Assembly (NCBI GenBank): GCA_015231795.1
Contig: JADGAX010000006.1
Span: 124,001-188,000 of the forward strand
Direction: 5' to 3'
From: Alphaproteobacteria bacterium
Lineage (GTDB): Bacteria > Pseudomonadota > Alphaproteobacteria > Rhodospirillales > WMHbin7
Length of the DNA stretch: 64,000 nucleotides
Shown: piece by piece, positions 1 to 64,000 of the stretch
Layout: every line of letters starts with the position of its first letter
Numbering within the stretch: the first letter of the stretch is position 1
Made by a program: the position numbers and the translations under genes
Notes under the pieces: model-generated
Told to the model about the DNA's origin: nothing
The model's database searches: none
What the model saw: only the letters and a program-made list of their open reading frames with translations

Positions 1-1412
1 AGGGGCTGATCCTGTCGGGCGGGCCTTCCTCGGTGCTGGACGCCAATGCGCCGCTGCCGCCCCAATGCGTTTACGATTCAGGCCTGCCCATTTTGGGCAT
101 CTGTTACGGCCAGCAGTCGATGTGCCATCAGTTGGGCGGCAAGGTCGAAGCCGGACACGAACGCGAATTCGGACGCGCCTATGTCGACATCACCGGCGAC
201 TGCGCGCTGTTCCACGGCGCCTGGGCCATGGGGGGGCGCGAACAAGTATGGATGAGCCATGGCGACCGCGTGACCGCCATCCCGCCCGGTTTTCGTTCCG
301 TCGGCACGTCGGAGGGCGCCCCCTTCGCCGCCATCGCCAATGACGAGAAGCGCTATTACGGTGTGCAATTCCATCCCGAAGTGGTGCATACCCCGCACGG
401 CGCCAAGCTGCTGGCAAATTTCGTGCACGGGGTTTGCGCCTGCAAGAATGATTGGACGATGGCCGCCTTCCGCGCCCAGGAAATCGCCAAGGTCAGGGCG
501 CAGGTAGGGGCTGGCCGGGTCATTTGCGGCCTGTCGGGCGGCGTCGATTCATCCGTCGTGGCGGCCTTGCTGCACGAGGCCATCGGCGACCAACTGACTT
601 GCGTTTTCGTCGATCACGGCTTCATGCGCATGGGCGAGGCCGAGCAAGTGGTCAACGTTTTTCGCGACCGCTTCAACATCAATCTGGTGCATCGCGACGC
701 ATCCGAACTGTTCCTCTCGAAACTGGCGGGCATGACCGACCCCGAGAAGAAGCGCAAGACCATCGGCGGTTTGTTCATCGACGTCTTCGAGGAAGAGGCC
801 AAGAAAGTGGGCGGCGCCGATTTTCTGGCCCAGGGCACGCTGTACCCGGACGTCATCGAATCGGTCAGCTTCATCGGCGGACCAAGTGTGACCATCAAAA
901 GCCATCACAATGTGGGCGGCTTGCCTGCGCGCATGAATATGAAGTTGGTCGAACCCTTGCGCGAATTGTTCAAAGACGAGGTGCGCGCCCTGGGCCGCGA
1001 ATTGGGACTGCCCGACGAAATGGTGGGCCGCCACCCCTTCCCCGGCCCTGGCCTCGCCATCCGCATTCCCGGCCAGGAGATTACGCGCGACAAACTGGAT
1101 ATCTTGCGCAAGGCCGACGCCATCTATCTGGAAGAAATCCGCAATGCGGGCCTGTACGACGCCATCTGGCAAGCCTTCGCCGTGCTGCTGCCGGTGCGCA
1201 CCGTGGGCGTGATGGGGGATTCGCGCAGCTACGATTACGCCCTGGCCTTGCGCGCCGTGACCAGCACCGACGGCATGACCGCCGATTTCTATCCCTTCGA
1301 CATGAATTTCCTGGGCCGCACGGCGAACAGGATCATCAACGAGGTCAAGGGCATCAACCGCGTGACGTTTGATGTCACCAGTAAACCGCCGGGAACGATT
1401 GAGTGGGAATGA
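1..1412 (+). CDS. guaA: GMP synthase (glutamine-hydrolysing), 5'-truncated by the window edge
   Basis: Converts XMP to GMP using glutamine and ATP, the last step of guanylate synthesis. The frame is open from base 3 ([10 protein letters not shown]), so the first GTG at position 33 is internal and the true start lies outside the window. Visible in order: the glutamine amidotransferase nucleophile motif GICYGQQS, its HPE motif (FHPEVVHT), the ATP pyrophosphatase P-loop SGGVDSS, and the C-terminal dimerisation domain ending in the typical KPPGTIEWE. The family is normally about 520 residues, so roughly 60 are missing. Identification is very secure. Confidence 0.97.
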
Positions 1413-1419
1413 GCCGGGC

Positions 1420-1665
1420 GTGGCGAAAACGCCTTGGTTTCATGAATTCAAGGCCGAGATCGAGCGAGACGCAAAGGAATTGCTGGCCGCCCGCGATGCC
1501 CGTCCGCCCGAGCGCTGGTCTTACGATGAGGCCGCCGCCCGCACCCGTGATTTCTATGTCGAGCGCATTATCGGCTACGCCACTTGCCTTAGCATCACCG
1601 TGCCAGAGAGAGATGAATTGCTGGGGTTGATCGACGGGCTTTGGCCCCCTTCCGAGAACGGTTGA
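1420..1665 (+). CDS. small conserved-looking hypothetical protein
   Basis: A protein of about 81 residues, beginning MAKTPWFHEFKAEIERDAKE if the GTG at 1420 is the start. An ATG at 1372 in the same frame would add 16 residues and overlap guaA by 41 nt. The sequence is charged, soluble and mostly helical, with no signal peptide or membrane segment. Its stop codon directly abuts the ATG of the next gene (1666), so the two are probably co-transcribed and translationally coupled. I do not recognise the family. Confidence 0.6.
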   Translation: MAKTPWFHEFKAEIERDAKELLAARDARPPERWSYDEAAARTRDFYVERIIGYATCLSITVPERDELLGLIDGLWPPSENG

Positions 1666-2016
1666 ATGAGCATCACTATCTTCGGCATCAAAAATTGCGA
1701 CACCATGAAAAAGGCTTTCGCTTGGCTGGACGAGCATGGAGTCGCCTATGTCTTCCACGACTACAAAAAGCAGGGCGTGGCGAAGGCCGACCTTGAACGC
1801 TGGTGCAAGGCGCTGGGCTGGGAGAAGGTATTGAACCGCGCGGGCACCACCTTTCGCAAATTGGCCGAAGACAGGCAGAAGAATCTCGACCAAACCAAGG
1901 CCATCGGCCTGATGCTTGAACAGCCAAGCATGATCAAGCGCCCGATCATCGAGGGCGAAGGCATCCTGGATCTTGGCTTCAAGCCCGAGCGTTACGCATC
2001 CATTTTCAAAACTTAG
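1666..2016 (+). CDS. ArsC/Spx-family protein, YffB-like
   Basis: A 116-residue thioredoxin-fold protein of the arsenate reductase-like family. It starts ITIFGIKNCDTMKKAFAWL, the pattern of YffB proteins: one cysteine is kept, but the CxxC of glutaredoxins is replaced by C-x2-M. The length fits the family. YffB-type proteins are thought to be glutathione-dependent thiol reductases; genuine arsenate reduction is not supported because no ars genes are nearby. Its stop overlaps the 3' end of the convergent DUF423 gene by 11 nt. Confidence 0.85.
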   Translation: MSITIFGIKNCDTMKKAFAWLDEHGVAYVFHDYKKQGVAKADLERWCKALGWEKVLNRAGTTFRKLAEDRQKNLDQTKAIGLMLEQPSMIKRPIIEGEGILDLGFKPERYASIFKT

Positions 2017-2380
2017 TTTTCCGCCGCCCCCCAATCCCCATCACCACCAACACAATCCAGCCGCCGATAAGGGCAAAGCCGCCGGTGGGCGTGATCATGG
2101 GCCAAGCTAGCTCGCCGGTCAGCGCCTTCAAAGCCAGCGAGCCTGAGAACAGCAAAATCCCCGCCAAGAACAACAAGCCAGACAGATGCGCCAAGCGCTG
2201 TCCACCCGCCGCCAGCCGGTCAACGGCCAAAAGGGCAAGCGCATGCCACAGCGCGTAATGCGAGGCCTTGGCGGCGATTTCCGATTCATAGCTTCCCGGC
2301 GCAAATCCATGCGCGGCATAGGCGCCGAAGGCCACGCCAAAAGCGCCCGCCAGGCCTGCCGCGATCAGCCAAGGGCGCAT
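2006..2380 (-). CDS. DUF423 family membrane protein
   Basis: A 124-residue inner-membrane protein with about four hydrophobic segments, for example WLIAAGLAGAFGVAFGAYAA at the N terminus and FALIGGWIVLVVMGI near the C terminus. The pattern of FGAYAAHGF, an internal YALWHALALLA segment and a GG-rich last helix matches the DUF423 (YgdD-like) family. Function is unknown. It starts 3 nt after the stop of the DUF1566 gene upstream on the same strand, so both are probably one transcript. Confidence 0.85.
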   Translation of the reverse strand: MRPWLIAAGLAGAFGVAFGAYAAHGFAPGSYESEIAAKASHYALWHALALLAVDRLAAGGQRLAHLSGLLFLAGILLFSGSLALKALTGELAWPMITPTGGFALIGGWIVLVVMGIGGRRKTKF

Positions 2381-2383
2381 TTT

Positions 2384-3697
2384 CTATCCTCTAACACAAC
2401 GGACGAAATTATAGATGCGCAGCACGTCGCCCTGCGGCCCGGCCCCCTTGGGCAAGCGGGATTCGTCGCCGCTTTTGGGGCTTGAGCGCTGAGCGCCCGC
2501 GCCATGCACATCTGTCAATTTCAGATTGGCGGAAGACGAGGGGCCACCCATCATGCCTCCCGGCGGAAAGCCGCCCATACCTCCGCCCGGAGGACCACCC
2601 ATGCCACCGCCCGGAGGACCGCCCATACCTCCGCCCGGAGGACCACCCATCATGCCGCCGCCGCCCAGATGGCCCTGCGCCGTGCCAAACGAAATATAGA
2701 CTGCGAAATCGCCCGGTCGCCGTCCGTCGAGGTGAGAGGTGGAGGTCCAGAAATAGGGCCATTCGCGCTTGCCATCGTCATCCCTGATGGCGGTGATGGC
2801 GAAGATGGGATCAAGCGCCGCCGACTGCGTAGCCGAAGGCGCGCGCGCATAATCGACGATGCTGTGCAATTCCTTGGCGTTGGGCAGGCGCCAATCATTC
2901 TGTCCAGCAAGGGAAAGGCTTTCACAATAGGCTAGGGCTTGGCCCCAATCCAGCCCCTTGCCGCTGTCGGATTTGGTCCAGACGAGGCCGGTGGCGAGAT
3001 CGGCGATCGTGCCGTCGCCATTGTCCCTGAAATTGTTCTGCCCATAGGACGGATTGCCGCGCACATAGCGCGCATACCAGACGCGACCGCCCGGCCCGCC
3101 ATCCTGCGGATAGGCCTTGATCCGCCCATCGGCGAAGTTGACCCCGAAGAAGGAACGGTCGCGCCCCATGGTCAGGCCCAGATAGGCGGTGCTGGTCACA
3201 TATTGCGCGTCGATGAAACGCCCCTGGCTGGGATATTCGAAATTGAAATAGCGCGTATCGATATAGGGCTTGGCGTCGGCGGGGGCACCCTGCGTTCCAG
3301 GTCCGGCGCTGCCCGTCGCCCCTTGGAAATTCATCAGCGAATATAGTTCCTTGATAGTGGGCACCCGCCAGTCGGCAAATCCTCCGGTGCGGGCAGCCTG
3401 TGCCTGGGCGGGCGCTCCGGCAAAACTGGTTCTGCTGAACGCCTTCTCCCACATCAGGCCGGTCACCAGATCGCTGACCGTGCCGTCGCCATTGTCGCGA
3501 TATTGCGGGACCAGCCCTTGATATTGCGCATCCTGGCCGAAAAAGGCCTGACCGGACGATGGGCAGCCGACCCGGCCCATGTCGTCGTAACATTGCCTTT
3601 GGCCGGTGTCTGGGACGGCATAGGAGAGTTCGCCCGCCTGGGCCAATCCGCCCGCCAGGCATCCAAAAACGACCAAAAGACAATTGCCGCCTCGCAT
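2384..3697 (-). CDS. secreted DUF1566 (Lcl-type) domain protein with a Gly-rich repeat tail
   Basis: A 437-residue protein with an N-terminal signal peptide (GNCLLVVFGCLAGGLAQA). Two DUF1566-type modules follow, each with the hallmark pattern RDNGDGTVSDLVTGLMWEK (about residues 66-85) or RDNGDGTIADLATGLVWTK (about 222-240), then DWRVPTIKEL or DWRLPNAKEL. Between about residues 345 and 385 there is a low-complexity GGPPGGGM repeat. The family is extracellular; members in other bacteria act as collagen-like or adhesin modules, but no specific role can be assigned here. Likely co-transcribed with DUF423. Confidence 0.85.
   Translation of the reverse strand: MRGGNCLLVVFGCLAGGLAQAGELSYAVPDTGQRQCYDDMGRVGCPSSGQAFFGQDAQYQGLVPQYRDNGDGTVSDLVTGLMWEKAFSRTSFAGAPAQAQAARTGGFADWRVPTIKELYSLMNFQGATGSAGPGTQGAPADAKPYIDTRYFNFEYPSQGRFIDAQYVTSTAYLGLTMGRDRSFFGVNFADGRIKAYPQDGGPGGRVWYARYVRGNPSYGQNNFRDNGDGTIADLATGLVWTKSDSGKGLDWGQALAYCESLSLAGQNDWRLPNAKELHSIVDYARAPSATQSAALDPIFAITAIRDDDGKREWPYFWTSTSHLDGRRPGDFAVYISFGTAQGHLGGGGMMGGPPGGGMGGPPGGGMGGPPGGGMGGFPPGGMMGGPSSSANLKLTDVHGAGAQRSSPKSGDESRLPKGAGPQGDVLRIYNFVRCVRG
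2577..2648. repeat. three tandem 24-bp units inside the DUF1566 gene
   Basis: Units at 2577-2600, 2601-2624 and 2625-2648 differ by a few bases and encode the 8-residue repeat MGGPPGGG. The first and third units are identical. The repeat is in frame, so copy-number change by slippage would lengthen or shorten the protein without breaking it. Confidence 0.9.
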
Positions 3698-3789
3698 TAC
3701 CTTGCCTCCCCAGCCTTAAAACCGTCCCAGCTTGGTCATCAAAGCTCAAGATTTCAAGGAAAAGCCGATCCAAAGGCCCGTTCCCGGCC

Positions 3790-3818
3790 TTGACAGGCTG
3801 GGGGGGCGAAGCCATTAT
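3790..3818 (+). promoter_or_regulatory. sigma70-type promoter of tRNA-Ala
   Basis: A perfect -35 box TTGACA (3790-3795), a 17-nt spacer, and CATTAT (3813-3818) as -10. The predicted start near 3825 lies just ahead of the tRNA gene. Confidence 0.7.
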
Positions 3819-3838
3819 CCCGCCCTGCCTTCGGGCAT

Positions 3839-3914
3839 GGGGCCGTAGCTCAGTTGGGAGAGCGCCGCAATCGCACTGCGGAGGTCGTGAGTTCGAATCT
3901 CATCGGCTCCACCA
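3839..3914 (+). tRNA. tRNA-Ala (anticodon CGC)
   Basis: A 76-nt cloverleaf with encoded CCA. The acceptor arms GGGGCCG and CGGCTCC include the G3-U70 pair that is the identity element for alanine. The anticodon stem CCGCA/TGCGG encloses the loop ATCGCAC, with anticodon CGC at 3872-3874, reading GCG. The T-loop GTTCGAAT is canonical. The last 16 bases of the gene plus one base are repeated at 10682-10698. Confidence 0.97.
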
Positions 3915-3924
3915 TTTCGAAATT

Positions 3925-3951
3925 GGCTCGGTCTCAAGGACCGGGCCTTTT
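3925..3951 (+). terminator. rho-independent terminator after tRNA-Ala
   Basis: Stem GGCTCGGTC (3925-3933) and GACCGGGCC (3939-3947), five-base loop, followed by TTTT. Confidence 0.75.
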
Positions 3952-4036
3952 GCATTTCCGGGAAAGTCTTAGGCATAGCTAAAGGTTCAGTCTTCCGACT
4001 TGTACACTTCGGGATGAATGCCGTGACGAGGCCAGG

Positions 4037-4255
4037 ATGCGTGAGGGTAAAGTTTTTCAAGAACGGACGGATGGCCCGACGCCCCACGGCGGAACCTATT
4101 CGATTGCCTATTTCCGCGATGAACATGGCCGCCCAACCCTTAGGGACGATGCGGCAATAATCGAGATCGTTGAATATGACGAAACGGACCGAGAGATTTT
4201 CCACACTCGAATGGTTCAGAACCCGCTAGGCAGAGGTGACGCAGACGGCGCCTAA
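4037..4255 (+). CDS. small hypothetical protein, 72 residues
   Basis: Starts at an ATG with GAGG five bases upstream. The protein is acidic and soluble, and contains GPTPHGGTYSIAYFRDEHG followed by a strand-rich IIEIVEYDET segment, which looks like a genuine folded domain rather than a random frame. I do not recognise a named family with certainty. It is the first gene inside the putative island after tRNA-Ala and converges on the lipoprotein gene at 4260. Confidence 0.6.
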   Translation: MREGKVFQERTDGPTPHGGTYSIAYFRDEHGRPTLRDDAAIIEIVEYDETDREIFHTRMVQNPLGRGDADGA

Positions 4256-4259
4256 CCGG

Positions 4260-4673
4260 CTACATGTACACAGTCTGAAAAACCCATTCCTTGAAGGTAT
4301 CCTTGTAGAAGCAGAAGCCTTCATTGGGAACCGTTGGGTTCCATTCGCCTCTTTTCCGTTCCTGGGGGGCGTGCTGTTTATGATTGATGATCACGCGGAC
4401 ATTGGCCTTCACCGGCCAGCAGTTTTCGGCAAGTTTTCCCCACTCAAGCTGCATTTGTTTGATTCCGCCAATGCGGATATCCTTCACTTCGATCTGCACG
4501 CTGGCGACCCCGCCGCCCTCATCGTTGTAGCTTGACGTATAGTGAGGAATGAAACTCTTCTCGATCGATTTGATGATGTCGCCTTCGGAAATCTTCGGCA
4601 GGCCGTCTTCGAAGCACCCCGCCAAAAGAAAGGCAACGGGCAACAGCGCAACAAGTGATTTTATAATTGCCAT
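4260..4673 (-). CDS. lipoprotein of unknown function (paralogue of the gene at 7508)
   Basis: A 137-residue protein with a lipoprotein signal peptide (MAIIKSLVALLPVAFLLAGC; lipobox LAGC). It shares with the protein at 7508-7924 the features LPKIS-[ED]-x-[DE]-I at the mature N terminus, a GGGV segment, CWPVKANV in the middle and GEGFCFYK near the C terminus. Three cysteines (lipid-attached, CWP, FCFY) are conserved in both, and the last two may form a disulphide. The ATG at 4673 was chosen because the signal peptide begins there; the frame runs upstream to 4742. A palindromic motif lies 71 nt upstream. Confidence 0.75.
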   Translation of the reverse strand: MAIIKSLVALLPVAFLLAGCFEDGLPKISEGDIIKSIEKSFIPHYTSSYNDEGGGVASVQIEVKDIRIGGIKQMQLEWGKLAENCWPVKANVRVIINHKQHAPQERKRGEWNPTVPNEGFCFYKDTFKEWVFQTVYM

Positions 4674-4744
4674 CTCTGCGTTCTCCCAATAGCCCAGAAC
4701 CAAACGATGTTTCCGCAAGATAGCACCCTCCTCTTTCACCATTA

Positions 4745-4760
4745 CCCCTCAAATGGGGGG
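4745..4760. promoter_or_regulatory. shared palindromic motif, copy 1
   Basis: CCCCTCAAATGGGGGG lies between the divergent lipoprotein (start 4673) and phosphatase (start 4818) genes. It is the exact reverse complement of the motif at 7422-7437, and the distance to the lipoprotein start (71 nt) is nearly the same as at the paralogue (70 nt). Probably an operator; the binding protein is unknown. Confidence 0.55.
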
Positions 4761-4817
4761 GGCGAAACTCCAGTCATAAGGCTTGAATTCAAATCACTTT
4801 AGGGGAGCGACACTGAC

Positions 4818-6341
4818 ATGATGAGATTGGCCGTTAGAAACCTTGGCTACGCAGCCTGTTTCGCCAGCTTGGTTTTCACCTTCGAGGCAATGGCCGAAAG
4901 CAAGAAAATTACCTTCCTGCATGTCAACGACATCTACGAATTTCTGCCCGGCGACAGCCGCGGCGGCTTGGCAGAGTTGAAGACCCTCATCAAGGACGAG
5001 AAGCGCCGCAACCCCAGCGCCATGGTCACCTTCTCCGGAGACTTGCTTTCGCCGTCGGTCGCCTCGAGCGTGACCCAGGGAAGCCATATGATCGAGTTCT
5101 TCAATCGAATGGATGTATCGGCGGCGACGCTGGGCAACCACGAATTTGATTTCGGCGCCGATCAGCTTCGCCAACGGATGAAAGAGTCGACCTTTCCCTG
5201 GGTCGTCAGCAATGCCTTCGAACAGGATGGCAAGCCGTTTGGCAACGCCCAGGAATTGCGCGTCATCGAAGCCGAAGGGATCAAGGTTGGATATTTTGGT
5301 CTGCTGACATCCGAAACCGCCCATATGTCGGCTGGCGCCAAGCAAGTAACGTTCCGGCCCGAAATCGAAATCGCGCGCAAGTCGGTGGCGGCCCTCAAGG
5401 AAAGGGGGGCCGATGTCATCGTCGCCTTGACGCATCTTGACCTGGACGAGGACAGGAAACTGTTGCGCGAGGTTGGAGGAATCAATCTGATCCTTGGCGG
5501 TCACGACCATAATGCCGTCATTCTTGAGGAAGACGGCGTATTGATCGTCAAGGCGGGCGAGAACGGCACGCACCTGGCGGTGATCGAATTGGCGTTCGAA
5601 ACGCAGAAGGGCAAGGACGGCAAGGTTTCGGCGAAAGTGCGGTCCGATAGCTGGGGATTCCGTCCGACCAAAGGGGCCGGTGCCGATCCTGAACTTGAAA
5701 AGCTGGCGATGAGGTACGATACCGAACTGAAAGGCGCGCTTGATCAGCCGCTCACGACCCTTGGCGTGCCTTTGGACAGCCGGGAGGAGATGGTCCGCGG
5801 GCGTGAAACGGCAATCGGCAATCTGGTCGCCGATGCCTTGAAATCAGCCCTTGGCGCCGACATCGCCTTGATCAACGGCGGAAGCTTGCGCGGCAACCGG
5901 CAGTATGAAGCGGGAGCGGTATTCACGCGAGCCGATGTCCTTCGGGAATTTCCCTTCAGGAACAGTGCCGTGCTGATTGAAATCAAGGGCAGTGATTTGC
6001 TGGCGGCTCTCGAGGCGGGCGTTTCAAAGGCGCCGGCAAAGGCAGGACGCTTCCCTCAAGTCGCTGGAATCAAGTTTTCCTACAGCCCGGCAGCCGAACC
6101 GGGAAAGCGCGTGCGCAAGGTTTCCGTCGCGGGCAAGCCACTGCAGCCTTCAGCAAGCTACCGGCTGGCTACGAACAGCTATCTGGCCGACGGGGGCGAT
6201 GGCTATGAAGCCCTCAAGAAGGGCAGAATGTTGGTTGACCGCATGTCGGCGCCGATATTGACAACCCTGGTCATCGACGCGCTGGCAAGCATGGGCAGCG
6301 TTCAGACGCTCGTCGAAGGCCGCATTCTGGAAACCAATTGA
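4818..6341 (+). CDS. secreted 5'-nucleotidase/UshA-type metallophosphatase
   Basis: A 507-residue protein with a signal peptide cleaved near AMAESKK, and a GGGGAG-type RBS before the ATG at 4818. The N-terminal calcineurin-like phosphoesterase domain (about residues 30-250) shows the metal ligands in HVNDIYEF, FSGDLLSPS, LGNHEFDFG, ALTHLDLDED and LGGHDHN. The C-terminal 5'-nucleotidase domain (about 320-480) has GNLVADALKSALGADIAL, NGGSLRG and FPFRNSAV. The family hydrolyses nucleotides, UDP-sugars or related phosphoesters in the periplasm; the exact substrate cannot be told. It is the best-defined enzyme of the island. Confidence 0.9.
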   Translation: MMRLAVRNLGYAACFASLVFTFEAMAESKKITFLHVNDIYEFLPGDSRGGLAELKTLIKDEKRRNPSAMVTFSGDLLSPSVASSVTQGSHMIEFFNRMDVSAATLGNHEFDFGADQLRQRMKESTFPWVVSNAFEQDGKPFGNAQELRVIEAEGIKVGYFGLLTSETAHMSAGAKQVTFRPEIEIARKSVAALKERGADVIVALTHLDLDEDRKLLREVGGINLILGGHDHNAVILEEDGVLIVKAGENGTHLAVIELAFETQKGKDGKVSAKVRSDSWGFRPTKGAGADPELEKLAMRYDTELKGALDQPLTTLGVPLDSREEMVRGRETAIGNLVADALKSALGADIALINGGSLRGNRQYEAGAVFTRADVLREFPFRNSAVLIEIKGSDLLAALEAGVSKAPAKAGRFPQVAGIKFSYSPAAEPGKRVRKVSVAGKPLQPSASYRLATNSYLADGGDGYEALKKGRMLVDRMSAPILTTLVIDALASMGSVQTLVEGRILETN

Positions 6342-6358
6342 GGCAAGAAGCTCGGCGC

Positions 6359-6820
6359 TTATTCAGGCGAATAGAGAAGGGCAAAAGCGAAGACGCCAAC
6401 CAGGATGCACAAGCCAATGCACCACAGGGCTGAGACATAAACGCCTGCCCTGGCATTAAGCGCGGATATGGCCGGATTGGCCGGGTTGTAAATGGCGAAG
6501 GCGGGCAAATTGTCCAGCAGGGCGCGGGTCTGCTCCTCGGCTTTTTTTCTTGTCATCGGCGTCTGCTGGCCAAAAAGCAGACGGTCTCCAGTCCATGTCT
6601 GCCCGTCTGCCTCGAAGGCGTAGGAGACCTTCGTCGCGTAGGATGGTACGCCCTGGACGCTGCGTTCCACGACCGAGGCATCCAAGCTGCTGCAGATGGC
6701 ACGCGGCCATGAACGGGCTAGGTGCGCCATTCTCAGATCCCGAAACAAACGGTATACGTGAAAGGCGAAAACGCCGGCTGAAATCAGCAGCGAAATGGCG
6801 GACTGCGCGGAACTCAACAC
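6359..6820 (-). CDS. DUF3592 domain membrane protein
   Basis: About 153 residues: an N-terminal transmembrane segment (AISLLISAGVFAFHVYRLF), a DUF3592-like extracytoplasmic part with VSYAFEADGQTWTGDRLLFG and FAIYNPANPAISAL (cf. the usual V.Y.P..P....L pattern), and a C-terminal hydrophobic helix. The GTG at 6820 is preferred because GGGAG lies ten bases upstream; a GTG at 6853 in frame has no visible RBS. Family function is unknown. Confidence 0.7.
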   Translation of the reverse strand: MLSSAQSAISLLISAGVFAFHVYRLFRDLRMAHLARSWPRAICSSLDASVVERSVQGVPSYATKVSYAFEADGQTWTGDRLLFGQQTPMTRKKAEEQTRALLDNLPAFAIYNPANPAISALNARAGVYVSALWCIGLCILVGVFAFALLYSPE

Positions 6821-6890
6821 GTCTTTATTTCTCCCGCATAAAGATTGAGTCACGGTTGGCAGGCGGAAGGAATGGCAATCCGCAAGCCGC

Positions 6891-7307
6891 CTATTCCTGG
6901 CAGGTCATTTGGACAGTCAAGGAACCCGGCTCTGGCTTATGCATAACTTCAATATATACTTTCCCGGCCTTGTCCTGACTGTATCTGGTTTCGGTAATAC
7001 GTGAAGGAGCCTCGGAAAAGGGCTTGAACGGGCCATTCCAGGTGACAAGATTCTTGGCGCCCGCCTTTTCGACCGTGTACGTCCCCTTCGAATGCATGTT
7101 CTTTCCGTCCGGCGTACCGAACTTATAGCTGTTTCCTGCAATCTCCAACTTGCCGATATTCGTCAGCATCCGCCCATAGGTGGCCGTGCAACGATAGCTG
7201 CCCGAAAGAATTCCGCCATCAGCCGCATGGCCCTGCTGGGTTGCGAACTGGCCAGCCGTCAAGCCAAGGGCGGCAATCAAAGCAGACTTGAGAAAGCTCT
7301 TCATCAT
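6891..7307 (-). CDS. secreted hypothetical protein
   Basis: About 138 residues with a cleavable signal peptide (MMKSFLKSALIAALGLTAGQ, cleavage near HAADGG). The mature part is small and strand-rich, with two cysteines (SYRCTATYG and the C-terminal MTCQE) that could form a disulphide, as in lipocalin-like periplasmic proteins. Two adjacent ATGs (7307 and 7304) are possible starts, with GGGGA upstream; the frame extends to 7376 but that part does not resemble a signal sequence. I do not recognise a family. Confidence 0.65.
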   Translation of the reverse strand: MMKSFLKSALIAALGLTAGQFATQQGHAADGGILSGSYRCTATYGRMLTNIGKLEIAGNSYKFGTPDGKNMHSKGTYTVEKAGAKNLVTWNGPFKPFSEAPSRITETRYSQDKAGKVYIEVMHKPEPGSLTVQMTCQE

Positions 7308-7421
7308 GGGCGTCCCCGCCACCTGGAATGAATCGATTTTGTACCCGCAACACCGGCTGGGATGAATGTCTGTCACCCACCCGAGCCGACGACATTATGG
7401 GGCATCGCTAATGCATCCCCA

Positions 7422-7437
7422 CCCCCCATTTGAGGGG
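7422..7437. promoter_or_regulatory. shared palindromic motif, copy 2
   Basis: CCCCCCATTTGAGGGG, the exact reverse complement of the copy at 4745-4760, located 70 nt before the start of the paralogous lipoprotein gene at 7508 and about 115 nt before the divergent gene starting at 7307. Confidence 0.55.
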
Positions 7438-7507
7438 CTGCTTGCTGGGGCGATTGGGTTAGCCTGGAATTCCATAGGCGGCGCAACAAAGTGATATCGG
7501 AGGATAA

Positions 7508-7924
7508 ATGGTCTTCAGTTGGAAACGATTTGCTCTACTGCCTCTCTGCGCCGTAGCGCTAGCAGGATGTTTTGGCGACAAATTGCCGAAAATTTCCGAA
7601 GACGAGATCGTCAAAACGATACAAAGCGAATTTGGTTCTTACTATCGAGCAACCAACAATCTGTACGGTGGCGGCGTCAAGGATGTGCAGGTAGACGTAT
7701 CCGCAGTCAAAATTGGCCCAATTACCGAAATGCAGTTATTCTACGGAAAAAATGCTGAGCCCTGCTGGCCCGTGAAGGCCAATGTCAAAATTACCGTCAT
7801 TTTCAACTCGCATGCGCCAAGCGAATCTTTGCGTGGCGGATTGAACACAAGCTCGCCCGGCGAAGGCTTTTGCTTCTATAAAAACGAATTCAAGGAATGG
7901 AATTTCAAAACCCCAAGCTTCTGA
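7508..7924 (+). CDS. lipoprotein of unknown function (paralogue of the gene at 4260)
   Basis: A 138-residue protein with a lipoprotein signal peptide (FALLPLCAVALAGC; lipobox ALAGC). It shares LPKISED, GGGVKDVQV, CWPVKANV and GEGFCFYK with the paralogue and is similar along the whole length. RBS GGAGG lies just before the ATG. The two copies face away from each other with the phosphatase and two other genes between them, consistent with an inverted duplication. Function unknown. Confidence 0.75.
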   Translation: MVFSWKRFALLPLCAVALAGCFGDKLPKISEDEIVKTIQSEFGSYYRATNNLYGGGVKDVQVDVSAVKIGPITEMQLFYGKNAEPCWPVKANVKITVIFNSHAPSESLRGGLNTSSPGEGFCFYKNEFKEWNFKTPSF

Positions 7925-8154
7925 TCGCTTTCTGGAGAGACGATATTTTCAATGCTCCAAACATATTGGGATGGAATTATCGCCCTAAAAATAGTATGGT
8001 CTTTACTGTCCGCTAAATAGCAGATATTTCGACTAAAATCAAGAAGATACGAGCCATATAACCGCCATATTATACCTTAATTTTACCTTATTTCTTTGGC
8101 ATAAAGGCATGACTTCCAAAATGAACAACTGGAAGGCTCGAATTGGAGAGCATC

Positions 8155-8871
8155 ATGGAAGATGCCGATCAAGGGAACGGACAAGAATGTCAGACATGCC
8201 TGTACAACGCCTCGCCTCGCCCAGCCACATCACCTGAATACCCGGCAATCTGCAATTCTCTTTTGGATCTCCTGGGCGTTGGCGTCATCGTCTTTGCGGA
8301 TTCGAAGGCCGTTTATGTCAACCAGCAGGCGGATGAAATCCTTGCCAGCTGCGATGGGCTGCGGCTGGACGGTGGCGGCCGTTTGCGCGCGGCCAAGCCG
8401 GACGAAGACCGGGCGTTGCAGAATTTGCTTCGAACGCCGCACCATCCGTCAGCGGGCACGCAAGAGCGTGAGCGGTCCTCCCTGACGATTTCCAGGCATT
8501 CTGAAAAGCTGCCATACCCGATTACAATATCCCATTTGCCGATCGCAACGGGCCAGACGCAGCCCAGTCCAAGACAGGTTGCGGCATTCATCCGCGATCC
8601 AAACCATATCGGAACCATTGCGTGGGAGGCGGTCGCCGGAATCTTTGACCTAACGCCGACCGAGGCAAAACTGGTTCGCCACCTCGTCGAGGGCCATTCG
8701 CCTGAAGACGCCGCCAAGCTGATGGGCATCAATGTCAGCACGGCCAGATGGCATCTGAAGCAGATTTTTGAGAAAACGGCGACAAACCGACAAACCGAAC
8801 TCGTCCGCTTGATTCTTGGAATGGCGATGCCTTTGCGGTCGTTTGGAACTGTCGACATCCCTCCCAAATGA
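8155..8871 (+). CDS. LuxR-type transcriptional regulator
   Basis: A 238-residue regulator. The C-terminal helix-turn-helix (about residues 170-230) reads FDLTPTEAKLVRHLVEGHSP, then AAKLMGINVSTARWHLKQIF, the LuxR/NarL pattern. The N-terminal half contains a PAS-like stretch (GVGVIVFADSKAVYVNQQAD), a form seen in PAS-LuxR orphan regulators; no receiver domain is present. The ATG at 8155 has GGAG six bases upstream; an in-frame TTG at 8143 is less likely. It is the only regulator in the island, so it is a candidate for binding the shared palindromic motifs. Confidence 0.8.
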   Translation: MEDADQGNGQECQTCLYNASPRPATSPEYPAICNSLLDLLGVGVIVFADSKAVYVNQQADEILASCDGLRLDGGGRLRAAKPDEDRALQNLLRTPHHPSAGTQERERSSLTISRHSEKLPYPITISHLPIATGQTQPSPRQVAAFIRDPNHIGTIAWEAVAGIFDLTPTEAKLVRHLVEGHSPEDAAKLMGINVSTARWHLKQIFEKTATNRQTELVRLILGMAMPLRSFGTVDIPPK

Positions 8872-8875
8872 GGGG
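8860..8875. promoter_or_regulatory. shared palindromic motif, copy 3
   Basis: CCTCCCAAATGAGGGG matches copy 2 at 13 of 16 positions and lies 75 nt upstream of the small membrane protein gene at 8951. It overlaps the last codons of the LuxR gene. Confidence 0.45.
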
Positions 8876-8950
8876 ATCGCCTGCCTCACCCGTCTGCTTT
8901 CATTCACATAACTTGAAGCGATCCATCTAGAAAAGTAACGGGAGGAAAGG

Positions 8951-9085
8951 ATGGACTCTGGCGTTGTTGCGCTGCTTGCCGTCATTGGTGTGATCGGATA
9001 TCTCATCTATCGCAGAGTCAAGAATGGCCCTGATGGCTATAGCGATGACAGCGAAACTTTCCGCGACCATTGGGACCGGGATTGA
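8951..9085 (+). CDS. 44-residue single-pass membrane protein
   Basis: ATG at 8951 is preceded by a near-perfect RBS (GGAGG at 8941-8945). The product begins MDSGVVALLAVIGVIGYLIY, a single transmembrane helix, followed by a positively charged stop-transfer (RRVKNG) and an acidic tail ending DHWDRD. RBS quality, the textbook membrane topology and an upstream shared motif support a real gene. Function unknown. Confidence 0.65.
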   Translation: MDSGVVALLAVIGVIGYLIYRRVKNGPDGYSDDSETFRDHWDRD

Positions 9086-9087
9086 CG

Positions 9088-9471
9088 CTACCTGCAGGGT
9101 GATGCGCTCTCTGTGGAATAGCTGGCACAGCCCTGAAGCCTGTCAATCGTGATGGAAAGAACGCGGGGCGAAACGGCCGGATCGCCGCCGCAGACGTCAT
9201 CATGCTTCTCGCGGACATCGATTGTGTAATACCGGCTTGTTGCCTGGGGTGCTGCAACAAAAACCAAACACTGCGCGGAAATCTCAAGAACCGGCTTTTT
9301 TGTATAGGCCGCAAGCGCCAGATCAAGCGCCTGTTCCTCGTTACCGATGATGCGTCCCGTGCAGTATCGTTCCGAAGCCTGGCTTGCCCCACCCGTAGTC
9401 AGGAAAGCAAGGGCGAAGAGTCCAAGACCCTTCGCCCAAGTTTTCCCGCAATGTCTTTTCGGGGCCGTCAG
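9088..9471 (-). CDS. secreted cysteine-containing protein without a canonical start codon (possibly broken)
   Basis: A 127-codon open frame ending in TAG at 9088. It encodes a hydrophobic signal-like stretch (KGLGLFALAFLTTGGASQAS) followed by a mature part with five cysteines, including RYCTGRIIGNE, ISAQCLVF and DDVCGGDP. It lacks any ATG, GTG or TTG before the signal-like stretch. The only candidate is CTG at 9471, overlapping the stop of the lectin gene (CTGA). Either a CTG start coupled to the lectin gene, or a gene whose start was lost by a small indel. The coding character is convincing; the start is not. Confidence 0.5.
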   Translation of the reverse strand: MTAPKRHCGKTWAKGLGLFALAFLTTGGASQASERYCTGRIIGNEEQALDLALAAYTKKPVLEISAQCLVFVAAPQATSRYYTIDVREKHDDVCGGDPAVSPRVLSITIDRLQGCASYSTESASPCR

Positions 9472-10079
9472 TTTGCCCCGCCCATGGCGATGACATTGGC
9501 GCCGCCGATGGCGATGACATTCGCACCACCCATGGCAACGACATTGGCGCCGCCCATAGCGACGACATTGCCGCCGCTGCTTGCCAACTTCTGATTTATG
9601 GCGCTAGCCTTCTGCTGGACGTCGGCCGGAAGACTGCCCAAGGGCTGCATCTGCCCCTTCCTGAATTTCTGATTGATGCCGCCATGACATTTCCAGGCAA
9701 TGATCTGTGAACCAGCCCGGTCTGCCTGGCCTTTTACATCCATGCACCAGCCTTCTTCATTATTGACCTGGCCGCCGCTCATCGCCCACTTCTGGCTCTT
9801 TTTATTCGGGTCGCAGGATTGAACGGCAAGCGACCTCCCCTCGCCTTGGCTTTCCACGCAACGCCCATTCATCATCAGCGGACCATAGCCGTTAAAGGAA
9901 ACTTGCTGATTCGAGCCGCCATGGCAGTTCCAGAGAATCAGATCGCTTCCACCGCCGCGCACATCGACGCACATGGCGGATGGCATGCCCGTGCCCATAA
10001 AGAATGTTTCAGCCAGTGCGGGCGCGGCGCTCAGGCTTGTCGCAAGGGCCGCCAACATAATGACCAGTGACTTTCTCAT
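9468..10079 (-). CDS. secreted ricin B-type lectin domain protein with a C-terminal octapeptide repeat
   Basis: A 203-residue protein with signal peptide MRKSLVIMLAALATSLSAAP (cleavage near ALAET). The mature part is a beta-trefoil of the ricin B type: MCVDVRGGGSDLILWNCHGG, then a CVESQGEGRSLAVQSCD lobe, then WCMDVKGQADRAGSQIIAWK and CHGGINQKF. These carry the repeated C-D-V and Q-x-W/F signatures. The last about 35 residues are four copies of NVVAMGGA-type octapeptides. The fold binds sugars in many proteins; ligand unknown. The start has upstream GGAGG in reverse orientation (10088-10094 region). Confidence 0.85.
   Translation of the reverse strand: MRKSLVIMLAALATSLSAAPALAETFFMGTGMPSAMCVDVRGGGSDLILWNCHGGSNQQVSFNGYGPLMMNGRCVESQGEGRSLAVQSCDPNKKSQKWAMSGGQVNNEEGWCMDVKGQADRAGSQIIAWKCHGGINQKFRKGQMQPLGSLPADVQQKASAINQKLASSGGNVVAMGGANVVAMGGANVIAIGGANVIAMGGAN
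9481..9576. repeat. four tandem 24-bp units encoding NVxAxGGA
   Basis: Units at 9481-9504, 9505-9528, 9529-9552 and 9553-9576 are about 80-90 percent alike and in frame with the lectin gene. They form its extreme C terminus. Confidence 0.9.
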
Positions 10080-10137
10080 TGCCGATAACCTCCGAGTTTG
10101 TTGATCTCCTCATAAAAGCAGTTGAAGTTACAGCGCG

Positions 10138-10155
10138 CCCCTCCAAAATTAGAGG
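10138..10155. promoter_or_regulatory. possible fourth, degenerate copy of the shared palindromic motif
   Basis: CCCCTCCAAAATTAGAGG resembles the copies at 4745, 7422 and 8860 but needs a one-base gap to align. It ends exactly 71 nt before the start of the gene at 10227, the same spacing as the better copies, and 58 nt before the divergent lectin gene. Confidence 0.35.
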
Positions 10156-10226
10156 CGTGCATGACGCTGGCGCAGATAACATGGCTAGTCGAAAGTTGCT
10201 GCCCACTGGATGCCAGGGAAAGTTTG

Positions 10227-10640
10227 ATGACCAGCACAAACCTTGTTTTCGCCGCAACCATTCTAGCCTGTGCAACCACGGAATCGCTTGCCGGTCCCAA
10301 GGGCATCGTCACAAGCTATGAAGCTGTCTTTGAGGGTGAGATGCATGACCGCAGCGCGGATCAGAAGCACTCGTTGCGACTGGTCATGCGTCAAGATGGC
10401 GAAAGGCTTGAAGCCAGAACGGATAGTTCTGCTTCCGGCATGCTGAAAGGCTGGCGAAGAAATGGCTTATGCAGCTTGAAGGGCCGGATTGAAGGAGTCT
10501 ATCTGGTGCTTTTGGGGGACTGTTCCGACAAAAGCTATAAGGGCAACTTTACGCAAATTGTAGAAGGCGGGAATCTGGAGGGGGTCTTCCAGTTGGAAGC
10601 CGTCTCTGGAAATCTAAAGCCTGTTTCAGCCCGAAAGTGA
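10227..10640 (+). CDS. secreted hypothetical protein
   Basis: About 137 residues beginning MTSTNLVFAATILACATTES, a signal peptide with a weak lipobox (ILAC). The mature part is strand-rich with GEMHDRSADQKHSLRLVMRQ and two cysteines (LCSLKG, GDCSDK), typical of small periplasmic beta-barrel proteins. The ATG at 10227 has AGGGA seven bases upstream; the frame runs back to 10122. Not recognised. It is the last gene of the putative island. Confidence 0.65.
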   Translation: MTSTNLVFAATILACATTESLAGPKGIVTSYEAVFEGEMHDRSADQKHSLRLVMRQDGERLEARTDSSASGMLKGWRRNGLCSLKGRIEGVYLVLLGDCSDKSYKGNFTQIVEGGNLEGVFQLEAVSGNLKPVSARK

Positions 10641-10681
10641 GAAAGCCGCAGAAATCCATGCTTTCTACGCATGGACTGCGC

Positions 10682-10698
10682 CTCATCGGCTCCACCAT
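10682..10698. repeat. 17-bp copy of the tRNA-Ala 3' end (candidate attachment site)
   Basis: CTCATCGGCTCCACCAT is identical to 3899-3915, which covers the end of the T arm, the acceptor strand and CCA of tRNA-Ala. No tRNA precedes it here. Immediately downstream, GCCCCA and TGGGGC can pair and may be the remnant of the original tRNA terminator. Confidence 0.75.
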
Positions 10699-10841
10699 CA
10701 TTTCCTTCAATGTAGCGGCACCCGTTCGGGTAGGCCCCACCCTGACCGGCTGGGGCGGTTGATTCTTTCCATCAAAGGCGCATGCTGAATTTACGAATTG
10801 AGACCGGATAACCGGCTCGGACATCCTGGGAGGAGTGAATA

Positions 10842-11276
10842 ATGACCATTGAAGCGATTCTGCGCACAAAGGGCAAAGACGTTTTCACGCTGCGCCCTGA
10901 AAGTTCGGTTGGCGACGCGACGGCCCTGTTGGCCAGCAAGCGCATCGGCGCCGTTGTGGTTTGCGATTCCAAAGGCCGCATCATGGGCATGCTGTCCGAG
11001 CGCGATATCGTGCGCGGCATGAGCCAGTATGGCAAAAGCGTCTATGACATGCCGGTGCGCAATCTGATGAGCAGCCCCGTGACCACCTGCTCGCCCAAGG
11101 ATAGCGTGAAGAAGATGACCAGCCTGATGAACAGCAAGCGTTTTCGCCACCTGCCGGTGGTCGATAACGACGAGTTGATCGGCATCGTTTCCATCGGCGA
11201 CCTGGTCGGCGCCAGAATCAGCCATGCCGAGATGGAAATGGGCGTTCTGAAAGACATCGCCTTCGCCAGACGCTAA
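10842..11276 (+). CDS. CBS-domain pair protein
   Basis: A 144-residue soluble protein with two CBS motifs. The first is about residues 8-58 (VGDATALLASKRIGAVVVCD, then GRIMGMLSERDIVRG); the second about 75-130 (DSVKKMTSLMNSKRFRHLPV, then LIGIVSIGDLVGARI). Stand-alone CBS pairs bind adenine nucleotides and act as energy sensors, but the partner cannot be inferred. RBS GGGAGGAG precedes the ATG. It lies just outside the island. Confidence 0.93.
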   Translation: MTIEAILRTKGKDVFTLRPESSVGDATALLASKRIGAVVVCDSKGRIMGMLSERDIVRGMSQYGKSVYDMPVRNLMSSPVTTCSPKDSVKKMTSLMNSKRFRHLPVVDNDELIGIVSIGDLVGARISHAEMEMGVLKDIAFARR

Positions 11277-11288
11277 GGCCCGCCGCCT

Positions 11289-11316
11289 CCCCTGCCAGGA
11301 TCAGCCCCGGCAGGGG
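11289..11316 (+). terminator. hairpin after the CBS gene
   Basis: CCCCTGCC (11289-11296) pairs with GGCAGGGG (11309-11316). The following T-rich stretch is weak (GGATTTTAT), so termination may be partial. Confidence 0.5.
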
Positions 11317-11395
11317 AACAGGGTGGATTTTATACCCTGCAAGAGGGTTGCAGCCTGGGAAGAGCTGAGCTAAAGTCCGCGCCCGCTCATAAGCC

Positions 11396-11485
11396 GGAAG
11401 GGTGGCAGAGTGGTCGATCGCACCGCACTCGAAATGCGGCGTACCCGTAAGGGTACCGGGAGTTCGAATCTCCCCCCTTCCGCCA
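11396..11485 (+). tRNA. tRNA-Ser (anticodon CGA)
   Basis: A 90-nt gene with a long variable arm (GTACCCGTAAGGGTACC), typical of serine tRNAs. Acceptor strands GGAAGGG/CCCTTCC, discriminator G, encoded CCA. The anticodon stem CCGCA/TGCGG encloses CTCGAAA, giving anticodon CGA, which reads TCG. Confidence 0.96.
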
Positions 11486-11489
11486 TCTC

Positions 11490-11675
11490 CTACTTCACTT
11501 TGGCTCTGGCTTCGGCCAGGGCGGCATAGGCGGCGCGGGTCTTTTCGGCCACCTCCAGAATGCGTTCCCAGCCCAGCGGCAGCTCCTCGGAGAGATCGTG
11601 CAATTCCATTTTGGCGGCAACCGCCCGGGCCGACAGTTTGCGGATTTCATCCTTCAGCGCAGCATTCTCGTCCAT
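11490..11675 (-). CDS. CCE_0567/DUF683-like small helical protein
   Basis: A 61-residue all-helical protein: DEIRKLSARAVAAKMELHDL then EELPLGWERILEVAEKTRAA. The pattern matches the CCE_0567-type (DUF683, Rop-like) proteins that normally sit in nif clusters next to nifX and are reported as small metal-binding helical hairpins. No nif gene is in this window. Its stop lies four bases from the 3' end of the convergent tRNA-Ser gene. Identification is from memory of the family pattern. Confidence 0.7.
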   Translation of the reverse strand: MDENAALKDEIRKLSARAVAAKMELHDLSEELPLGWERILEVAEKTRAAYAALAEARAKVK

Positions 11676-11892
11676 GTTTTCACGGCCTCACCTTTGTCTC
11701 AAAGACAGGAATGCAAAGCGCCTGCCATAGTCAGTCCATTGATTTTAAAAGATTTTCAAAAGCAACCTGCGTCACATTCCCGACAAACCTGACGCCAGGG
11801 CGCTCTTGGCGGAAAAATGGCATTGAAATCGCCAACAATTTGCCCGCTGCTCAGGAAATGTCCTATAACGGGGGCAGTTGGGGTCAAGCCGC

Positions 11893-13950
11893 ATGAAGCC
11901 TCTCATGTCAAAAGACGCATCGCCGCACATACCGGCTCGCCGCCTGGCGTTGCTGACGGGAATGCTGTTCGCGCTGGCCTTCAACATCCTGCTGGGCGCT
12001 TGGCTGATCGGCCTTTACCAATCGATGCTGGAGAGGGGACGGGCCACCGCCGAAGGCTTGATCGCCGTCTTCAGAACCCATACCGAAAGGATTCTGGGCG
12101 AAATCGACCGCACGGCGCTGGAATTCAGGAACTTTCCCGTAAAGCTCGACCCAAGCGAGCTTGAGCGGATCATGCTCTACAAGCGGGAACAACAACCGGC
12201 CATCTTGAACATCTTCCGCCTGAATGCGCGCGGAGAAATCACGACCTGGACCGGCGGGGACTGGCGGCCCGAAGTGTCGGACCGCCCCTATTTCACCAAA
12301 CATCGCGACAATCCTGAACTCGAGCGTTTCGTCGATGGCCCGCTGCGCTCCCGTCTTTCGCCCACGAAATGGTTTTTAAGCCTTAGCCATGGCGTTAAAA
12401 CGCCAAGGGGCGCCTTCGACGGCTCGATCGTCGTCACGATCGATCTGGTCAATCTGGCGCAGGAATACCAAGCCATTCTGGATACGCCCGGCGCCTCGGT
12501 CGTCATGACGGATTTGAAGGGGCGCGTTCTGATGCGCCAGCCCGAGGTGGAAGGTGCTGTGGGCACCATACTTCCCTCCTTCCAGGGAAGAGAAAACGGC
12601 TATCCGGAATTGACGCATTGGACAGCCCTTTCGCCCATCGACCGGCAGGAGCGACTGATCGCCTTTCGCAATCTGCCGGGCTATCCGCTGAGCATCGGCG
12701 TCACGCTGCTTAAAAGCAAAGTCCTGAGCGGCTGGTACACCTACCTTGCCCTGGCCCTATTTCTGTCGCTGGCCGTGACCTCGGCCACGTTCCTGGCCAG
12801 TCGGCGCATCGCAGGCTCGTTGGCCAGGCGCGAGCACGCCATTCGGCGCCTGCGCGAAAGCCGCGCCATCGTCACCGCCCAGCTTCAGTACCAGCAGACA
12901 TTGCTCAACGCCATTCCGGTTCCCATCGCGACCAGCGACACCAATGGCGTCTTCATCCAGTGCAACAACGCCTTTTTGCGCTGGACCGGCCATTCGGTCA
13001 CCGAAGTCCTGGGCCGAACCTGCCAGGACATTCTGCCCGCCAACGTCGTCGAGAAATACCGGCAGAGTTTCGAAGATCTGTTGGACGCTGGCGGACAAAT
13101 TCAGTTCGAGACAGCCTGGGCGGATCGGCATGGCACCGAGCGCAGGGCCGTGGTCTATCGCACGGCGCATCAGGGCATTGAAAGGCTGGGATCGGCGGTC
13201 ATCAGCATCGTCATCGACGTCACCTCGCAAAAACAGATCGAGGACGAGTTGAAGCGCTCGAACGCCGAGCTTGAGCAGTTTTCCTACGCCATCTCGCACG
13301 ATCTACAGGAACCCTTGCGCATGGTCTCCAGCTATCTGGCGCTGGTGGAGCGGCGCTACAAGCAGGTGCTGGACAAGGACGGGCTGGAATTCATCGACTT
13401 CGCCGTCGATGGCGCCAAGCGGATGAGCGGCATGATTCAAGGCCTGCTTGAATATTCCCGCGTCAACCGCAAGGGCCAAAGTTTCCGCCCCGTCGATCTG
13501 GCCCAAGCCGCGCAGGACGCCATGGTCAATCTGGCCCTGGCGATCAGCGAAAGCGCAGGCACGGTCGATGTGCAAAGCCTGCCCACGGTCAATGGAGATC
13601 CGGGACAATTGATGCGCCTGATGCAAAACCTGATCGGCAACGCGCTGAAATACCGAAAGCCCGACGAGCCGCCAAAAGTGACCATCTCGTCGGCGCGCCA
13701 AGACGATCACTGGACGATCACGGTGGCCGACAACGGCATCGGCATCGCGCCGGAAAATACCGACCGTCTGTTCAAAGTGTTCCAGCGCCTGCATTCCAGA
13801 ACGCAATATGAAGGCTTCGGCATCGGACTGGCCGTGTGTCGGCGCATCGTCGAACGCCATGGCGGGCGCATCTGGGTGGAAAGCGAAACCGGGCAAGGAT
13901 CGCGCTTCATCTTCACCCTGCCCGCTTTGCCCAAAGCCGCCGATGCCTGA
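11893..13950 (+). CDS. membrane-bound PAS histidine kinase
   Basis: About 685 residues. TM1 (LALLTGMLFALAFNILLGAW), an extracytoplasmic PDC/Cache-like domain (about 40-275, with SDRPYFTKHRDNPELERFVD), TM2 (YLALALFLSLAVTSATFLAS), a PAS domain (about 345-440), a HisKA motif of the phytochrome-like type (ISHDLQEPLRMVSSYL), then HATPase boxes LMQNLIGNALKY, VADNGIGI and GFGIGLAVC. No response regulator adjoins it, so the partner is unknown. The ATG at 11893 is preferred to the TTG at 11878. The 3' end overlaps mutM by 8 nt. Confidence 0.88.
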   Translation: MKPLMSKDASPHIPARRLALLTGMLFALAFNILLGAWLIGLYQSMLERGRATAEGLIAVFRTHTERILGEIDRTALEFRNFPVKLDPSELERIMLYKREQQPAILNIFRLNARGEITTWTGGDWRPEVSDRPYFTKHRDNPELERFVDGPLRSRLSPTKWFLSLSHGVKTPRGAFDGSIVVTIDLVNLAQEYQAILDTPGASVVMTDLKGRVLMRQPEVEGAVGTILPSFQGRENGYPELTHWTALSPIDRQERLIAFRNLPGYPLSIGVTLLKSKVLSGWYTYLALALFLSLAVTSATFLASRRIAGSLARREHAIRRLRESRAIVTAQLQYQQTLLNAIPVPIATSDTNGVFIQCNNAFLRWTGHSVTEVLGRTCQDILPANVVEKYRQSFEDLLDAGGQIQFETAWADRHGTERRAVVYRTAHQGIERLGSAVISIVIDVTSQKQIEDELKRSNAELEQFSYAISHDLQEPLRMVSSYLALVERRYKQVLDKDGLEFIDFAVDGAKRMSGMIQGLLEYSRVNRKGQSFRPVDLAQAAQDAMVNLALAISESAGTVDVQSLPTVNGDPGQLMRLMQNLIGNALKYRKPDEPPKVTISSARQDDHWTITVADNGIGIAPENTDRLFKVFQRLHSRTQYEGFGIGLAVCRRIVERHGGRIWVESETGQGSRFIFTLPALPKAADA

Positions 13951-14770
13951 ACTGCCCGAGGTCGAGACGGTCGCCCGCGGCCTAGCCAAGATTCTTGAAG
14001 GCAAGACGATTGAAAAAGCCTTGGTGCGCAGGCCCGATTTGCGCCTGCCCTTTCCAAAGGGCCTGGCCGCCAAGCTGAAGGGGCTTCGCGTCCTTCATAT
14101 CGGCAGGCGAGCCAAATATGTCCTGATGCATCTTTCAAATGATCTTGTGCTGCTGATCCATCTTGGCATGTCGGGGCGCATTCTTCTGGGGCAAGGAACG
14201 GTTCCCACGGGCAAGCACGCCCATTTCGTCTTGCTGATGCAAGACGGCGCCTGGGCCTGTTTGGAAGATCCCAGAAGGTTCGGCTGCGTCGATCTACTCG
14301 ATGCCGACAGCCAAGACAGGCATCCGCTGTTGGCAGGGCTTGGCCCCGAGCCGTTCGATTCGAAACTGGACGCCCGGTTTTTCATGCAGCGGCTGGCCCG
14401 CAAGAAGGGGCCGATCAAGCCCGCCTTGATGGATCAGGCGCTGATCGCCGGGATCGGCAATATTTACGCTTCGGAAGCGCTGTATCGCGCCCGACTGTCG
14501 CCGGAGCGACCCTGCAACAGCCTGACGGAACAGGAATGCGAAGCCCTGCTGCAGGCCCTGCGCCAAGTGCTGGAAGAGGCCATCGCCAGCGGCGGCTCGA
14601 CCTTGCGCGATCATGTGCGCCCGGATGGGGAATTGGGCTATTTCCAGCATCATTTCGCCGTTTACGCTAGGCAAGGAGACCCATGCCCCCGCTGCAAGTC
14701 AAAAGCCAAGATCCAGCGCATCTTGCAAGCGGGCCGCAGCAGCTTCTATTGCCAGCGCTGTCAGCGGTAA
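13943..14770 (+). CDS. mutM: formamidopyrimidine-DNA glycosylase
   Basis: A 275-residue base-excision repair enzyme removing oxidised purines such as 8-oxoguanine. The N terminus MPELPEVETVARGLAKILEG carries the catalytic Pro2 and Glu3. The helix-two-turn-helix contains LMDQALIAGIGNIYASEAL, and the C-terminal zinc finger is CPRCKSK...FYCQRCQR. The start was set at the ATG giving MPELPEVE although the frame is open further upstream. It overlaps the kinase gene by 8 nt. Confidence 0.97.
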   Translation: MPELPEVETVARGLAKILEGKTIEKALVRRPDLRLPFPKGLAAKLKGLRVLHIGRRAKYVLMHLSNDLVLLIHLGMSGRILLGQGTVPTGKHAHFVLLMQDGAWACLEDPRRFGCVDLLDADSQDRHPLLAGLGPEPFDSKLDARFFMQRLARKKGPIKPALMDQALIAGIGNIYASEALYRARLSPERPCNSLTEQECEALLQALRQVLEEAIASGGSTLRDHVRPDGELGYFQHHFAVYARQGDPCPRCKSKAKIQRILQAGRSSFYCQRCQR

Positions 14771-14784
14771 GGTAGAAACAGGGC

Positions 14785-15144
14785 ATGAAATGGCTTGCCC
14801 TTCCCGCCCTGCTTCTCGCCCTCAGCGCCCCGGCACTGGCCGAAGGCGGTTTTTTGTCCGGCATCAGCGATCTGCCCCTGATGCAGGGCTTAAGCGAAGA
14901 CGCGCAGGCGGCCTTGGTGTTTGAAACGCCCGAGGGACGCATCGCCCAATTCGCCGCCAAAGGCCAGGTTTCGCCAGACAGCATCCGGCGCTTTTACGGC
15001 GACACCCTGCCCGAACTGGGATGGACGCCCAAGGGCCAGGGCCGCTTCTGGCGCGAGAAGGAAGAACTGCGCTTGATCGTAAAATCGCTTCCAGCAGGCC
15101 ATTCAGAAGCCCGCTTCGAACTGACGCCCATTAAATCCAAATAA
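14785..15144 (+). CDS. secreted hypothetical protein
   Basis: A 119-residue protein with a clear signal peptide ([20 protein letters not shown]). The mature part contains [20 protein letters not shown] and [20 protein letters not shown], which suggests a small alpha/beta domain of the type seen in periplasmic proteins with a repeated YxxxLPxxGW pattern. It starts 14 nt after mutM and 20 nt before the enoyl-CoA hydratase gene, so it is probably in the same transcript. Function unknown. Confidence 0.75.
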
Positions 15145-15164
15145 AAACCACCAGGAGATACGCC

Positions 15165-15941
15165 ATGAGCTATGAGAACATCATCGTCGATACCAAGGGC
15201 CGCGTCGGCCTGATCACGCTGAACCGTCCCAAGGCGATGAACGCGCTGTCCAGCGCTTTGATGATCGAACTGACCAAGGCGCTCGATGGCTTCGAAGCCG
15301 ACCCGGAAGTGGGCTGCATCGTGCTGACCGGCAGTGAAAAGGCCTTCGCCGCCGGAGCCGACATCAAGGAAATGGCGCCCAAACAATATATGGACGTCTA
15401 TCTCGAAGATTTCATCACCAAGGATTGGGAGCGCGTCACCCGCTGCCGCAAACCGGTGATCGCCGCCGTGGCGGGCTATGCGCTGGGCGGCGGCTGCGAA
15501 CTGGCCATGATGTGCGACTTCATTCTGGCCGCCGACAACGCCAAGTTCGGCCAGCCGGAAATAGCGCTTGGCATCATTCCGGGGGCTGGCGGCACGCAAC
15601 GCCTGACGCGTCTGGTCGGCAAGTCGAAGGCGATGGAAATGGTGCTGACCGGGCGCAACATGGACGCCGCCGAAGCCGAGCGCGCCGGCCTGGTCAGCCG
15701 CGTCATTCCGCTGGCGGACCTGCTGGAAGAGACCATGAAAGTGGCCGAGCGCATCGCCGCGATGTCGCTGCCTTCGGCCATGATGGCCAAGGAATGCGTG
15801 AACCGGGCGTTGGAAACCACCCTGGCCGAGGGCGTGCGCTTCGAGAGGCGTCTTTTCCATTCGCTGTTCGCCACGCAAGACCAGAAGGAAGGCATGGCGG
15901 CCTTCGCGGAAAAGCGCGCCGCCGACTTCAAGCACCGTTAA
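15165..15941 (+). CDS. enoyl-CoA hydratase/isomerase
   Basis: A 258-residue crotonase-superfamily enzyme that hydrates trans-2-enoyl-CoA in fatty acid or related acyl-CoA breakdown. Characteristic elements: [15 protein letters not shown], the oxyanion-hole segment [28 protein letters not shown], and [20 protein letters not shown], which holds both catalytic glutamates of true hydratases. RBS AGGAGA precedes the ATG. The context does not reveal the pathway. Confidence 0.95.
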
Positions 15942-16025
15942 CGCCAAAGGCCGGGCGGCGGCTCCATCTTGCATGGAGCGCCCGCCTTGGCTATGGTCGC
16001 TCAACTTCGGCCTGGGGAAAAGTTC

Positions 16026-16325
16026 ATGGATGTCGTGCTGATACCGTTGGTCGGTCTGATCAATATCCTGATCGAACTGTATATCTACGCGCTGATCGGC
16101 GTTGTGATCCTAAGCTGGCTGGTCGCCTTCGGCGTGGTCAACAGCTACAACCAGTTCGTCGCCACGGTGCAGCGTTTTTTGAACCGCATCACCGAACCGG
16201 CCCTGGCCCCCATCCGGCGCATTCTGCCCGACCTGGGCGGCGTCGATCTGTCGCCCATGGTGCTGATCCTTGGCCTGTGGTTCTTCCAAGGCATGCTGGG
16301 CCGACTTGTCTCCCGTCTTTTGTGA
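16026..16325 (+). CDS. YggT family membrane protein
   Basis: A 99-residue protein with two hydrophobic segments (LIPLVGLINILIELYIYALI near the N terminus, and LILGLWFFQGMLGRL at the C terminus). The conserved motif NRITEPALAPIRRILP is diagnostic for YggT. The ATG at 16026 with GGGGA upstream was chosen over an upstream in-frame codon at 15969. Adjacent to DUF167, the usual pairing of these two families. Confidence 0.93.
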   Translation: MDVVLIPLVGLINILIELYIYALIGVVILSWLVAFGVVNSYNQFVATVQRFLNRITEPALAPIRRILPDLGGVDLSPMVLILGLWFFQGMLGRLVSRLL

Positions 16326-16620
16326 TCCCCTGCCCGAGGGCTTGCGCCTTTACGTGCGCCTGACGCCCAAGGCGCGGGCCGAGCGCATCGAAGGCGTGAT
16401 GGAGGATGGCGACGGGCGCTGGCGACTGAAGATCGCCATCACGGCCCCGCCCGAAGACGGCAAGGCCAATGCGGCGCTGATCGCCTTTCTGGCCAAGCGG
16501 CTGAAAATTTCCAAATCCTCGATCGATCTGGATATTGGGGCCACCAGCCGCTTGAAGACCCTGATTCTTAGCGGAGACACGGACGAACTAGCCGCCAAAC
16601 TGGCCGCCCTGGCGGGGTAA
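16306..16620 (+). CDS. DUF167 (YggU) family protein
   Basis: About 104 residues, soluble. The signature VRLTPKARAERIEG, then APPEDGKANAALIAFLAKRL, then GATSRLKTLILSGD is typical of YggU/DUF167. No ATG is available; TTG at 16306, overlapping the yggT 3' end by 20 nt, is the most plausible start, with TTG at 16270 as alternative. Function unknown. Confidence 0.85.
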   Translation: MSPVFCDPLPEGLRLYVRLTPKARAERIEGVMEDGDGRWRLKIAITAPPEDGKANAALIAFLAKRLKISKSSIDLDIGATSRLKTLILSGDTDELAAKLAALAG

Positions 16621-16654
16621 AATTGAGGTCAGGTGGGATCGACTCAGTGACTCT

Positions 16655-16713
16655 GACCCCAATTTCCAGCTGACCCCAATTTCCAGACCCCAATTTCCAG
16701 ACCCCAATTTCCA
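16655..16713. repeat. four tandem copies of GACCCCAATTTCCA
   Basis: Copies begin at 16655, 16672, 16686 and 16700 and are followed by shorter CCAATTTCC fragments up to about 16731. They extend the left arm of the inverted repeat. The right end carries only about one and a half copies. Confidence 0.85.
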
Positions 16714-16730
16714 CCAATTTCCCAATTTCC

Positions 16731-17159
16731 CTATCCCAACCATTTAGCCCGCAAACGGCGCATTAACGTCCTTGAAATAAAGCCAATTTTTTCAGAAATT
16801 ATTATCAAGCCAAAATAACCGATTGATGTACCTACTGCATAAGCAATTCCAGATCGACACAGTGATAATTCTTCTGCGTGTGACATTAGATCGCTAAAGT
16901 ACAAAGCATGCATGATTAGCATTAAGCAGACAACTAATACCAATAAGGCTAATAGTTCTTTATTCTTTTTACAAATCAACCCCCTGTCATTATAACCAAC
17001 AGCAAATGCTATAACAGACATAACAATACCGACATTAATTAGCAATAATGACATAAGTACAATTGGCACAGCCTCACTTCCGCATGAATTTATAATACTA
17101 AACGCCTTAATCGATTGCCCTGTAATAAATAAATCTGCAAGAAAATATGTGCTGTACAT
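16731..17159 (-). CDS. four-helix membrane protein of foreign composition
   Basis: A 142-residue frame with about four transmembrane segments: near residues 28-55 (IVLMSLLLINVGIVMSVIAF), 65-90 (LLALLVLVVCLMLIMHAL) and 105-125 (YAVGTSIGYFGLIIISEKIG), plus a weaker N-terminal one, and a basic C terminus (RTLMRRLRAKWLG). Codon use is strongly A/T-ending, unlike the rest of the window. No family recognised and no clear RBS, so it may be a decayed or very recently acquired gene. Confidence 0.5.
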   Translation of the reverse strand: MYSTYFLADLFITGQSIKAFSIINSCGSEAVPIVLMSLLLINVGIVMSVIAFAVGYNDRGLICKKNKELLALLVLVVCLMLIMHALYFSDLMSHAEELSLCRSGIAYAVGTSIGYFGLIIISEKIGFISRTLMRRLRAKWLG

Positions 17160-17279
17160 AATATATATTAAGCCACTTAATGCCGGCGCTTAAAAATATG
17201 GCAGAAATTATATTTATTAATGCTGGAGACAGCATTAATGCTCTAATCACATAACTAGAGCCAAAATTATCGATTCTTT

Positions 17280-17462
17280 TTATAACTCCTTCCCGTGGCG
17301 AAATTGGGAAATTGGGGTCAGAGTCGATTTATGACCCAGCACCTCGGCGGGTCCATTGGGCTGACGCAGGGACGTTGGTTGGGCTGGCGGCTGTGCCGCC
17401 TCAACAGCTTTGGCCTCAGTTTGCTCGGCGGATTTATCTTTTGAACGAACCTTGCCGGACAT
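17280..17462 (-). pseudogene. short frame apparently truncated by the AT-rich insertion
   Basis: Starts with an ATG at 17462 that has GGGGGA five bases upstream, and reads MSGKVRSKDKSAEQTEAKAV, then a proline/alanine-rich stretch, in host-like codons until about 17330. There it enters the right inverted repeat and stops at 17280. This looks like the 5' end of a host gene interrupted by the segment at 16650-17324. A genuine 60-residue protein is the alternative. Confidence 0.4.
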
Positions 17463-17712
17463 GCAGATCCCCCGATGAACACATGCTCAACCGCCAGAGA
17501 TCGCCTATTCCACTCGGAATAAGGCACCTCTTTTCAGCGCATATATGGTCCCGCAGGTAGGCTTGTTTTTGTTTGATAAGCTGGATTTGAACTCTAGCCA
17601 AAGCCCCAGATGAGTCAATGGCGAGAAATGGGTGTCCATTTTCATCCGTCTGTTGTCAGTTTAACGACGATCAAGGCCTGCCAAAGATCAAGCCCCTATC
17701 CTCCTAATCATC

Positions 17713-18330
17713 ATGACCCTGCTGATCCTGTCCATCGCCCTGTTCCTGGCCCTGCATATCCTGCCTTCCCTGCCCGGCCCACGCGCTCGTCTGGTGGGTT
17801 GGCTGGGCGAGCGGCGCTATCTGGCGGCCTATGGCCTTTTGTCGCTGGCCCTGCTGGTCTTGGTGGGATTGGCCTACGCGCAGGCCGAAAGCATGCCGCT
17901 GTGGGACATGCAGCTTTGGATGCGCCACCTGACCCTGGCCCTGATGCTGCCCGCCTGCTATCTGCTGACCGCAGCCTTCACGACGCCCAATCCCTATTCC
18001 ATCGGCATCGGCGGCAAGGGCTTCGATCCTGACAATCCCGGCCCCTTGCGCCTCACGCGCCATCCGCTGCTGGCGGCGCTGGCCTTGTGGGCGGGCGCGC
18101 ATCTGCTGGCCAACGGCGACCTTCCCTCGCTTGTCATGTTCGGCTTTTTTCTGCTGCTGGCCCTGGCGGGTTTTCCGATGATGAAGGCCAAACGGCGGGT
18201 AGAGCCATTTCCCCGCAAACCGCTGCGCTTTTCCGATATCGGCTTATGGCGGATCGCGCTGGCGGCGGCACTTTACGCGCTGCTGCTCTGGGCGCATCCC
18301 CATGTGATCGGGGCCGATCCTTTAGGCTGA
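17713..18330 (+). CDS. NnrU family membrane protein
   Basis: A 205-residue polytopic membrane protein with about five hydrophobic helices. The pattern LALHILPSLPGPRARLVGWL, then ERRYLAAYGLLSLALLVLVG, and NPYSIGIGGKGFDPDNPGPL followed by RLTRHPLLAALALWAG matches NnrU, a family first found near nitrite/nitric oxide reductase genes in denitrifiers and related to isoprenylcysteine methyltransferase-like folds. No denitrification gene is adjacent here. The upstream 250 bases (17463-17712) show nothing recognisable. Confidence 0.88.
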   Translation: MTLLILSIALFLALHILPSLPGPRARLVGWLGERRYLAAYGLLSLALLVLVGLAYAQAESMPLWDMQLWMRHLTLALMLPACYLLTAAFTTPNPYSIGIGGKGFDPDNPGPLRLTRHPLLAALALWAGAHLLANGDLPSLVMFGFFLLLALAGFPMMKAKRRVEPFPRKPLRFSDIGLWRIALAAALYALLLWAHPHVIGADPLG

Positions 18331-18374
18331 GGCTCCTCGACGTCTCTCGTGGATTTGCCAATCTTTCAACACAT

Positions 18375-18468
18375 CGTCATGCCCGGCCTTGAGCCGGGCA
18401 TCCACGCCTTGCCTTCCGGTGCTTATGTAAGAAAATCGTGGATGGCCGGGTCAAGCCCGGCCATGACG
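18375..18468. repeat. pair of oppositely oriented alphaproteobacterial palindromic repeats
   Basis: Two hairpins, 18375-18406 (CATGCCCGGCCTTGAGCCGG core) and 18437-18468 (GGATGGCCGGGTCAAGCCCG core), are near reverse complements of each other. They lie between the convergent NnrU and FAH genes. This repeat type is common in alphaproteobacterial intergenic DNA and may also serve as a bidirectional terminator. Confidence 0.75.
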
Positions 18469-18511
18469 GAATAAATACATCCGACTAATTCCACTTTCAG
18501 CGTCGAAAAGC

Positions 18512-19354
18512 CTAGGCTGAGTACGCCTTGACCATCTGGCGCTGCTGGCCCAGCCCCTCGACCCCCAGCGTCATCACATCGCCTGGGCGCAGATAGCGCC
18601 CGCGCTTCAAGCCCACGCCGGCGGGCGTTCCGGTGGTGATCACGTCGCCGGGCTTCAGGGTCAGGAAACGGCTGACATAGGAAATCAGGAAGGCGACCGG
18701 GAACACCATGTCGCAGGTGCTGCCGTTTTGCATGCGCTCGCCGTTCAGGTCCAGCCACAGTTTCAAATTCTGCGGATCGGCGATGTCATCGGCCGTGACC
18801 AGCCAGGGACCCAGCGGGCAGAAACTATCCGCCGACTTGCCCTTGATCCACTGACCGCCCTGCTCCAGTTGAAAGGCGCGTTCCGACACGTCGTTGCAGA
18901 TCAGGTAACCGGCCACATGCGACAAGGCCTTCGCCTCGCTCACCTGAAAGGCGGGGCTGCCGATCACCAAAGCCAGTTCCACTTCCCAATCGCCCTTGAT
19001 GGCGCCGGGCGGCAGAATGACCGGATCGTTAGGCCCGGAAAGCGACCCGGCGGCCTTGCTGAACAGCACAGGCTCGTCAGGCAGGGCCATGCCCGCCTCG
19101 GCGGCATGGTCGCGGTAATTGAGGCCGATGGCGAAAATGTCGCGAATGCCGGAAACGGGAACCCCCAGACGCACGCCATCGGGGGCCAGAGGCAAGGTTT
19201 CTGGATCGATGGCGCGCAAGTCGCTTAAGGATGATGGCGACAGGTTCTCAGGGCGGATATCGCCCAGATGGGCCGACAGATCGCGAAGGAGGCCCTTGGC
19301 GTCGATCAGGCCGGGCTTCTCGCCGCCCGCATCGCCAAAGCGCGCCAATTTCAT
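18512..19354 (-). CDS. fumarylacetoacetate hydrolase (FAH) family protein
   Basis: A 280-residue enzyme of the FAH/2-keto-4-pentenoate hydratase group. The C-terminal FAH domain (about 70-280) shows IFAIGLNYRDHAAEAGMALP, VLFSKAAGSLSGPNDPVILP, DWEVELALVIG (the metal-binding E-x-E plus a downstream D), YLICNDVSER and TGTPAGVGLKRGRYLRPGD. Members open C-C bonds or decarboxylate small keto acids; the substrate is not deducible. The ATG at 19354 overlaps the stop of the upstream GGDEF/EAL gene by 4 nt. Confidence 0.9.
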   Translation of the reverse strand: MKLARFGDAGGEKPGLIDAKGLLRDLSAHLGDIRPENLSPSSLSDLRAIDPETLPLAPDGVRLGVPVSGIRDIFAIGLNYRDHAAEAGMALPDEPVLFSKAAGSLSGPNDPVILPPGAIKGDWEVELALVIGSPAFQVSEAKALSHVAGYLICNDVSERAFQLEQGGQWIKGKSADSFCPLGPWLVTADDIADPQNLKLWLDLNGERMQNGSTCDMVFPVAFLISYVSRFLTLKPGDVITTGTPAGVGLKRGRYLRPGDVMTLGVEGLGQQRQMVKAYSA

Positions 19355-21876
19355 GAAGCACTCTGGCTCTTGAGAAGGGCCTCGAATTCCGGCCCCGGCA
19401 CCGGCCTGCCGAACAAATAACCCTGGGCCAGTTCGCAGCCCTGGCGGATCAGGAATCCCTTCTGCGCTTCGTTCTCGACGCCCTTGGCGACCACCTTGCG
19501 CTTCAAGGAGCGGGTCAGACCGATAATAGCCGACACCATCTTCGCCTCGTCTCCCGGTTCCTTCACGTCGCGCAGGAAGGAATGGTCGATCTTGAAACAT
19601 TCGGCGGGCAGACGGCCAAGCTGGGCGATCGACGAAAAGCCAGAGCCGAAATTATCGAGCGCCAGATGCACGCCCAGGGCCTTCAACCGTTCCAGCCCCA
19701 GCATGTCGCGATGACCGGCGGGAACCAGGGCGGATTCGGCCAGATCGACTTCGACGGCGTTGGGCGAAAGTCCGCTACCTGTCAATAAGGCGGCGAATTT
19801 CGCGACGAAGGCTTCGTTCTCCAACTCCTCGTCGCCCAGATTGAGAATCAACCCGACCTGATAGCCCGCCTTTTGCCAGCCAGCCACTTGGGCGATGGCT
19901 TTTTCGGATACGCGCACAGCCAGTTCGGGCATCATGCCCGCTTGGCGCACGATATCCAGAAACGCGCCGGGCTGGGCCAACTGACCGTCGGCTTGACGCC
20001 AGCGCACCAAAGCCTCGGCGGCGGCGATCTTGCCGTCTGGCAAGGCAACCACCGGCTGGTAGTAAACTTCGATCTCGTCGCGCTCCAAGGCCTCGGCCAG
20101 TTTGCGCTCCATCACCAAACGTTCGATGGCCCGTCCGTTCAAATCGTCGCAGAAGAAACGGGCGTCGTTGCCGCCCATGCGCTTGGCCTTGTACATGGCG
20201 GTATCGGCCGCCTTGTAAAGCTGAACCGCCTCCAACCCATCATCGGGATAAAGGGCGATGCCGATGCTGCCGTTCAGCTTGATGGCGTTGCCTTCGATGT
20301 GGAACGGTTCCTTCAATGTATCCAGGGCTTTTCTGGCCACGGTGGCGGCGATGCGAAAATCGTCGATGTCCTCGACCACCAGCAGGAATTCGTCGCCCGA
20401 GATGCGGGCCACCGTGTCGCCCTGGCGCACGCACAGCGTCAGCCGTTCGGCCAGACGTTGCAGCAGCACGTCGCCCACCGGATGGCCGAAGCGCTCGTTG
20501 ATGCTTTTGAAGCCGTCGAGATCGAGGAACAGCAAAGCCACCTTGAGCGCCGCCCGCTTGGCCCGGGCCAGGGCGCGCTCGATGCGCTCTTCGTACAAGA
20601 TGCGATTGGCCAGCCCGGTCAGGGGATCGTGATTGGCCAGGAAGGTTAAACGTTCCTCGTTTTGCTTGCGCGCCGTGATGTCGTGGAAGACGGCGACGTA
20701 ATTGACGATTTCGTCGCGCTCGTTGCGCACGGCGCTGATGTCCAGCCAGCAGGGAAAAACCTCGCCCGATTTCCTGCGGTTCCAAAGCTCGCCCTGCCAT
20801 GCGCCCGCCGAAGCCAGCGCAGCTTCCAGACGTTCGAAGAATTCATGGGAATGACGGCCCGAGGCCAGTAGATTGGGCGTTTGGCCCACGGCTTCATGGG
20901 CCTCGTAGCCGGTGATGCGCGAGAATGCCGGATTGACCTGCAAGATCACCCGCTTGGCGTCGGTTACGAAAACGCCTTCGCTGGCCGCCGCGATGACCCT
21001 GGCGTCGAGGCGCATGCGCTCTTCCAGCTTCTTGCGCTCGTCGATGTTTTCCACGATCGCCAAGCCCAGCTTGGGCTGGCCCTGCGCATCGCGAACCAGC
21101 GACAGGGAAAGGCGGCCCCACAAGGTGGTTCCGTCCTGACGCAGGAATCGCTTTTCCTGGCTGGCATGGTCGCGCCGCCCTTCGATCAGTTCGCTGGCCA
21201 GACGCGTGCTCTCCGCCGCGTCGTCGGGATGGGTGAACTGATCCGAGGTGCTGCCCAGCATTTTGCCGGATTCATAGCCCAACATGCGTTCGATGGCGTG
21301 ATTGGCCGCCACCAGCTTGCGGTCGAAACCGAACAAGGTGATGCCCAGCGCCGCCTGCTCGAAAATGGCGCGGAACATCGATTCGCTTTGCTTGAGCTTT
21401 TCTTCGGTGCGGCCGCGCTCGATGGCGTAACGGATGGCGCGCTGCAAAGCCTCGGCGCCGCCCCAGCCCTTGACCAGATAATCCTGAGCGCCCTGCTCCA
21501 GGGCGTCGAGCGCCATGCGGTCGTCGGAATTGCCGGTCAAGATCACGATAGGCAGGCCGGGGGCCGCCGCCATTACGCGCTTTAGCGTATCCAACCCCAG
21601 TGAATCGGGCAGGCCAAGATCAAGCAGGGCGACGTCGAAACGTTCTTGGGATAGCAATTGCAGCGCATCGCCCAGCCGGGCGGCCTCGCTGGCCTCGAAA
21701 GGGACCGGACTTTCCGACAGCATGACGCGGACCAGCCTAGCGTCGCCCGGATTGTCCTCGACCATCAGCACGCGCAATGGGCGTGTCCCCGCCGGTCCCG
21801 AAGCGACCGGCCCAATCGCACCGGTTTCGGCAGACGACGGCATGTTCAGCGTGGAGGCAGTTTGACGGTCTGACAC
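19351..21876 (-). CDS. response regulator-PAS-PAS-GGDEF-EAL cyclic di-GMP protein
   Basis: 841 residues. Receiver (about 33-150: LRVLMVEDNPGDARL, DVALLDLGLPDS with phospho-acceptor Asp), PAS (about 165-285), PAS/PAC (about 290-405), GGDEF (about 420-575; active-site loop ISGDEF, a functional-type variant) and EAL (about 590-835: AAAEALVRW, KIDHSF, AKGVENEAQ). The usual DDFG of the EAL domain reads DNFG (ALDNFGSGFSS), which may weaken phosphodiesterase activity. GTG start at 21876 with GAGGGG five bases upstream, overlapping the preceding response-regulator gene by 31 nt. Confidence 0.92.
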   Translation of the reverse strand: MSDRQTASTLNMPSSAETGAIGPVASGPAGTRPLRVLMVEDNPGDARLVRVMLSESPVPFEASEAARLGDALQLLSQERFDVALLDLGLPDSLGLDTLKRVMAAAPGLPIVILTGNSDDRMALDALEQGAQDYLVKGWGGAEALQRAIRYAIERGRTEEKLKQSESMFRAIFEQAALGITLFGFDRKLVAANHAIERMLGYESGKMLGSTSDQFTHPDDAAESTRLASELIEGRRDHASQEKRFLRQDGTTLWGRLSLSLVRDAQGQPKLGLAIVENIDERKKLEERMRLDARVIAAASEGVFVTDAKRVILQVNPAFSRITGYEAHEAVGQTPNLLASGRHSHEFFERLEAALASAGAWQGELWNRRKSGEVFPCWLDISAVRNERDEIVNYVAVFHDITARKQNEERLTFLANHDPLTGLANRILYEERIERALARAKRAALKVALLFLDLDGFKSINERFGHPVGDVLLQRLAERLTLCVRQGDTVARISGDEFLLVVEDIDDFRIAATVARKALDTLKEPFHIEGNAIKLNGSIGIALYPDDGLEAVQLYKAADTAMYKAKRMGGNDARFFCDDLNGRAIERLVMERKLAEALERDEIEVYYQPVVALPDGKIAAAEALVRWRQADGQLAQPGAFLDIVRQAGMMPELAVRVSEKAIAQVAGWQKAGYQVGLILNLGDEELENEAFVAKFAALLTGSGLSPNAVEVDLAESALVPAGHRDMLGLERLKALGVHLALDNFGSGFSSIAQLGRLPAECFKIDHSFLRDVKEPGDEAKMVSAIIGLTRSLKRKVVAKGVENEAQKGFLIRQGCELAQGYLFGRPVPGPEFEALLKSQSAS

Positions 21877-22268
21877 CAGAACCCCTCGATCGTTTTGACC
21901 ACGTTGATGAACTGGTCAAGATCGACAGGTTTGGTGATGAAGCAATTGGCGTGCAGTTCGTAGCAGCTCATGACGTCCTGCTCGGCCTGCGAGGTGGTCA
22001 GAACCACCACGGGAATGCGACGAAGCTGGGGATCGTTCTTCACCTCGGCCAGCACCTCGCGCCCATCCTTGCGGGGCAGGTTAAGGTCGAGCAGGAGAAG
22101 GTCGGGCCTTGGCGCATCGCTATGCGGGCCTTCCCGCTTCAAGAAAGCCATGGCTTCGACGCCGTCCTGCGCCAGATGCAACTGCACCTTCGCCCCGCCT
22201 TCGCGCAGAGCTTCAACTGCGAGACGGGCGTCACCCGGGTTGTCCTCAACTAAAAGTACATTCACCAT
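21846..22268 (-). CDS. single-domain response regulator (Rcp1/phytochrome-type)
   Basis: 140 residues, receiver only: VNVLLVEDNPGDARLAVEAL with the acidic pair, LLLLDLNLPRKDGREVL with the phospho-acceptor Asp, VVVLTTS and the lysine in ITKPVDLDQFINVV. The VEDNPGD form and the extended loop before the acceptor are typical of Rcp1-like regulators paired with phytochrome-like kinases. Its gene overlaps the GGDEF/EAL gene, whose own receiver is of the same type, so they probably form one phosphorelay. The start at ATG 22268 gives the standard N terminus. Confidence 0.92.
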   Translation of the reverse strand: MVNVLLVEDNPGDARLAVEALREGGAKVQLHLAQDGVEAMAFLKREGPHSDAPRPDLLLLDLNLPRKDGREVLAEVKNDPQLRRIPVVVLTTSQAEQDVMSCYELHANCFITKPVDLDQFINVVKTIEGFWCQTVKLPPR

Positions 22269-22593
22269 TATATCCCCGGTACCGTCCTTATTATTTTCAT
22301 ACTCCCATACAATAAGACACGACATGACAAATCTCCCAGCCTTTTTTTCTTATTCTTTACTCGCCCCCTAAAATCCCATTCGCCAAGCAGGGCGGCTCCT
22401 GGCGGGGATCGCTGGACGTGTTGCATTTTGCAAACATGTAACTGCTGCAAATTGCAAATAACATACTGATTTTCCAAGATATTTCTTGTTACATCACCAC
22501 TCCATCATATAAGTTCTTTCCACAATTGACTTTGCACAAGCGCAAGGCGGGGCTTCCGGAAAGTCGGGAACCCCATGGAGAAGGATATTTTCG
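22269..22593. other. intergenic region with tandem TTGCAAA-type sites
   Basis: A 325-base AT-rich gap between the divergent response regulator (minus) and the small membrane protein gene (plus). It contains two similar 14-mers described in the next entry, and an RBS (GGAGAAGG, about 22577-22584) for the downstream gene. No RNA gene or frame was recognised. Confidence 0.6.
22422..22459. promoter_or_regulatory. candidate operator: two direct 14-mers 24 bp apart
   Basis: TGCATTTTGCAAAC (22422-22435) and TGCAAATTGCAAAT (22446-22459) match at 11 of 14 positions. Their partial dyad (TTTGCAAA/TTGCAA) and regular spacing suggest a dimeric DNA-binding protein. Which of the two flanking genes is controlled is not clear. 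Confidence 0.4.
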
Positions 22594-22857
22594 ATGGCAA
22601 CACCATCATCCGTCGTCACATCGCAGAATCTACGTACCCTCCTTCTGGGGGCGGTTAGCTTGATTCTTTATGTCGTCTTGTTTTCGAACGAAGCGGCCAT
22701 CCTGGAACTCAGCCTGTCCGGCGGCTGGGGCTTTGTGGTCCCCATCGCCATCGCCTTCCTGTTTTCCTTCGTCCACGGCGCTTTCACGGGCGGCTTCTGG
22801 GACATGCTGGGATTGAAGGCGCAAACCAGAAAGGAACCCAAGCGTTGGAGCAAGTAA
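22594..22857 (+). CDS. small two-helix membrane protein
   Basis: 87 residues with two hydrophobic segments (LLLGAVSLILYVVLFSNEAA and GFVVPIAIAFLFSFVHGAF), then a basic tail (LKAQTRKEPKRWSK). GGAGAAGG lies nine bases before the ATG. It overlaps the TauE-type permease gene by 13 nt, so it is probably an accessory subunit or a co-expressed partner of that permease. No named family recognised. Confidence 0.75.
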   Translation: MATPSSVVTSQNLRTLLLGAVSLILYVVLFSNEAAILELSLSGGWGFVVPIAIAFLFSFVHGAFTGGFWDMLGLKAQTRKEPKRWSK

Positions 22858-23900
22858 CTCAGTTCATCGCCCTTGATTGGACGGGGATGACCGGCCTGTT
22901 TCTGGTCGGGTTCGTGGGCGGCATGGTTTCCGGCTTCATCGGTTCGGGCGGCGCCTTCGTGCTGACGCCCGCCATGATGACCATGGGCGTGCCCGGCATC
23001 GTCGCCGTGGCCAGCAACATGTGCCACAAATTTCCCAAGGCGCTGGTGGGGGCCTATAAGCGGGCCAAATACGGTCAGGTCGATGTGAAGCTGGGGCTGA
23101 TCATGGGCGTTTCAGCCGAGGCGGGCGTGCTGTGGGGCGCGCATCTTCAAGAACTGATCAAGGCCGCCTTCGGCGACACCGGATCGAACCTTTACGTCAG
23201 CTTCGTCTTCGTGGTCACCCTGGCCATCGTCGGCACTTTCGTGCTGAAGGACGCCTATAAACAATACAAGCTGGGACCGGCGGGCAATGACGAGAAGCCC
23301 ACCAAGTTCGCCCTGTGGGCGCGCACCATCAACATCCCCGGCACCATGGTCTATTTCAAAAGCATCGACGCCAAAGTGTCGTGGTTGGTTACCGTGCCGA
23401 TGGGATTCTGCACCGGCCTGTTGGCCGCCACCATCGCGGTGGGCGGCTTCATCGGCGTGCCCTCGATGATGTACGGGCTGGGCGTTCCCTCGCTGATGGC
23501 CTCGGCCACCGAACTGGTCATCGCCTTCGTCATGGGCCTGGGCGGCAGCATCAAATTCGCGCTGTCGGGTTATGTCGACATCCGCTTGGCAATGATCATC
23601 CTGGCCGGATCGCTGTTCGGCATCCAGATCGGCGCCATCGGCACCACCTATGTCAAACCCTTCATGATCAAGCTGGTCATGGGGCTGATCATGGTAACCG
23701 TGCTGTTCTCGCGCCTGTTCGTGATCCCGGTCTATCTCAGCCAGTTGGAGATGATCGCGCCCATGAGCGCCGAATTGTCGAACGCCTTGAAGTCGATCAG
23801 CTTCTGGATCATGGTTTTTGCCCTGTTCATGGGCGCCTCCGTCATCTTGAAGGCGATCTGGAGCGGCATGAAGGAAAGTCGGCAACTGCAAGCCGCATAG
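22845..23900 (+). CDS. TauE/SafE (sulfite exporter-type) permease
   Basis: 351 residues, about eight transmembrane helices, with the family hallmark near the N terminus (GLFLVGFVGGMVSGFIGSGG) and its repeat in the second half (FCTGLLAATIAVGGFIGVPS). The family moves sulfur-containing or organic anions across the inner membrane; the substrate is not evident. The start is a TTG at 22845 with GGAA upstream; an ATG at 22887 is the alternative. The small membrane protein upstream and the Usp gene downstream (12 nt gap) are probably in the same operon. Confidence 0.88.
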   Translation: MEQVTQFIALDWTGMTGLFLVGFVGGMVSGFIGSGGAFVLTPAMMTMGVPGIVAVASNMCHKFPKALVGAYKRAKYGQVDVKLGLIMGVSAEAGVLWGAHLQELIKAAFGDTGSNLYVSFVFVVTLAIVGTFVLKDAYKQYKLGPAGNDEKPTKFALWARTINIPGTMVYFKSIDAKVSWLVTVPMGFCTGLLAATIAVGGFIGVPSMMYGLGVPSLMASATELVIAFVMGLGGSIKFALSGYVDIRLAMIILAGSLFGIQIGAIGTTYVKPFMIKLVMGLIMVTVLFSRLFVIPVYLSQLEMIAPMSAELSNALKSISFWIMVFALFMGASVILKAIWSGMKESRQLQAA

Positions 23901-23912
23901 GGAGAATGCGTC

Positions 23913-24764
23913 ATGATGGATCAGCTGTCGCCCACCGGGCGTTTCGAGCGCATTTTGCTGGCCACCGACGGCTCGGAATTTTCCCTGGGCGCCGAACGCG
24001 TAGCCATCGAGATGTGCGTCAAGAGCGGCGCTTCGCTCACCGTGACCACTTCGGTTCTGTCCAGCCCCGAATTCGACACGATGGGGGCCGCCGACGCCAT
24101 GGCCCAGAAGGAAGCCGAGGCTGAAGCCAATCTGAACCGGATCGAGGCCGAAGCCACCAGCCGTGGCATTGCCTGCAGCAAGGTCATCCGCTTTGGCGAC
24201 GATCCCTACAAGGACATCCTGGCCGAATCGGAACATATCAATGCCGACCTGATCGTGGTTGGGCGCAGAGGACGGCGCGGCCTGGCCCGCCTGATGCTGG
24301 GCGACGCCACGCTGAAGGTGATCTCGATGGCCAAATGCAGCGTCATGGTGGTGCCCAAGGCGGCCAGGATGTGGCAGAGCCGGGTGTTGCTGGCGACCGA
24401 CGGCTCGCGCTCGTCGGACGCGGCAGCCGTGGCGGCGGGGCGCGTCGCCCATTGCTGCCAAACCCCCGTCACGGTTTTGTCGGTGGAAGTGCCCGGCCAT
24501 TCCGCCGAGCGCCAGGCCGAAGCGCGCCAGATCGTGCAGCGCGTGGCTAGGCTGTTGAAGGAAGGCGGCGTCGAGGCCGAACCGCTGGTCGAGCGCGGCG
24601 ACACGCATCATGTGGTGCTGGACGCGGCGCGCGAGAAAGGTTGCGACCTGATCGTCATGGGCAGCCATGGACGCACCAGCCTGGGCCGCCTGCTGCTGGG
24701 CAGCAATTCCGAACGCGTCATCGGCCGGGCCGAATGCCCGGTGATGGTGGTGAAGGGCGGCTGA
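23913..24764 (+). CDS. tandem-domain universal stress protein
   Basis: 283 residues with two Usp domains. Domain 1 (about 8-150) starts FERILLATDGSEFSLGAERV and ends with the nucleotide-binding loop VVGRRGRRGLARLMLGDATL. Domain 2 (about 155-283) starts RVLLATDGSRSSDAAAVAAG and ends MGSHGRTSLGRLLLGSNSER. Both loops keep the G-x2-G-x9-G-S/T pattern of ATP-binding Usp proteins. RBS GGAGAA precedes the ATG at 23913. The context suggests a stress or energy-status link to the adjacent TauE-type permease. Confidence 0.93.
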   Translation: MMDQLSPTGRFERILLATDGSEFSLGAERVAIEMCVKSGASLTVTTSVLSSPEFDTMGAADAMAQKEAEAEANLNRIEAEATSRGIACSKVIRFGDDPYKDILAESEHINADLIVVGRRGRRGLARLMLGDATLKVISMAKCSVMVVPKAARMWQSRVLLATDGSRSSDAAAVAAGRVAHCCQTPVTVLSVEVPGHSAERQAEARQIVQRVARLLKEGGVEAEPLVERGDTHHVVLDAAREKGCDLIVMGSHGRTSLGRLLLGSNSERVIGRAECPVMVVKGG

Positions 24765-24797
24765 AATGCAACGCCCCTCGCATCCCACCCGTTGTTC

Positions 24798-25073
24798 CTA
24801 AACATGTGGCGCAGCAAAGCCGTGCTGGGCAAAATGGAAATCAAACAGTATTACGGCATTACCCATTGCCTTGACGCTGAGTTGGCGCTGAGTTGCGAAA
24901 TACAGGGTCGGATTTGAAATCGCTTTGGTTTTTGTCGCCAAGATCGCTGCGGCAAGAACCAATCGCTTACCCATTTCACGGGTGCCAATGATGTCGGCGA
25001 ATTTTGCGACCAAGTCATCAACCGGCAACCCGTTCGAATCAAGTGCCGGAGCGTTACCACCAAGCATATTCAC
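24798..25073 (-). CDS. uncertain small frame downstream of the antitoxin gene
   Basis: 91 codons starting with GTG at 25073 (or ATG at 25067), overlapping the antitoxin stop by 4 nt, as coupled genes do. The product (LPVDDLVAKFADIIGTREMG, then LAAAILATKTKAISNPTLYF) is not recognised and the region is AT-richer than the surroundings. It may be a third gene of the toxin-antitoxin unit or a decayed fragment. Confidence 0.35.
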   Translation of the reverse strand: MNMLGGNAPALDSNGLPVDDLVAKFADIIGTREMGKRLVLAAAILATKTKAISNPTLYFATQRQLSVKAMGNAVILFDFHFAQHGFAAPHV

Positions 25074-25336
25074 GCCGCATCCAGCTTCTCGGCCAGCCAG
25101 ACCTTAATCAGAGACTGATAGGGGACGTCGCGCTTGTTGGCAGCGGTCTTGATGCGTTCGAGCAAATCCACCGGCAACCTCAGCGAAATCGCCTTGGTCG
25201 AAGGCATCAGATTGGGCATGCGCACGCGGCTTGCCTTGCTCCAATCGACATGCCCGCTCGAATCATGGCTTTCCCAATAGGCCCGCTCCTCGGCCTCGTT
25301 TTTGAATTTGGGCAGTAGATTACGTTTCTTGTTCAT
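25070..25336 (-). CDS. BrnA/CopG-type antitoxin
   Basis: 88 residues. The N-terminal part (KFKNEAEERAYWESHDSSGH) is the toxin-wrapping segment typical of BrnA/CopG antitoxins. The C-terminal part (STKAISLRLPVDLLERIKTA, then AANKRDVPYQSLIKVWLAEK) is a ribbon-helix-helix DNA-binding domain. It overlaps the toxin gene by 17 nt, in the usual toxin-first order of brnTA. It should neutralise BrnT and repress the operon. Confidence 0.85.
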   Translation of the reverse strand: MNKKRNLLPKFKNEAEERAYWESHDSSGHVDWSKASRVRMPNLMPSTKAISLRLPVDLLERIKTAANKRDVPYQSLIKVWLAEKLDAA

Positions 25337-25622
25337 AGCGGCCTCGTTCTTTGCGATGCATGTCCCTGGCAGAGATCACGCGTATTCTGGTTCCACCTTC
25401 CCGAAGGGTGAAGGTGACATGCAGCAGGCGTGCTTCATGGGTGATGCCCAGCGCATGAAATCGCGTCTCGTCCTGACTATGCCGTGAATCGTCAACGACC
25501 AGCAGGGGCTCGTTGAAGAAAATCTGCTCAGCCTCGCTTTGGCTGACGCCATGCTTGGCAGCGCTTTTGCGGGCGTTACCCTCATCCCACTGAAATCCGA
25601 TCAGCCGTTCGAAATCGATCAT
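25320..25622 (-). CDS. brnT: BrnT-type toxin (ribonuclease fold)
   Basis: 100 residues matching BrnT: FQWDEGNARKSAAKHGVSQS, EQIFFNEPLLVVDDSR, RFHALGITHEARLLHVTFTL and RIRVISARDMHRKERGRYE. BrnT toxins are RelE-like ribonucleases that block translation. The ATG at 25622 lies inside a perfect palindrome, as expected for an autoregulated operon; the frame extends to 25763 but that part overlaps bioA and is not protein-like. The unit follows bioA on the same strand. Confidence 0.88.
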   Translation of the reverse strand: MIDFERLIGFQWDEGNARKSAAKHGVSQSEAEQIFFNEPLLVVDDSRHSQDETRFHALGITHEARLLHVTFTLREGGTRIRVISARDMHRKERGRYEQET

Positions 25623-25650
25623 TCGTGTATATTGCCATGATATACACGAA
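25622..25650. promoter_or_regulatory. perfect palindrome at the brnT start (autoregulatory operator)
   Basis: TTCGTGTATAT (25622-25632) and ATATACACGAA (25640-25650) are exact reverse complements separated by 7 bases. Position directly upstream of and touching the brnT start fits binding by the ribbon-helix-helix antitoxin or its complex. Confidence 0.7.
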
Positions 25651-25653
25651 AAC

Positions 25654-26916
25654 TCAAGAGCCAACAAAACCGGCTGATGCCGCTTCCCCCACCGCCGCCC
25701 ACACTTTGTCCAACTGCGCTTCTGAAATGCAGTAAGGCGGCATGAGGTAGATGGTGTTGCCAAGCGGGCGCAGCAGAACGCCCGAGGCGATGAAACGCTC
25801 GTACAATTTGGGGCCGATGCCCGCCAGATAGCCCTGGTCGGAAACCTTCACATCCAGGGCGGCGATGGTTCCCAACCGGCGCACCCGCTCGAACCGCGTA
25901 TCGTTCTTAAAAGCCGCCAGACGTTTCTCCTGCATTCTGCCCAGCGCTGCCACGCGCTCCAACACAGGTTCCGTCTCCCACACATCCAGATTGGCGTTGG
26001 CCGCCGCACAGGCGATGGGATTGGCGGTGTAGGAACTGGAATGGAAGAAGGTCTTGGTTCGATCTTCGGAATAATGCGCTTCAAAGATATCGGCACGGCA
26101 CAAGGTGGCGGCCAGCGGCACGGCGCCGCCGGTGATGCCCTTGGCCAAACACAGGATATCAGGCGAAATCCCCGCCTGCTCGCAGGCGAACATTGAACCG
26201 GTGCGTCCAAAGCCGGTCATCACCTCGTCGGCGATGAACAGCACGCCGAAACGTTCGCAAATGCGCTTCATCTCGGCCAGCACTCTGGGCGCATAGATCA
26301 ACATGCCGCCCGCCCCCAAGATCAGGGGTTCCACCACGAAACCCGCCACATCGCCCGCCTTGCAGGCCGCTTCCAGCGCATCCAGACAATCTTGCTCGCA
26401 TCCCTCGGATGGGAAGGGAATATGCGTCACCTGAAACAGCACCGGCTCGTAGGCCTGCGTGAACACGCCCCTGGCGCCCACCGACATCGTGCCCACCGTG
26501 TCGCCGTGATAGCCGCCCGCCAGCGCCAAAAATTTAGTGCGCGTCTGGCCCCGGTTGCGCCAATAGCCCAGCGCCATCTTCAGCCCCACCTCAACGGCGG
26601 TGGAGCCGCTGTCGGAAAAGAAAACATACTCCAATCCGGCGGGGACGATTTTCACCAGCCGCGCGGCCAAACGTTCGGCCTGTTCATGCGTCAGCGCGGC
26701 GAAGATCGTTTGATCGAGCTTGGCGGCCTGATCCTGGATGGCCTTGACGATTGGCGGATAGCAGTGCCCATGCGTGATCACCCACCAAGACGAGATGGCG
26801 TCGATCAGTTCAGCGCCATCGGCGCAGCGCAACACCACCCCCGTGGCGCGCTCGATCAGCGGCATCTTTGGATGCAGCGCATGCTGGGTGAAGGGATGCC
26901 AGACCCGCGACGTCAT
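25654..26916 (-). CDS. bioA: adenosylmethionine-8-amino-7-oxononanoate aminotransferase
   Basis: 420 residues, third step of pimeloyl-to-biotin conversion (KAPA to DAPA, with S-adenosylmethionine as amino donor). Recognisable: MTSRVWHPFTQHALHP, the substrate-binding SSWWVITHGH (typical of BioA), VFFSDSGSTAVEVGLKMALG, FIADEVMTGFGRTG with the PLP aspartate, and the PLP lysine in LCLAKGITGGAVPL. ATG at 26916 overlaps the stop of bioD (ATGA). Confidence 0.96.
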   Translation of the reverse strand: MTSRVWHPFTQHALHPKMPLIERATGVVLRCADGAELIDAISSWWVITHGHCYPPIVKAIQDQAAKLDQTIFAALTHEQAERLAARLVKIVPAGLEYVFFSDSGSTAVEVGLKMALGYWRNRGQTRTKFLALAGGYHGDTVGTMSVGARGVFTQAYEPVLFQVTHIPFPSEGCEQDCLDALEAACKAGDVAGFVVEPLILGAGGMLIYAPRVLAEMKRICERFGVLFIADEVMTGFGRTGSMFACEQAGISPDILCLAKGITGGAVPLAATLCRADIFEAHYSEDRTKTFFHSSSYTANPIACAAANANLDVWETEPVLERVAALGRMQEKRLAAFKNDTRFERVRRLGTIAALDVKVSDQGYLAGIGPKLYERFIASGVLLRPLGNTIYLMPPYCISEAQLDKVWAAVGEAASAGFVGS

Positions 26917-27521
26917 GGTACAAAATTCCGCATGTCGAAATTCTCACCAATGGCCTTGGCCAGGTTTTGCGCGGTCAGCGGATCAAGCCAGGGCAATCGC
27001 CCCAGGCGCATAACAGCGCCGAAATCGCAGATGCTTTGCTCGCTCGCCTCATTGGCCTCGCCGATGAAGACCATGCCCAAAACCGAAACGCCCCGCGCCC
27101 GCAAGGCTTCCAGGCTCAGCAGGCTGTGATTGATGGTGCCAAGCGTCGTGCGGGCGCACAAGACCACCGGCAATTTCCAGCGCTGCAGCAGATCGGCAAA
27201 CAACCGTTGACTGGAAAGCGGCGTCAGCACGCCGCCCGCCGTTTCGATCACCAACGGGCTGGCATCGGGCACGGCCAGCCCATCGACATCGATCTGAAGT
27301 CCATCCCTGGCCGCCGCCAGATGCGGCGATAGGGGCAGGTTCAGGCGATAGGCCTCGGGCAGAATCTTGGCACCCATGCGGGCGGCGAAAGCGCTGTCGG
27401 TTTCGCCCTCCAGCCCCGCCTGAACGGGTTTCCAATAGCAAGCCTTGAGCGCGCAGGCCAGCCCGGCGGCGAAGACCGTTTTTCCGATGCCGGTATCGGT
27501 GCCCGCGACAACCAGCTTCAT
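26913..27521 (-). CDS. bioD: dethiobiotin synthetase
   Basis: 202 residues; closes the ureido ring of DAPA using CO2 and ATP. P-loop MKLVVAGTDTGIGKTVFAAG at the N terminus, the PVQAG motif (YWKPVQAGLE), VIETAGGVLTPL and VLCARTTLGTINHSLL, where the usual V.....G.IN.T/S pattern is kept. Overlaps bioF upstream and bioA downstream by 4 nt each, so translation is coupled. Confidence 0.96.
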   Translation of the reverse strand: MKLVVAGTDTGIGKTVFAAGLACALKACYWKPVQAGLEGETDSAFAARMGAKILPEAYRLNLPLSPHLAAARDGLQIDVDGLAVPDASPLVIETAGGVLTPLSSQRLFADLLQRWKLPVVLCARTTLGTINHSLLSLEALRARGVSVLGMVFIGEANEASEQSICDFGAVMRLGRLPWLDPLTAQNLAKAIGENFDMRNFVP

Positions 27522-28630
27522 GGCGACCAGACCTGGGCCAGATCATCCAACATGCGCCCCATGATCTCTTCATCCACATGCAGCGTGATGGCCAGACGCA
27601 GGCGCGACGTGCCCTCGGGCACGGTGGGCGGGCGGATGGCGCGGATATCATGGCCCTTGGCCTGCAGCTTTTTCGCCAGCGCCACGGCGGCGTTGGGCGC
27701 TCCCACGATGATCGGCTGAATCTGCGTACCACTTGGCGTGATGCCAATTTTTCGCAAGCGCTGTCCGGTGAAATCCACCAGGGCCGCCAAACGTTCCCGT
27801 CTTTGCGGTTGTTCCTGGCACAGCTTCAGGCTGGCCCGCACCACCGAAGCCATCAAGGGCGATGGGGCGGTGGCGAAGATGAAGGGCCTTGCGCGGTTGA
27901 TCATATAGTCCTTCAAAGGCTTGGCCAGGCAGACCAGCCCGCCCATGGCCCCCAGCGCCTTGCCGCAAGTATGCAGGCAAATCACGTTCTCGGCCCCTTC
28001 AAACGCCGACGTCAAACCGCGCCCGCTTGGCCCCAGCACGCCGGTGGCGTGCGCCTCGTCGATCACCAGCATGGCTTGATGGCGGCCCGCCAATTCCATC
28101 AATTGGGCAAGGGGGGCGACGTCGCCGTCCATGCTGTACAGGCTTTCCACCGCCAGCCAGACCCGCCCCCTGCCCTTATGCGCCTTCAACGCATCCTCGA
28201 AAGCCTGCGGATCGTTATGGGCGACGGATTGGCGCTCGGCCCGGCTCATGCGCATGCCGTCATGCACGCTGGCATGGATCAGTTCGTCGTACAAAATCAG
28301 GTCGCCCGCTTGCGGCAAGGTGGCGAACAGGGCGCTGTTGGCGGGAAAGCCCCCCCCGAAATAGATCGCACTTTCGGCGCCGAAGAAACGGGCCGCCTCT
28401 TCTTCCAACGTTTCATGTTCTTGATGATTGCCGCGCAAAAGGCGCGAGCCGCCCGCCCCCACCGGCACGCCCTGCGCCAAAGCCGCCTGAACCGCCTGGG
28501 CAAGCTCGACCGATTCGGCTAGGGCCAGATAGTCGTTCGAGGAGAAATCATGGCCCAGCCTGGGGGCCAGCGCCCTCAGCCGCCCATCATGCTCCAGGTC
28601 CGACAGAGCTTTTCGATAGATTTCCAGCAT
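27518..28630 (-). CDS. bioF: 8-amino-7-oxononanoate synthase
   Basis: 370 residues; PLP enzyme condensing pimeloyl-ACP/CoA with L-alanine. Motifs: HDFSSNDYLALAESVELAQA, GAGGSRLLRGNHQEHETLEE, the PLP-contacting DEAHATGVLGPSGRG and the Schiff-base lysine in HTCGKALGAMGGLV. First gene of a bioF-bioD-bioA operon on the minus strand; bioB and bioC are not in the window. Confidence 0.95.
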   Translation of the reverse strand: MLEIYRKALSDLEHDGRLRALAPRLGHDFSSNDYLALAESVELAQAVQAALAQGVPVGAGGSRLLRGNHQEHETLEEEAARFFGAESAIYFGGGFPANSALFATLPQAGDLILYDELIHASVHDGMRMSRAERQSVAHNDPQAFEDALKAHKGRGRVWLAVESLYSMDGDVAPLAQLMELAGRHQAMLVIDEAHATGVLGPSGRGLTSAFEGAENVICLHTCGKALGAMGGLVCLAKPLKDYMINRARPFIFATAPSPLMASVVRASLKLCQEQPQRRERLAALVDFTGQRLRKIGITPSGTQIQPIIVGAPNAAVALAKKLQAKGHDIRAIRPPTVPEGTSRLRLAITLHVDEEIMGRMLDDLAQVWSP

Positions 28631-28668
28631 GCCGATCAGTTACTGGAAAAGCGGCCAACGGTCAAAGA

Positions 28669-29049
28669 TTACTGCCCGCCGACGATCTCGCCGCCCGCTT
28701 GCGCCCAAGCCATGATGCCGCCCGACAGGCGGTTGATCTCGCCCGCATAGCCCGAAGAGGCCAGCAGCATGGCCGCCATGCCGCAACGCGCCCCGCTGCG
28801 GCAATGGATCAGGATCTTCTTGCCTTCCGCCACCTGGGGAATGGCCGCCGGATTGAAGCGAGACAGCGGCAAAAGGCTGGCTCCCGGGATATGTCCGGCC
28901 AGAAACTCGTTTTCCTCGCGCACATCCACCACCACGGCCACGCCTTGGCGCACCCAATCCTGGGCCGTCTGGGCGTCGATCATCTGGATATTGTCGAAAG
29001 CCGGAGCCTGTGAAGCGCCAAGATACTGTCTGAACATGGAGGAATGCAC
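28669..29049 (-). CDS. single-domain rhodanese-like protein
   Basis: About 126 residues, one rhodanese domain: VVVDVREENEFLAGHIPGAS at the N-terminal side and the catalytic loop KKILIHCRSGARCGMAAMLL with the sulfur-accepting cysteine. Single-domain rhodaneses shuttle sulfane sulfur in the cytoplasm; the target is unknown. The start is either GTG at 29049 or ATG at 29037; neither has a good RBS. It is preceded by an AT-rich stretch (29050-29100) that probably holds its promoter. Confidence 0.88.
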   Translation of the reverse strand: MHSSMFRQYLGASQAPAFDNIQMIDAQTAQDWVRQGVAVVVDVREENEFLAGHIPGASLLPLSRFNPAAIPQVAEGKKILIHCRSGARCGMAAMLLASSGYAGEINRLSGGIMAWAQAGGEIVGGQ

Positions 29050-29137
29050 CGGTCTGTGGTTTGGATATATATTAGGTAGTTCTTATATTGTAGTCTGTCA
29101 AGACCTACCCGCCCTTCATGTGGGATGGGCCGGACCA

Positions 29138-29172
29138 AAAACAAGAAGGGCGGCCTGCCTTGAGACCGCCCC
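29138..29172 (-). terminator. rho-independent terminator of infC
   Basis: On the minus strand, GGGCGGTCT (29172-29164) pairs with AGGCCGCCC (29157-29149) around a 6-base loop, then TTCTTGTTTTT. It lies 25 nt after the infC stop. Confidence 0.85.
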
Positions 29173-29196
29173 TCGTTCCATCTGCAAGACGGCGCC

Positions 29197-29733
29197 TTAT
29201 TTGGGCGCCATCACCATGACCATCTGACGGCCTTCCATCTTGGGGAACTGTTCGATCTTGGCCAATAGATCAAGCTCGTCCTTCACCCGATCCAGGACCT
29301 TGACCCCCAGTTCCTGATGCGCCATTTCGCGGCCCCGGAAACGCAAAGTGACCTTCACCTTGTCGCCTTCCTCCAGGAACTTCTTCATGGCCCGCATCTT
29401 GACCTGATAGTCGTTCTCGTCGATGCCCGGACGCAGCTTGATCTCTTTGATTTCGATCACTTTCTGCTTCTTGCGGGCCTCGTTCTTCTTTTTCTGTTCC
29501 TCGTATTTGTACTTGCCGAAATCGAGGATTTTGCAGACAGGTGGCTCGGCATTGGGCGACACCTCGACCAGATCGAGTCCGGCCTGCGCAGCCTTTTCCA
29601 GAGCTTCACGGATTTGAACGACGCCCAGCATTTCACCGTTCTCATCGACGAGTCGCACGCTGCGTGCGGTAATCTCGCCGTTAATGCGCGGCCCATCCTT
29701 AGAGGGCGGCGCGGGCAGTGGTCCTTTAACGAT
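29197..29733 (-). CDS. infC: translation initiation factor IF-3, apparently with an AUC start codon
   Basis: 178 residues if started at ATC 29733. The family N terminus [20 protein letters not shown] lies upstream of the first GTG (29658), so the usual callable start would truncate it. Six bases upstream of the ATC is a perfect GGAGG (29744-29740). Rare infC start codons (AUU in E. coli) underlie autoregulation by IF-3, so an AUC start fits. The remaining protein shows [20 protein letters not shown], the [20 protein letters not shown] linker and [20 protein letters not shown]. It follows thrS by 45 nt, the classical thrS-infC order. Confidence 0.93.
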
Positions 29734-29778
29734 CAGAAACCTCCATCGGTTGCGTTAAACATTCGGCGCACGATCCCG

Positions 29779-31722
29779 TTACGCCACGTCCCGCCGGATA
29801 TCGGGCGGGGTCGATTCCGCCTTAAGCATAGCCACAGCCTCATCAAGCGCAAGCACTTCTTGCTTCTCGCCGCCCAGTCGGCGCAGGGCCACCTGACGGT
29901 TTTCGGCCTCGCGCTTGCCGACTACCAGCATAAACGGCACTTTTGCCAGTGAATGCTCGCGGACCTTGAGGTTGATTTTTTCGTTGCGCAGGTCGACGTC
30001 CGCCTTCAGGCCAGCCTTCTTGAGCGCCCAACGCACCTCTTCGGCATAGGCGTCGCCATCGCTGGTGATGGTGGCGACCACCGCCTGGGTAGGGGCCAGC
30101 CATGCGGGCAGCCTGCCCGCGTAATTTTCGATCAGGATGCCGGTGAAGCGCTCGAGCGAGCCGAACAAGGCCCGGTGCAGCATGACCGGGCGGTGCTTGG
30201 CTCCGTCCTCACCCACGTAATTGACGTCGAAACGCTCGGTCAGGTTCATGTCGACCTGCAGCGTGCCGCATTGCCAATCGCGCCCGATGGCGTCCCTGAG
30301 CACGAATTCCAGCTTGGGGCCATAGAAAGCGCCCTCGCCGGGATTCAGCGTGTAGGCCAGCTTCATATGGTCCAAGGCGCCCTTCAGCGCCGCTTCCAGC
30401 TTGTCCCACACATCGTCGGAACCGATGCGTTTTTCGGGCCGGTCCGAGAATTTGATGCGCACCGCATCGAAGCCGAAATCCTTGTAGATGTCCAAGATCA
30501 GATCGACCACCTTCTTGCACTCGTCTTCCATCTGATCGAGCGTGCAGAAGATATGGGCGTCGTCCTGGGTGAAGGCGCGCACGCGCATCAAGCCGTGCAA
30601 AGCGCCCGAAGGCTCATAGCGATGCACTTTGCCGAATTCGGCCATGCGCAAGGGCAGGTCGCGATAGCTTTTGATGCCTTGCGCGTAAACCTGAATGCCG
30701 CCCGGGCAGTTCATGGGCTTGACGGCATAGATGCGCTCTTCCTCGCGGTCGGGAAAGAAGCGGGTGAAGAACATGTTTTCGCGGAACGTGTCCCAATGGC
30801 CGCTGGTCATCCACATCTGGCGGTCCATCAGTTCGGGCGTGTTGATTTCCACGTAACCCGCCTCGTCCTGCCGGCGGCGCATGTAATCCATCAGCGTGCG
30901 AAACAGGGTCCAGCCCTGGGGATGCCAGAAGACGGCCCCCGGCGCTTCTTCCTGGAAGTGAAACAGGTCCATCTCGCGGCCCAGGCGGCGATGGTCACGC
31001 TTTTCGGCCTCTTCCAGCATGGTGGTATAGGCGGTCAGCTCTTTTTCGCTGGCCCAAGCAGTGCCGTAAATGCGCGACAGCATGGCATTCTTGGAATCAC
31101 CCCGCCAATAAGCGCCCGCCACTTTCATCAGCTTGAAGGCCTTGCCCAACTTGCCGGTGCTGGGCAGATGCGGGCCACGGCACAAATCCATCCAATCGCC
31201 CTGGCGATAGATGGAAATCGGCTGACCATCCGGGATGGCGGCGATCAGTTCGGCCTTGTAATGCTCGCCGATGCTTTTGAAATGAGCGACCGCTTTGTCG
31301 CGCTCCCACTCTTCGCGCACCAAGGGCAGATCGCGGTCCACGATCTGTTTCATGCGCTCTTCGATCTTGGGCAGATCTTCCAGCGTGAAGGGCGTGGCGC
31401 GGGCGAAATCGTAATAGAAGCCGTTCTCGATGGCCGGGCCGATGGTGACTTGCGTTCCAGGGAACAGTTCCTGCACCGCCTGAGCCATGACATGGGCCGC
31501 GTCGTGGCGGATCAGTTCCAGCCCCTCGGGGTCCTTGGCGGTCACGATGGCGACCTTGGCGTCGCTTGCGATGCGGGTTGAAAGATCGACCAGCGTCCCA
31601 TCCAGCTTCAGGGCCAGGGCGGCCTTGGCCAGACCAGCGCCAATGCTGGCGGCCAGTTCGGCCCCCGTCACAGCGCCATCGAAGGAGCGGACGGAACCAT
31701 CGGGAAGGGTAATCGCAACCAT
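29779..31722 (-). CDS. thrS: threonyl-tRNA synthetase
   Basis: 647 residues. N-terminal TGS domain ([20 protein letters not shown]), the editing domain with [20 protein letters not shown] and the SAD segment [13 protein letters not shown], the class II catalytic core with the zinc ligands [12 protein letters not shown] and [20 protein letters not shown], motif 3 [17 protein letters not shown], and the anticodon-binding domain at the C terminus. Full length. Starts at ATG 31722 and is followed by infC. Confidence 0.98.
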
Positions 31723-31807
31723 GGGCGGAACTCTTGATTTAGAAGGGCTTCAGGACCGCGCAGAGTAGTCCCTTTGGCCGCTCTGTCAAGATTGGGAGGG
31801 ATATAAT

Positions 31808-32089
31808 TCAAGCCGCGCGGGGCTTCGACCCGTCTTCCCAGGACATCGCCTTGCCGGTGGCTAGGCGATAGGCATATTCCGGGGCCAAGGCAAAACCGCA
31901 AGGCCAAACGACCGTGGGCCATTCGTCCAGCCCCACCCGCTTGAATTCGGCAAGATCGTTCAAAGGTTCGGCCCCAGGGGCGCTTTTAACAATCTGGGAT
32001 AAATCGGCAACACCCTCGTCTCCGTTGCTGAAGCTCATCTTCAGCCGGTAACCATCGAGATAGCTGACCTCTCGAACGGACAGAGGCAT
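31808..32089 (-). CDS. DUF2442 family protein
   Basis: 93 residues with the DUF2442 pattern: REVSYLDGYRLKMSFSNGDE, GVADLSQIV, LNDLAEFKRVGLDEWPTVVW and FALAPEYAYRLATG. Function unknown. The ATG at 32089 is chosen because the domain begins there. It is 10 nt downstream of the DUF4160 gene, the usual partner; such pairs are frequent in mobile or toxin-antitoxin-like settings. Confidence 0.85.
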   Translation of the reverse strand: MPLSVREVSYLDGYRLKMSFSNGDEGVADLSQIVKSAPGAEPLNDLAEFKRVGLDEWPTVVWPCGFALAPEYAYRLATGKAMSWEDGSKPRAA

Positions 32090-32099
32090 TGCCAAGCTC

Positions 32100-32348
32100 C
32101 TACACCAACGGGGCGACAGCGTGGAATCGCTTGCTGGCCCACATTTCAAGCAGTTCATCTTGATGCAATTCCACCCATTCCGCAATCAGGCCCCGCACCC
32201 GGGCGGGCAAGCGGCCATCCAGAATGTTCATGGTCCGCAGTTCCACCACGGCCATGAATTCGTTGTATTTCACATGGATATGGGGCGGGTTGTGCTCGTT
32301 GAAATACATGAAGATCACGATTCCCAGAAAGCGTGATATTTCAGGCAA
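32100..32348 (-). CDS. DUF4160 family protein
   Basis: 82 residues with the DUF4160 signature: PEISRFLGIVIFMYFNEHNP, PPHIHVKYNEFMAVVEL and ARVRGLIAEWVELHQDELLE. The start is TTG at 32348, since the family N terminus begins here and no ATG is available. Paired with DUF2442 immediately downstream; function unknown. Confidence 0.85.
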   Translation of the reverse strand: MPEISRFLGIVIFMYFNEHNPPHIHVKYNEFMAVVELRTMNILDGRLPARVRGLIAEWVELHQDELLEMWASKRFHAVAPLV

Positions 32349-32502
32349 TGCGCATTTCCCGCTTTAATTGCTTGTCCAGCCTACGTAGAATTGATTGCCT
32401 GTCAAGGCAGAAGGAAAGAAATGGGACCAATATACCCGCTTACTCACCTCTGTCGGCGACCACCAAACAGCTTTTCCCGTCCATCACCAGCCGCAGCCGC
32501 TC

Positions 32503-32835
32503 TCAAAAAACACTCTCATCGGGGCTGAACTGGCGCTTGGGGTCCTCGATCTCGATCACCCACTGGTCGGGGTCGATATCCAAGCTGCGGGCGATGTAGG
32601 ACTCGGTTTTTTCCTCGGGCACCGGATCGTTGCCGGTGGCCTTCATCCAGCCCGAATGCCCCGCCCCGTCCTGAACCTGCGACAGGATGGCGGCGGTGCC
32701 GTCAAGATATGTCAATTTCAGAAGAATGCTTCCGGAATCGGCATCGCCACGTTTGCGCACGACGACCGCCGTTGCCGAACGGTCCAACCGCCACAGCAGC
32801 GCCTGCACCCACAAGCCGCTTTTCACCCGCGCCAT
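32503..32835 (-). CDS. DUF1491 family protein
   Basis: 110 residues, pattern of DUF1491: KSGLWVQALLWRLDRSATAV, VVVRKRGDADSGSILLKLTY, and DPDQWVIEIEDPKRQF near the C terminus. A soluble alphaproteobacterial family of unknown function. It is divergent from the response-regulator gene at 32932 with about 96 nt between starts. Confidence 0.85.
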   Translation of the reverse strand: MARVKSGLWVQALLWRLDRSATAVVVRKRGDADSGSILLKLTYLDGTAAILSQVQDGAGHSGWMKATGNDPVPEEKTESYIARSLDIDPDQWVIEIEDPKRQFSPDESVF

Positions 32836-32931
32836 GCCGCTTCCTTTTCATTCTTGAATTCATCCACTATAATCCAAACATGCACCAAGGGAAATCGCAC
32901 CCCGAAAAGGCCAAAGAGCAACGGGAACGAC

Positions 32932-33954
32932 ATGTTCGAACTTATACCGCCTGACGCCCGCAGTTCGATCCGCATCATGTTGGTCGAACCGGATGTGCAA
33001 TTGCGCAACAATTTGCGCCAAGCCCTGATGGGGGCCAATTTCCGCAATGTGATGGACTACGGCACCATCGAGAAGATGAAGCCCGACTTTGATCGCGAAG
33101 CGCCCGATCTATTGTTCATCGACGCCCATACGCCCGGCGGCGACGCCTGCGAACTGGTGCGCAACGTCCGCTTCAACAAGGGCGTCAACAACCCCTTCAT
33201 GTCGATCGTCCTGACCGTCTGGCAAACCAAGATCGAAGACATCGAAAAGCTGGTCAATACCGGCGCCGATCACATCATTCTGAAACCGGTGTCGCCGCAG
33301 GTGATGTTCAAGCGCATCGAGGCCTTGATCGAGCGGCGCAAACCCTTCGTCGCCACTTCGGGCTATATCGGACCCGACCGCAGGCGCGGCCCGCGCGAAG
33401 GCACCGAAGTGCCGCATTTCCATGTGCCCAACACGCTGAAACTGAAGGCGGCCAAGCGCAAGGTGGATACCGGACAGTTGCAAAAAGCGGTCGATCTCGC
33501 CCTGGGGCGAATGAATGAAGAAATGGTGGTTCGCTTGGCCTTCCAACTGGCCTTCCAGGCCGAACGGCTGGCGCCATTGGCCGAAAGCGCTTCCAAGGAG
33601 GCGCCCTTCGCGCTCAAGGACCTGAAATGGGCCTTGATGGAATTCATGCATCGCATCGACGAGGAAAGCAACGCGCAGATCGTCAAGCTGGCCAATACGC
33701 TTGCCGAGACGGCGGATCGCATCGGCTTGGCCTTTCCGGGCGTTCCCGAGGGCAAGGAAATCGAGTTGCTCAGAAAATTGGCCCAGGCGATCAATATCGG
33801 ACTGCGCAGCGCAGCCTCGCCCGATGAATTGGCCAGCCAGGTCAACGCCGCCATCGAGAAATCCGAAAAGCGCAACAAGGCCAAGAGGGAGGCGGCAGCC
33901 ATCGCCCGCCAGACGCAGGCCACCGTGGCTCAGGCAAACGCCCAGGGATTATGA
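32932..33954 (+). CDS. response regulator with a helical C-terminal extension
   Basis: 340 residues. A receiver domain (about 12-135): IRIMLVEPDVQLRNNLRQAL, APDLLFIDAHTPGGDACELV with phospho-acceptor Asp, and IILKPVSPQVMFKRIEALIE. The first acidic pair is EP rather than DD, a partial deviation. Then YIGPDRRRGPREG, a linker seen in many Rhodospirillales regulators, and a long helical, charged C terminus (about 170-340) with no recognised output domain. ATG at 32932 with GGGA upstream. It overlaps the HIT gene by 4 nt. Confidence 0.82.
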   Translation: MFELIPPDARSSIRIMLVEPDVQLRNNLRQALMGANFRNVMDYGTIEKMKPDFDREAPDLLFIDAHTPGGDACELVRNVRFNKGVNNPFMSIVLTVWQTKIEDIEKLVNTGADHIILKPVSPQVMFKRIEALIERRKPFVATSGYIGPDRRRGPREGTEVPHFHVPNTLKLKAAKRKVDTGQLQKAVDLALGRMNEEMVVRLAFQLAFQAERLAPLAESASKEAPFALKDLKWALMEFMHRIDEESNAQIVKLANTLAETADRIGLAFPGVPEGKEIELLRKLAQAINIGLRSAASPDELASQVNAAIEKSEKRNKAKREAAAIARQTQATVAQANAQGL

Positions 33955-34358
33955 GCTTCATCCTTCACCCCAGGCTGGAAGCCGACACCGTGCCGGTTAA
34001 AAACCTGGGACTGTCGCGCCTGCTTATGATGAACGATCAAACATGGCCTTGGCTGATCCTGGTTCCCGAGCGGGCGGATGTTCGGGAAATCCACCAGTTG
34101 GTTCCGGCGGATCGCTTGGTCCTGATCGAAGAGATCGCCTATGTCGGCGAAATCCTGGAGCGGCTTTTCAAGCCAGCCAAGATCAACGTGGCGGCGTTGG
34201 GCAACATGGTGGCGCAACTGCATGTCCATGTCATTGCCCGCTTCGAGAACGATCCCGCCTGGCCCAAACCGGTCTGGGGCGCCTGCCCGCCCGCCCCCTT
34301 CGCGCCGCAAGCGCTCCTGGACAGGCTAAGAGCGCTGCACGAGGTTTTTGACCGATGA
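33951..34358 (+). CDS. HIT domain protein
   Basis: 135 residues of the HIT superfamily (nucleotide hydrolase/transferase). The active-site stretch is MVAQLHVHVIARFENDPAWP, i.e. Q-x-H-x-H instead of H-x-H-x-H; the central nucleophilic histidine is kept. The N-terminal part NLGLSRLLMMNDQTWPWLIL fits HIT proteins found next to response regulators in this group. Overlaps both neighbours by 4 nt (ATGA). Confidence 0.88.
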   Translation: MSFILHPRLEADTVPVKNLGLSRLLMMNDQTWPWLILVPERADVREIHQLVPADRLVLIEEIAYVGEILERLFKPAKINVAALGNMVAQLHVHVIARFENDPAWPKPVWGACPPAPFAPQALLDRLRALHEVFDR

Positions 34359-34906
34359 AAATCGTTTCGGCGTTTTTCGCGGCTATGCTGCTGGCGATCT
34401 CGGCGGCAAAGGCGCAAGACATCAAGCTGGGCGCAGATTTCGGCCCCGAAGGCTGGGGATACCGCATCAACTATCCCGTCGATTGGATCAAGGTTGAACC
34501 CACCGACTATTCGGTCGTCTTCAGCGGCCGCGAGGGAACGGCGGCCTACAACACGACGGTCAGCATCCAGAATGTGCATACGCAAGATTCCAAGGACAAG
34601 CCTGCCGCCGTGATGGGCGAAATGGCCCGGCTTGAAGGGCGCATGCAAGATCAGACCTCGGGCTTGGAAGTGCTGACCCGCCATCCCTTCGTTTATGAAA
34701 AGGGCGGCGTGAAAATCACCGGCGGCCAGATGGTGGCGGAATTCTCCAGGCGCGGCGACACATTCAGGCAATGGATCGTCATCCTGCCCAGACCGAAAGC
34801 CCCCGTCTTGCATGTCTGGATTTTCACCGGCCCCGCCGAGGACTTCCCCCACGCCCTGCCCACCGCAAAGGCGATGCTGAATAGCCTGACGATCAAGGGG
34901 GAGTAA
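34355..34906 (+). CDS. secreted PsbP/DcrB-like hypothetical protein
   Basis: 183 residues with a signal peptide (MKIVSAFFAAMLLAISAAKA). The mature part GWGYRINYPVDWIKVEPTDY, then YSVVFSGREGTAAYNTTVSI, and QWIVILPRPKAPVLHVWIFT resembles the Mog1/PsbP-like fold of periplasmic proteins. Not assigned to a function. Last gene of the regulator-HIT-secreted protein run; converges on the coiled-coil gene 8 nt away. Confidence 0.75.
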   Translation: MKIVSAFFAAMLLAISAAKAQDIKLGADFGPEGWGYRINYPVDWIKVEPTDYSVVFSGREGTAAYNTTVSIQNVHTQDSKDKPAAVMGEMARLEGRMQDQTSGLEVLTRHPFVYEKGGVKITGGQMVAEFSRRGDTFRQWIVILPRPKAPVLHVWIFTGPAEDFPHALPTAKAMLNSLTIKGE

Positions 34907-34914
34907 CTTCCCCC

Positions 34915-37900
34915 CTACTCGATGCGGCCCAGCACGCGGGCCAGAACGATGTACAGTTTGCCGACTTCGGACGCCGTGAAGGTGGCGGTCAGAACGTCGG
35001 CGCGGTCGGCGGCCTTGGCCCTGGACAGCAGATTCTCGAACTCGTTGACGTAGCGCACCACATAGTCGCGGAACTGCCCGTCATCGGCCACCTTGCGCCT
35101 TGCCGCATCGATCTTGCCGCGATCAAGCTGCTTTAAGAGACGGCGCACGAAAATGGCCTGATCGCCCTTCTGGAAACGACGCCATGTGTCGTCATCGATG
35201 TCGGGTTGCATCAGGCGCGCCACATCGACGGCCAAGGATTGCAGGCGCTCGACCACGAAGGCGGCTCCTTGCAGGAAGGTTTCCAGCCCCACTTCGGAGC
35301 GCATCTGTTTCAAGGAAGCGGCCTGCTGGGCCGCCGCGTCCGAGGTGCGGATCAACTCGCCCACTTGGCGTTCGAAGACGCCGCCCAGTTCCTGGGCCTT
35401 GGCGGCAACGCGGTCGCCGGTGGCAAACAATTCGCCGGTCTGCGATTTGAGCTTGCCGTAGACGTCTTCCACTTCGCGCACGGCGCCCTCGGCGGTGTTG
35501 CCAAGATCGGCCGCTTGGCGGCGGAAACTTTCTCCGGCGGCGCGCACATGCGCCACCGCGCGCTCGGACGATCCCACCAATTCGCGCATACTTTGACGCA
35601 GCATGTCGTTGACGGCGGCCACATTGGCCGAAGTGCGACCAGCGCTTTCGCCGAAATCCTGGCTGGACTGGCGCAGCATGTCGGACAGGCTGCGGCCTTG
35701 CATATGGGCTTGGTCCGAAGCCTCGGCGACATCGTGCGACTGCTGGCGCAGCGCCTCGTTGAAGGCCTTGAGCAAGGCCAGCGATTCGCCCGAGACGCGC
35801 GACAGCGATTCGCTTTGACGCTCGATCTGCGATCCGGCCTCCTTGACCTGTTCTTCCGCCTGATCGGCCACATGGGCCAAGGCCTCACCCTGTCGCTTCA
35901 GGGTTTCGCCCACGGTTTGCAGCCTGGAGGTGGCCGTATCGGACAGTTCGGCCAATTGCTGGGTGCGCCGCTCCAGCGATTCGCCCATCACATTGGTGCG
36001 CGTCGCCGCCTGTTCCGCGGCATCCACCATTTCCGACGCCCGGGTGCGCAAGGCTTCGCCCAAGGCCTCAAGGTCGAAGGCCACCCGGCTGGAGGTGGTG
36101 GTCAGTTCGCTGGTCGAGCCGCGCAACACTTCTCCAATCGCCTTGATCCTGGCCATCGCCTGATCGGAGGTGGCGGTCAGATGGCGCGACTGCTGGGCCA
36201 GCGAGGATTCCGAGAGTTTGGCTTGCGCCGACACCACATTGGCGATGTCCTCCAGCTCCTGGGCCTGCTTCTTCAAGGTGGTGCGTATCTGCTCGGCCAA
36301 ACGGTTCGACTGATCGCCGCCGCGCGACAATTCCGAAATCAGCTCCTTCATGGAGGTGGACAGATCGCGGCTTCTGGCGGTCAGGCGCTCGTCCGCCTCG
36401 GCCAGCAGCTTGGCCTGGGCCTGATAGCTTTCGCCTAGGCTTAGCATGCCTGCATTGGCCTTTTCCGTGCTGGCGTTCAGTTCGTCGGCCCGAGATTGCA
36501 CCAGCCCGCCGATTTCCGTGATGCGTTCCTTGGCGTCGGCGCTGGCCTCTTCGAGGGCGCGCTTCGAGCGGCCAAAAGATTCCTCGATTGAGCGGAAACG
36601 CTCCAGGGCCGTATCGCTGGCTTGGCCCAGTTCCCGCGACTGGACCGACACGGCTTCTTCCACGATCTTCACGCGGCCCAGAACGCGGCCCGAAACCTGC
36701 TCGATCGCCTCGACCTGCCGACCCAGCATGGCGTCGATGCGCTCGCCCGTTTCGCCGATCCTGCGGCCCACCTCGTCAAGCGACAAGGCGCGCAAGTTCA
36801 AAAGCTCATTCGACTTGCCGGTATCTTCGGCCAACTTGGCGCTAAGCTGCCCCACATGCTGGGCCGCCGTGGCGCAAGACGCCACCAACTTGCCCGACTG
36901 CTCCTCGATGGCGCGGGTAATCGTCTGGGCTTCGCGGCCAGCCACTTCGGCGGCTTTGGACAGGCTTTCCTGCTGCTGGCGCGTCAGTTCGGAAATCGCG
37001 CGCGTGCGGCTCTCGGCTTCCAGGCCCGCCTGGGTCAGGTTTCCGGCCAGCGTGCGCAGCAAGCCCTCGGCGTCGCGCACGCGCAAGGCGGCCGCGTCCG
37101 AAGCCGACGACACTTCGCCCACCTGATGGCGCAGCATGGCCTCGGCCTCTCTGGCCCGGCCCGAAGCCGCCTCGGCCACGCCGGAGAATTCGCGCACATG
37201 TTCGCCCAGCACGCGCACCGCCGTTTGCGCCCGTTCCTCGACCGATTGCGCGGCCCCCGACAAATCGTCGGTATGGCGCTTCAACTGATTGCCAACCGCT
37301 GCCACGTCCTGGACGGCGGAATTGACGGCACGCGTCAGCTGAGAGGCTTGGCGGGCCAGCGAATCGGCAATCATTTTGGCCCTGGCCTCGCCCTCCTCGT
37401 CGGGATAAAGCAGCAAACCCAGGCGCTGTTCCAGATTGCGCAGGTTGGCGCTTTGCCCGCCCTGGCGCTCGAACTGAAGCAAGATAAGCCACAAAAAGGC
37501 CGCAGGCAGGGCGACGCCGCCCAGAAGCCCGCCGAATTCGTGCGGCAGCATCGAAAACAGGTTGGAGAAGCCTACCGATTCCTGAACATAGGAAAAGGCC
37601 AGAGCGAACCAGAACAAGGTGACGCCCAAGCCGCCCCAAACGCGCAAGCGGCGCGACCGGTCGGCCCTTGTCGCCCGCCAGTGCTGGGAATGGGAACCCG
37701 AAAGCGCCAGTTGCTCTTGCCGATGATCCTGCGAAGGCGACGCTGGTTCAGCGGGCAGCACGGAAGGGACCGGTTCGGGCATGGGGTCGGGGGGAGGGGC
37801 GACGGCCGCCTCGGCTTGGGAAGGCTGGGAATTGCTGGGCGCAGCCTCCCCCGCCAACGCCTTTTCGGCGTCGTAGGCGATTTTCAGCGGACTGGTGCCC

Positions 37901-37932
37901 ATCCCTGGGCGCGGACGCAATTCTTCGGCCAT
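34915..37932 (-). CDS. 1005-residue membrane-anchored coiled-coil protein
   Basis: Starts at ATG 37932 (ATG 37935 also possible) with AAGGA upstream. A proline-rich cytoplasmic N terminus (about 1-110), two hydrophobic helices (about 120-180; LFWFALAFSYVQESVGF and GVALPAAFLWLILLQF), then about 800 residues of heptad-rich helix with recurring A/E/L/R/Q patterns such as ASDQAHMQGRSLSDMLRQSS, and a globular end (FVVERLQSLAVDVARLMQPD) with RVLGRIE. No MCP signalling hairpin or HAMP was seen. A scaffold or filament-like role at the membrane is possible but not shown. Confidence 0.8.
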   Translation of the reverse strand: MAEELRPRPGMGTSPLKIAYDAEKALAGEAAPSNSQPSQAEAAVAPPPDPMPEPVPSVLPAEPASPSQDHRQEQLALSGSHSQHWRATRADRSRRLRVWGGLGVTLFWFALAFSYVQESVGFSNLFSMLPHEFGGLLGGVALPAAFLWLILLQFERQGGQSANLRNLEQRLGLLLYPDEEGEARAKMIADSLARQASQLTRAVNSAVQDVAAVGNQLKRHTDDLSGAAQSVEERAQTAVRVLGEHVREFSGVAEAASGRAREAEAMLRHQVGEVSSASDAAALRVRDAEGLLRTLAGNLTQAGLEAESRTRAISELTRQQQESLSKAAEVAGREAQTITRAIEEQSGKLVASCATAAQHVGQLSAKLAEDTGKSNELLNLRALSLDEVGRRIGETGERIDAMLGRQVEAIEQVSGRVLGRVKIVEEAVSVQSRELGQASDTALERFRSIEESFGRSKRALEEASADAKERITEIGGLVQSRADELNASTEKANAGMLSLGESYQAQAKLLAEADERLTARSRDLSTSMKELISELSRGGDQSNRLAEQIRTTLKKQAQELEDIANVVSAQAKLSESSLAQQSRHLTATSDQAMARIKAIGEVLRGSTSELTTTSSRVAFDLEALGEALRTRASEMVDAAEQAATRTNVMGESLERRTQQLAELSDTATSRLQTVGETLKRQGEALAHVADQAEEQVKEAGSQIERQSESLSRVSGESLALLKAFNEALRQQSHDVAEASDQAHMQGRSLSDMLRQSSQDFGESAGRTSANVAAVNDMLRQSMRELVGSSERAVAHVRAAGESFRRQAADLGNTAEGAVREVEDVYGKLKSQTGELFATGDRVAAKAQELGGVFERQVGELIRTSDAAAQQAASLKQMRSEVGLETFLQGAAFVVERLQSLAVDVARLMQPDIDDDTWRRFQKGDQAIFVRRLLKQLDRGKIDAARRKVADDGQFRDYVVRYVNEFENLLSRAKAADRADVLTATFTASEVGKLYIVLARVLGRIE

Positions 37933-38138
37933 CATTTTTCCTTTTGAATCGTCCAAGGGTCCGACTCTTCCCCTTATGCGTCAATGAATTTCTGCTATAA
38001 CCCGGCTGCCACAAGACCTGGGCCACATTCGGATATAACCCACAGAATGATGGGCGGCTTGTATCCCCTGGAAGGTCGTCCCACTTTAAGACGATAGGGG
38101 AAACCTGACATCGCGATCTTTTCAGCCAACAGCCAGTC

Positions 38139-38669
38139 ATGACCGACATTTGTTCAAACAGACGACCGCAAGACGCCGGCCCTGAAAATTGCGGCGATAT
38201 CGACATGCGCATCACCCGCGACGGCGCCTGGCTGTACAAAGGGTCGCCGATAGGACGCAAGGAAATGGTCTGCCTGTTCGCCCAGGTCCTCACCCGCAGG
38301 CAAGACGGCAGCTATTGGCTGATCACGCCCGCCGAAATGGCCCGCATCGAGGTGGAAGACGCGCCTTTTCTGGCCGTCGAACTGTTTTCCTGCGGATCCG
38401 GCCGCGACCGCGTGGTCAGCCTGCGCACCAATGTCGATGAGTTGGTGACCGTCGATTCGGCCCATCCTTTGCGTCTGGCCCCCGACCCCAGGAGCGGCGA
38501 ACCCGTTCCCTACGTGCTGGTGCGCGACGGACTGGAAGCCAAGCTGTCGCGTCCGGTATATTACGAGATGGTGTCGCTGGGGCACGAGGAAGAAAGCGAA
38601 GAGGGAACCCGGTTCGGTCTATGGAGCAGCGGAACGTTCTTCCTACTGGGCAGTCTGGACGATGCGTAG
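38139..38669 (+). CDS. DUF1285 family protein
   Basis: 176 residues. DUF1285 pattern: DMRITRDGAWLYKGSPIGRK, VLTRRQDGSYWLITPAEMAR, VEDAPFLAVELF and ALEAKLSRPVYYEMVSLG-like end. A structured soluble family of unknown function, often next to NUDIX hydrolase and tRNA-processing genes in alphaproteobacteria; here the NUDIX gene follows with a 1-nt overlap. The start is uncertain: MTDIC at 38139 has no clear RBS, and the ATG at 38205 (MRITRDG) is possible. Confidence 0.82.
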   Translation: MTDICSNRRPQDAGPENCGDIDMRITRDGAWLYKGSPIGRKEMVCLFAQVLTRRQDGSYWLITPAEMARIEVEDAPFLAVELFSCGSGRDRVVSLRTNVDELVTVDSAHPLRLAPDPRSGEPVPYVLVRDGLEAKLSRPVYYEMVSLGHEEESEEGTRFGLWSSGTFFLLGSLDDA

Positions 38670-39298
38670 TGGATCCTGGCATCTACACGCGCCCCTTCCT
38701 TTATGACCGTTTGGCAAGCAACAAGCCCGGCCAGCGCCGGTCTCCCGGCCTTGACGCCGCAGGGCGCGGCGACGCCGACCTCAATCCCGGCATGGCCCTG
38801 CCCCCAACCCTAAGGCCAGCCGCCGTGCTGGTGGGATTGGTCGAGCGCACCGAAGGTTTCACGGTTCTTCTGACCAGACGCACCGAACATCTGCAACATC
38901 ATGCGGGCCAGGTCAGCTTTCCCGGCGGGCGGATCGAGGAGCGGGACGCAACACCCGCCCAGGCGGCGCTTCGCGAAACCGAGGAGGAAATCGGCCTTCA
39001 CCGCTCGCAGATTGACCTGATCGGTCGTTTGGACGATTACATGACCGGCACCGGCTTTTGCGTGACTCCTTTGGTCGGGCTGATCCGCCCCCCTTTCGAC
39101 CTGCAACCCGATCCGTTCGAAGTGGCCGAGGTCTTTGAAGTCCCCCTGCCCTTCCTGCTTGATCCGGCCAATCACCAAACATGCGAGAAAGAGATCAGGG
39201 GCCAACAGCGGCGCTATTTCGCCATGCCCTATGGCCGCCATTACATCTGGGGCGCCACGGCTGGTATCTTGATGAATCTGTACGAAGTCTTGCGATGA
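38669..39298 (+). CDS. NUDIX hydrolase, CoA pyrophosphatase-like
   Basis: 209 residues from GTG 38669. Contains AAVLVGLVERTEGFTVLLTR, the upstream LQHHAGQVSFPGGR motif of CoA pyrophosphatases (cf. LL..H.G..SFPGG), the Nudix box GRIEERDATPAQAALRETEE plus EIGL, and the C-terminal RRYFAMPYGRHYIWGATAGI. Hydrolyses CoA or related nucleoside diphosphate derivatives; chemistry inferred from the motif. Coupled to DUF1285 upstream and to tlyA downstream (4-nt overlap). Confidence 0.9.
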   Translation: MDPGIYTRPFLYDRLASNKPGQRRSPGLDAAGRGDADLNPGMALPPTLRPAAVLVGLVERTEGFTVLLTRRTEHLQHHAGQVSFPGGRIEERDATPAQAALRETEEEIGLHRSQIDLIGRLDDYMTGTGFCVTPLVGLIRPPFDLQPDPFEVAEVFEVPLPFLLDPANHQTCEKEIRGQQRRYFAMPYGRHYIWGATAGILMNLYEVLR

Positions 39299-40047
39299 CG
39301 AAGCCCCAAAAGATCCGCCTGGATCAGTTGTTGGTCGAACGCGGGCTGGTGGAAAGCCGCGCCAAGGCCCAGGCCCTGATCATGGCGGGACTTGTCTTGT
39401 CTGAAAGCAGGCGGCTGGACAAACCGGGCATGACGTTGCCCGCCGATACGCCCCTGGACCTCAAGGGCCAGGAACATCCCTGGGTGTCGCGCGGCGGCCA
39501 GAAACTGGCGCATGCGCTGGCCCATTTCGCCATCGACCCCAAGGGCTGGCTAGCGATCGATGTCGGGGCCAGCACGGGCGGCTTTACCGACGTGCTGCTG
39601 CAAAGCGGGGCGGCCAAGGTGCATGCCGTCGATGTCGGCCATGGGCAACTGGCCTGGAAGTTGCGCAACGATCCGCGCGTGGTGGTGCAAGAGCGCGTCA
39701 ACGCCCGCCATCTGTCGCAAGCCGAGGTGCCCGATCCGGTGGATATGGTGGTGTGCGACGCCAGCTTCATCGGGCTGGAAACCATCCTTCCCGCCCCCTT
39801 GGCCCTGACCAAGCCGCAGGCTTGGCTGGTCGCCCTGATCAAACCGCAATTCGAGGTCGGCAAAGGCCGGGTCGGCAAGGGCGGCGTGGTGCGCGACCCC
39901 GCTTTGCATTCCGAGGTCTGCCAGCGCATCCAAGATTGGGTGAACGGCCTGCCCGGTTGGCGGGTGGCGGGGATCGAACCAAGCCCGATCCTGGGACCCG
40001 AGGGCAATGTCGAATTTCTGTTGGCGGCCAGGAAGGGCAACGGCTAG
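39295..40047 (+). CDS. tlyA: TlyA family RNA 2'-O-methyltransferase
   Basis: 250 residues: an S4 RNA-binding domain at the N terminus (IRLDQLLVERGLVESRAKAQ) and an FtsJ-type methyltransferase domain with the SAM site WLAIDVGASTGGFTDVLLQS, ARHLSQAEVPDPVDMVVCDA and the K-x-QFEVGKG motif (LIKPQFEVGKGRVGKGGVVR). TlyA homologues methylate rRNA and some were reported as hemolysins. Coupled to the NUDIX gene by a 4-nt overlap. Confidence 0.93.
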   Translation: MTKPQKIRLDQLLVERGLVESRAKAQALIMAGLVLSESRRLDKPGMTLPADTPLDLKGQEHPWVSRGGQKLAHALAHFAIDPKGWLAIDVGASTGGFTDVLLQSGAAKVHAVDVGHGQLAWKLRNDPRVVVQERVNARHLSQAEVPDPVDMVVCDASFIGLETILPAPLALTKPQAWLVALIKPQFEVGKGRVGKGGVVRDPALHSEVCQRIQDWVNGLPGWRVAGIEPSPILGPEGNVEFLLAARKGNG

Positions 40048-40082
40048 CCTGGGACAAACAACGCATCAGGAGCGACGCCGCC

Positions 40083-40655
40083 ATGCCCCAGCCCGATCAC
40101 ATCGTCCGCATTCCCCTGCCCGCCCAAGAGAGTTTGGACGACGACCTGCGGAAATATTTCGGCAAATGCCAAGAAAAGCTGGGGATGATCCCCTACGTGC
40201 TGCAAGCCTATACGGCCCGGCCCAACAAATTGCGCCACTTCATCAGCTATTACAACGAGCTGATGCTGGCTGAATCCGGCCTGTCCAAGCTCGAGCGCGA
40301 GATGATCGCGGTTGCCGTCTCGTCGCATAACCGCTGCTATTACTGTCTGGTTGCTCACGGCCAAGCCGTGCGTCAACTTTCGGGCGACCCGCAATTGGGC
40401 GAGATGATGGTCATGAATTACCGGGTGGCCGACTTGTCGCCCCGCCAGCGCGCCATGCTGGATTTCGCCTGGAAGCTGACCAGCGATCCGCAAAGCATCC
40501 AGGAGAACGACCGCCAGGGACTGCGCGATGTCGGTTTCAGCGAATCGGACATTTTCGACATTTGCGACGTGACCGCCTTTTTCAACTACACCAACCGCAT
40601 GGCGCACGGGCTGGACATGATGCCGAACCCCGATTACCACGCCATGAGCCGGTAG
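40083..40655 (+). CDS. AhpD/carboxymuconolactone decarboxylase-like peroxidase-related protein
   Basis: 190 residues. The helix-CxxC-His motif CYYCLVAHGQAVRQLSG is the AhpD/CMD redox centre (CxxC, conserved His), preceded by LSKLEREMIAVAVSSHNRCY. The family reduces peroxiredoxins or quenches alkyl hydroperoxides, or has decarboxylase activity; partner unknown. AGGAG is present before the ATG. It follows tlyA by 35 nt on the same strand. Confidence 0.88.
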   Translation: MPQPDHIVRIPLPAQESLDDDLRKYFGKCQEKLGMIPYVLQAYTARPNKLRHFISYYNELMLAESGLSKLEREMIAVAVSSHNRCYYCLVAHGQAVRQLSGDPQLGEMMVMNYRVADLSPRQRAMLDFAWKLTSDPQSIQENDRQGLRDVGFSESDIFDICDVTAFFNYTNRMAHGLDMMPNPDYHAMSR

Positions 40656-40823
40656 ACGCAACCTTAAATGATATCTAGATAATATATCACCCTACTGAAT
40701 CGTCACAGTTTTCACCCTGGCGGAGCACCTAATTGCGGCAGATCAAATCAACCCCTTGCAACAACGGGAGAAAATGCGTAGATTGGAACATCGTGTTCTA
40801 GAATGGAACGCATGGGGGCAGAT

Positions 40824-41237
40824 ATGAAAATTGCACCATTAGACAGCCCACCCCGGACAGTGCAGCGGCAAGAAGCCGTAAAGCCTGATCCTATGCCACA
40901 ACCGGAAGCCAAGCATGCCGATGCTGGATTGGGCTATATCAGCCCTGTCATCCACGTCGACAGCGAAGCGGGCGTTGCCATCTTGCAATACCGCGACAAC
41001 TCTTCCGGCGATGTCACCGCTCAGTTTCCTTCCGAGACGGTGGTCAAGCGTTACCGCGAAGGAGAGGTGATCGCCCATCAGGGGCAGAACACTTCTTCGG
41101 ATTCCCGCGCCGGCTCGTCCGGCGGAGAAACCAGCGCGGCGCCCACACCAGCGCCTTCGACGGGTGATGGCGGCGGCAGTGGCGGAACGTCTTCCGAGGG
41201 CGGATCTTCCGGCGGCGACAGCAGCGCCAAGAGCTAG
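40824..41237 (+). CDS. FlaG-like protein with a Ser/Gly-rich tail
   Basis: About 137 residues. Middle part YISPVIHVDSEAGVAILQYR, then DNSSGDVTAQFPSETVVKRY resembles the short C-terminal domain of FlaG-type flagellar proteins (V.D..TG.....IP.....). The last 40 residues are low-complexity (GGSGGTSSEGGSSGGDSSAK). The ATG at 40824, with GGGGGCAG upstream, is preferred to 40803. No other flagellar gene is nearby, so the assignment is tentative. Confidence 0.55.
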   Translation: MKIAPLDSPPRTVQRQEAVKPDPMPQPEAKHADAGLGYISPVIHVDSEAGVAILQYRDNSSGDVTAQFPSETVVKRYREGEVIAHQGQNTSSDSRAGSSGGETSAAPTPAPSTGDGGGSGGTSSEGGSSGGDSSAKS

Positions 41238-41250
41238 GCTTACGCCTTTC

Positions 41251-42048
41251 CTAGCAAGAAGTCGCCTGCAGGCTCTGGCCTGCGGGGCGGTTGGCGTTTG
41301 TCTTTCCACAAGACAAGCATGGCCTGAGGCTGGCGGGCACTTCAAGGCCCGCCCGGTTCATGAGCGGCGCATCCAAAAGCAGGTCGTCCGTTATGCCGTC
41401 GGCCGCCACCTTGCCCTCGTGCAGAATGATCGTGCGCGGGCAAAGATCGCGCACCAGTTCCAGATCGTGGCTGACGATGATCTTGCTATGCGAGAATCCC
41501 TTCAGCAGCTCGATGATCTGGCGGCGTCCCTTGGGGTCCAGCCCCGTCGAAGGTTCGTCCAGCAGCAAGATTCCGGGCGACATGGCCAGCACGGCGGCAA
41601 TCGCCACCCGACGTTTTTCGCCACCCGACAATTGATGCGGCGCTCGTTCCCTCAGATGCCAAGCACCCACTTGCTCCAGGCATGACTGAACTCGGCTGGC
41701 GCAGTCTTGCGCCTCCATGCCGAAATTCAGAGGCCCGAAAGCCACGTCTTCGAACACGCTGGGCATGAAAAGCTGATCGTCCGGATCTTGGAAGACCGTG
41801 CCCACGGCTTGGCGCACATGAGCCAGCGTTCCCGGACCGACCTTGACGTCGCCAACTGCGACATGTCCGCTTTCCGGCAGTAAGATTCCGTTCAGATGTT
41901 TCAGCAGCGTCGTCTTGCCCGCCCCGTTGGCGCCCACCACGGCGACGGACTCGCCGTGCCCAATCTCGAACGACACGCCATCGAGAACCGGCCCGCCGCC
42001 AGGATAGGCGAAACGCACATCCTGAACGCTGATCTTGTGATGGCTCAT
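41251..42048 (-). CDS. cbiO: energy-coupling-factor transporter ATPase for nickel/cobalt (CbiO/NikO)
   Basis: 265 residues. ABC ATPase: Walker A GANGAGKTTLLKHLNG, signature LSGGEKRRVAIAAVLAMSPG, Walker B ILLLDEPSTGLDPKGRRQII, H-loop IIVSHDLELV. The order M-Q-O on one strand is that of the CbiMNQO/NikMNQO family, class I ECF transporters. The C-terminal tail has two cysteines (RPCLSCGKTNAN), unusual for the family. Coupled to the Q gene by ATGA overlap. Confidence 0.9.
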   Translation of the reverse strand: MSHHKISVQDVRFAYPGGGPVLDGVSFEIGHGESVAVVGANGAGKTTLLKHLNGILLPESGHVAVGDVKVGPGTLAHVRQAVGTVFQDPDDQLFMPSVFEDVAFGPLNFGMEAQDCASRVQSCLEQVGAWHLRERAPHQLSGGEKRRVAIAAVLAMSPGILLLDEPSTGLDPKGRRQIIELLKGFSHSKIIVSHDLELVRDLCPRTIILHEGKVAADGITDDLLLDAPLMNRAGLEVPASLRPCLSCGKTNANRPAGQSLQATSC

Positions 42049-42860
42049 GGCAAGACTTTCAAGATCGCGTGGCCGATCCAGGGCGCCGGATGCAAGAAGC
42101 GCAAGGCGCTCACAAGGCAAAGCCAGAAAATCAAGAAACGCCAATCCCGACCTGTGAAGGACAGGCCAGAAAGGCTGCGGATGTCGCCGTCGAAGCCGCG
42201 CAGCAACATGGCAAGATGGACGCGCCTAGCCCGCTCCAGCGAGCGCAGAAGCAGTTGGCCAAGAATGGCCGCAAAGACGCGCCAAGAGGGCGGCTTGGCA
42301 TTCGCCGAACGCAGACGAAAGGCCAGATAGGTCCGCCCGGCCTCGTCGGCCAGCAAGAAGAGATAGCGGTAAAGCCCCTGCATCTGGGCCACGAAAACAC
42401 GGGGAACGCCCAGCCGCTCGGCGGCCATGCTCAGTTTCGGAATGTCCGTCGTCGCCACCAGCAGCACCAGGGCGCTGATGGTCAGCAGGCCGCGCAGCAG
42501 AATCGAGGCGAAGGAAATCCAGCCGCCGGAAATCGCTGCGCCGCCAAGCGTCAGCAAGGGCTGGGTATCAAGCAGCGGATTGAACAGGCCAACCATGGCG
42601 GCAAAGGGGGCAACGGCCAGGACGCGCCTTGCGACCAAACCGGCGGGCACCCCCGAGCGCGCCCACAAAAAGATGGGAAAGGCGAAAAATGGCAATTGCT
42701 CGCCCAACGCATATTTATCCAACGACACCACGGCCAAGGCAAAAGCCAGAACCGCAATCAACTTGGCCCTAGGATCAAGATCGTGAATGGGAGACTGCGC
42801 CCTGGCCCAGCGGTCCAGCGTGCCTAGATCGCCGGGATGGGTGGCGCAACCGGCCCCCAT
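42045..42860 (-). CDS. cbiQ: ECF transporter transmembrane subunit (CbiQ/NikQ)
   Basis: 271 residues, 4-5 hydrophobic helices (LIAVLAFALAVVSL, VLAVAPFAAMVGLF, ILLRGLLTISALVLLVATTD). Shares with EcfT/CbiQ the two coupling-helix motifs with A-x-R: AAERLGVPRVFVAQMQGLYR and ERARRVHLAMLLRGFDG. It transmits ATPase motion to the substrate-capture subunit. It abuts the MN fusion gene upstream and overlaps cbiO downstream. Confidence 0.9.
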   Translation of the reverse strand: MGAGCATHPGDLGTLDRWARAQSPIHDLDPRAKLIAVLAFALAVVSLDKYALGEQLPFFAFPIFLWARSGVPAGLVARRVLAVAPFAAMVGLFNPLLDTQPLLTLGGAAISGGWISFASILLRGLLTISALVLLVATTDIPKLSMAAERLGVPRVFVAQMQGLYRYLFLLADEAGRTYLAFRLRSANAKPPSWRVFAAILGQLLLRSLERARRVHLAMLLRGFDGDIRSLSGLSFTGRDWRFLIFWLCLVSALRFLHPAPWIGHAILKVLP

Positions 42861-43873
42861 CAGGCGGCTTCGGGGCGGCGCTTCAGCAGCAGCCCGGCCA
42901 AAATGGCGAAGGCCAGCACGATCAGCCCGCCCACCAATCCCGAAAGCGTGGTTCCGGCATCGGGATGAACGAATGCGCCATCATCGCTTTTGGCTTCTTC
43001 CGGCGCCGGAAAATTGTAATCAGGCAGGAAGGACAGTTTTTCCTGAAGGCTGGCGGCCGCCTGATGCAGGCTGCTAGAGGCCCCCGTCAATGTTGCTTCC
43101 TCGCCGGTCAGCTTGGCGATCGACCATTCCAGGCCATCGGGATTGGACGAAGCGAACCACGAAAACAAACCGCCCGAAACCATGGCCAGGACCGCCAGAG
43201 CCGCCAGGGCGCGCTTGCCCGCCAGCAGGCCGGTCGGCGTCGATTGGCTGCGGGGCAAGATGCCCGGTTCGGCGCGCGTGATCAGTTCGATGACTGCCAG
43301 GGTGATCAGCCCCTCGCCGATGCCGATGGCCAGATGAATGGGCTGCATGGCCAGCATGAAGGCGGCAAGCGGCAGTTCCGCAATGCCTGACACCGCCGTC
43401 TGGACCACCACGCCAAAAGCTCCCAGCTGCAGCGCCAAAATGGCCGCCATCCAGGTGACGGCGCGGCTCATGCGGCCCTTGGCCAGCGGCTTGTAGATGA
43501 AAGGATAGACGACGTAGCAGGCCAAGAAACCCATGTTGAAGATATTGGCCCCCAGGGCCAGCAGGCCGCCATCGGCAAAGAACAGGGCTTGAACGGTCAC
43601 CACCGAGGCGATGGTCAGGAAACCCGCATGCGGCCCCAAAAGAATGGCCAACAAAAGCCCGCCCGCGAAATGGCCGCTAGAGCCGGTGCCGGGAATAGCG
43701 AAGTTCAGCATTTGCACGGCAAAGACCAGAGCGCCCAGAATGCCCATCAACGGCACCTGGCGGTGGTCGAGCGAGCGCTTCATCTTGTTCGAGGCGACGG
43801 CGATGGCAACGCCCGTGGCGGCCCACATGGCCCCGCCCACGGCAGGTGAAAGCAGCGCATCTGCCATATGCAT
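42860..43873 (-). CDS. CbiM/NikM substrate-capture subunit fused to an N-type PDGLE domain
   Basis: 337 residues. The N-terminal CbiM domain starts MHMADALLSPAVGGAMWAAT, with the near-N-terminal Met-His metal site of the family, and has seven hydrophobic helices. After about residue 225 comes the small-subunit part: a helix, ASSNPDGLEWSIAKLTG (PDGLE motif), a periplasmic stretch and a last helix (LSGLVGGLIVLAFAILAGLL). The fusion replaces a separate cbiN/nikN. Nickel is more likely than cobalt because nikR and GTATGA half-sites are nearby. Confidence 0.88.
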   Translation of the reverse strand: MHMADALLSPAVGGAMWAATGVAIAVASNKMKRSLDHRQVPLMGILGALVFAVQMLNFAIPGTGSSGHFAGGLLLAILLGPHAGFLTIASVVTVQALFFADGGLLALGANIFNMGFLACYVVYPFIYKPLAKGRMSRAVTWMAAILALQLGAFGVVVQTAVSGIAELPLAAFMLAMQPIHLAIGIGEGLITLAVIELITRAEPGILPRSQSTPTGLLAGKRALAALAVLAMVSGGLFSWFASSNPDGLEWSIAKLTGEEATLTGASSSLHQAAASLQEKLSFLPDYNFPAPEEAKSDDGAFVHPDAGTTLSGLVGGLIVLAFAILAGLLLKRRPEAA

Positions 43874-43884
43874 GAGAACACCGC

Positions 43885-43917
43885 GTATGAAGAAATCAAA
43901 AATCGTATGACGAAATC
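43885..43917. promoter_or_regulatory. GTATGA-type direct repeats upstream of the Ni/Co transporter (candidate NikR sites)
   Basis: GTATGAAGAAATC (43885-43897) and GTATGACGAAATC (43905-43917) differ at one base and start 20 bp apart, two helical turns. GTATGA is the half-site of the E. coli NikR operator (GTATGA-N16-TCATAC). A third GTATGA occurs at 43970-43975. They lie 12-45 nt before the transporter start and in the region shared with the divergent kinase gene. Confidence 0.55.
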
Positions 43918-44052
43918 TATCCCACCCATCCGGGGGGCGTCAAGGCGTGATCGCAAAGTTAGAGCTACTGTATGATTCGAGCTTAAGTCCTTAGAGAAAA
44001 TAGTTGTTTGTAGTTAAGCCCCCTCAATTTATAAGGAGAGAAATTTGGGGGC

Positions 44053-46767
44053 ATGCAAAGGGGATCTGGCGTGCGCAGAAGGCTTGGCTTGCTGCTGTTG
44101 GGCATCGTCGCCATTTCGACCTTGCTGGTCGGAGGGGGTGTGGCTTACGTCGCCCGCACGAACCTGAACGCCAGCGCCGAGCAGCGTCTGGCCGCCGTCC
44201 AGACACAGTTGCGCGACAAGTTCCATACGTTGGACGTCCTGATTTCGGAAGAAGAGAATCTTCTGAACCAGCGCCTGCAAACGGTGATGCCGCAGTTGGC
44301 CGAAGAGCTGCTGCCCTGGGAAGGAAACCAGCAGGCGATTCCCGTTGAAACGCTGAACGCGCTGTCCTTGAAATACGGTGCCGATCACATTTACCTGATC
44401 GACCGCAACGGCGTCATCCTCAATAGCAATTTCAAGCCCGACGTCGGCCTTGACCTGAAATCGATCAGCGAGGGGCTTTGGAAACTGCTGAACAGCATTT
44501 ATGGACAGGGCAAGGTCGTCTCTGATCGCTACAGCGTGTCGATCAAAACCGGCATCTTCAGGAAATACGCTTATTTCAGCCCGGTGGGAAAATCCTACAT
44601 CGTCGAAGTTTCGCATGATCTGCTGCCGCACTTGAAACGGGCGCGCTCGGAGCGCTTCGTCGAATTTCTGTTCCGCGACATGTTCAATCTGACCGCCTCC
44701 GAAGGAGACGGCATTCGCGAAATCGACATCCTGATCGCCAACAAGCAGGGCACTTGGTCCCTGCTGGAACCGGGACGAAGCCTTGAAAGCGCCATCTCCA
44801 AAGCCCTGCTCGCTTCCGCCGATGGCAAGCTGCGCCGACAAAAGGGAAACCTGATCGAGGTTTACGAACGCTCGGACCGCGTGGACGAGAATCATGGGCC
44901 CACGGAAACCATCGTCACCAAGGTCGTTTACGACATCAGCGATATCCAGGCCCTTTCGATCAAATTCGCCTGGACGGTTGGGCTGTTCTCGATCGTCTGC
45001 GCGCTGGCCGCCTTCGCGCTGGCCGCTTGGTATTTGGAAAAGGCCATGATCAACCCGATCATGGGCATCACCGGACGGCTGCAAGGCATTGCCGATGGGC
45101 TTTACAGCCGCCTTCCAACCAAGGGCTTCGCCGAACTGGCGCACATTTCGGACACCATCAACCTGATGCAAGACAGGATCGTCGCCCGCGAGAAGGAAGC
45201 CAGAACGCTGGCCCAGAATCTCGAACAACTGGTCGAGGATCGCACCGCCGAGATGCGTGACGCCATGACGGCGGCCAAGAACGCCAACCGGGCCAAGTCG
45301 GATTTCCTGGCCACCATGAGCCACGAAATCAGAACGCCCCTGAACGGCATCTTGGGCATGAGCCATCTGCTTCTTCAATCCCCACTGAGCAAAGAGCAAA
45401 AGGCCCAGATGGAGATGCTGAACAGTTCGGCCAAGGGACTGTTGACCATTCTGGACGACATTCTGGACCTGACGAAACTGGAAGCCGGGCGTTTGGAATT
45501 CGAGACCATTCCCTTCCACCTGCCCAGCCTGTGCCAGGACGTGTCGGGGCTTTTCGAAGCCAGCGCCAAAAGCAAAGGGCTGACCCTTGACACGATTTTG
45601 GACAAGGGCGTTCCGGAATGGGTGGCTGGCGACCCGGTGCGCCTGCGCCAACTCTTGATGAATCTGACCGGCAACGCAGTGAAATTCACTGAAAGCGGAT
45701 CGATCAAAATCCATGTCGGCGCAACGAAGATCGAAAGCGACAAGGCTTGTCTTGAATTCTCGATCCAGGACACCGGCATCGGCATGGATGAAGCGGCCAA
45801 GGCCAAGCTCTTCCAACCCTTCACCCAGGCGGACTCGTCGATCGCCAGACGCTATGGCGGCAGCGGGCTGGGGCTGATCATCTGCAAGCGCCTGATCGAA
45901 GCGCAGAACGGCCAAATTGGCGTCGAAAGCGAACCGGGACAGGGAAGCCGTTTCTGGTTCAGCCTTCATTTCCAACTGGCGAGGCCCCAGGAATCCCTGC
46001 CCGTCGCCGAGGCGCATGCCACTCAGCCCGCTTTGAAGATTCTGCTGGCCGAAGACAACCCGATCAATCAGCGCGTCGCCCTGGGCTTGCTGGCGGCGGG
46101 GGGACATCAGGCCGAAGTGGCCTTCAACGGGCGCGAAGCCATCGAACTGGCCATGAACAAGAATTTCGATCTGATCTTGATGGATATCCAAATGCCCGAG
46201 ATCGACGGGCTGGAAGCAACGCGCACCATTCGCCGTCTGCCGGCGCCGCTTGGCCAAATTCCCATCATCGCCCTGACCGCCAACGCCATGCCCAGCGACG
46301 TCGAACGCTACATGGCGGCGGGATTCACGGCGCATGTCGCCAAGCCCATCGAACCGGACGAGTTGGCGAACAGTTTGGCGTTCAGCATGTCGAAGGCAAA
46401 GGATGCCGCCCCGGTTGCCCAGGACAAGCCGGATACGCTGGCGACCTTGTCGAAATATCTAGGCACCAACGCCATCGTGGAATTGGGCGAGCTATTCCTG
46501 AGCACCGGAACCAGGGATTGTCAGGCGCTTCGCAACCTGGCCCATGAGGGGCCGCTTTCGGACATCCGCTATTACGCCCACGATCTGAAAGGCATGGCCG
46601 CCTATATTGGCGCCAGCGAACTCAGCGACCTTACGATGCGCATCGAGTTGGCGGCCAACGAAGGGCGCGAAGCCGAGGCCAGGGAGCTGATCCAAGACAT
46701 GCCAGATGCCTGGATCGCCGCCGTCGTGCGTCTGGACGACCTGATGGAAACCGGCCGCCAGTCCTAA
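44053..46767 (+). CDS. hybrid histidine kinase (Cache-HAMP-HisKA-HATPase-REC-HPt)
   Basis: 904 residues. TM1 ([20 protein letters not shown]), a periplasmic Cache-like sensor (about 40-285), TM2 ([20 protein letters not shown]), HAMP, HisKA ([20 protein letters not shown]), HATPase ([41 protein letters not shown]), receiver (about 655-775; [28 protein letters not shown]) and an HPt domain with its histidine ([18 protein letters not shown]). The downstream regulator is not visible. It is divergent from the Ni/Co transporter and ends convergently on nikR, the stops overlapping. Confidence 0.92.
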
Positions 46768-47279
46768 CTTTTCGGGACGCTGTGCAGATGCTGGTGGGCA
46801 TGGCTGTGCCCATGATCGTGGGTATGGGCATGATGGCCCTTCTCGCCTTTGCCGTGATGACTGTGGGTCTGTTCGATGCTGACCGGCACGGCGTTCAACT
46901 TGCCGTGGCGCACCCCCGTTTCGGCGCAGATTTCATCGGCAAAGCGTTTGACCTCGGCGGTAGGTCCGCGCAGTACCGTGACTTCCATGCAGTTCTCGTG
47001 ATCGAGATGGACATGCAGCGTAGACAGCGTCAGGTCGTGATGCGCGTGCTGCGCCTGGGTCAGGCGCCTTGCCAGTTCCCGCTCATGGTGATTGTAGATG
47101 TAGGACAGGCTGGCGATGCAATGGCCTTCCGGCCTGCTTGCCTTCAGGCGCTCGGTTTCCAGCGTGTCCCTCAGGATGTCGCGCACCGCCTCCGACCGAT
47201 TCTGGTAGCCCTTTTGCTGAATGAAGGCGTCGAAACTCTCCAGCAACTCTTCTTCCAGCGAAACCGTGAAACGGTCCAT
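46764..47279 (-). CDS. nikR: nickel-responsive regulator NikR with a histidine-rich C-terminal extension
   Basis: 171 residues. Ribbon-helix-helix DNA-binding part MDRFTVSLEEELLESFDAFI, then GYQNRSEAVRDILRDTL, and the metal-binding ACT-like part STLHVHLDHENCMEVTVLRG holding the H-x-H-x5-C high-affinity nickel ligands, with the further histidine in QHAHHDLTL. Full E. coli NikR is 133 residues; here about 35 extra residues follow VPVSIE and hold about 13 histidines. NikR represses nickel uptake genes when nickel is sufficient. Confidence 0.95.
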   Translation of the reverse strand: MDRFTVSLEEELLESFDAFIQQKGYQNRSEAVRDILRDTLETERLKASRPEGHCIASLSYIYNHHERELARRLTQAQHAHHDLTLSTLHVHLDHENCMEVTVLRGPTAEVKRFADEICAETGVRHGKLNAVPVSIEQTHSHHGKGEKGHHAHTHDHGHSHAHQHLHSVPKS

Positions 47280-47404
47280 GAGGGGTCTCCCTTGAATTGC
47301 CCAGGCGGCGACCCAAGATACCAAGAACGGCGGCCAAAAAACAGCGGCCCTGCAGAAGGAGAGACGCGGTTTGCTAGCATTAACCGCAAAATGGAGCGCA
47401 GCGA

Positions 47405-47480
47405 CTAGGCCCAAGGGGCCGCGCGCCAGATGGCGCGGAAGCCAAGTGAGCGGAGCGAACGCCCGGCGACTGAGGGCGGA
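47405..47480. repeat. structured repeat, copy A (similar to 58975-59050)
   Basis: Shares with copy B the block GGCGCGG(A/G)AGCCAAG, then CGGAG, GAACGC, CCGGCG and TGAGG in the same order. It contains a GC-rich hairpin (CGCC AGAT GGCG). Lies in the nikR to prk gap. Nothing else was recognised in 47280-47404 apart from the nikR promoter region. Confidence 0.55.
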
Positions 47481-47489
47481 AGCAACTTC

Positions 47490-47521
47490 AAAAAAAGGGG
47501 CTGGACCCGAAGGTCCAGCCC
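47490..47521 (-). terminator. strong rho-independent terminator of the cbbM-prk transcript
   Basis: Minus-strand stem GGGCTGGACC (47521-47512), loop TTCG, GGTCCAGCCC (47507-47498), then a run of seven T. It follows the prk stop by about 65 nt. Confidence 0.9.
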
Positions 47522-47585
47522 AAGTGACGCACCAGGATGGAGGAAAAATTCCAAATGGCTCATCGGGCAAGTCCGCCCGACCCGA

Positions 47586-48479
47586 TCAGGCCATCAGGCT
47601 GCGCCGGTCCTCCATAATCCGACGCAGAATTGGCGTCATGATCAATTCGATCGCCAATCCCATTTTGCCGCCGGGCACCACGATGGTGTTCCTGCGGCTC
47701 ATCCATGAATCCTTGATCATCTGCAACAGGTAAGGAAAATCGATCTTGAAGCGGTCGGGCTTCTTGAATCGGATCACGACCAGGCTTTCGTCCAAAGTCG
47801 GAATGTCGCGCGCGATGATGGGGTCGGAAGTGTCGACCACGGGCACCCGCTGGAAATTGATGTCGGTCAGCTTGAACTGCGGCACGATGTAGTGAACGTA
47901 ATCGCTCATGCGACGCAGAATGGTGGCCATGACTTCCTTTTCGGAATAGCCCCTAGTCTGCGTGTCGCGATGAATCTTCTGAATCCATTCAAGATTGATC
48001 ACCGGCACCACGCCGATTTTGAGGTCGGCATATTGCGCCACATTGACCAAGCTGGTGCAGACGCAACCGTGCAGCCCCTCGTAGAACAATAGGTCGGTCT
48101 TGGCGGGCAGAGGTTCCCATGGCGTGAACTCGCCGGCTTGAACGCCGTAATGCTTGAAGGTCTCCGCCTCTTCCTCGTTATGGACATAGAAGCGCCGACG
48201 CCCGCTTCCCGTGTCCCCGTAGGAACTGAAACATTCTTCGAGTTCCTCGAACAGATTGGCTTCCGGGCCGAAATGGCTGAAATTGTTGTTGCCCTTGTCG
48301 GCAGCGTCAGCCATCGCCTTTTTCATTTCCGAACGCGAATAGCGGTGGTAGCTGTCGCCCTCGATGATGGCCGGTTTGATGTTGTCGCGCCGAAAGATGT
48401 GCTCGAAGGCTTCCCTGACCGAACTGGTCCCGGCGCCCGATGAGCCTGTCACGGCGATGACGGGATGCTTTCGCGACAT
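47586..48479 (-). CDS. cbbP: phosphoribulokinase, class I (short proteobacterial type)
   Basis: 297 residues. Makes ribulose-1,5-bisphosphate from ribulose-5-phosphate and ATP. P-loop HPVIAVTGSSGAGTSSVREA; FEGLHGCV-type region (LLFYEGLHGCVCTSLVNVAQ), VVPVINLEWIQKIHRDTQTR and PQFKLTDINFQRVPVVDTSD agree closely with the approximately 290-residue Rhodobacter enzymes, which are allosterically activated by NADH. Start ATG overlaps the cbbM stop by one base (TGATG), so it is coupled to cbbM. A second, different kinase lies in the same cluster at 53835. Confidence 0.93.
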   Translation of the reverse strand: MSRKHPVIAVTGSSGAGTSSVREAFEHIFRRDNIKPAIIEGDSYHRYSRSEMKKAMADAADKGNNNFSHFGPEANLFEELEECFSSYGDTGSGRRRFYVHNEEEAETFKHYGVQAGEFTPWEPLPAKTDLLFYEGLHGCVCTSLVNVAQYADLKIGVVPVINLEWIQKIHRDTQTRGYSEKEVMATILRRMSDYVHYIVPQFKLTDINFQRVPVVDTSDPIIARDIPTLDESLVVIRFKKPDRFKIDFPYLLQMIKDSWMSRRNTIVVPGGKMGLAIELIMTPILRRIMEDRRSLMA

Positions 48480-49861
48480 CAGGCGGCTTTCACCTTCAAA
48501 GCGTCGCGCCAGCCCGGATACAGTCGGTCGGCGTCGTTGGCGAAACTTTCGAAGGCGCCCCGCAACTCGGCATGATCCCTTGCGTAATCGACCAAGTTGA
48601 CGCCCGCCAGCCAAGCGTCGTGAGCCTGCCTCAGCGACAAAGCACCCGCGATGGCGCCGTCCTTATGGCCGAAAGCGCCGCCGCCGGACGTTTGGATGAT
48701 GTTGGTATGGCCCAGATTGTCAAAGAAACCGGGCAGGCGCAACGCGTTCATGCCGCCCGAGATGATGGGCGTGCAAGCCTTCATGCCCTGCCAATCCTGA
48801 CGATAGTAAAGCCCGTCGGCGATGTCGTTCTCCAGCATGTAGGCGACGATCTTGTCGGAGGGATCGCCTTCCATCTTGCCATAGCCCATGGTGCCGGTAT
48901 GGATGCCCGATGCGCCTTGCAGGCGGGCCATCTTCATGTGCACCAGCACATTGTAGCCGCGCTTGGACTGGTTGCTGGTCACCATGCCGTGACCGGCGCG
49001 GTGATAATGCAGGAACTGACTGGGGAAATTGCGCCTAGCCAGCGTAACCGCCGTCGGGCCGCCCACGAAACCATCGACCAGGAAGGCGACATGGCTGGCG
49101 TCGGGGCCGAAGGTTTCCAGGATGTAATGGCCGCGGGCCAGCATTTCGGCAGGGTCGTCGGCCGTGATGTTGGCCGAGAACAATTTCGCCCGACCAGTCT
49201 TGTCTTGGGCGCGCTTCATGGAATCGGCCACCAGACGGATGGTTTCCTTCATGGGCGCGAAAACCTGATTGCCCTGCGGCTCGTCGTTCTTGATGAAATC
49301 GCCGCCCAGCCAGAAATCGTAGCAGGCCTTGGCGAAGGGTTCGGGACGCAGGCCCAGCTTGGGCTTGATGATGGTGCCCACCACCATGCCGCCATTGGTC
49401 TGCGGACGGCCCAGCACGCGCCACATTTCCGAGATGTTGACGGAAGGTCCATCGAACAATTGCAGATAGGCGGGCGGCACGTAAAAATCTTGCATCTTGG
49501 CGTATTCGATGTCGCCCATGCCTTGATTGTTGCCGATGGTCAGCGTCAGGAACGACACCATCATGGCGCGCCCGTCGATAATGTTGCGATCGAACAGATC
49601 AACGGGATAGGCGATCTTCATCAATTCCTTGGCGGGATCGATCTCGTAGACCAGCGCATCGACGCCGCGCGTGAAATCGTCGGTCGTGCAGACTTCGACA
49701 TTGGTGCCGGTGGATGATTCGGCGGCGAAATGCGCGGCGGCGGCCAGATAGTCTTCGTTGCCCTTGGGCTTCATGCGATAGGCGCACAAAACGTGACGAC
49801 CGCCTGCGATCAGGTCGGCCTCCGACAGCTTCAGATTGGCATAACGGCTAGACTGGTCCAT
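48479..49861 (-). CDS. cbbM: ribulose-bisphosphate carboxylase, form II
   Basis: 460 residues, the CO2-fixing enzyme of the Calvin cycle. Form II markers: start [20 protein letters not shown], the catalytic loop [20 protein letters not shown], where the carbamylated lysine sits in IKNDE rather than the form I KDDE, and loop 6 around [15 protein letters not shown]. The length matches CbbM of Rhodospirillum. GAGGA precedes the ATG. The 183 bases upstream (49862-50044) hold a short hairpin (GCCGC/GCGGC) and probably a promoter, so cbbM-prk may be transcribed separately from glpX-rpe. A divergent frame is absent. Confidence 0.98.
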
Positions 49862-50044
49862 GGGAGTCCTCGACGAAGGGTTAGCGACGCATCTTCCCTA
49901 GATTCATTGTTCTTGTGTTGCATCTTGCCGCAAGGGAAAGTGTAGGAAAACACACCAATAGGGGTGGCTACAAACTCTTGTGGGTAGGGCCACCTCAACT
50001 CTTAAGTAGGAGAAATGGGTGGGCCGCAAAATACGCGGCTTCGC

Positions 50045-50698
50045 CTACCCGCAAGCCTTGCGGATGGCGTCCATATTTCCTTTGTAATCTGGTGTCTTAA
50101 ACACTGCGGATCCTGCCACCAGCACATTGGCCCCAGCCGCCACTACCCTGGGCGCGGTGGCGGGCGTAATGCCGCCATCCACTTCAATCTCGATGGGGCG
50201 ATTGCCGATCATCTTCTTGATGCGGGCGATCTTGTCGACTTGGCTGTCGATGAAACTCTGGCCGCCGAAACCGGGATTGACGCTCATCACCAGCACCAGA
50301 TCGATCTTGTCCAAGACATATTCGATCAGGCTTTCCGGCGTGGCCGGATTGAGTGAAACGCCCGCTTTCTTGCCGAAGCTGCGCACCAGCTGCAGCGTGC
50401 GGTCCAGATGGCGGCCCGCCTCGGCATGCACGGTAATGACGTCCGACCCCGCCTTGGCGAAAGCCTCGACATAGGGGTCGACCGGTTCGATCATCAAATG
50501 CACGTCCATCACCTTGCTGGTGTGCGGGCGCAAAGCCGCCACCACCAAGGGGCCGATGGTGATGTTGGGCACGAAATGACCGTCCATCACATCGACATGC
50601 ACCCAGTCGCAGCCTGCCGCATCGATGGCGCGCACCTCCTCGCCCAGCTTGGCGAAATCGGCGGACAAAATCGACGGCGCAATCTTGACGGCAGGCAT
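50045..50698 (-). CDS. rpe: ribulose-phosphate 3-epimerase
   Basis: 217 residues; interconverts xylulose-5- and ribulose-5-phosphate. [20 protein letters not shown] at the start, the metal ligands in [52 protein letters not shown] and [13 protein letters not shown] all match. ATG at 50698 with AAGGAGA seven bases upstream. Last gene of the first Calvin block. Confidence 0.97.
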
Positions 50699-50725
50699 GC
50701 TCTGTCTCCTTAGGCGTTCCAACAA

Positions 50726-51790
50726 TTACCCGAACTTGGGGTCCAGGCTGCCGTCGGCATAGCGCTTGGCCATTTCGGCCAGCGGAATGGGCTTGATCTT
50801 CGAGGCGTTGCCTGCCGTACCGAATTGCTGATAGCGCTCTTCGCACAATTTCTGCATGGCGGCCATGGCGGGCTTCAGATAGGTGCGCGGATCGAACACT
50901 TTGGGATCCTCCACAAACACCTTGCGGATCTGGCCGGTGATCGCCATGCGGCAATCGGTGTCGATATTGACCTTGCGCACGCCGTGCTTGATGCCTTCGA
51001 CGATTTCCTCGACCGGCACGCCGAAGGTCTGCGGCATCGTGCCGCCATACTTGTTGATGATGTCTTGCAGATCCTGCGGCACCGAGCTTGAGCCATGCAT
51101 CACCAGATGCAGATTGGGCAGACGCTTGTGGATTTCCTTGACCACGCTCATGACCAGCACGTCGCCGGTGGGCTTTTGCTTAAATTTATAGGCGCCGTGC
51201 GAGGTGCCCATGGCGATGGCCAGCGCGTCCACCTTGGTCTTCTTGACGAAATCGACCGCCTGAACGGGGTCGGTGACCAGCTTGTCCTTGCTGATCACGC
51301 CTTCGGCGCCATGGCCGTCTTCCTTCTCGCCCTCGCCCGATTCCAGCGATCCCAGCACGCCCAGTTCGCCTTCCACCGAAACGCCGACCATGTGCGACAT
51401 TTCCGAGACCTGGCGGGTGACGTCGACGTTGAAGTCGTAATCGGCCACCGTCTTGCCGTCGGCCTTCAGGCTGCCGTCCATCATCACCGATGAAAATCCG
51501 CTCATCACCGCCGACATACAGGTGGCGGGCGAATTGCCATGGTCCTGATGCATGCAGACCGGAATTTCCGGATAGAGTTCGATGGCGCCCAGGATCAGGT
51601 GCTTGAGCACGATGTCGTTGGCGTATTGGCGCGCCCCTCGGCTGGCTTGCAAGATGACCGGCGAATCGGTCTTCTTGGCGGCGGCCATGATGGCCAGCAG
51701 TTGTTCCATGTTGTTGATGTTGAAGGCGGGCACGCCGTAACCATGCTCGGCGGCGTGATCCAGCAACTGACGCAGTGAAATAAGAGCCAT
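50726..51790 (-). CDS. cbbA: fructose-bisphosphate aldolase, class II
   Basis: 354 residues; a zinc-dependent aldolase that makes fructose- or sedoheptulose-bisphosphate in the Calvin cycle. Metal-binding [20 protein letters not shown], the segment [30 protein letters not shown] and [20 protein letters not shown] are typical of the Cbb-type class IIB enzymes. It lies 27 nt upstream of the rpe start. Confidence 0.96.
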
Positions 51791-51832
51791 GTGCTTGTTC
51801 CTTGTTGAGTGTCTGGTCCGGTGCGTGTTTTT

Positions 51833-53821
51833 TTATTTACAGGCAAACAGTTTGGCCTTGGCGGCCACCGCTTCGGCGGTGATGCCGAAATGCTGGTACA
51901 GCTTGTCGGCCGGGGCCGAGGCCCCAAAGCCGGTCATGCCCACAATGGCGTCCGAGGTTCCGACATAGCGTTCCCATCCGAAGGTCGACAGGGCCTCGAC
52001 GGCGACGCGGCTACCCGCCGCCCCCAGCACCTCGTCCTTATAGGCCTTGGGTTGGCGGTCGAACAATTCCCAGGACGGCATCGAGACCACGCCGGCCCGC
52101 ACGCCGTCCGCGGCCAATAGATCGCGCGCCTTCATGGCGATTTCAACCTCGGAGCCGGTGGAAATGATAGTCACCTGCCGTTTGCCGCCCTCGGCCTCGG
52201 CCAGCACGTAAGCCCCCTTGGCCGACTTGTTCTCGCTGGCGTCCTGGCGCAGCGTGGGCAGATTCTGGCGCGACAGGGCCAGAACCGAGGGGCCGGAAGC
52301 GTTCTCGACGGCGATCTGCCAGCATTCGGCGGTTTCCACCACGTCGGCGGGGCGGAAGACCAGCAGATTGGGAATGGCGCGCAGACTGGCCACATGTTCG
52401 ATGGGCTGATGCGTGGGTCCGTCCTCGCCCAAACCGATCGAATCATGGGTCAGCACATAGATGACGCGCAGGCCCATCAGGGCCGACATGCGCATGCCGT
52501 TGCGCATGTAATCCGAAAACACCAGGAAAGTGCCGCCATAGGGGATGAAGCCGCCATGCAGCGCGATGCCGTTCATGATGGCCGCCATGCCGAATTCGCG
52601 AATGCCATAGTGGATGTAGCGGCCAGAGAAATCGGCGGGCGTGATCGGCGCCGTCACCTTGGTATGGGTTAGGTTGGAATGCGTCAGGTCCGCTGAGCCG
52701 CCGATCATTTCCGGCGCCGCCACGGTCAGCACCTCCAGCACGTCCTGGCTGGCCTTGCGGGTCGCCACCTTGGGCTTGTCGGCAATCGCCTTGGCCTTGA
52801 AGGCGGCGATGGCCTCGCCCACCGCCTTAGGCAGAACGCCCTTCAGCATGCGGTCGAACTCGGCCTTCTTGGATGCTTCCATCGCCGCGTGGCGCTTGGC
52901 CCAATTGACGCGCGCCTCACCGCCCTTGCGCCCGGCCGCCTTCCAGCTTTCCCCGATGTCGGCGGGAATCTCGAAGGGGGCGTGCGGCCAGCCCAGCTTT
53001 TCACGCATGCCCGCGATTTCGTCGCCGCCCAATGGGGCGCCGTGCGTTTTCTCGGTGCCCGCCTTGGTGGGTGCCCCGAAACCGATCACTGTCTTGCAGG
53101 CGATCAGGGTTGGCCGGTCGGAATGTTGCGACGCCGCCAGCGCCTTGGCGATGGCTTCGGGATCGTGGCCGTCGACGCGGCACGTCGCCCAGCCCGAAGC
53201 TGCGAAACGCGCCAGTTGATCGTCGGAAGTGGTAAGCGCCGTATCGCCATCGATGCAGATATGGTTGTCGTCCCACAGCAAGGTCAGCTTGGAGAGTTTC
53301 AGGTGACCGGCGATTGATATCACTTCCTGGCTGATGCCTTCCATCAGGCAGCCGTCGCCCGCAATCACATAGGTGCGGTGATCGACGATGTCCTTGCCGA
53401 AGCGGGCCGCCATCATGCGTTCGGCCATCGCCATGCCCACCGCATTGGCCAGGCCCTGGCCCAAGGGACCGGTGGTGGTTTCAACGCCTGGGCAATGGCC
53501 GTATTCCGGATGGCCCGCCGTCTTGGAATGAAGCTGGCGGAAGTTCTTGATCTCGTCCAGGGTCACGCCGGGCGTGCCAGTCAAGTGCAGCAGGGCATAG
53601 ACCAGCATCGAGCCATGACCAGCCGACAGCACGAAACGGTCGCGGTCGGGCCAAGCGGGATCGGCGGCGTCATATTTCAAGAAGCGGGTGAACAGCACCG
53701 TTGCGACGTCGGCCATGCCCATCGGCATGCCGGGATGCCCCGACTTGGCCTTCTCGACGCCATCGGCGGCCAGAAAGCGGATGGCGTTGGCAAGCTCCTT
53801 GTGCTGAACGGTACCGGACAT
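51833..53821 (-). CDS. cbbT: transketolase
   Basis: 662 residues; thiamine-diphosphate enzyme transferring two-carbon units for ribulose-5-phosphate regeneration. [20 protein letters not shown] and [14 protein letters not shown] at the N terminus, the TPP/Mg site [32 protein letters not shown], and the pyrimidine-domain [20 protein letters not shown]. The ATG at 53821 gives the standard N terminus although the frame is open to 53923. Confidence 0.97.
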
Positions 53822-53834
53822 ACTTAAATGCTCC

Positions 53835-54776
53835 TTAGATGGCGTAATGGCCCATGGCGGCCTTGACGAGATGATAGGCGACCAGCAACTGGACCAGGGC
53901 CAGCGGATGACTTTGCCTTGCAATGTCGGTGGCGTCGATGAACTGGCCCAGATTGCCGCGCATGTGGCTGGCTTCGGGGATCAGGCTCCACAACAATTCT
54001 TCCAGCGCCTTGAAGCGGCGTTCTTCGATGTCGCCCGCGATCTCCAGCACATCGACCGGCTTGCCGTCGATGTCGCGGGCCAGTTCCAGGCGCACCCCGT
54101 TCTTGGTGCCCATATCGACCACCGGCGACAGATCTGGATGCGGCAAAGTGGGACGCAGCGTCAGGCGGGCGTTCAGCTTCGACCCCGTCTCCTCGGCGTT
54201 GCTTTCCGGCGGATAGAAGCTGACCACCATGTCGGCGAAGGTGCGTTGCGGTGAGATGAATTGCTGGCTGTCGCTCTTGCGCTTTTCCAACGACATCAGA
54301 ACGTCTTCGATCGTGTAGCCGCGCTTGACGGTATCGCGCTGGATCTTCCATTTCATGCGCAGGGCTTCCTCGGGTTCGAGGAAGATCTTTACGTCATAGC
54401 CGTCGCGCATGGCCCGCGTGGTGTAGCCCAGCAGCCCCTCAAGGATGATGTAGGGCTTGGGTTCGATATATTCCGGCTTTTCCAACTTGCCGCCGTCGTG
54501 ATTGTAGACCGGCTTCAAGATCGGCTGATTGTCGCGCAGCAGGCGAATGTGCTGCTCGAGAATGTCGACGTAATTCGCCGAAGGGTCCAGAGCCGATACG
54601 CCTTTCTTGGCGCGCTCGGCGCGTTCGAGACGGTGATAGTCGTCAGTGCAGATGGTGGCGACGCGATCGGGTCCCAGAATGGCGGCGATGCCCTGGGACA
54701 GCGTGGTCTTTCCCGAAGCGGAATCGCCCACGATGCCAAGAATGATCGGACGTTGTACGAGGCGGCTGACCGGCAT
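53835..54776 (-). CDS. second phosphoribulokinase, longer class II-like type
   Basis: 313 residues. P-loop [20 protein letters not shown], then a nucleotide-binding [60 protein letters not shown] and [20 protein letters not shown]. This layout is that of plant/cyanobacteria-like phosphoribulokinases (and the wider uridine kinase family), clearly different from the class I enzyme at 47586. GGAAGGA precedes the ATG at 54776. Flanked by glpX and tkt at 5 and 13 nt, so it is an integral member of the Calvin operon. Confidence 0.85.
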
Positions 54777-54781
54777 GACGC

Positions 54782-55753
54782 TTATCCTTCCCGCTTGTGC
54801 CAAGTGGTGAGAATCTGGCGCGTGCCGCCAGGACCCGCCACCAGCATGGTCTGTGTTTTTTCAAGATCCTTGGTCCGCTCGACGCCTTCCAGCATCAGGC
54901 CGGTGGTGATGCCGGTGGCCGAAAAATACACCAGATCGCTTTTCACCAGATCGTCCAGCGCGAACCAGCGTTCCAGGCTGAAACCCGCCGCCAGCACGGC
55001 CTGACGTTCGGTGGCCAACTGCGGATCGATTCTGGCCATGAATTCGCCGCCCAGCGCCTTGATGGCGCAAGCCGAGATCATGCCTTCGGGAACGCCGCCG
55101 GTGCCCATCAGCGCGTCGATTTCAGAACCTTGAATGGCCGCCAGAATGGCGCCCGCCACATCGCCCGCCGGATACAGGGCCACCCTGGCTCCGGCCTTGT
55201 GAATGGCCTCGACCAGATCGCGGTGCCGGGGCTTTTCCTGGACATAGATCGTCAGGTCGTCGACTTGCTTGCCGGTTTCCCTGGCCACCACGGTCAATTT
55301 TTCCGCAACCGGCATGGCGGGGTCGATCTTGCCCTTGACGGCGGCGGGACCTGCGAATTTTTCCATGTAGAAGGCGGGACCGGGATCGAACAAAGCGCCC
55401 CTTGGCGTCATGGCGATGCAGGCCATGGCATTGGTCATGCCCTTGGCCAGATAGCTGGTTCCCTCGATGGGGTCGGCGGCGATGTCCAACTTCAGGGGAT
55501 TGGCCGGATCGCCCAGCTTCTCACCGGTATAAAGTTCGGGAAACTCGTCGGGGCCGCCCTCGCCGATCAGCACGCGCCCGTCGAAGGGCAGTTGATCAAG
55601 GCGTTCGCGCATGGCGTGGATGGCGGCAAAATCGCCATGTCCCTTGTCGCCGCGCCCGATCCAATGATAGGCGGCGCGAGCCGCCGCTTCGGTGGCCTGA
55701 CGAAGCGCGTAGACGAACAATTCACTGCTGCAAGGTTCGGGCGGTTTTTGCAT
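54782..55753 (-). CDS. glpX: fructose-1,6-bisphosphatase, class II (GlpX-type)
   Basis: 323 residues; dephosphorylates fructose- (and possibly sedoheptulose-) 1,6-bisphosphate. DPIEGTSYLAKGMTNAMACI holds the metal-site aspartate and glutamate, with RVLIGEGGPDEFPELYTGEK upstream, GTGGVPEGMISACAIKALGG and the C-terminal FSATGITTGLMLEGV. First gene of the Calvin operon; the 142 nt before it separate it from the atypical LuxR regulator. Confidence 0.95.
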   Translation of the reverse strand: MQKPPEPCSSELFVYALRQATEAAARAAYHWIGRGDKGHGDFAAIHAMRERLDQLPFDGRVLIGEGGPDEFPELYTGEKLGDPANPLKLDIAADPIEGTSYLAKGMTNAMACIAMTPRGALFDPGPAFYMEKFAGPAAVKGKIDPAMPVAEKLTVVARETGKQVDDLTIYVQEKPRHRDLVEAIHKAGARVALYPAGDVAGAILAAIQGSEIDALMGTGGVPEGMISACAIKALGGEFMARIDPQLATERQAVLAAGFSLERWFALDDLVKSDLVYFSATGITTGLMLEGVERTKDLEKTQTMLVAGPGGTRQILTTWHKREG

Positions 55754-55895
55754 GCCTGGTTCCTCCCGGGTTCCATTTGATTACGGAACTTCTACTCTAA
55801 TCGTCAGCATCACGGGTAGGTCACATTTTGCCAACACCCACCCGGGTCGTAGCGAAAAATTCTTTGAGGGGCAAGGCTCAACCCTTTCGGGCGGG

Positions 55896-56522
55896 CTACG
55901 AATTTTCCCGTTCCTTCAAATATCTGGCGACGGCCTGGGCGCGGTTGCTCACCCCCAGCTTGTCGAACAGATTTTTCAGATGGAATTTCACCGTGTTGAG
56001 CGAAATGTCAAACTGTCCCGCGATCTGCGCATTGGTCAAACCACCCGCCAGGGCAGCCAGCAATTCGCGTTCCCTGGGCGTCAAGCCCGCAAAAGGATCG
56101 GTGACCAGCTTGGCGACGTCCATGAAGGGAAAAACCATGCGTCCCGAAGCCACTTGAAGGATCGTGTCGATCAGCACGGCGGGCTGGTCTTTCTTCGAGC
56201 AGAATCCAGCCGCTCCCAGCGCCATGGCCTGCCTTGGAATGTCGGGATTCGGCGAGCCGGTGTAGACGATGATGCGGGGCGCCGTTTCCCTGCCCTTAAG
56301 GGCGGCCAGCACCCCCTTCCCGTCCAGGAAGGGCATTTCCCAGCCGATGATGCCGGTATCGAAATTCAAGCGGCCAACCGCTTCGACGAAACGTTCGCCA
56401 TCGGCGCACACCGCGACCAGACGGAAACGGTCGTCATTCTCGAATAAACGGACCAAACTTTGCTGCAGCAAAGGATTCTTCTCGGCGATCACGATATCGA
56501 TCGGCGGCTTGACTGTATTCAT
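55896..56522 (-). CDS. NarL/LuxR-type regulator with a degenerate receiver domain
   Basis: 208 residues. The N-terminal receiver keeps the fold (YTGSP loop, lysine in FCSKKD) but the phospho-acceptor position reads TGIIGWEMPFLDG, with glycine where D-x2-MP is expected, and the acidic pair reads AEKNP. The C-terminal LuxR helix-turn-helix is intact: GLTPRERELLAALAGGLTNA, QIAGQFDISLNTVKFHLKNL. It should therefore bind DNA independently of phosphorylation. It lies directly upstream of glpX on the same strand and is a candidate regulator of the Calvin operon, since cbbR is not seen. Confidence 0.85.
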   Translation of the reverse strand: MNTVKPPIDIVIAEKNPLLQQSLVRLFENDDRFRLVAVCADGERFVEAVGRLNFDTGIIGWEMPFLDGKGVLAALKGRETAPRIIVYTGSPNPDIPRQAMALGAAGFCSKKDQPAVLIDTILQVASGRMVFPFMDVAKLVTDPFAGLTPRERELLAALAGGLTNAQIAGQFDISLNTVKFHLKNLFDKLGVSNRAQAVARYLKERENS

Positions 56523-56699
56523 GGCGCCGTGCACTCCCCTTCGGCGGCGAATATAAGGAACAACTGAAGAATACCTGAATCCAAGTGTGGCGCAAGCCCC
56601 ACCCTTTAGAAGTGATCCAGGGCCCCCACTGCCCCGCAAGAACCCCTAAACCAATCAAAGGGGTAGGAAGATACCACCATTTTTTTAGCCCCCACTTCT

Positions 56700-56741
56700 A
56701 TGATCTAGATCAAGACTCCACCCCGATTGCGGTGATAAAAT
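56700..56741 (+). promoter_or_regulatory. FNR-type class II promoter
   Basis: ATGATCTAGATCAA (56700-56713) matches the FNR consensus TTGAT-N4-ATCAA with one mismatch. TAAAAT at 56736-56741 is a good -10, and the implied start near 56748 puts the box centre at -41.5, the class II FNR position. Confidence 0.65.
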
Positions 56742-56776
56742 GCCGGATCGCTGTATGTTTCCTATGGGAGGGGTGT

Positions 56777-56884
56777 ATGAATATCGATCCGACGGCTCAA
56801 TTGGCGCTGGTTGTTTTCGTTAGCATTATCGTTGTGTCGGTTGGGCTATTGGGCTTCCTGCTCACCCGCAAGATGCGCAAATAA
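56777..56884 (+). CDS. 35-residue single-pass membrane protein under FNR-type control
   Basis: Reads MNIDPTAQLALVVFVSIIVV, then SVGLLGFLLTRKMRK: a short periplasmic or cytoplasmic head, one transmembrane helix and a basic end. GGGAGGGG lies four bases before the ATG and a terminator follows at 56910, so it is a complete monocistronic gene. Small proteins of this size act as subunits of terminal oxidases (CcoQ, CydX) or as regulators; the resemblance is only general. Confidence 0.75.
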   Translation: MNIDPTAQLALVVFVSIIVVSVGLLGFLLTRKMRK

Positions 56885-56909
56885 GCCTAAGCCACAGGGC
56901 ACAGATCGA

Positions 56910-56950
56910 CGGCCACCTCTCCCGGGCGGAAGGGTGGCCGTTTTCATTTT
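56910..56950 (+). terminator. rho-independent terminator of the 35-residue protein gene
   Basis: CGGCCACC (56910-56917) pairs with GGTGGCCG (56933-56940), followed by TTTTCATTTT. Confidence 0.85.
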
Positions 56951-57039
56951 CCTGTAACGGAACCGATAGCCGAACTGTAACAGTTGGCGGGCCATCCTCA
57001 CGGCGTTTTGACCCCACAATCGCCTATGAGGGATGACCT

Positions 57040-57309
57040 ATGAAGACCCTGATCAAGACCCTGGCCCTGGCTCCGCTGGTTGCGCTGACCTTGGCCGCCT
57101 GCGCCTCCGGCTACAGCAAGCCCGGCTTCTACACCGAAGTGAAGGACGGGCGCCTCTGGGTGTTCGAGGAAGGCTCGAAGTCGCTGGCCGAATTTAAGAA
57201 ATCCGGCGAACCCGCCAAGCAGTACACCAAAATCGGCGGCGGTCCCGATGGCATGACCATCAAGTCGGACGACATCAAGACGATCGACAAGTACATGGCC
57301 GCCCAATAA
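57040..57309 (+). CDS. small lipoprotein
   Basis: 89 residues with a lipoprotein signal (LALAPLVALTLAAC; lipobox LAAC, mature CASGYSKPGF). The mature part KPGFYTEVKDGRLWVFEEGS, then KYMAAQ at the end, is hydrophilic and probably globular. GAGGGATGA precedes the ATG. A terminator follows. Family unknown. Confidence 0.8.
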   Translation: MKTLIKTLALAPLVALTLAACASGYSKPGFYTEVKDGRLWVFEEGSKSLAEFKKSGEPAKQYTKIGGGPDGMTIKSDDIKTIDKYMAAQ

Positions 57310-57340
57310 GGCGTCGAGAGCAGACTCTCTCCGGATTGAA

Positions 57341-57376
57341 GGCCGACTCCTGATCAAGGAGTCGGCCTCTTCTTTT
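57341..57376 (+). terminator. rho-independent terminator after the small lipoprotein gene
   Basis: Stem GGCCGACTCC (57341-57350) and GGAGTCGGCC (57358-57367), 7-base loop, followed by TCTTCTTTT. Confidence 0.92.
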
Positions 57377-57377
57377 G

Positions 57378-58796
57378 TCAGTAGTCGCGCTTCACCACGC
57401 CCGACAGGGCGAACAGGCCGATGGATAGCAGAAACCAACCGGCCAGAATATGCAGCCACAGATAGGCCAGGAACAGCCAACCCATCGGGGCGTTGGGTTG
57501 GGGCAGCCAGTAGATTTCCTGCTTCAAATCCACCAGTGGCAGCAAGGCGTCCAGGGAATAGATCGCTGGCACGAAGGGCTGCGCGCCGGTCAGGGCAAGC
57601 CCGGAATCGGCCACGGCGCCAACGCCTTGCGCCCAGCCGAACATCACCGATCCCAGCAGCCAGAAACAGGCCAGCCAGATGGCGGCGCGCCAGGGCGTAT
57701 AGCCAAAGCCGATGGTGGCTTCCAGCACATGGTTCCACAGCCAGCGAAAGGTGCGCAACTTGCCCTTGCGCCTGAATTCGCGTTCCTTCTCCATCAAGGT
57801 CAGGCGCGAATCGCGCCTTTGGCCCGACGACTTCAGGACTCGGGCCAATTGTTCATAGGGCTGCGGCGTGAAGATGTCGGTGTCCTGGCGTTCAAGCCAG
57901 CGCTTGCGCGACGCAAATCCCAGGGGCGCACTGGCCGAGAAGCGTTCGTAGCGAAATCCGTCGATCAGCAATTTGCCCGGGGCGGGCCAGCTGTTTTCGC
58001 TGTCGTCGAACACCTTGACCTGACTGTCGCGCAAATCCAGCTTGCCGCTGAAACCGCCGTCGCGCATCGAGAAGATTTTTCCCAGATCGGCGGAAGCTAG
58101 GCTGATGTCGCCCTCGGCTTGGAACCCATCCTTGAAAAAGACGCCGCCCGCCACTTTGACGCCGTCGGCATAGATGGCCCTGCCCGTCGCATTCAGGAAA
58201 TGACCGCCGATGCATGACAGGATGCCGCCGATCTCGGCGTCGAGCAGGCGCACCTCGCCCTTGGCCTTGAAATTGGCGCGCAGATACAGGCTGTCTCGCA
58301 CCTTAAGGCCGCTGCCGTCGATGGCTGGTCCCTTCTCGCTTTCGAACTGGCCGCCGATGCATGACAGAACGCCGCCGATTTCGGCGGCAGGCAGGATCAA
58401 CCCGCCCCGGCAGGAAAAACCCGCCGTCAGCAGCACGGCGCCGCTCACCTTCATGCGGTCGGCGCGGATGCCCTTTTCCACCTTGCATCCCGGCATGAAC
58501 AGGCCCGCCAGCTTGGCGTCGCGCAGCAGCAGCCCCTTGGGAAAATCGCAGTTCACGAAATAGAGCCAGATGGCGACGTCGCGATTTTCCAGGTCAAGCG
58601 CGCCATCCAGCTCGATCCCCTCGACATGGATGCCCCTGGGATGTAGGGCGCCGTAAGCCCCGCCGATCAACCGCGCCAGAAACGCGGCCTCCAGCTTGGG
58701 TTTGTCATCCAGAGGAAAGCGCAGGAACTCGCCCGATCTGGCCGCATTCAGAATCAGTTGCTCGACATCCGACAATTCGGATTCCGCTTTCGTCAT
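57378..58796 (-). CDS. membrane-anchored protein with repeated beta-helix-like segments
   Basis: 472 residues. ATG at 58796. The N-terminal two thirds consist of short repeats of about 20-25 residues: AEIGGVLSCIGGQFESEKGP, AEIGGILSCIGGHFLNATGR and related stretches (VKVSGAVLL-type, DLGKIFSMRDGGFSGKLDLR), suggesting a right-handed beta-helix. The C-terminal third has two to three transmembrane helices (AAIWLACFWLLGSVMFGWAQ, WLFLAYLWLHILAGWFLLSI). Similar proteins are annotated as membrane-associated oxidoreductases in databases, but no cofactor motif is visible, so function is left open. Confidence 0.8.
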   Translation of the reverse strand: MTKAESELSDVEQLILNAARSGEFLRFPLDDKPKLEAAFLARLIGGAYGALHPRGIHVEGIELDGALDLENRDVAIWLYFVNCDFPKGLLLRDAKLAGLFMPGCKVEKGIRADRMKVSGAVLLTAGFSCRGGLILPAAEIGGVLSCIGGQFESEKGPAIDGSGLKVRDSLYLRANFKAKGEVRLLDAEIGGILSCIGGHFLNATGRAIYADGVKVAGGVFFKDGFQAEGDISLASADLGKIFSMRDGGFSGKLDLRDSQVKVFDDSENSWPAPGKLLIDGFRYERFSASAPLGFASRKRWLERQDTDIFTPQPYEQLARVLKSSGQRRDSRLTLMEKEREFRRKGKLRTFRWLWNHVLEATIGFGYTPWRAAIWLACFWLLGSVMFGWAQGVGAVADSGLALTGAQPFVPAIYSLDALLPLVDLKQEIYWLPQPNAPMGWLFLAYLWLHILAGWFLLSIGLFALSGVVKRDY

Positions 58797-58974
58797 GATA
58801 TCCCCGCAAGGCAGATTATTGTTTGATCGTTCAACTATCGTTTCTTCGATAGCGTGCGCAAGAATGCGCCGAAGCCCCCGCCAGGGCAACCAACCGGCAG
58901 TCGAATCAAATCAAGGAACGATGATTATTTGCGCCGAACGACCAGCATGCAGAAAGCCAGACTCATGCCGGTCG

Positions 58975-59073
58975 CGGGCAAGGCCCGCGCGCGCCTAAAG
59001 GCGCGGGAGCCAAGCGTTCCGGAGGAACGCGCCCGGCGCTTGAGGCTTGCATTAATCGGTCACGATTAATGCA
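58975..59073. repeat. structured repeat, copy B, plus an adjoining perfect inverted repeat
   Basis: Within the 300-bp gap 58797-59096. 58975-59050 parallels copy A at 47405; its hairpins are GCGCGCC/GGCGCG and GCGTTCC-GGA-GGAACGC. Directly after it, TGCATTAATCG (59048-59058) and CGATTAATGCA (59063-59073) are exact reverse complements. The rest of the gap shows nothing recognisable. Confidence 0.55.
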
Positions 59074-59096
59074 AACTAGTAAATGGACCGGAACGA

Positions 59097-59933
59097 TCAG
59101 TGCGACATGATCACGGGAACGGTCATGTGGCGCATGATATGGCGGGTTGCGCCGCCCAGCACCATTTCGCGCAATCGCGAGCGGCCATAGCACCCCATGA
59201 CGATCAGGTCGATATTCTCGTCGGCGGCCCTGGAGAGCAGCATATTGCCGACATCAATGTCCTCGGCGAACACATGCTGGGCCTCTGCCTTGACATTGTG
59301 GCGGGCCAGATGCTGCGAGATGTCGGCGCCGGGAACGGCGCCGTGCCCGCTCTGCCCGCCATGGGGATTGATCGCCAGCACCACGACCTGCTTGGCGTCG
59401 CGCAGCAAGGGAATGGTGTCGCCGACGGCGCGCGTACTTTCGCGCGAAGCGTTCCAGGCCACCATGACGCGCTCGCCCAGCTTCTTGAAGTTTCCGATAT
59501 AAGGCACCACCATCACCGGACGGCCCAGTTCGAACACCAATTCATCGGCAATGTCGACCGATCCGCCGTCGCCGCCGATAGAATTGTCGCGCTGCCCCAC
59601 CACCACCAGATCGGCGTAACGCCCATGCATCGACAATTGCTCGACCGGATCGCCCTCGACGGCGCGCCATTCCAGCGACAAGCCCGATTGCCCGGTAGCC
59701 TCGTCCCACATCTTGCGCGCCTGCTCCTGCGCTTCCTTCTGGAAGCGGGCTTGAAGATCTTGCACCTGCTGGCCCATGAGCGACTGGACAAATTCCGGCA
59801 CGTCGGGCGCCGTGGCGATGAACAGGCCGATCAGATGGGCGTTCTGCGTCCGCGCCACTGAAACCGCCAACTCGATCCGAGACGGGCAATTCTTGGAACT
59901 ATCGACATGCACCAGAATATCCTTGTAGGGCAT
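59097..59933 (-). CDS. universal stress protein, tandem Usp-like
   Basis: 278 residues. First Usp domain MPYKDILVHVDSSKNCPSRI, with ALIGLF-type strands; the second half (VMVAWNASRESTRAVGDTIP, and VMGCYGRSRLREMVLGGATR at the end) keeps the G-x2-G-like loop in altered form. The N-terminal domain lacks a clear ATP loop. GAGGAG precedes the ATG at 59933. Separate from the Usp protein at 23913 and only distantly similar. Confidence 0.88.
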   Translation of the reverse strand: MPYKDILVHVDSSKNCPSRIELAVSVARTQNAHLIGLFIATAPDVPEFVQSLMGQQVQDLQARFQKEAQEQARKMWDEATGQSGLSLEWRAVEGDPVEQLSMHGRYADLVVVGQRDNSIGGDGGSVDIADELVFELGRPVMVVPYIGNFKKLGERVMVAWNASRESTRAVGDTIPLLRDAKQVVVLAINPHGGQSGHGAVPGADISQHLARHNVKAEAQHVFAEDIDVGNMLLSRAADENIDLIVMGCYGRSRLREMVLGGATRHIMRHMTVPVIMSH

Positions 59934-60021
59934 GGCACTCCTCGCAATCCGGAAAGGGGCGATTGAATTCGGCAAACCTTAGCGCATTTCGCCCAGTTTG
60001 GCACCACCCCCGATAGGGAAA

Positions 60022-60861
60022 TCAGCAAACCGGCAGATTGTCGATCAGGCGCGTGCGACCCAGCCAGGCCGCCGCCAGGATGCGGGCCGGGGCCGTGGGA
60101 TGCTCGACCGGCTCCAGCGACTGGGCGTCGCGCACTTCGATGTAATCGACTTTGGCGAAACCCGCCCGCAGCAGCGACTGGCTGGCTTGGGATGTGGCCT
60201 GCCCGGCTGGCAATCCGGCCCGCAGGCTGGCCGCCGCCTCGGACAAAACCTGAAACAAGCGAGGCGCAATCGCCCTTTCCTCGGGCGTCAAATAGGCATT
60301 GCGCGAAGATTTGGCCAAGCCGTCGGCTTCGCGCAGCGTCGGCGCGCCAAGGATGCGCACCGGAATATCCAGATCAAGCACTAGGCGGCGGATGACCTGA
60401 AGCTGCTGGTAATCCTTTTCGCCGAACACCGCCAGATCGGGCAGACCTTGCAGCAGCAGCTTGGCGACCACGGTGGCGACCCCGGAAAAATGGCCGGGAC
60501 GGCAAGCCCCGCACAGGCCTTCCGAAACATGAGCCACCGTGATGCTGGTGGAAAATCCCTGGGGATACATGGCAGCCACATCGGGCAGATAAACCAGATC
60601 GCCGCCCGCTTGTTCCAGCAGCGCCTGATCGGCCGCCTCCTGGCGGGGATAGCGCGTGAAATCCTCGTTGGGTCCGAACTGGGTGGGATTGACGAAGATC
60701 GACACCACCACCTTGTCAGCTTCGGCCTTGGCCATGTCCACCAGCGACAAATGGCCCTCGTGCAGCGCCCCCATGGTGGGAACGAAGCCGACCTTCAGCC
60801 CTTGTCTTTGCCAATCTGCAATGATGGCCCGCAACTCGGCTGGCTGGCGCACGGCCCTCAT
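60022..60861 (-). CDS. panC: pantoate--beta-alanine ligase
   Basis: 279 residues; forms pantothenate from pantoate, beta-alanine and ATP. Signature GFVPTMGALHEGHLSLVDMA (HxGH class), FVNPTQFGPNEDFTRYPR, PGHFSGVATVVAKLLLQGLP, VFGEKDYQQLQVIRRLV and SSRNAYLTPEERAIAP (the KMSKS-like loop). The ATG at 60861 joins the stop of the FNR-type gene (TGATG), so it is the last gene of ccoI-ccoS-fnr-panC; an unusual position for a vitamin gene. Confidence 0.97.
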   Translation of the reverse strand: MRAVRQPAELRAIIADWQRQGLKVGFVPTMGALHEGHLSLVDMAKAEADKVVVSIFVNPTQFGPNEDFTRYPRQEAADQALLEQAGGDLVYLPDVAAMYPQGFSTSITVAHVSEGLCGACRPGHFSGVATVVAKLLLQGLPDLAVFGEKDYQQLQVIRRLVLDLDIPVRILGAPTLREADGLAKSSRNAYLTPEERAIAPRLFQVLSEAAASLRAGLPAGQATSQASQSLLRAGFAKVDYIEVRDAQSLEPVEHPTAPARILAAAWLGRTRLIDNLPVC

Positions 60862-61631
60862 CAATCGCCCCCGCCCTCGGCCAGCTTGGTCAGCAAGGAT
60901 GGATTGTTCAAGACGACGTGCGAATTGTCGGGGATGACGATGACGTTCAGTTTTTTCAAGTGCGTAAAGGTGCGGCTGACCGTTTCGATGGTCAGGCCCA
61001 GGAAATCGGCGATGTCGGAACGGCTCATCGGCAGCGCGATCGGGCTTTCGGGCTGGCCGCGTTCGACCGCCCGCTTGGCCAGCGACGCCAGGAAGGAGGC
61101 CAGCCTCTCAAGCGCCGTCTTGCGGCCCAGCCACAGCATCTGTTCATGGGCGCGCATCAGTTCGCGCACGGCCAGATCGAACAGGCGCCGTTCCAGCATC
61201 GGCGCCATGTCCCTGGACTGGCCCAGAACTTTCTGCGGGAAGCGGCAGGTGCTGGCCTGATTGAGCGTTTCCGACGTATAGGGATAGCCTTCGTCGTTGG
61301 TCAGGCCGAACACGTCGCCGGGAAACAAAAAGCCCACGATCTGGCGCCTGCCATCGGACAGCAGCTTGTACAGTTTCACCGATCCCGAGGTCAGGGCGTA
61401 GATGTGTTGGGCCTTGTCGCCTTCGCGGAAAATCGTGTGCAGGGGCGGAAACTGGAACTGGTCGCGCATCGACAGCACGCGCGTGAATTCATCCTTGGAC
61501 AGGCGCGAGCAGAGCGACGTTTCGCGGTTGATGTCGCAGATGCGGCACAGTTGCGTCGGATAATCGCTGGGCTTGATGCCGTCGGTATCGGCAGGATCGC
61601 GAAAATCGCGGACATCGAAAGAAGCGGTCAT
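60861..61631 (-). CDS. FNR-type transcriptional regulator with a 4Fe-4S-type cysteine set
   Basis: 256 residues. N-terminal cysteines QLCRICDINRETSLCSRLSK (C-x2-C-x8-C) and a fourth in NQASTCRFPQ, the FNR/FnrL pattern for an oxygen-labile iron-sulfur cluster. The cyclic-nucleotide-binding-like domain shows FREGDKAQHIYALTSGSVKL and FLFPGDVFGLTNDEGYPYTS; the helix-turn-helix has MSRSDIADFLGLTIETVSRT with the E-x2-S-R recognition motif of FNR, suggesting TTGAT-N4-ATCAA binding. The start overlaps ccoS (ATGA). Confidence 0.92.
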   Translation of the reverse strand: MTASFDVRDFRDPADTDGIKPSDYPTQLCRICDINRETSLCSRLSKDEFTRVLSMRDQFQFPPLHTIFREGDKAQHIYALTSGSVKLYKLLSDGRRQIVGFLFPGDVFGLTNDEGYPYTSETLNQASTCRFPQKVLGQSRDMAPMLERRLFDLAVRELMRAHEQMLWLGRKTALERLASFLASLAKRAVERGQPESPIALPMSRSDIADFLGLTIETVSRTFTHLKKLNVIVIPDNSHVVLNNPSLLTKLAEGGGD

Positions 61632-61819
61632 GTGGAAGGCAGGTCCTTCTTGATATCCGGCTTGGCTGCGGGCGGCGGCGGGTCGTCGTCGAACAAGATG
61701 CGATGCGCAGCGCCATCCAGATCGTCGAATTGTCCCGACTTCAGCGCCCACAGGAAGGCGATTAGGCCGAACAGGCCCAAAAGCAGCGCCACCGGTATGA
61801 GCAGAAGAAGATTCGTCAC
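61628..61819 (-). CDS. ccoS: cbb3-type oxidase assembly protein CcoS
   Basis: 63 residues. One transmembrane helix (NLLLLIPVALLLGLFGLIAF) followed by the CcoS hallmark LWALKSGQFDDLDGAAHRIL, then a Pro-rich end. CcoS is needed for insertion of cofactors into cbb3-type cytochrome oxidase. It overlaps ccoI upstream and the FNR-type gene downstream by 4 nt. Confidence 0.95.
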   Translation of the reverse strand: MTNLLLLIPVALLLGLFGLIAFLWALKSGQFDDLDGAAHRILFDDDPPPPAAKPDIKKDLPST

Positions 61820-64000
61820 CCGCGTCTCCCAAGACGAAGCGCGTTCACGATCACGATCACCGACGACGACGACATGGCGATCGCCGCAATCAGCGGTGTG
61901 ACATGACCCGCCATCGCCAAGGGGACGGTAACCAGATTATACAGGAGCGCAAGCCCGAAATTCTGCTTGACCAGAAGATTCGCCTTGGCGGCCACCCGCA
62001 GGGTCTCGACCACCGGCATCAACCGCTCGCCCTGGAAGATGACGTCCGCCGCCGTCTGGCTGACATCGACCGCCGTCGAGGGCGACATCGACACATAAGC
62101 AGCCGACAGGGCCGGGGCATCGTTCAGCCCATCGCCCACCATCAAGGGCTTGTGGCCGTTTTGCTTCAGTTCTTCCAGCCGCGCCACCTTGTCGGCGGGC
62201 AGGCACAAGGCCCGCCAGCTGGCCAGGCCCAATTTCCGAGCCAGGGATTCCACGGCCGCCGTCCGGTCGCCCGAAACCAAGTCAAGCGCCAACCGCCTGT
62301 TTTTCAAAGCGTCGATCGCTTCCTTGGCGTCGGGCCTGGCGGCATCCTCGAAGGCGAAGCGCACAGCCGCGCGGCCAGGCCTTGCCAGCCACAATTCAGG
62401 CCCATCGCCGCCGTCCAATTCGTCGGAAACCTGGCACCAGGCGCGCCGCCCCAGCCGAACGCCGTCGCTTTCCAGACCCAACCCGGCCAGTTCCACCACG
62501 TCCTTCAAAGGCATGACGCCAGGGCGCAGGCGGGCCAGGGCGCGGGCCAGAGGGTGGCGGCTGGAGGCCGCCAGGGCCGCCGCCTCGTCCAGGTCCTTGT
62601 CCGTCCAGTCGCCCGGCATCAGTTCCGGTTTGCCCAGGGTCAGGGTGCCGGTCTTGTCGAACAGCACATGGTCCACCTGGGCCAGACGTTCCAGCGCCGT
62701 GGCGCTTTTCAGCAAAATGCCCTGGCGCATCAATCGGCCAGAGGCCACCACCTGCACCACCGGCACGGCCAGGGCCAGGGCGCAGGGACAGGTGATGATC
62801 AACACCGAAACGGCAATCATCAGGGCGGGCTGCCAAGCCATGCCCATCATCAGCGTCCAGCCCAGAAAAGTGCTTAGCGCCGCCACATGCACGACCGGCG
62901 CGTACCAGCGCGCCACCCGGTCGGCGATAGCGGCGTAACGGGCGCGCCCTTGCTCGGCGCTTTCCATCAGACGCACGATTTCGGCCAACAAGGTGGCTTC
63001 GCCGGTGGCCGTCACGTCCAGGCTAAGGGCGCCGGTCAAATTCATCATGCCCGCGAAAACCTGCGTGCCTGACTTAGCCTGCACGGGCAGGGTCTCGCCG
63101 CTGATCAGGCTGGCGTCCAGATCTGAAACGCCATCTCGCACCTTGCCGTCGATGCCGATCCGCTCGCCGGGCGCCACCAAGACGACGCTGCCCGCCGTCA
63201 CCTGCTCGGGCGGCAACAGCTTTCTGCTGCCGTCTGGCATCAGCACGGTCACGGCGCGGGCCGACAGGGCGATCAGATGCGAGGCCGCCGATCTGGCGCG
63301 CCCCCTGGCCCGGCTATCCAGATAGCGGCCGATCAGCAGAAAGAACAGCAGCGAAATGGCGGCGTCGAAATAGGCGTGTTCGCCCGCCCTGGCGGTTTCC
63401 CACAGGCTCATGCCCACGGCCAGAAGAACGCCCAGCGAAATGGGCACATCCATGTTGGTGCGCTTGTTCGATAGCGCTTCGATGGCTGATTTGAAGAAGG
63501 GGCGACCGGCATATGCCACGGCGGGCAACACGATCAGCGCCGAGATCCAGTGCATGAAGGTGCGCGTCGCCCATCCCATGTCCTGGGCATGGCCCGCCCA
63601 GACCGAAACCGATAACAGCATGACGTTTCCGGCGGCGAAGCCCGCGACCGCCATGCATTTCAACAAGTCCTTCTCATGGGCGGAAACGGCGTCGCCGATG
63701 CGCTTGGGATCATAGGGCACCAGCCGGTAACCCAATTGCAGCACGCTGCGCACCAGCAAGTTGGGATCGGTCCCGCCTTCCTTCCAACGCAGTTCCAAGC
63801 GCCTGGTCGTCATATTGAGGCGCGCATGGGTTACGCCTTGCTGGCGGGCCAGCACATTTTCGATCAGCCAGACGCAGGCCGCGCAATGCAGCCCCTCGAC
63901 CATCAGATAAAGCGCATATTCGCCATTGGGCAGGGCTTTGGCGTGAAGCGAAAAATCGACCGCCGATCCGGCGTCGTCCTCGGGAACCAGGGGGCGGACG
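61816..64000 (-). CDS. ccoI: copper-translocating P-type ATPase CcoI (FixI), 5' end beyond the window
   Basis: At least 728 residues; the frame stays open to base 64000, so the N terminus is missing. HMA-type metal-binding LMVEGLHCAACVWLIENVLA, eight predicted helices, the actuator ISGETLPVQAKSG, the translocation motif IITCPCALALAVPVV, phosphorylation site LFDKTGTLTLGKPE, and the HP motif in SSRHPLARALARL, then MVGDGLNDAPALSAAYVSMS. CcoI/FixI supplies copper to cbb3 oxidase. The cco structural genes are expected just outside the right edge. Confidence 0.95.
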   Translation of the reverse strand, partial: VRPLVPEDDAGSAVDFSLHAKALPNGEYALYLMVEGLHCAACVWLIENVLARQQGVTHARLNMTTRRLELRWKEGGTDPNLLVRSVLQLGYRLVPYDPKRIGDAVSAHEKDLLKCMAVAGFAAGNVMLLSVSVWAGHAQDMGWATRTFMHWISALIVLPAVAYAGRPFFKSAIEALSNKRTNMDVPISLGVLLAVGMSLWETARAGEHAYFDAAISLLFFLLIGRYLDSRARGRARSAASHLIALSARAVTVLMPDGSRKLLPPEQVTAGSVVLVAPGERIGIDGKVRDGVSDLDASLISGETLPVQAKSGTQVFAGMMNLTGALSLDVTATGEATLLAEIVRLMESAEQGRARYAAIADRVARWYAPVVHVAALSTFLGWTLMMGMAWQPALMIAVSVLIITCPCALALAVPVVQVVASGRLMRQGILLKSATALERLAQVDHVLFDKTGTLTLGKPELMPGDWTDKDLDEAAALAASSRHPLARALARLRPGVMPLKDVVELAGLGLESDGVRLGRRAWCQVSDELDGGDGPELWLARPGRAAVRFAFEDAARPDAKEAIDALKNRRLALDLVSGDRTAAVESLARKLGLASWRALCLPADKVARLEELKQNGHKPLMVGDGLNDAPALSAAYVSMSPSTAVDVSQTAADVIFQGERLMPVVETLRVAAKANLLVKQNFGLALLYNLVTVPLAMAGHVTPLIAAIAMSSSSVIVIVNALRLGRRG

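Follow-up and report, generated by a model that had tools for sequence, protein, structure and literature searches.

The window analysed here, a 64,000-nucleotide stretch from an aquatic alphaproteobacterium, contains a tRNA-borne genomic island (3916-10698) that begins right after tRNA-Ala(CGC). Direct repeats matching the 3' end of the tRNA flank the island. In the same-genus genome G003 the site is empty, as it is, to within tens of bases, in G002. A scan of 10 island proteins found neither an integrase nor a recombinase; in G003, the homologous genes have an integrase next to them. The borders, the regulator and its presumed target genes are as follows.

3899..3915, + strand: 17-nt direct repeat, left island border, the 3' end of tRNA-Ala(CGC)
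4260..4673, − strand: lipoprotein A, presumed target, no Pfam family
4818..6341, + strand: UshA-like 5'-nucleotidase, presumed target (PF02872, PF00149; NCBIfam matches under their cut-offs)
6891..7307, − strand: small protein with a signal-like N-terminus, presumed target
7508..7924, + strand: lipoprotein B, paralogue of A (50% identity), presumed target
8155..8871, + strand: PAS-LuxR-like regulator, 238 aa, recognition helix TARWHLKQIF
8951..9085, + strand: 44-aa membrane protein, presumed target, 51% homologue in G003
9468..10079, − strand: ricin-B-type lectin with C-terminal octapeptide repeats, presumed target (PF00652), 92% homologue in G003
10227..10640, + strand: small protein with a signal-like N-terminus, presumed target, 67% homologue in G003
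10682..10698, + strand: 17-nt direct repeat, right island border

The lipoprotein family is narrowly distributed. Among 40 relatives, matches were found only in the genome itself (G000) and G003, and among 385 genomes of the class only in G000, apart from a weak match in G240 (E 2.5e-4); a screen of 42 candidate viral-contig stretches gave no match. A PHROGs comparison placed none of lipoprotein B, the gene 10227 product and the 9088-9474 protein in a family, and no homologue of gene 6891-7307 was found in the corresponding G003 stretch (L033).

An earlier note had described four copies of a palindrome at a constant distance before island genes, and all four were found where it placed them.

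4745..4760: putative operator 1, CCCCTCAAATGGGGGG, between lipoprotein A (−) and 5'-nucleotidase (+)
7422..7437: putative operator 2, CCCCCCATTTGAGGGG, between gene 6891-7307 (−) and lipoprotein B (+)
8860..8875: putative operator 3, CCTCCCAAATGAGGGG, overlapping the luxR stop codon (ATC CCT CCC AAA TGA GGGG), before the 44-aa membrane protein
10140..10155: putative operator 4 (degenerate, 2 mismatches to the consensus), CCTCCAAAATTAGAGG, between the lectin gene (−) and gene 10227 (+)

The usual half-site is CCYCY[CA]AW, and positions C1, C2, C4 and A7 are common to all 16 half-sites of the two genomes, G000 and G003. Operators 1 and 2 are identical copies, inverted relative to each other. The sites are kept before the same genes in G003 despite the rearranged gene order: the operator 2 word is identical before the lipoprotein B homologue, the counterpart of operator 3, in the same place, is CCTCCCAAATGAGAGG, and that of operator 4 is CCTCCAAAATTGGAGG. 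Operators 1, 2 and 4 are intergenic between divergent genes, so each also faces a second gene, namely the 5'-nucleotidase gene (4818), gene 6891-7307 and the lectin gene (start 10079).

In their exact form these palindromes are confined to the island. Exact CCYCYCAWWTGRGRGG occurs at three places in the 3,628,312 bases of G000, all inside the island, and the exact site occurs at two places in G003, both in the homologous, rearranged genes. The earlier note had held that a motif spread throughout the genome would speak against a private regulon; with the exact sites found only in the island, its reading is not refuted. With up to two mismatches, CCYCYCAWWTGRGRGG is found at 26 places in G000, four of which are the island sites; 15 of the 22 off-island places were inspected. 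One of them, C1:583749, lies between genes and is followed by a −10-like hexamer at +23; it may be a weak off-island site. Within the window alone the 16-mer is only mildly unusual, with four matches at up to three mismatches against a shuffle mean of 1.41 (3 of 100 shuffles reach four).

The distance from site to start codon, which had been taken as constant, is so in the window, at 71 nt for lipoprotein A (start 4673, −), 70 nt for lipoprotein B (7508), 75 nt for the 44-aa protein (8951) and 71 nt for gene 10227, but not in G003, where it ranges from 52 to 102 nt; for the G003 homologue of gene 10227, an earlier in-frame start would give 78 nt. A −10-like hexamer, in contrast, follows the site at an almost unchanging distance, so we regard the start-codon spacing as secondary. 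In a test of 12 promoters that left out a thirteenth (gene 6891-7307) and used a hand-written −10 matrix, the best −10-like hexamer lay exactly 22 nt past the site in eight and 21-24 nt past it in ten; the observed mean was reached at any offset by none of 500 dinucleotide shuffles. The departures include the 5'-nucleotidase promoters, with spacings of 28 and 18. The hexamers in the window are listed below.

4717..4722, − strand: −10-like TATCTT, lipoprotein A, 22 nt past operator 1
4783..4788, + strand: weak −10-like TTGAAT, 5'-nucleotidase, 22 nt past operator 1 (TCAAAT at 28 scores higher)
7394..7399, − strand: −10-like CATAAT, gene 6891-7307, 22 nt past operator 2
7460..7465, + strand: −10-like TAGCCT, lipoprotein B, 22 nt past operator 2
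8898..8903, + strand: weak −10-like TTTCAT, 44-aa protein, 22 nt past operator 3
10112..10117, − strand: −10-like TTTTAT, lectin gene, 22 nt past operator 4
10177..10182, + strand: −10-like TAACAT, gene 10227, 21 nt past operator 4

The promoters lack a −35 element at 16-18 nt spacing, with a mean match of 2.0 of 6 positions over all 13 compared to 2.34 at random positions. A two-hexamer σ70 scan of 3700-11000 gave two matches, none at the operators (shuffle mean 3.5), as expected of activator-dependent promoters. A distance of about 22 nt from site to −10 puts the centre of the site near −42.5, as in the lux box, and excerpts of published work give −42.5 as the centre of lux boxes, an activator site (PMC4471428, PMC3376562). 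Judged by their sequence, the island promoters thus fit the class II activator-dependent type, with a site near −42, a −10 and no consensus −35, and this geometry favours an activator where the earlier note had left activator and repressor open.

The regulator encoded inside the island has a C-terminal LuxR/GerE helix-turn-helix (HTH). Its GerE match of 19.6 bits is under the Pfam curated cut-off of 23.5, its family profile matches NarL, VpsT, VraR and GerE, and the NarL HTH was matched at 0.8 Å in a structure model of moderate confidence (pLDDT 69.8, pTM 0.51). The part before the HTH may be PAS-like: a fold search with this model was led by the PAS-containing EL222 and VqmA, at low TM-scores; the Pfam scan of the protein itself gave no PAS match, and PAS_8 was sub-threshold in homologues L064 and L066. 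The same scan showed no autoinducer-binding domain (PF03472) of the kind that marks an AHL quorum-sensing LuxR; PF03472 was sub-threshold in one longer homologue, L064 (19.2 vs 23 bits). An ortholog with 79% identity is present in G003, and the 132 plasmid records with a LuxR all fall below 60% identity to the island protein. None of the eight other LuxR-type matches in G000 has its recognition helix.

Comparison with distant LuxR homologues (31-37% identity, other phyla) revealed the same palindrome in those with the helix WHLKQIF, in most cases ahead of the luxR start itself. For loci fetched by the helix peptide and not by the motif, 20 sites were found where 0.6 were expected, in 13 of 15 loci. 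Across 57 non-redundant LuxR genes, which are related to one another, a site lies within 300 nt upstream of 18 of the 26 genes with helix [RQ]WH[LVF][KR] and of 0 of the 31 others; the eight helix-class genes without a site in their own promoter include the window luxR. In these 18 promoters, too, −10-like hexamers occur near 22-23 nt, a result equalled by 0 of 500 shuffles. A search of 13 genomes from other phyla gave 12 places with exact CCYCYMAWWTKRGRGG, 7 of them no more than 300 nt from a luxR gene of this helix class. A tree-based test of helix against site, with just two supported independent pairs, was not significant (agree 0.8, disagree 0.0 on average), and on the tree the window LuxR is placed apart from the main clade, its branch being long and uncertain.

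Taken with the confinement and conservation of the sites and the −10 spacing, this association supports the private regulon proposed in the earlier note, with the island LuxR as its likely activator. We propose that the palindromes are probably operators of the PAS-LuxR-like protein acting as a class II activator. The 16-bp site would be occupied by a dimer, with one HTH for each CCYCY[CA]A half-site, and LuxR bound near −42.5 would replace the missing −35 and recruit RNA polymerase to the −10 about 22 nt beyond the site. Because the site is symmetric, it could serve promoters on both sides, such that four sites may drive up to seven promoters, switching on the two lipoproteins, the 5'-nucleotidase, the lectin and three small secreted or membrane proteins. 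The transcript from the lipoprotein B promoter may continue into luxR, and the PAS-like domain would presumably sense a signal.

Part of the LuxR superfamily represses, and the sites overlap the position where a −35 would be, so the same protein could instead block RNA polymerase there; we consider this unlikely, as promoters without a −35 would be weak unless helped and a site centred near −42.5 sits where lux boxes act in activation. That the palindromes are real operators of some other chromosomal regulator, the adjacent luxR being incidental, is a rather remote prospect. The protein is linked to the sites by association, and the promoter of the window luxR itself contains no site, but the palindrome accompanies distant luxR genes of the same helix in other phyla, the sites are island-confined in two genomes and the other G000 matches, from a survey of LuxR-type proteins only, have different helices.

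The palindromic form of the sites could also reflect RNA hairpins or island recombination sites, and the G003 gene order relative to G000 fits an inversion between the identical, inverted operators 1 and 2. This we regard as very improbable: base pairing of the arms is not kept, one half-site consensus being kept instead at the cost of C-A, T-G and A-A oppositions, and the sites lie upstream of the predicted −10s; the island proteins scanned include no recombinase, and ordinary recombination between repeats also explains the inversion.

The class II activator reading has several partial precedents. In the excerpted account of the Streptomyces PimM-type PAS-LuxR regulators, the operator CTVGGGAWWTCCCBAG lies in the −35 region of several target promoters (PMC9774167). 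Set beside PimM by this description, the island protein shares a putative PAS-like domain, a LuxR HTH and a 16-bp palindrome-like operator with an AWWT centre in the −35 region, whereas the arms are CCYCY[CA] rather than CTVGGG and the targets are envelope-type island proteins rather than polyketide clusters. The island sites thus do not match the PimM operator, although length and AWWT centre fit most of them; PMC3367932, which in the excerpt concerns the PimR site, was set aside as support. VqmA (Vibrio, phage VP882) is described in part of PMC8284805 as a PAS and LuxR HTH protein that has a GG-N6-CC palindrome in an 18-bp site and activates vqmR. It is among the best fold matches of the island LuxR model (7dwm, 6ugl, 6ide), but with 15-18% identity in the fold alignments and whole-chain TM-scores of about 0.30. 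EL222 of Erythrobacter litoralis (8a5r, 3p7n), a PAS/LOV-class sensor with a LuxR HTH, is the best Foldseek match (E 9.9e-6), but with 15% identity and a TM-score of 0.26. LuxR likewise has a palindromic site centred at −42.5, but the lux box is 20 bp and the island site 16 bp, and no counterpart of LuxR's autoinducer-binding domain was found here. Among open-licence papers on PAS-LuxR/PimM, sponge or Gemmatimonadota LuxR, PAS/LuxR operators and VqmA, judged mostly from titles and opening lines of abstracts, none was found to describe this operator.

If the proposed activation is correct, an activator and as many as seven promoters travel with the island ready for use, and control of the envelope genes in a new host could do without host regulators. 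A small island could thus carry a closed regulatory circuit, grouping several proteins of unknown function as one unit, and for PAS-LuxR-like proteins of several phyla there would be an operator, a promoter geometry and a regulator open to testing, with a recognition helix tied to a DNA word. Tentatively, the island may be a transferable, self-contained copy from a cross-phylum PAS-LuxR activator family in which the recognition helix dictates the arms of an operator of 16 bp with an AWWT centre, lying some 22 nt ahead of the −10, and in which RWHLK pairs with CCYCY[CA]. For other helices, single suggestive words are candidate operators, TCCGTCAATTGACGGA in L069 and TACCCCATTTGAGGTA in L141, and perhaps RTHLE pairs with TCCGTC and RVHLK with TACCCC, each in a single case.

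The four palindromes that an earlier note had described 70–75 nt before genes of the island were all found at these places and distances:

4745–4760, operator 1
7422–7437, operator 2, inverted relative to operator 1
8155–8871 (+), luxR, encoding a PAS-LuxR-like protein with helix WHLKQIF
8860–8875, operator 3
10140–10155, operator 4, degenerate

Half-site positions C1, C2, C4 and A7 of the consensus CCYCY[CA]A(W) are present in all 16 half-sites of the eight sites (seven distinct words) in the window genome, G000, and in G003, a comparison genome of the same genus. The genome-wide search proposed earlier as a check showed that the exact sites are confined to the island, with CCYCYCAWWTGRGRGG at three places in 3,628,312 bases, all three within it. 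One mismatch adds a single place, within a long open frame, and up to two mismatches give 26 places, including four island sites. Of the 22 off-island places, 15 were inspected: C1:583749, between genes and followed at +23 by a −10-like hexamer, may be a weak genuine site outside the island; L019 and L026 also have −10-like scores above 4, yet both lie within open frames. Inside the window alone, the 16-mer with up to three mismatches is only mildly unusual. Operator 3 also encodes the final luxR codons and stop (PPK-stop), as does its counterpart in G003.

The constant spacing from site to start codon claimed previously held in the window but not in G003, where it ranges over 52–102 nt. When the best −10-like hexamer was sought 15–29 nt past the site at 12 promoters from both genomes, it started exactly 22 nt past the site in eight and at 21–24 nt in ten, the exceptions being the two 5′-nucleotidase promoters (28 and 18 nt); the observed mean score was reached at any offset by none of 500 dinucleotide shuffles. 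The promoter of gene 6891–7307, outside this test, has CATAAT at +22. No −35 element was found before the −10-like hexamers of the 13 promoters (mean of 2.0 of 6 matches versus 2.34 at random positions). In standard promoter geometry the −10 element occupies −12 to −7, which would center the sites at about −42.5. This predicted center equals the position given for the lux box in PMC4471428 and PMC3376562, and PAS-LuxR sites are located near it in PMC9774167. The earlier note left open whether the shared site serves an activator or a repressor; activation is favored over repression.

The island (3916–10698) is flanked by a 17-nt repeat of the 3′ end of tRNA-Ala(CGC) (3899–10698). The chromosomal site is empty in G003, where window positions 3915 and 10682 correspond to 2076 and 2092 of locus L144, overlapping by the repeat, and the flanks are ~30 nt apart in the comparison genome G002. 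G003, which corresponds to Rhodospirillaceae bacterium LM-1 (judging by its name, probably the strain called Ca. Magneticavibrio boulderlitore LM-1 in PMC12724286), carries the homologous genes elsewhere, adjoining a phage-type integrase; a scan of 10 island proteins yielded no integrase. Identities are 78–79% for LuxR, 80% and 73% for lipoproteins B and A, 75% for the 5′-nucleotidase, 92% for the lectin, 67% for the product of gene 10227 and 51% for the 44-residue protein; no homologue of gene 6891–7307 was found in the G003 locus L033. Judged by eye from their N-termini, the presumed target proteins mostly look secreted or membrane-bound.

Exact sites in G003 number two, between the 5′-nucleotidase and lipoprotein B genes and before the 44-residue protein gene, and degenerate sites lie between the lectin gene and 10227 and before lipoprotein A. 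The divergent partner of the 5′-nucleotidase is lipoprotein B in G003 and lipoprotein A in the window. Gene order (4745–7437 versus locus L033) is consistent with an inversion whose endpoints are operators 1 and 2, themselves identical inverted copies, combined with relocation of lipoprotein A to the opposite end. In either arrangement, the 5′-nucleotidase and lipoprotein genes keep a site.

After the lectin gene, 9088–9474 (−) encodes a protein with a signal-like start and 73% identity to G003; ATG, GTG and TTG are absent near its expected start, and translation may begin at a CTG that shares bases with the lectin stop (CTGA). The lectin gene closes with 24-nt repeats (9472–9591) that specify A-, M-, G- and N-rich octapeptides.

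The window LuxR (238 residues) matches GerE under the cut-off, and its RWHLK aligns in the family profile opposite VKVHVK of NarL, a recognition-helix position that contacts DNA bases in NarL. All eight other LuxR-type matches in G000 have different helices. A structure model of moderate quality (pLDDT 69.8, pTM 0.51) superimposes on the NarL HTH at 0.8 Å over 56 columns. Its nearest structures are EL222 and VqmA; across the 15 matches with E ≤ 0.001, whole-chain TM-scores run from 0.24 to 0.31. Longer homologues (~385 residues) extend further at the N-terminus, and one of them gives an autoinducer-binding match below threshold.

Scanning genome contigs with two LuxR-pair peptide patterns, WHLKQIF and one N-terminal, retrieved 16 loci, LM-1 and 15 others with 31–37% identity, labeled Gemmatimonadota, Gammaproteobacteria, Acidobacteria and one alphaproteobacterium (we take Palauibacter as Gemmatimonadota and Immundisolibacterales as Gammaproteobacteria). 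With a matrix built from island sites alone and a score of at least 15, these 15 loci (200,905 bases) contained 20 sites versus 0.6 expected from shuffles, and 13 had a site; 18 shorter LuxR loci (59,263 bases), from relatives whose helices differ, had none (0.2 expected). Exact CCYCYMAWWTKRGRGG occurred at 12 places (overlaps counted once) in the 13 genomes that supplied this first set of loci (~51 Mb), seven within 300 nt of a helix-class luxR gene and three of the other five within long open frames; its reversed control pattern occurred at two.

A second set was drawn by protein similarity alone from 395 Gemmatimonadota genomes, 38 matching at E 1e-60 or better, with loci taken for the best of these 38 only. 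Over all of these loci, 82 LuxR genes qualified by having a helix that could be read, a score of 60 bits or more and no less than 150 nt of upstream sequence; removing those >90% identical left 57. A site (score at least 13, within 300 nt upstream) preceded 18 of 26 genes with helix [RQ]WH[LVF][KR] and none of the 31 whose helix differed (Fisher p 5e-9, with counts from related genes); 15 of the 18 sites stand 35–126 nt before the luxR start. Eleven of these 18 promoters have their best −10-like hexamer 22 or 23 nt past the site, two of the eleven with negative scores, and the mean −10 peak is below the island's, yet was reached by none of 500 shuffles. The eight genes lacking a site are the window gene, L060, L065, L092, L093, L128, L129 and one of two in L134; L092 and L093 score at best 11.5 and 6.4, and in L060 and L065 a site lies past the luxR gene(s), with a −10-like hexamer at +22. 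Because the LuxR genes are related, these counts are non-independent events; a tree test of helix against site leaves only two supported independent pairs, too few for significance, with none disagreeing, and the window LuxR sits on a long, unsure branch outside the main clade.

Site conservation, confinement of exact sites, −10 spacing, the missing −35 and the helix association can be read directly from the DNA. We propose that an island LuxR dimer would bind the palindrome and activate transcription, in both directions at symmetric sites, with luxR co-transcribed from the lipoprotein B promoter and its sensor domain responding to a signal. The operator arms set the system apart from the PimM type, whereas a PimM-like mode of working is compatible with it. 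The shared motif noted earlier is real and its explanation as a regulon is supported at the sequence level; the proposed regulon is of a known kind, new in form, and the helix–operator link across phyla is the more interesting part.

L060 (1193–4679), from an alphaproteobacterial MAG, carries tandem PAS-LuxR-type genes, the operator-like site following the last of them. Upstream of the luxR genes of L069 (helix RTHLE) and L141 (helix RVHLK) are AWWT-centered palindromes with different arms, TCCGTCAATTGACGGA and TACCCCATTTGAGGTA, hinting at a helix–operator code.
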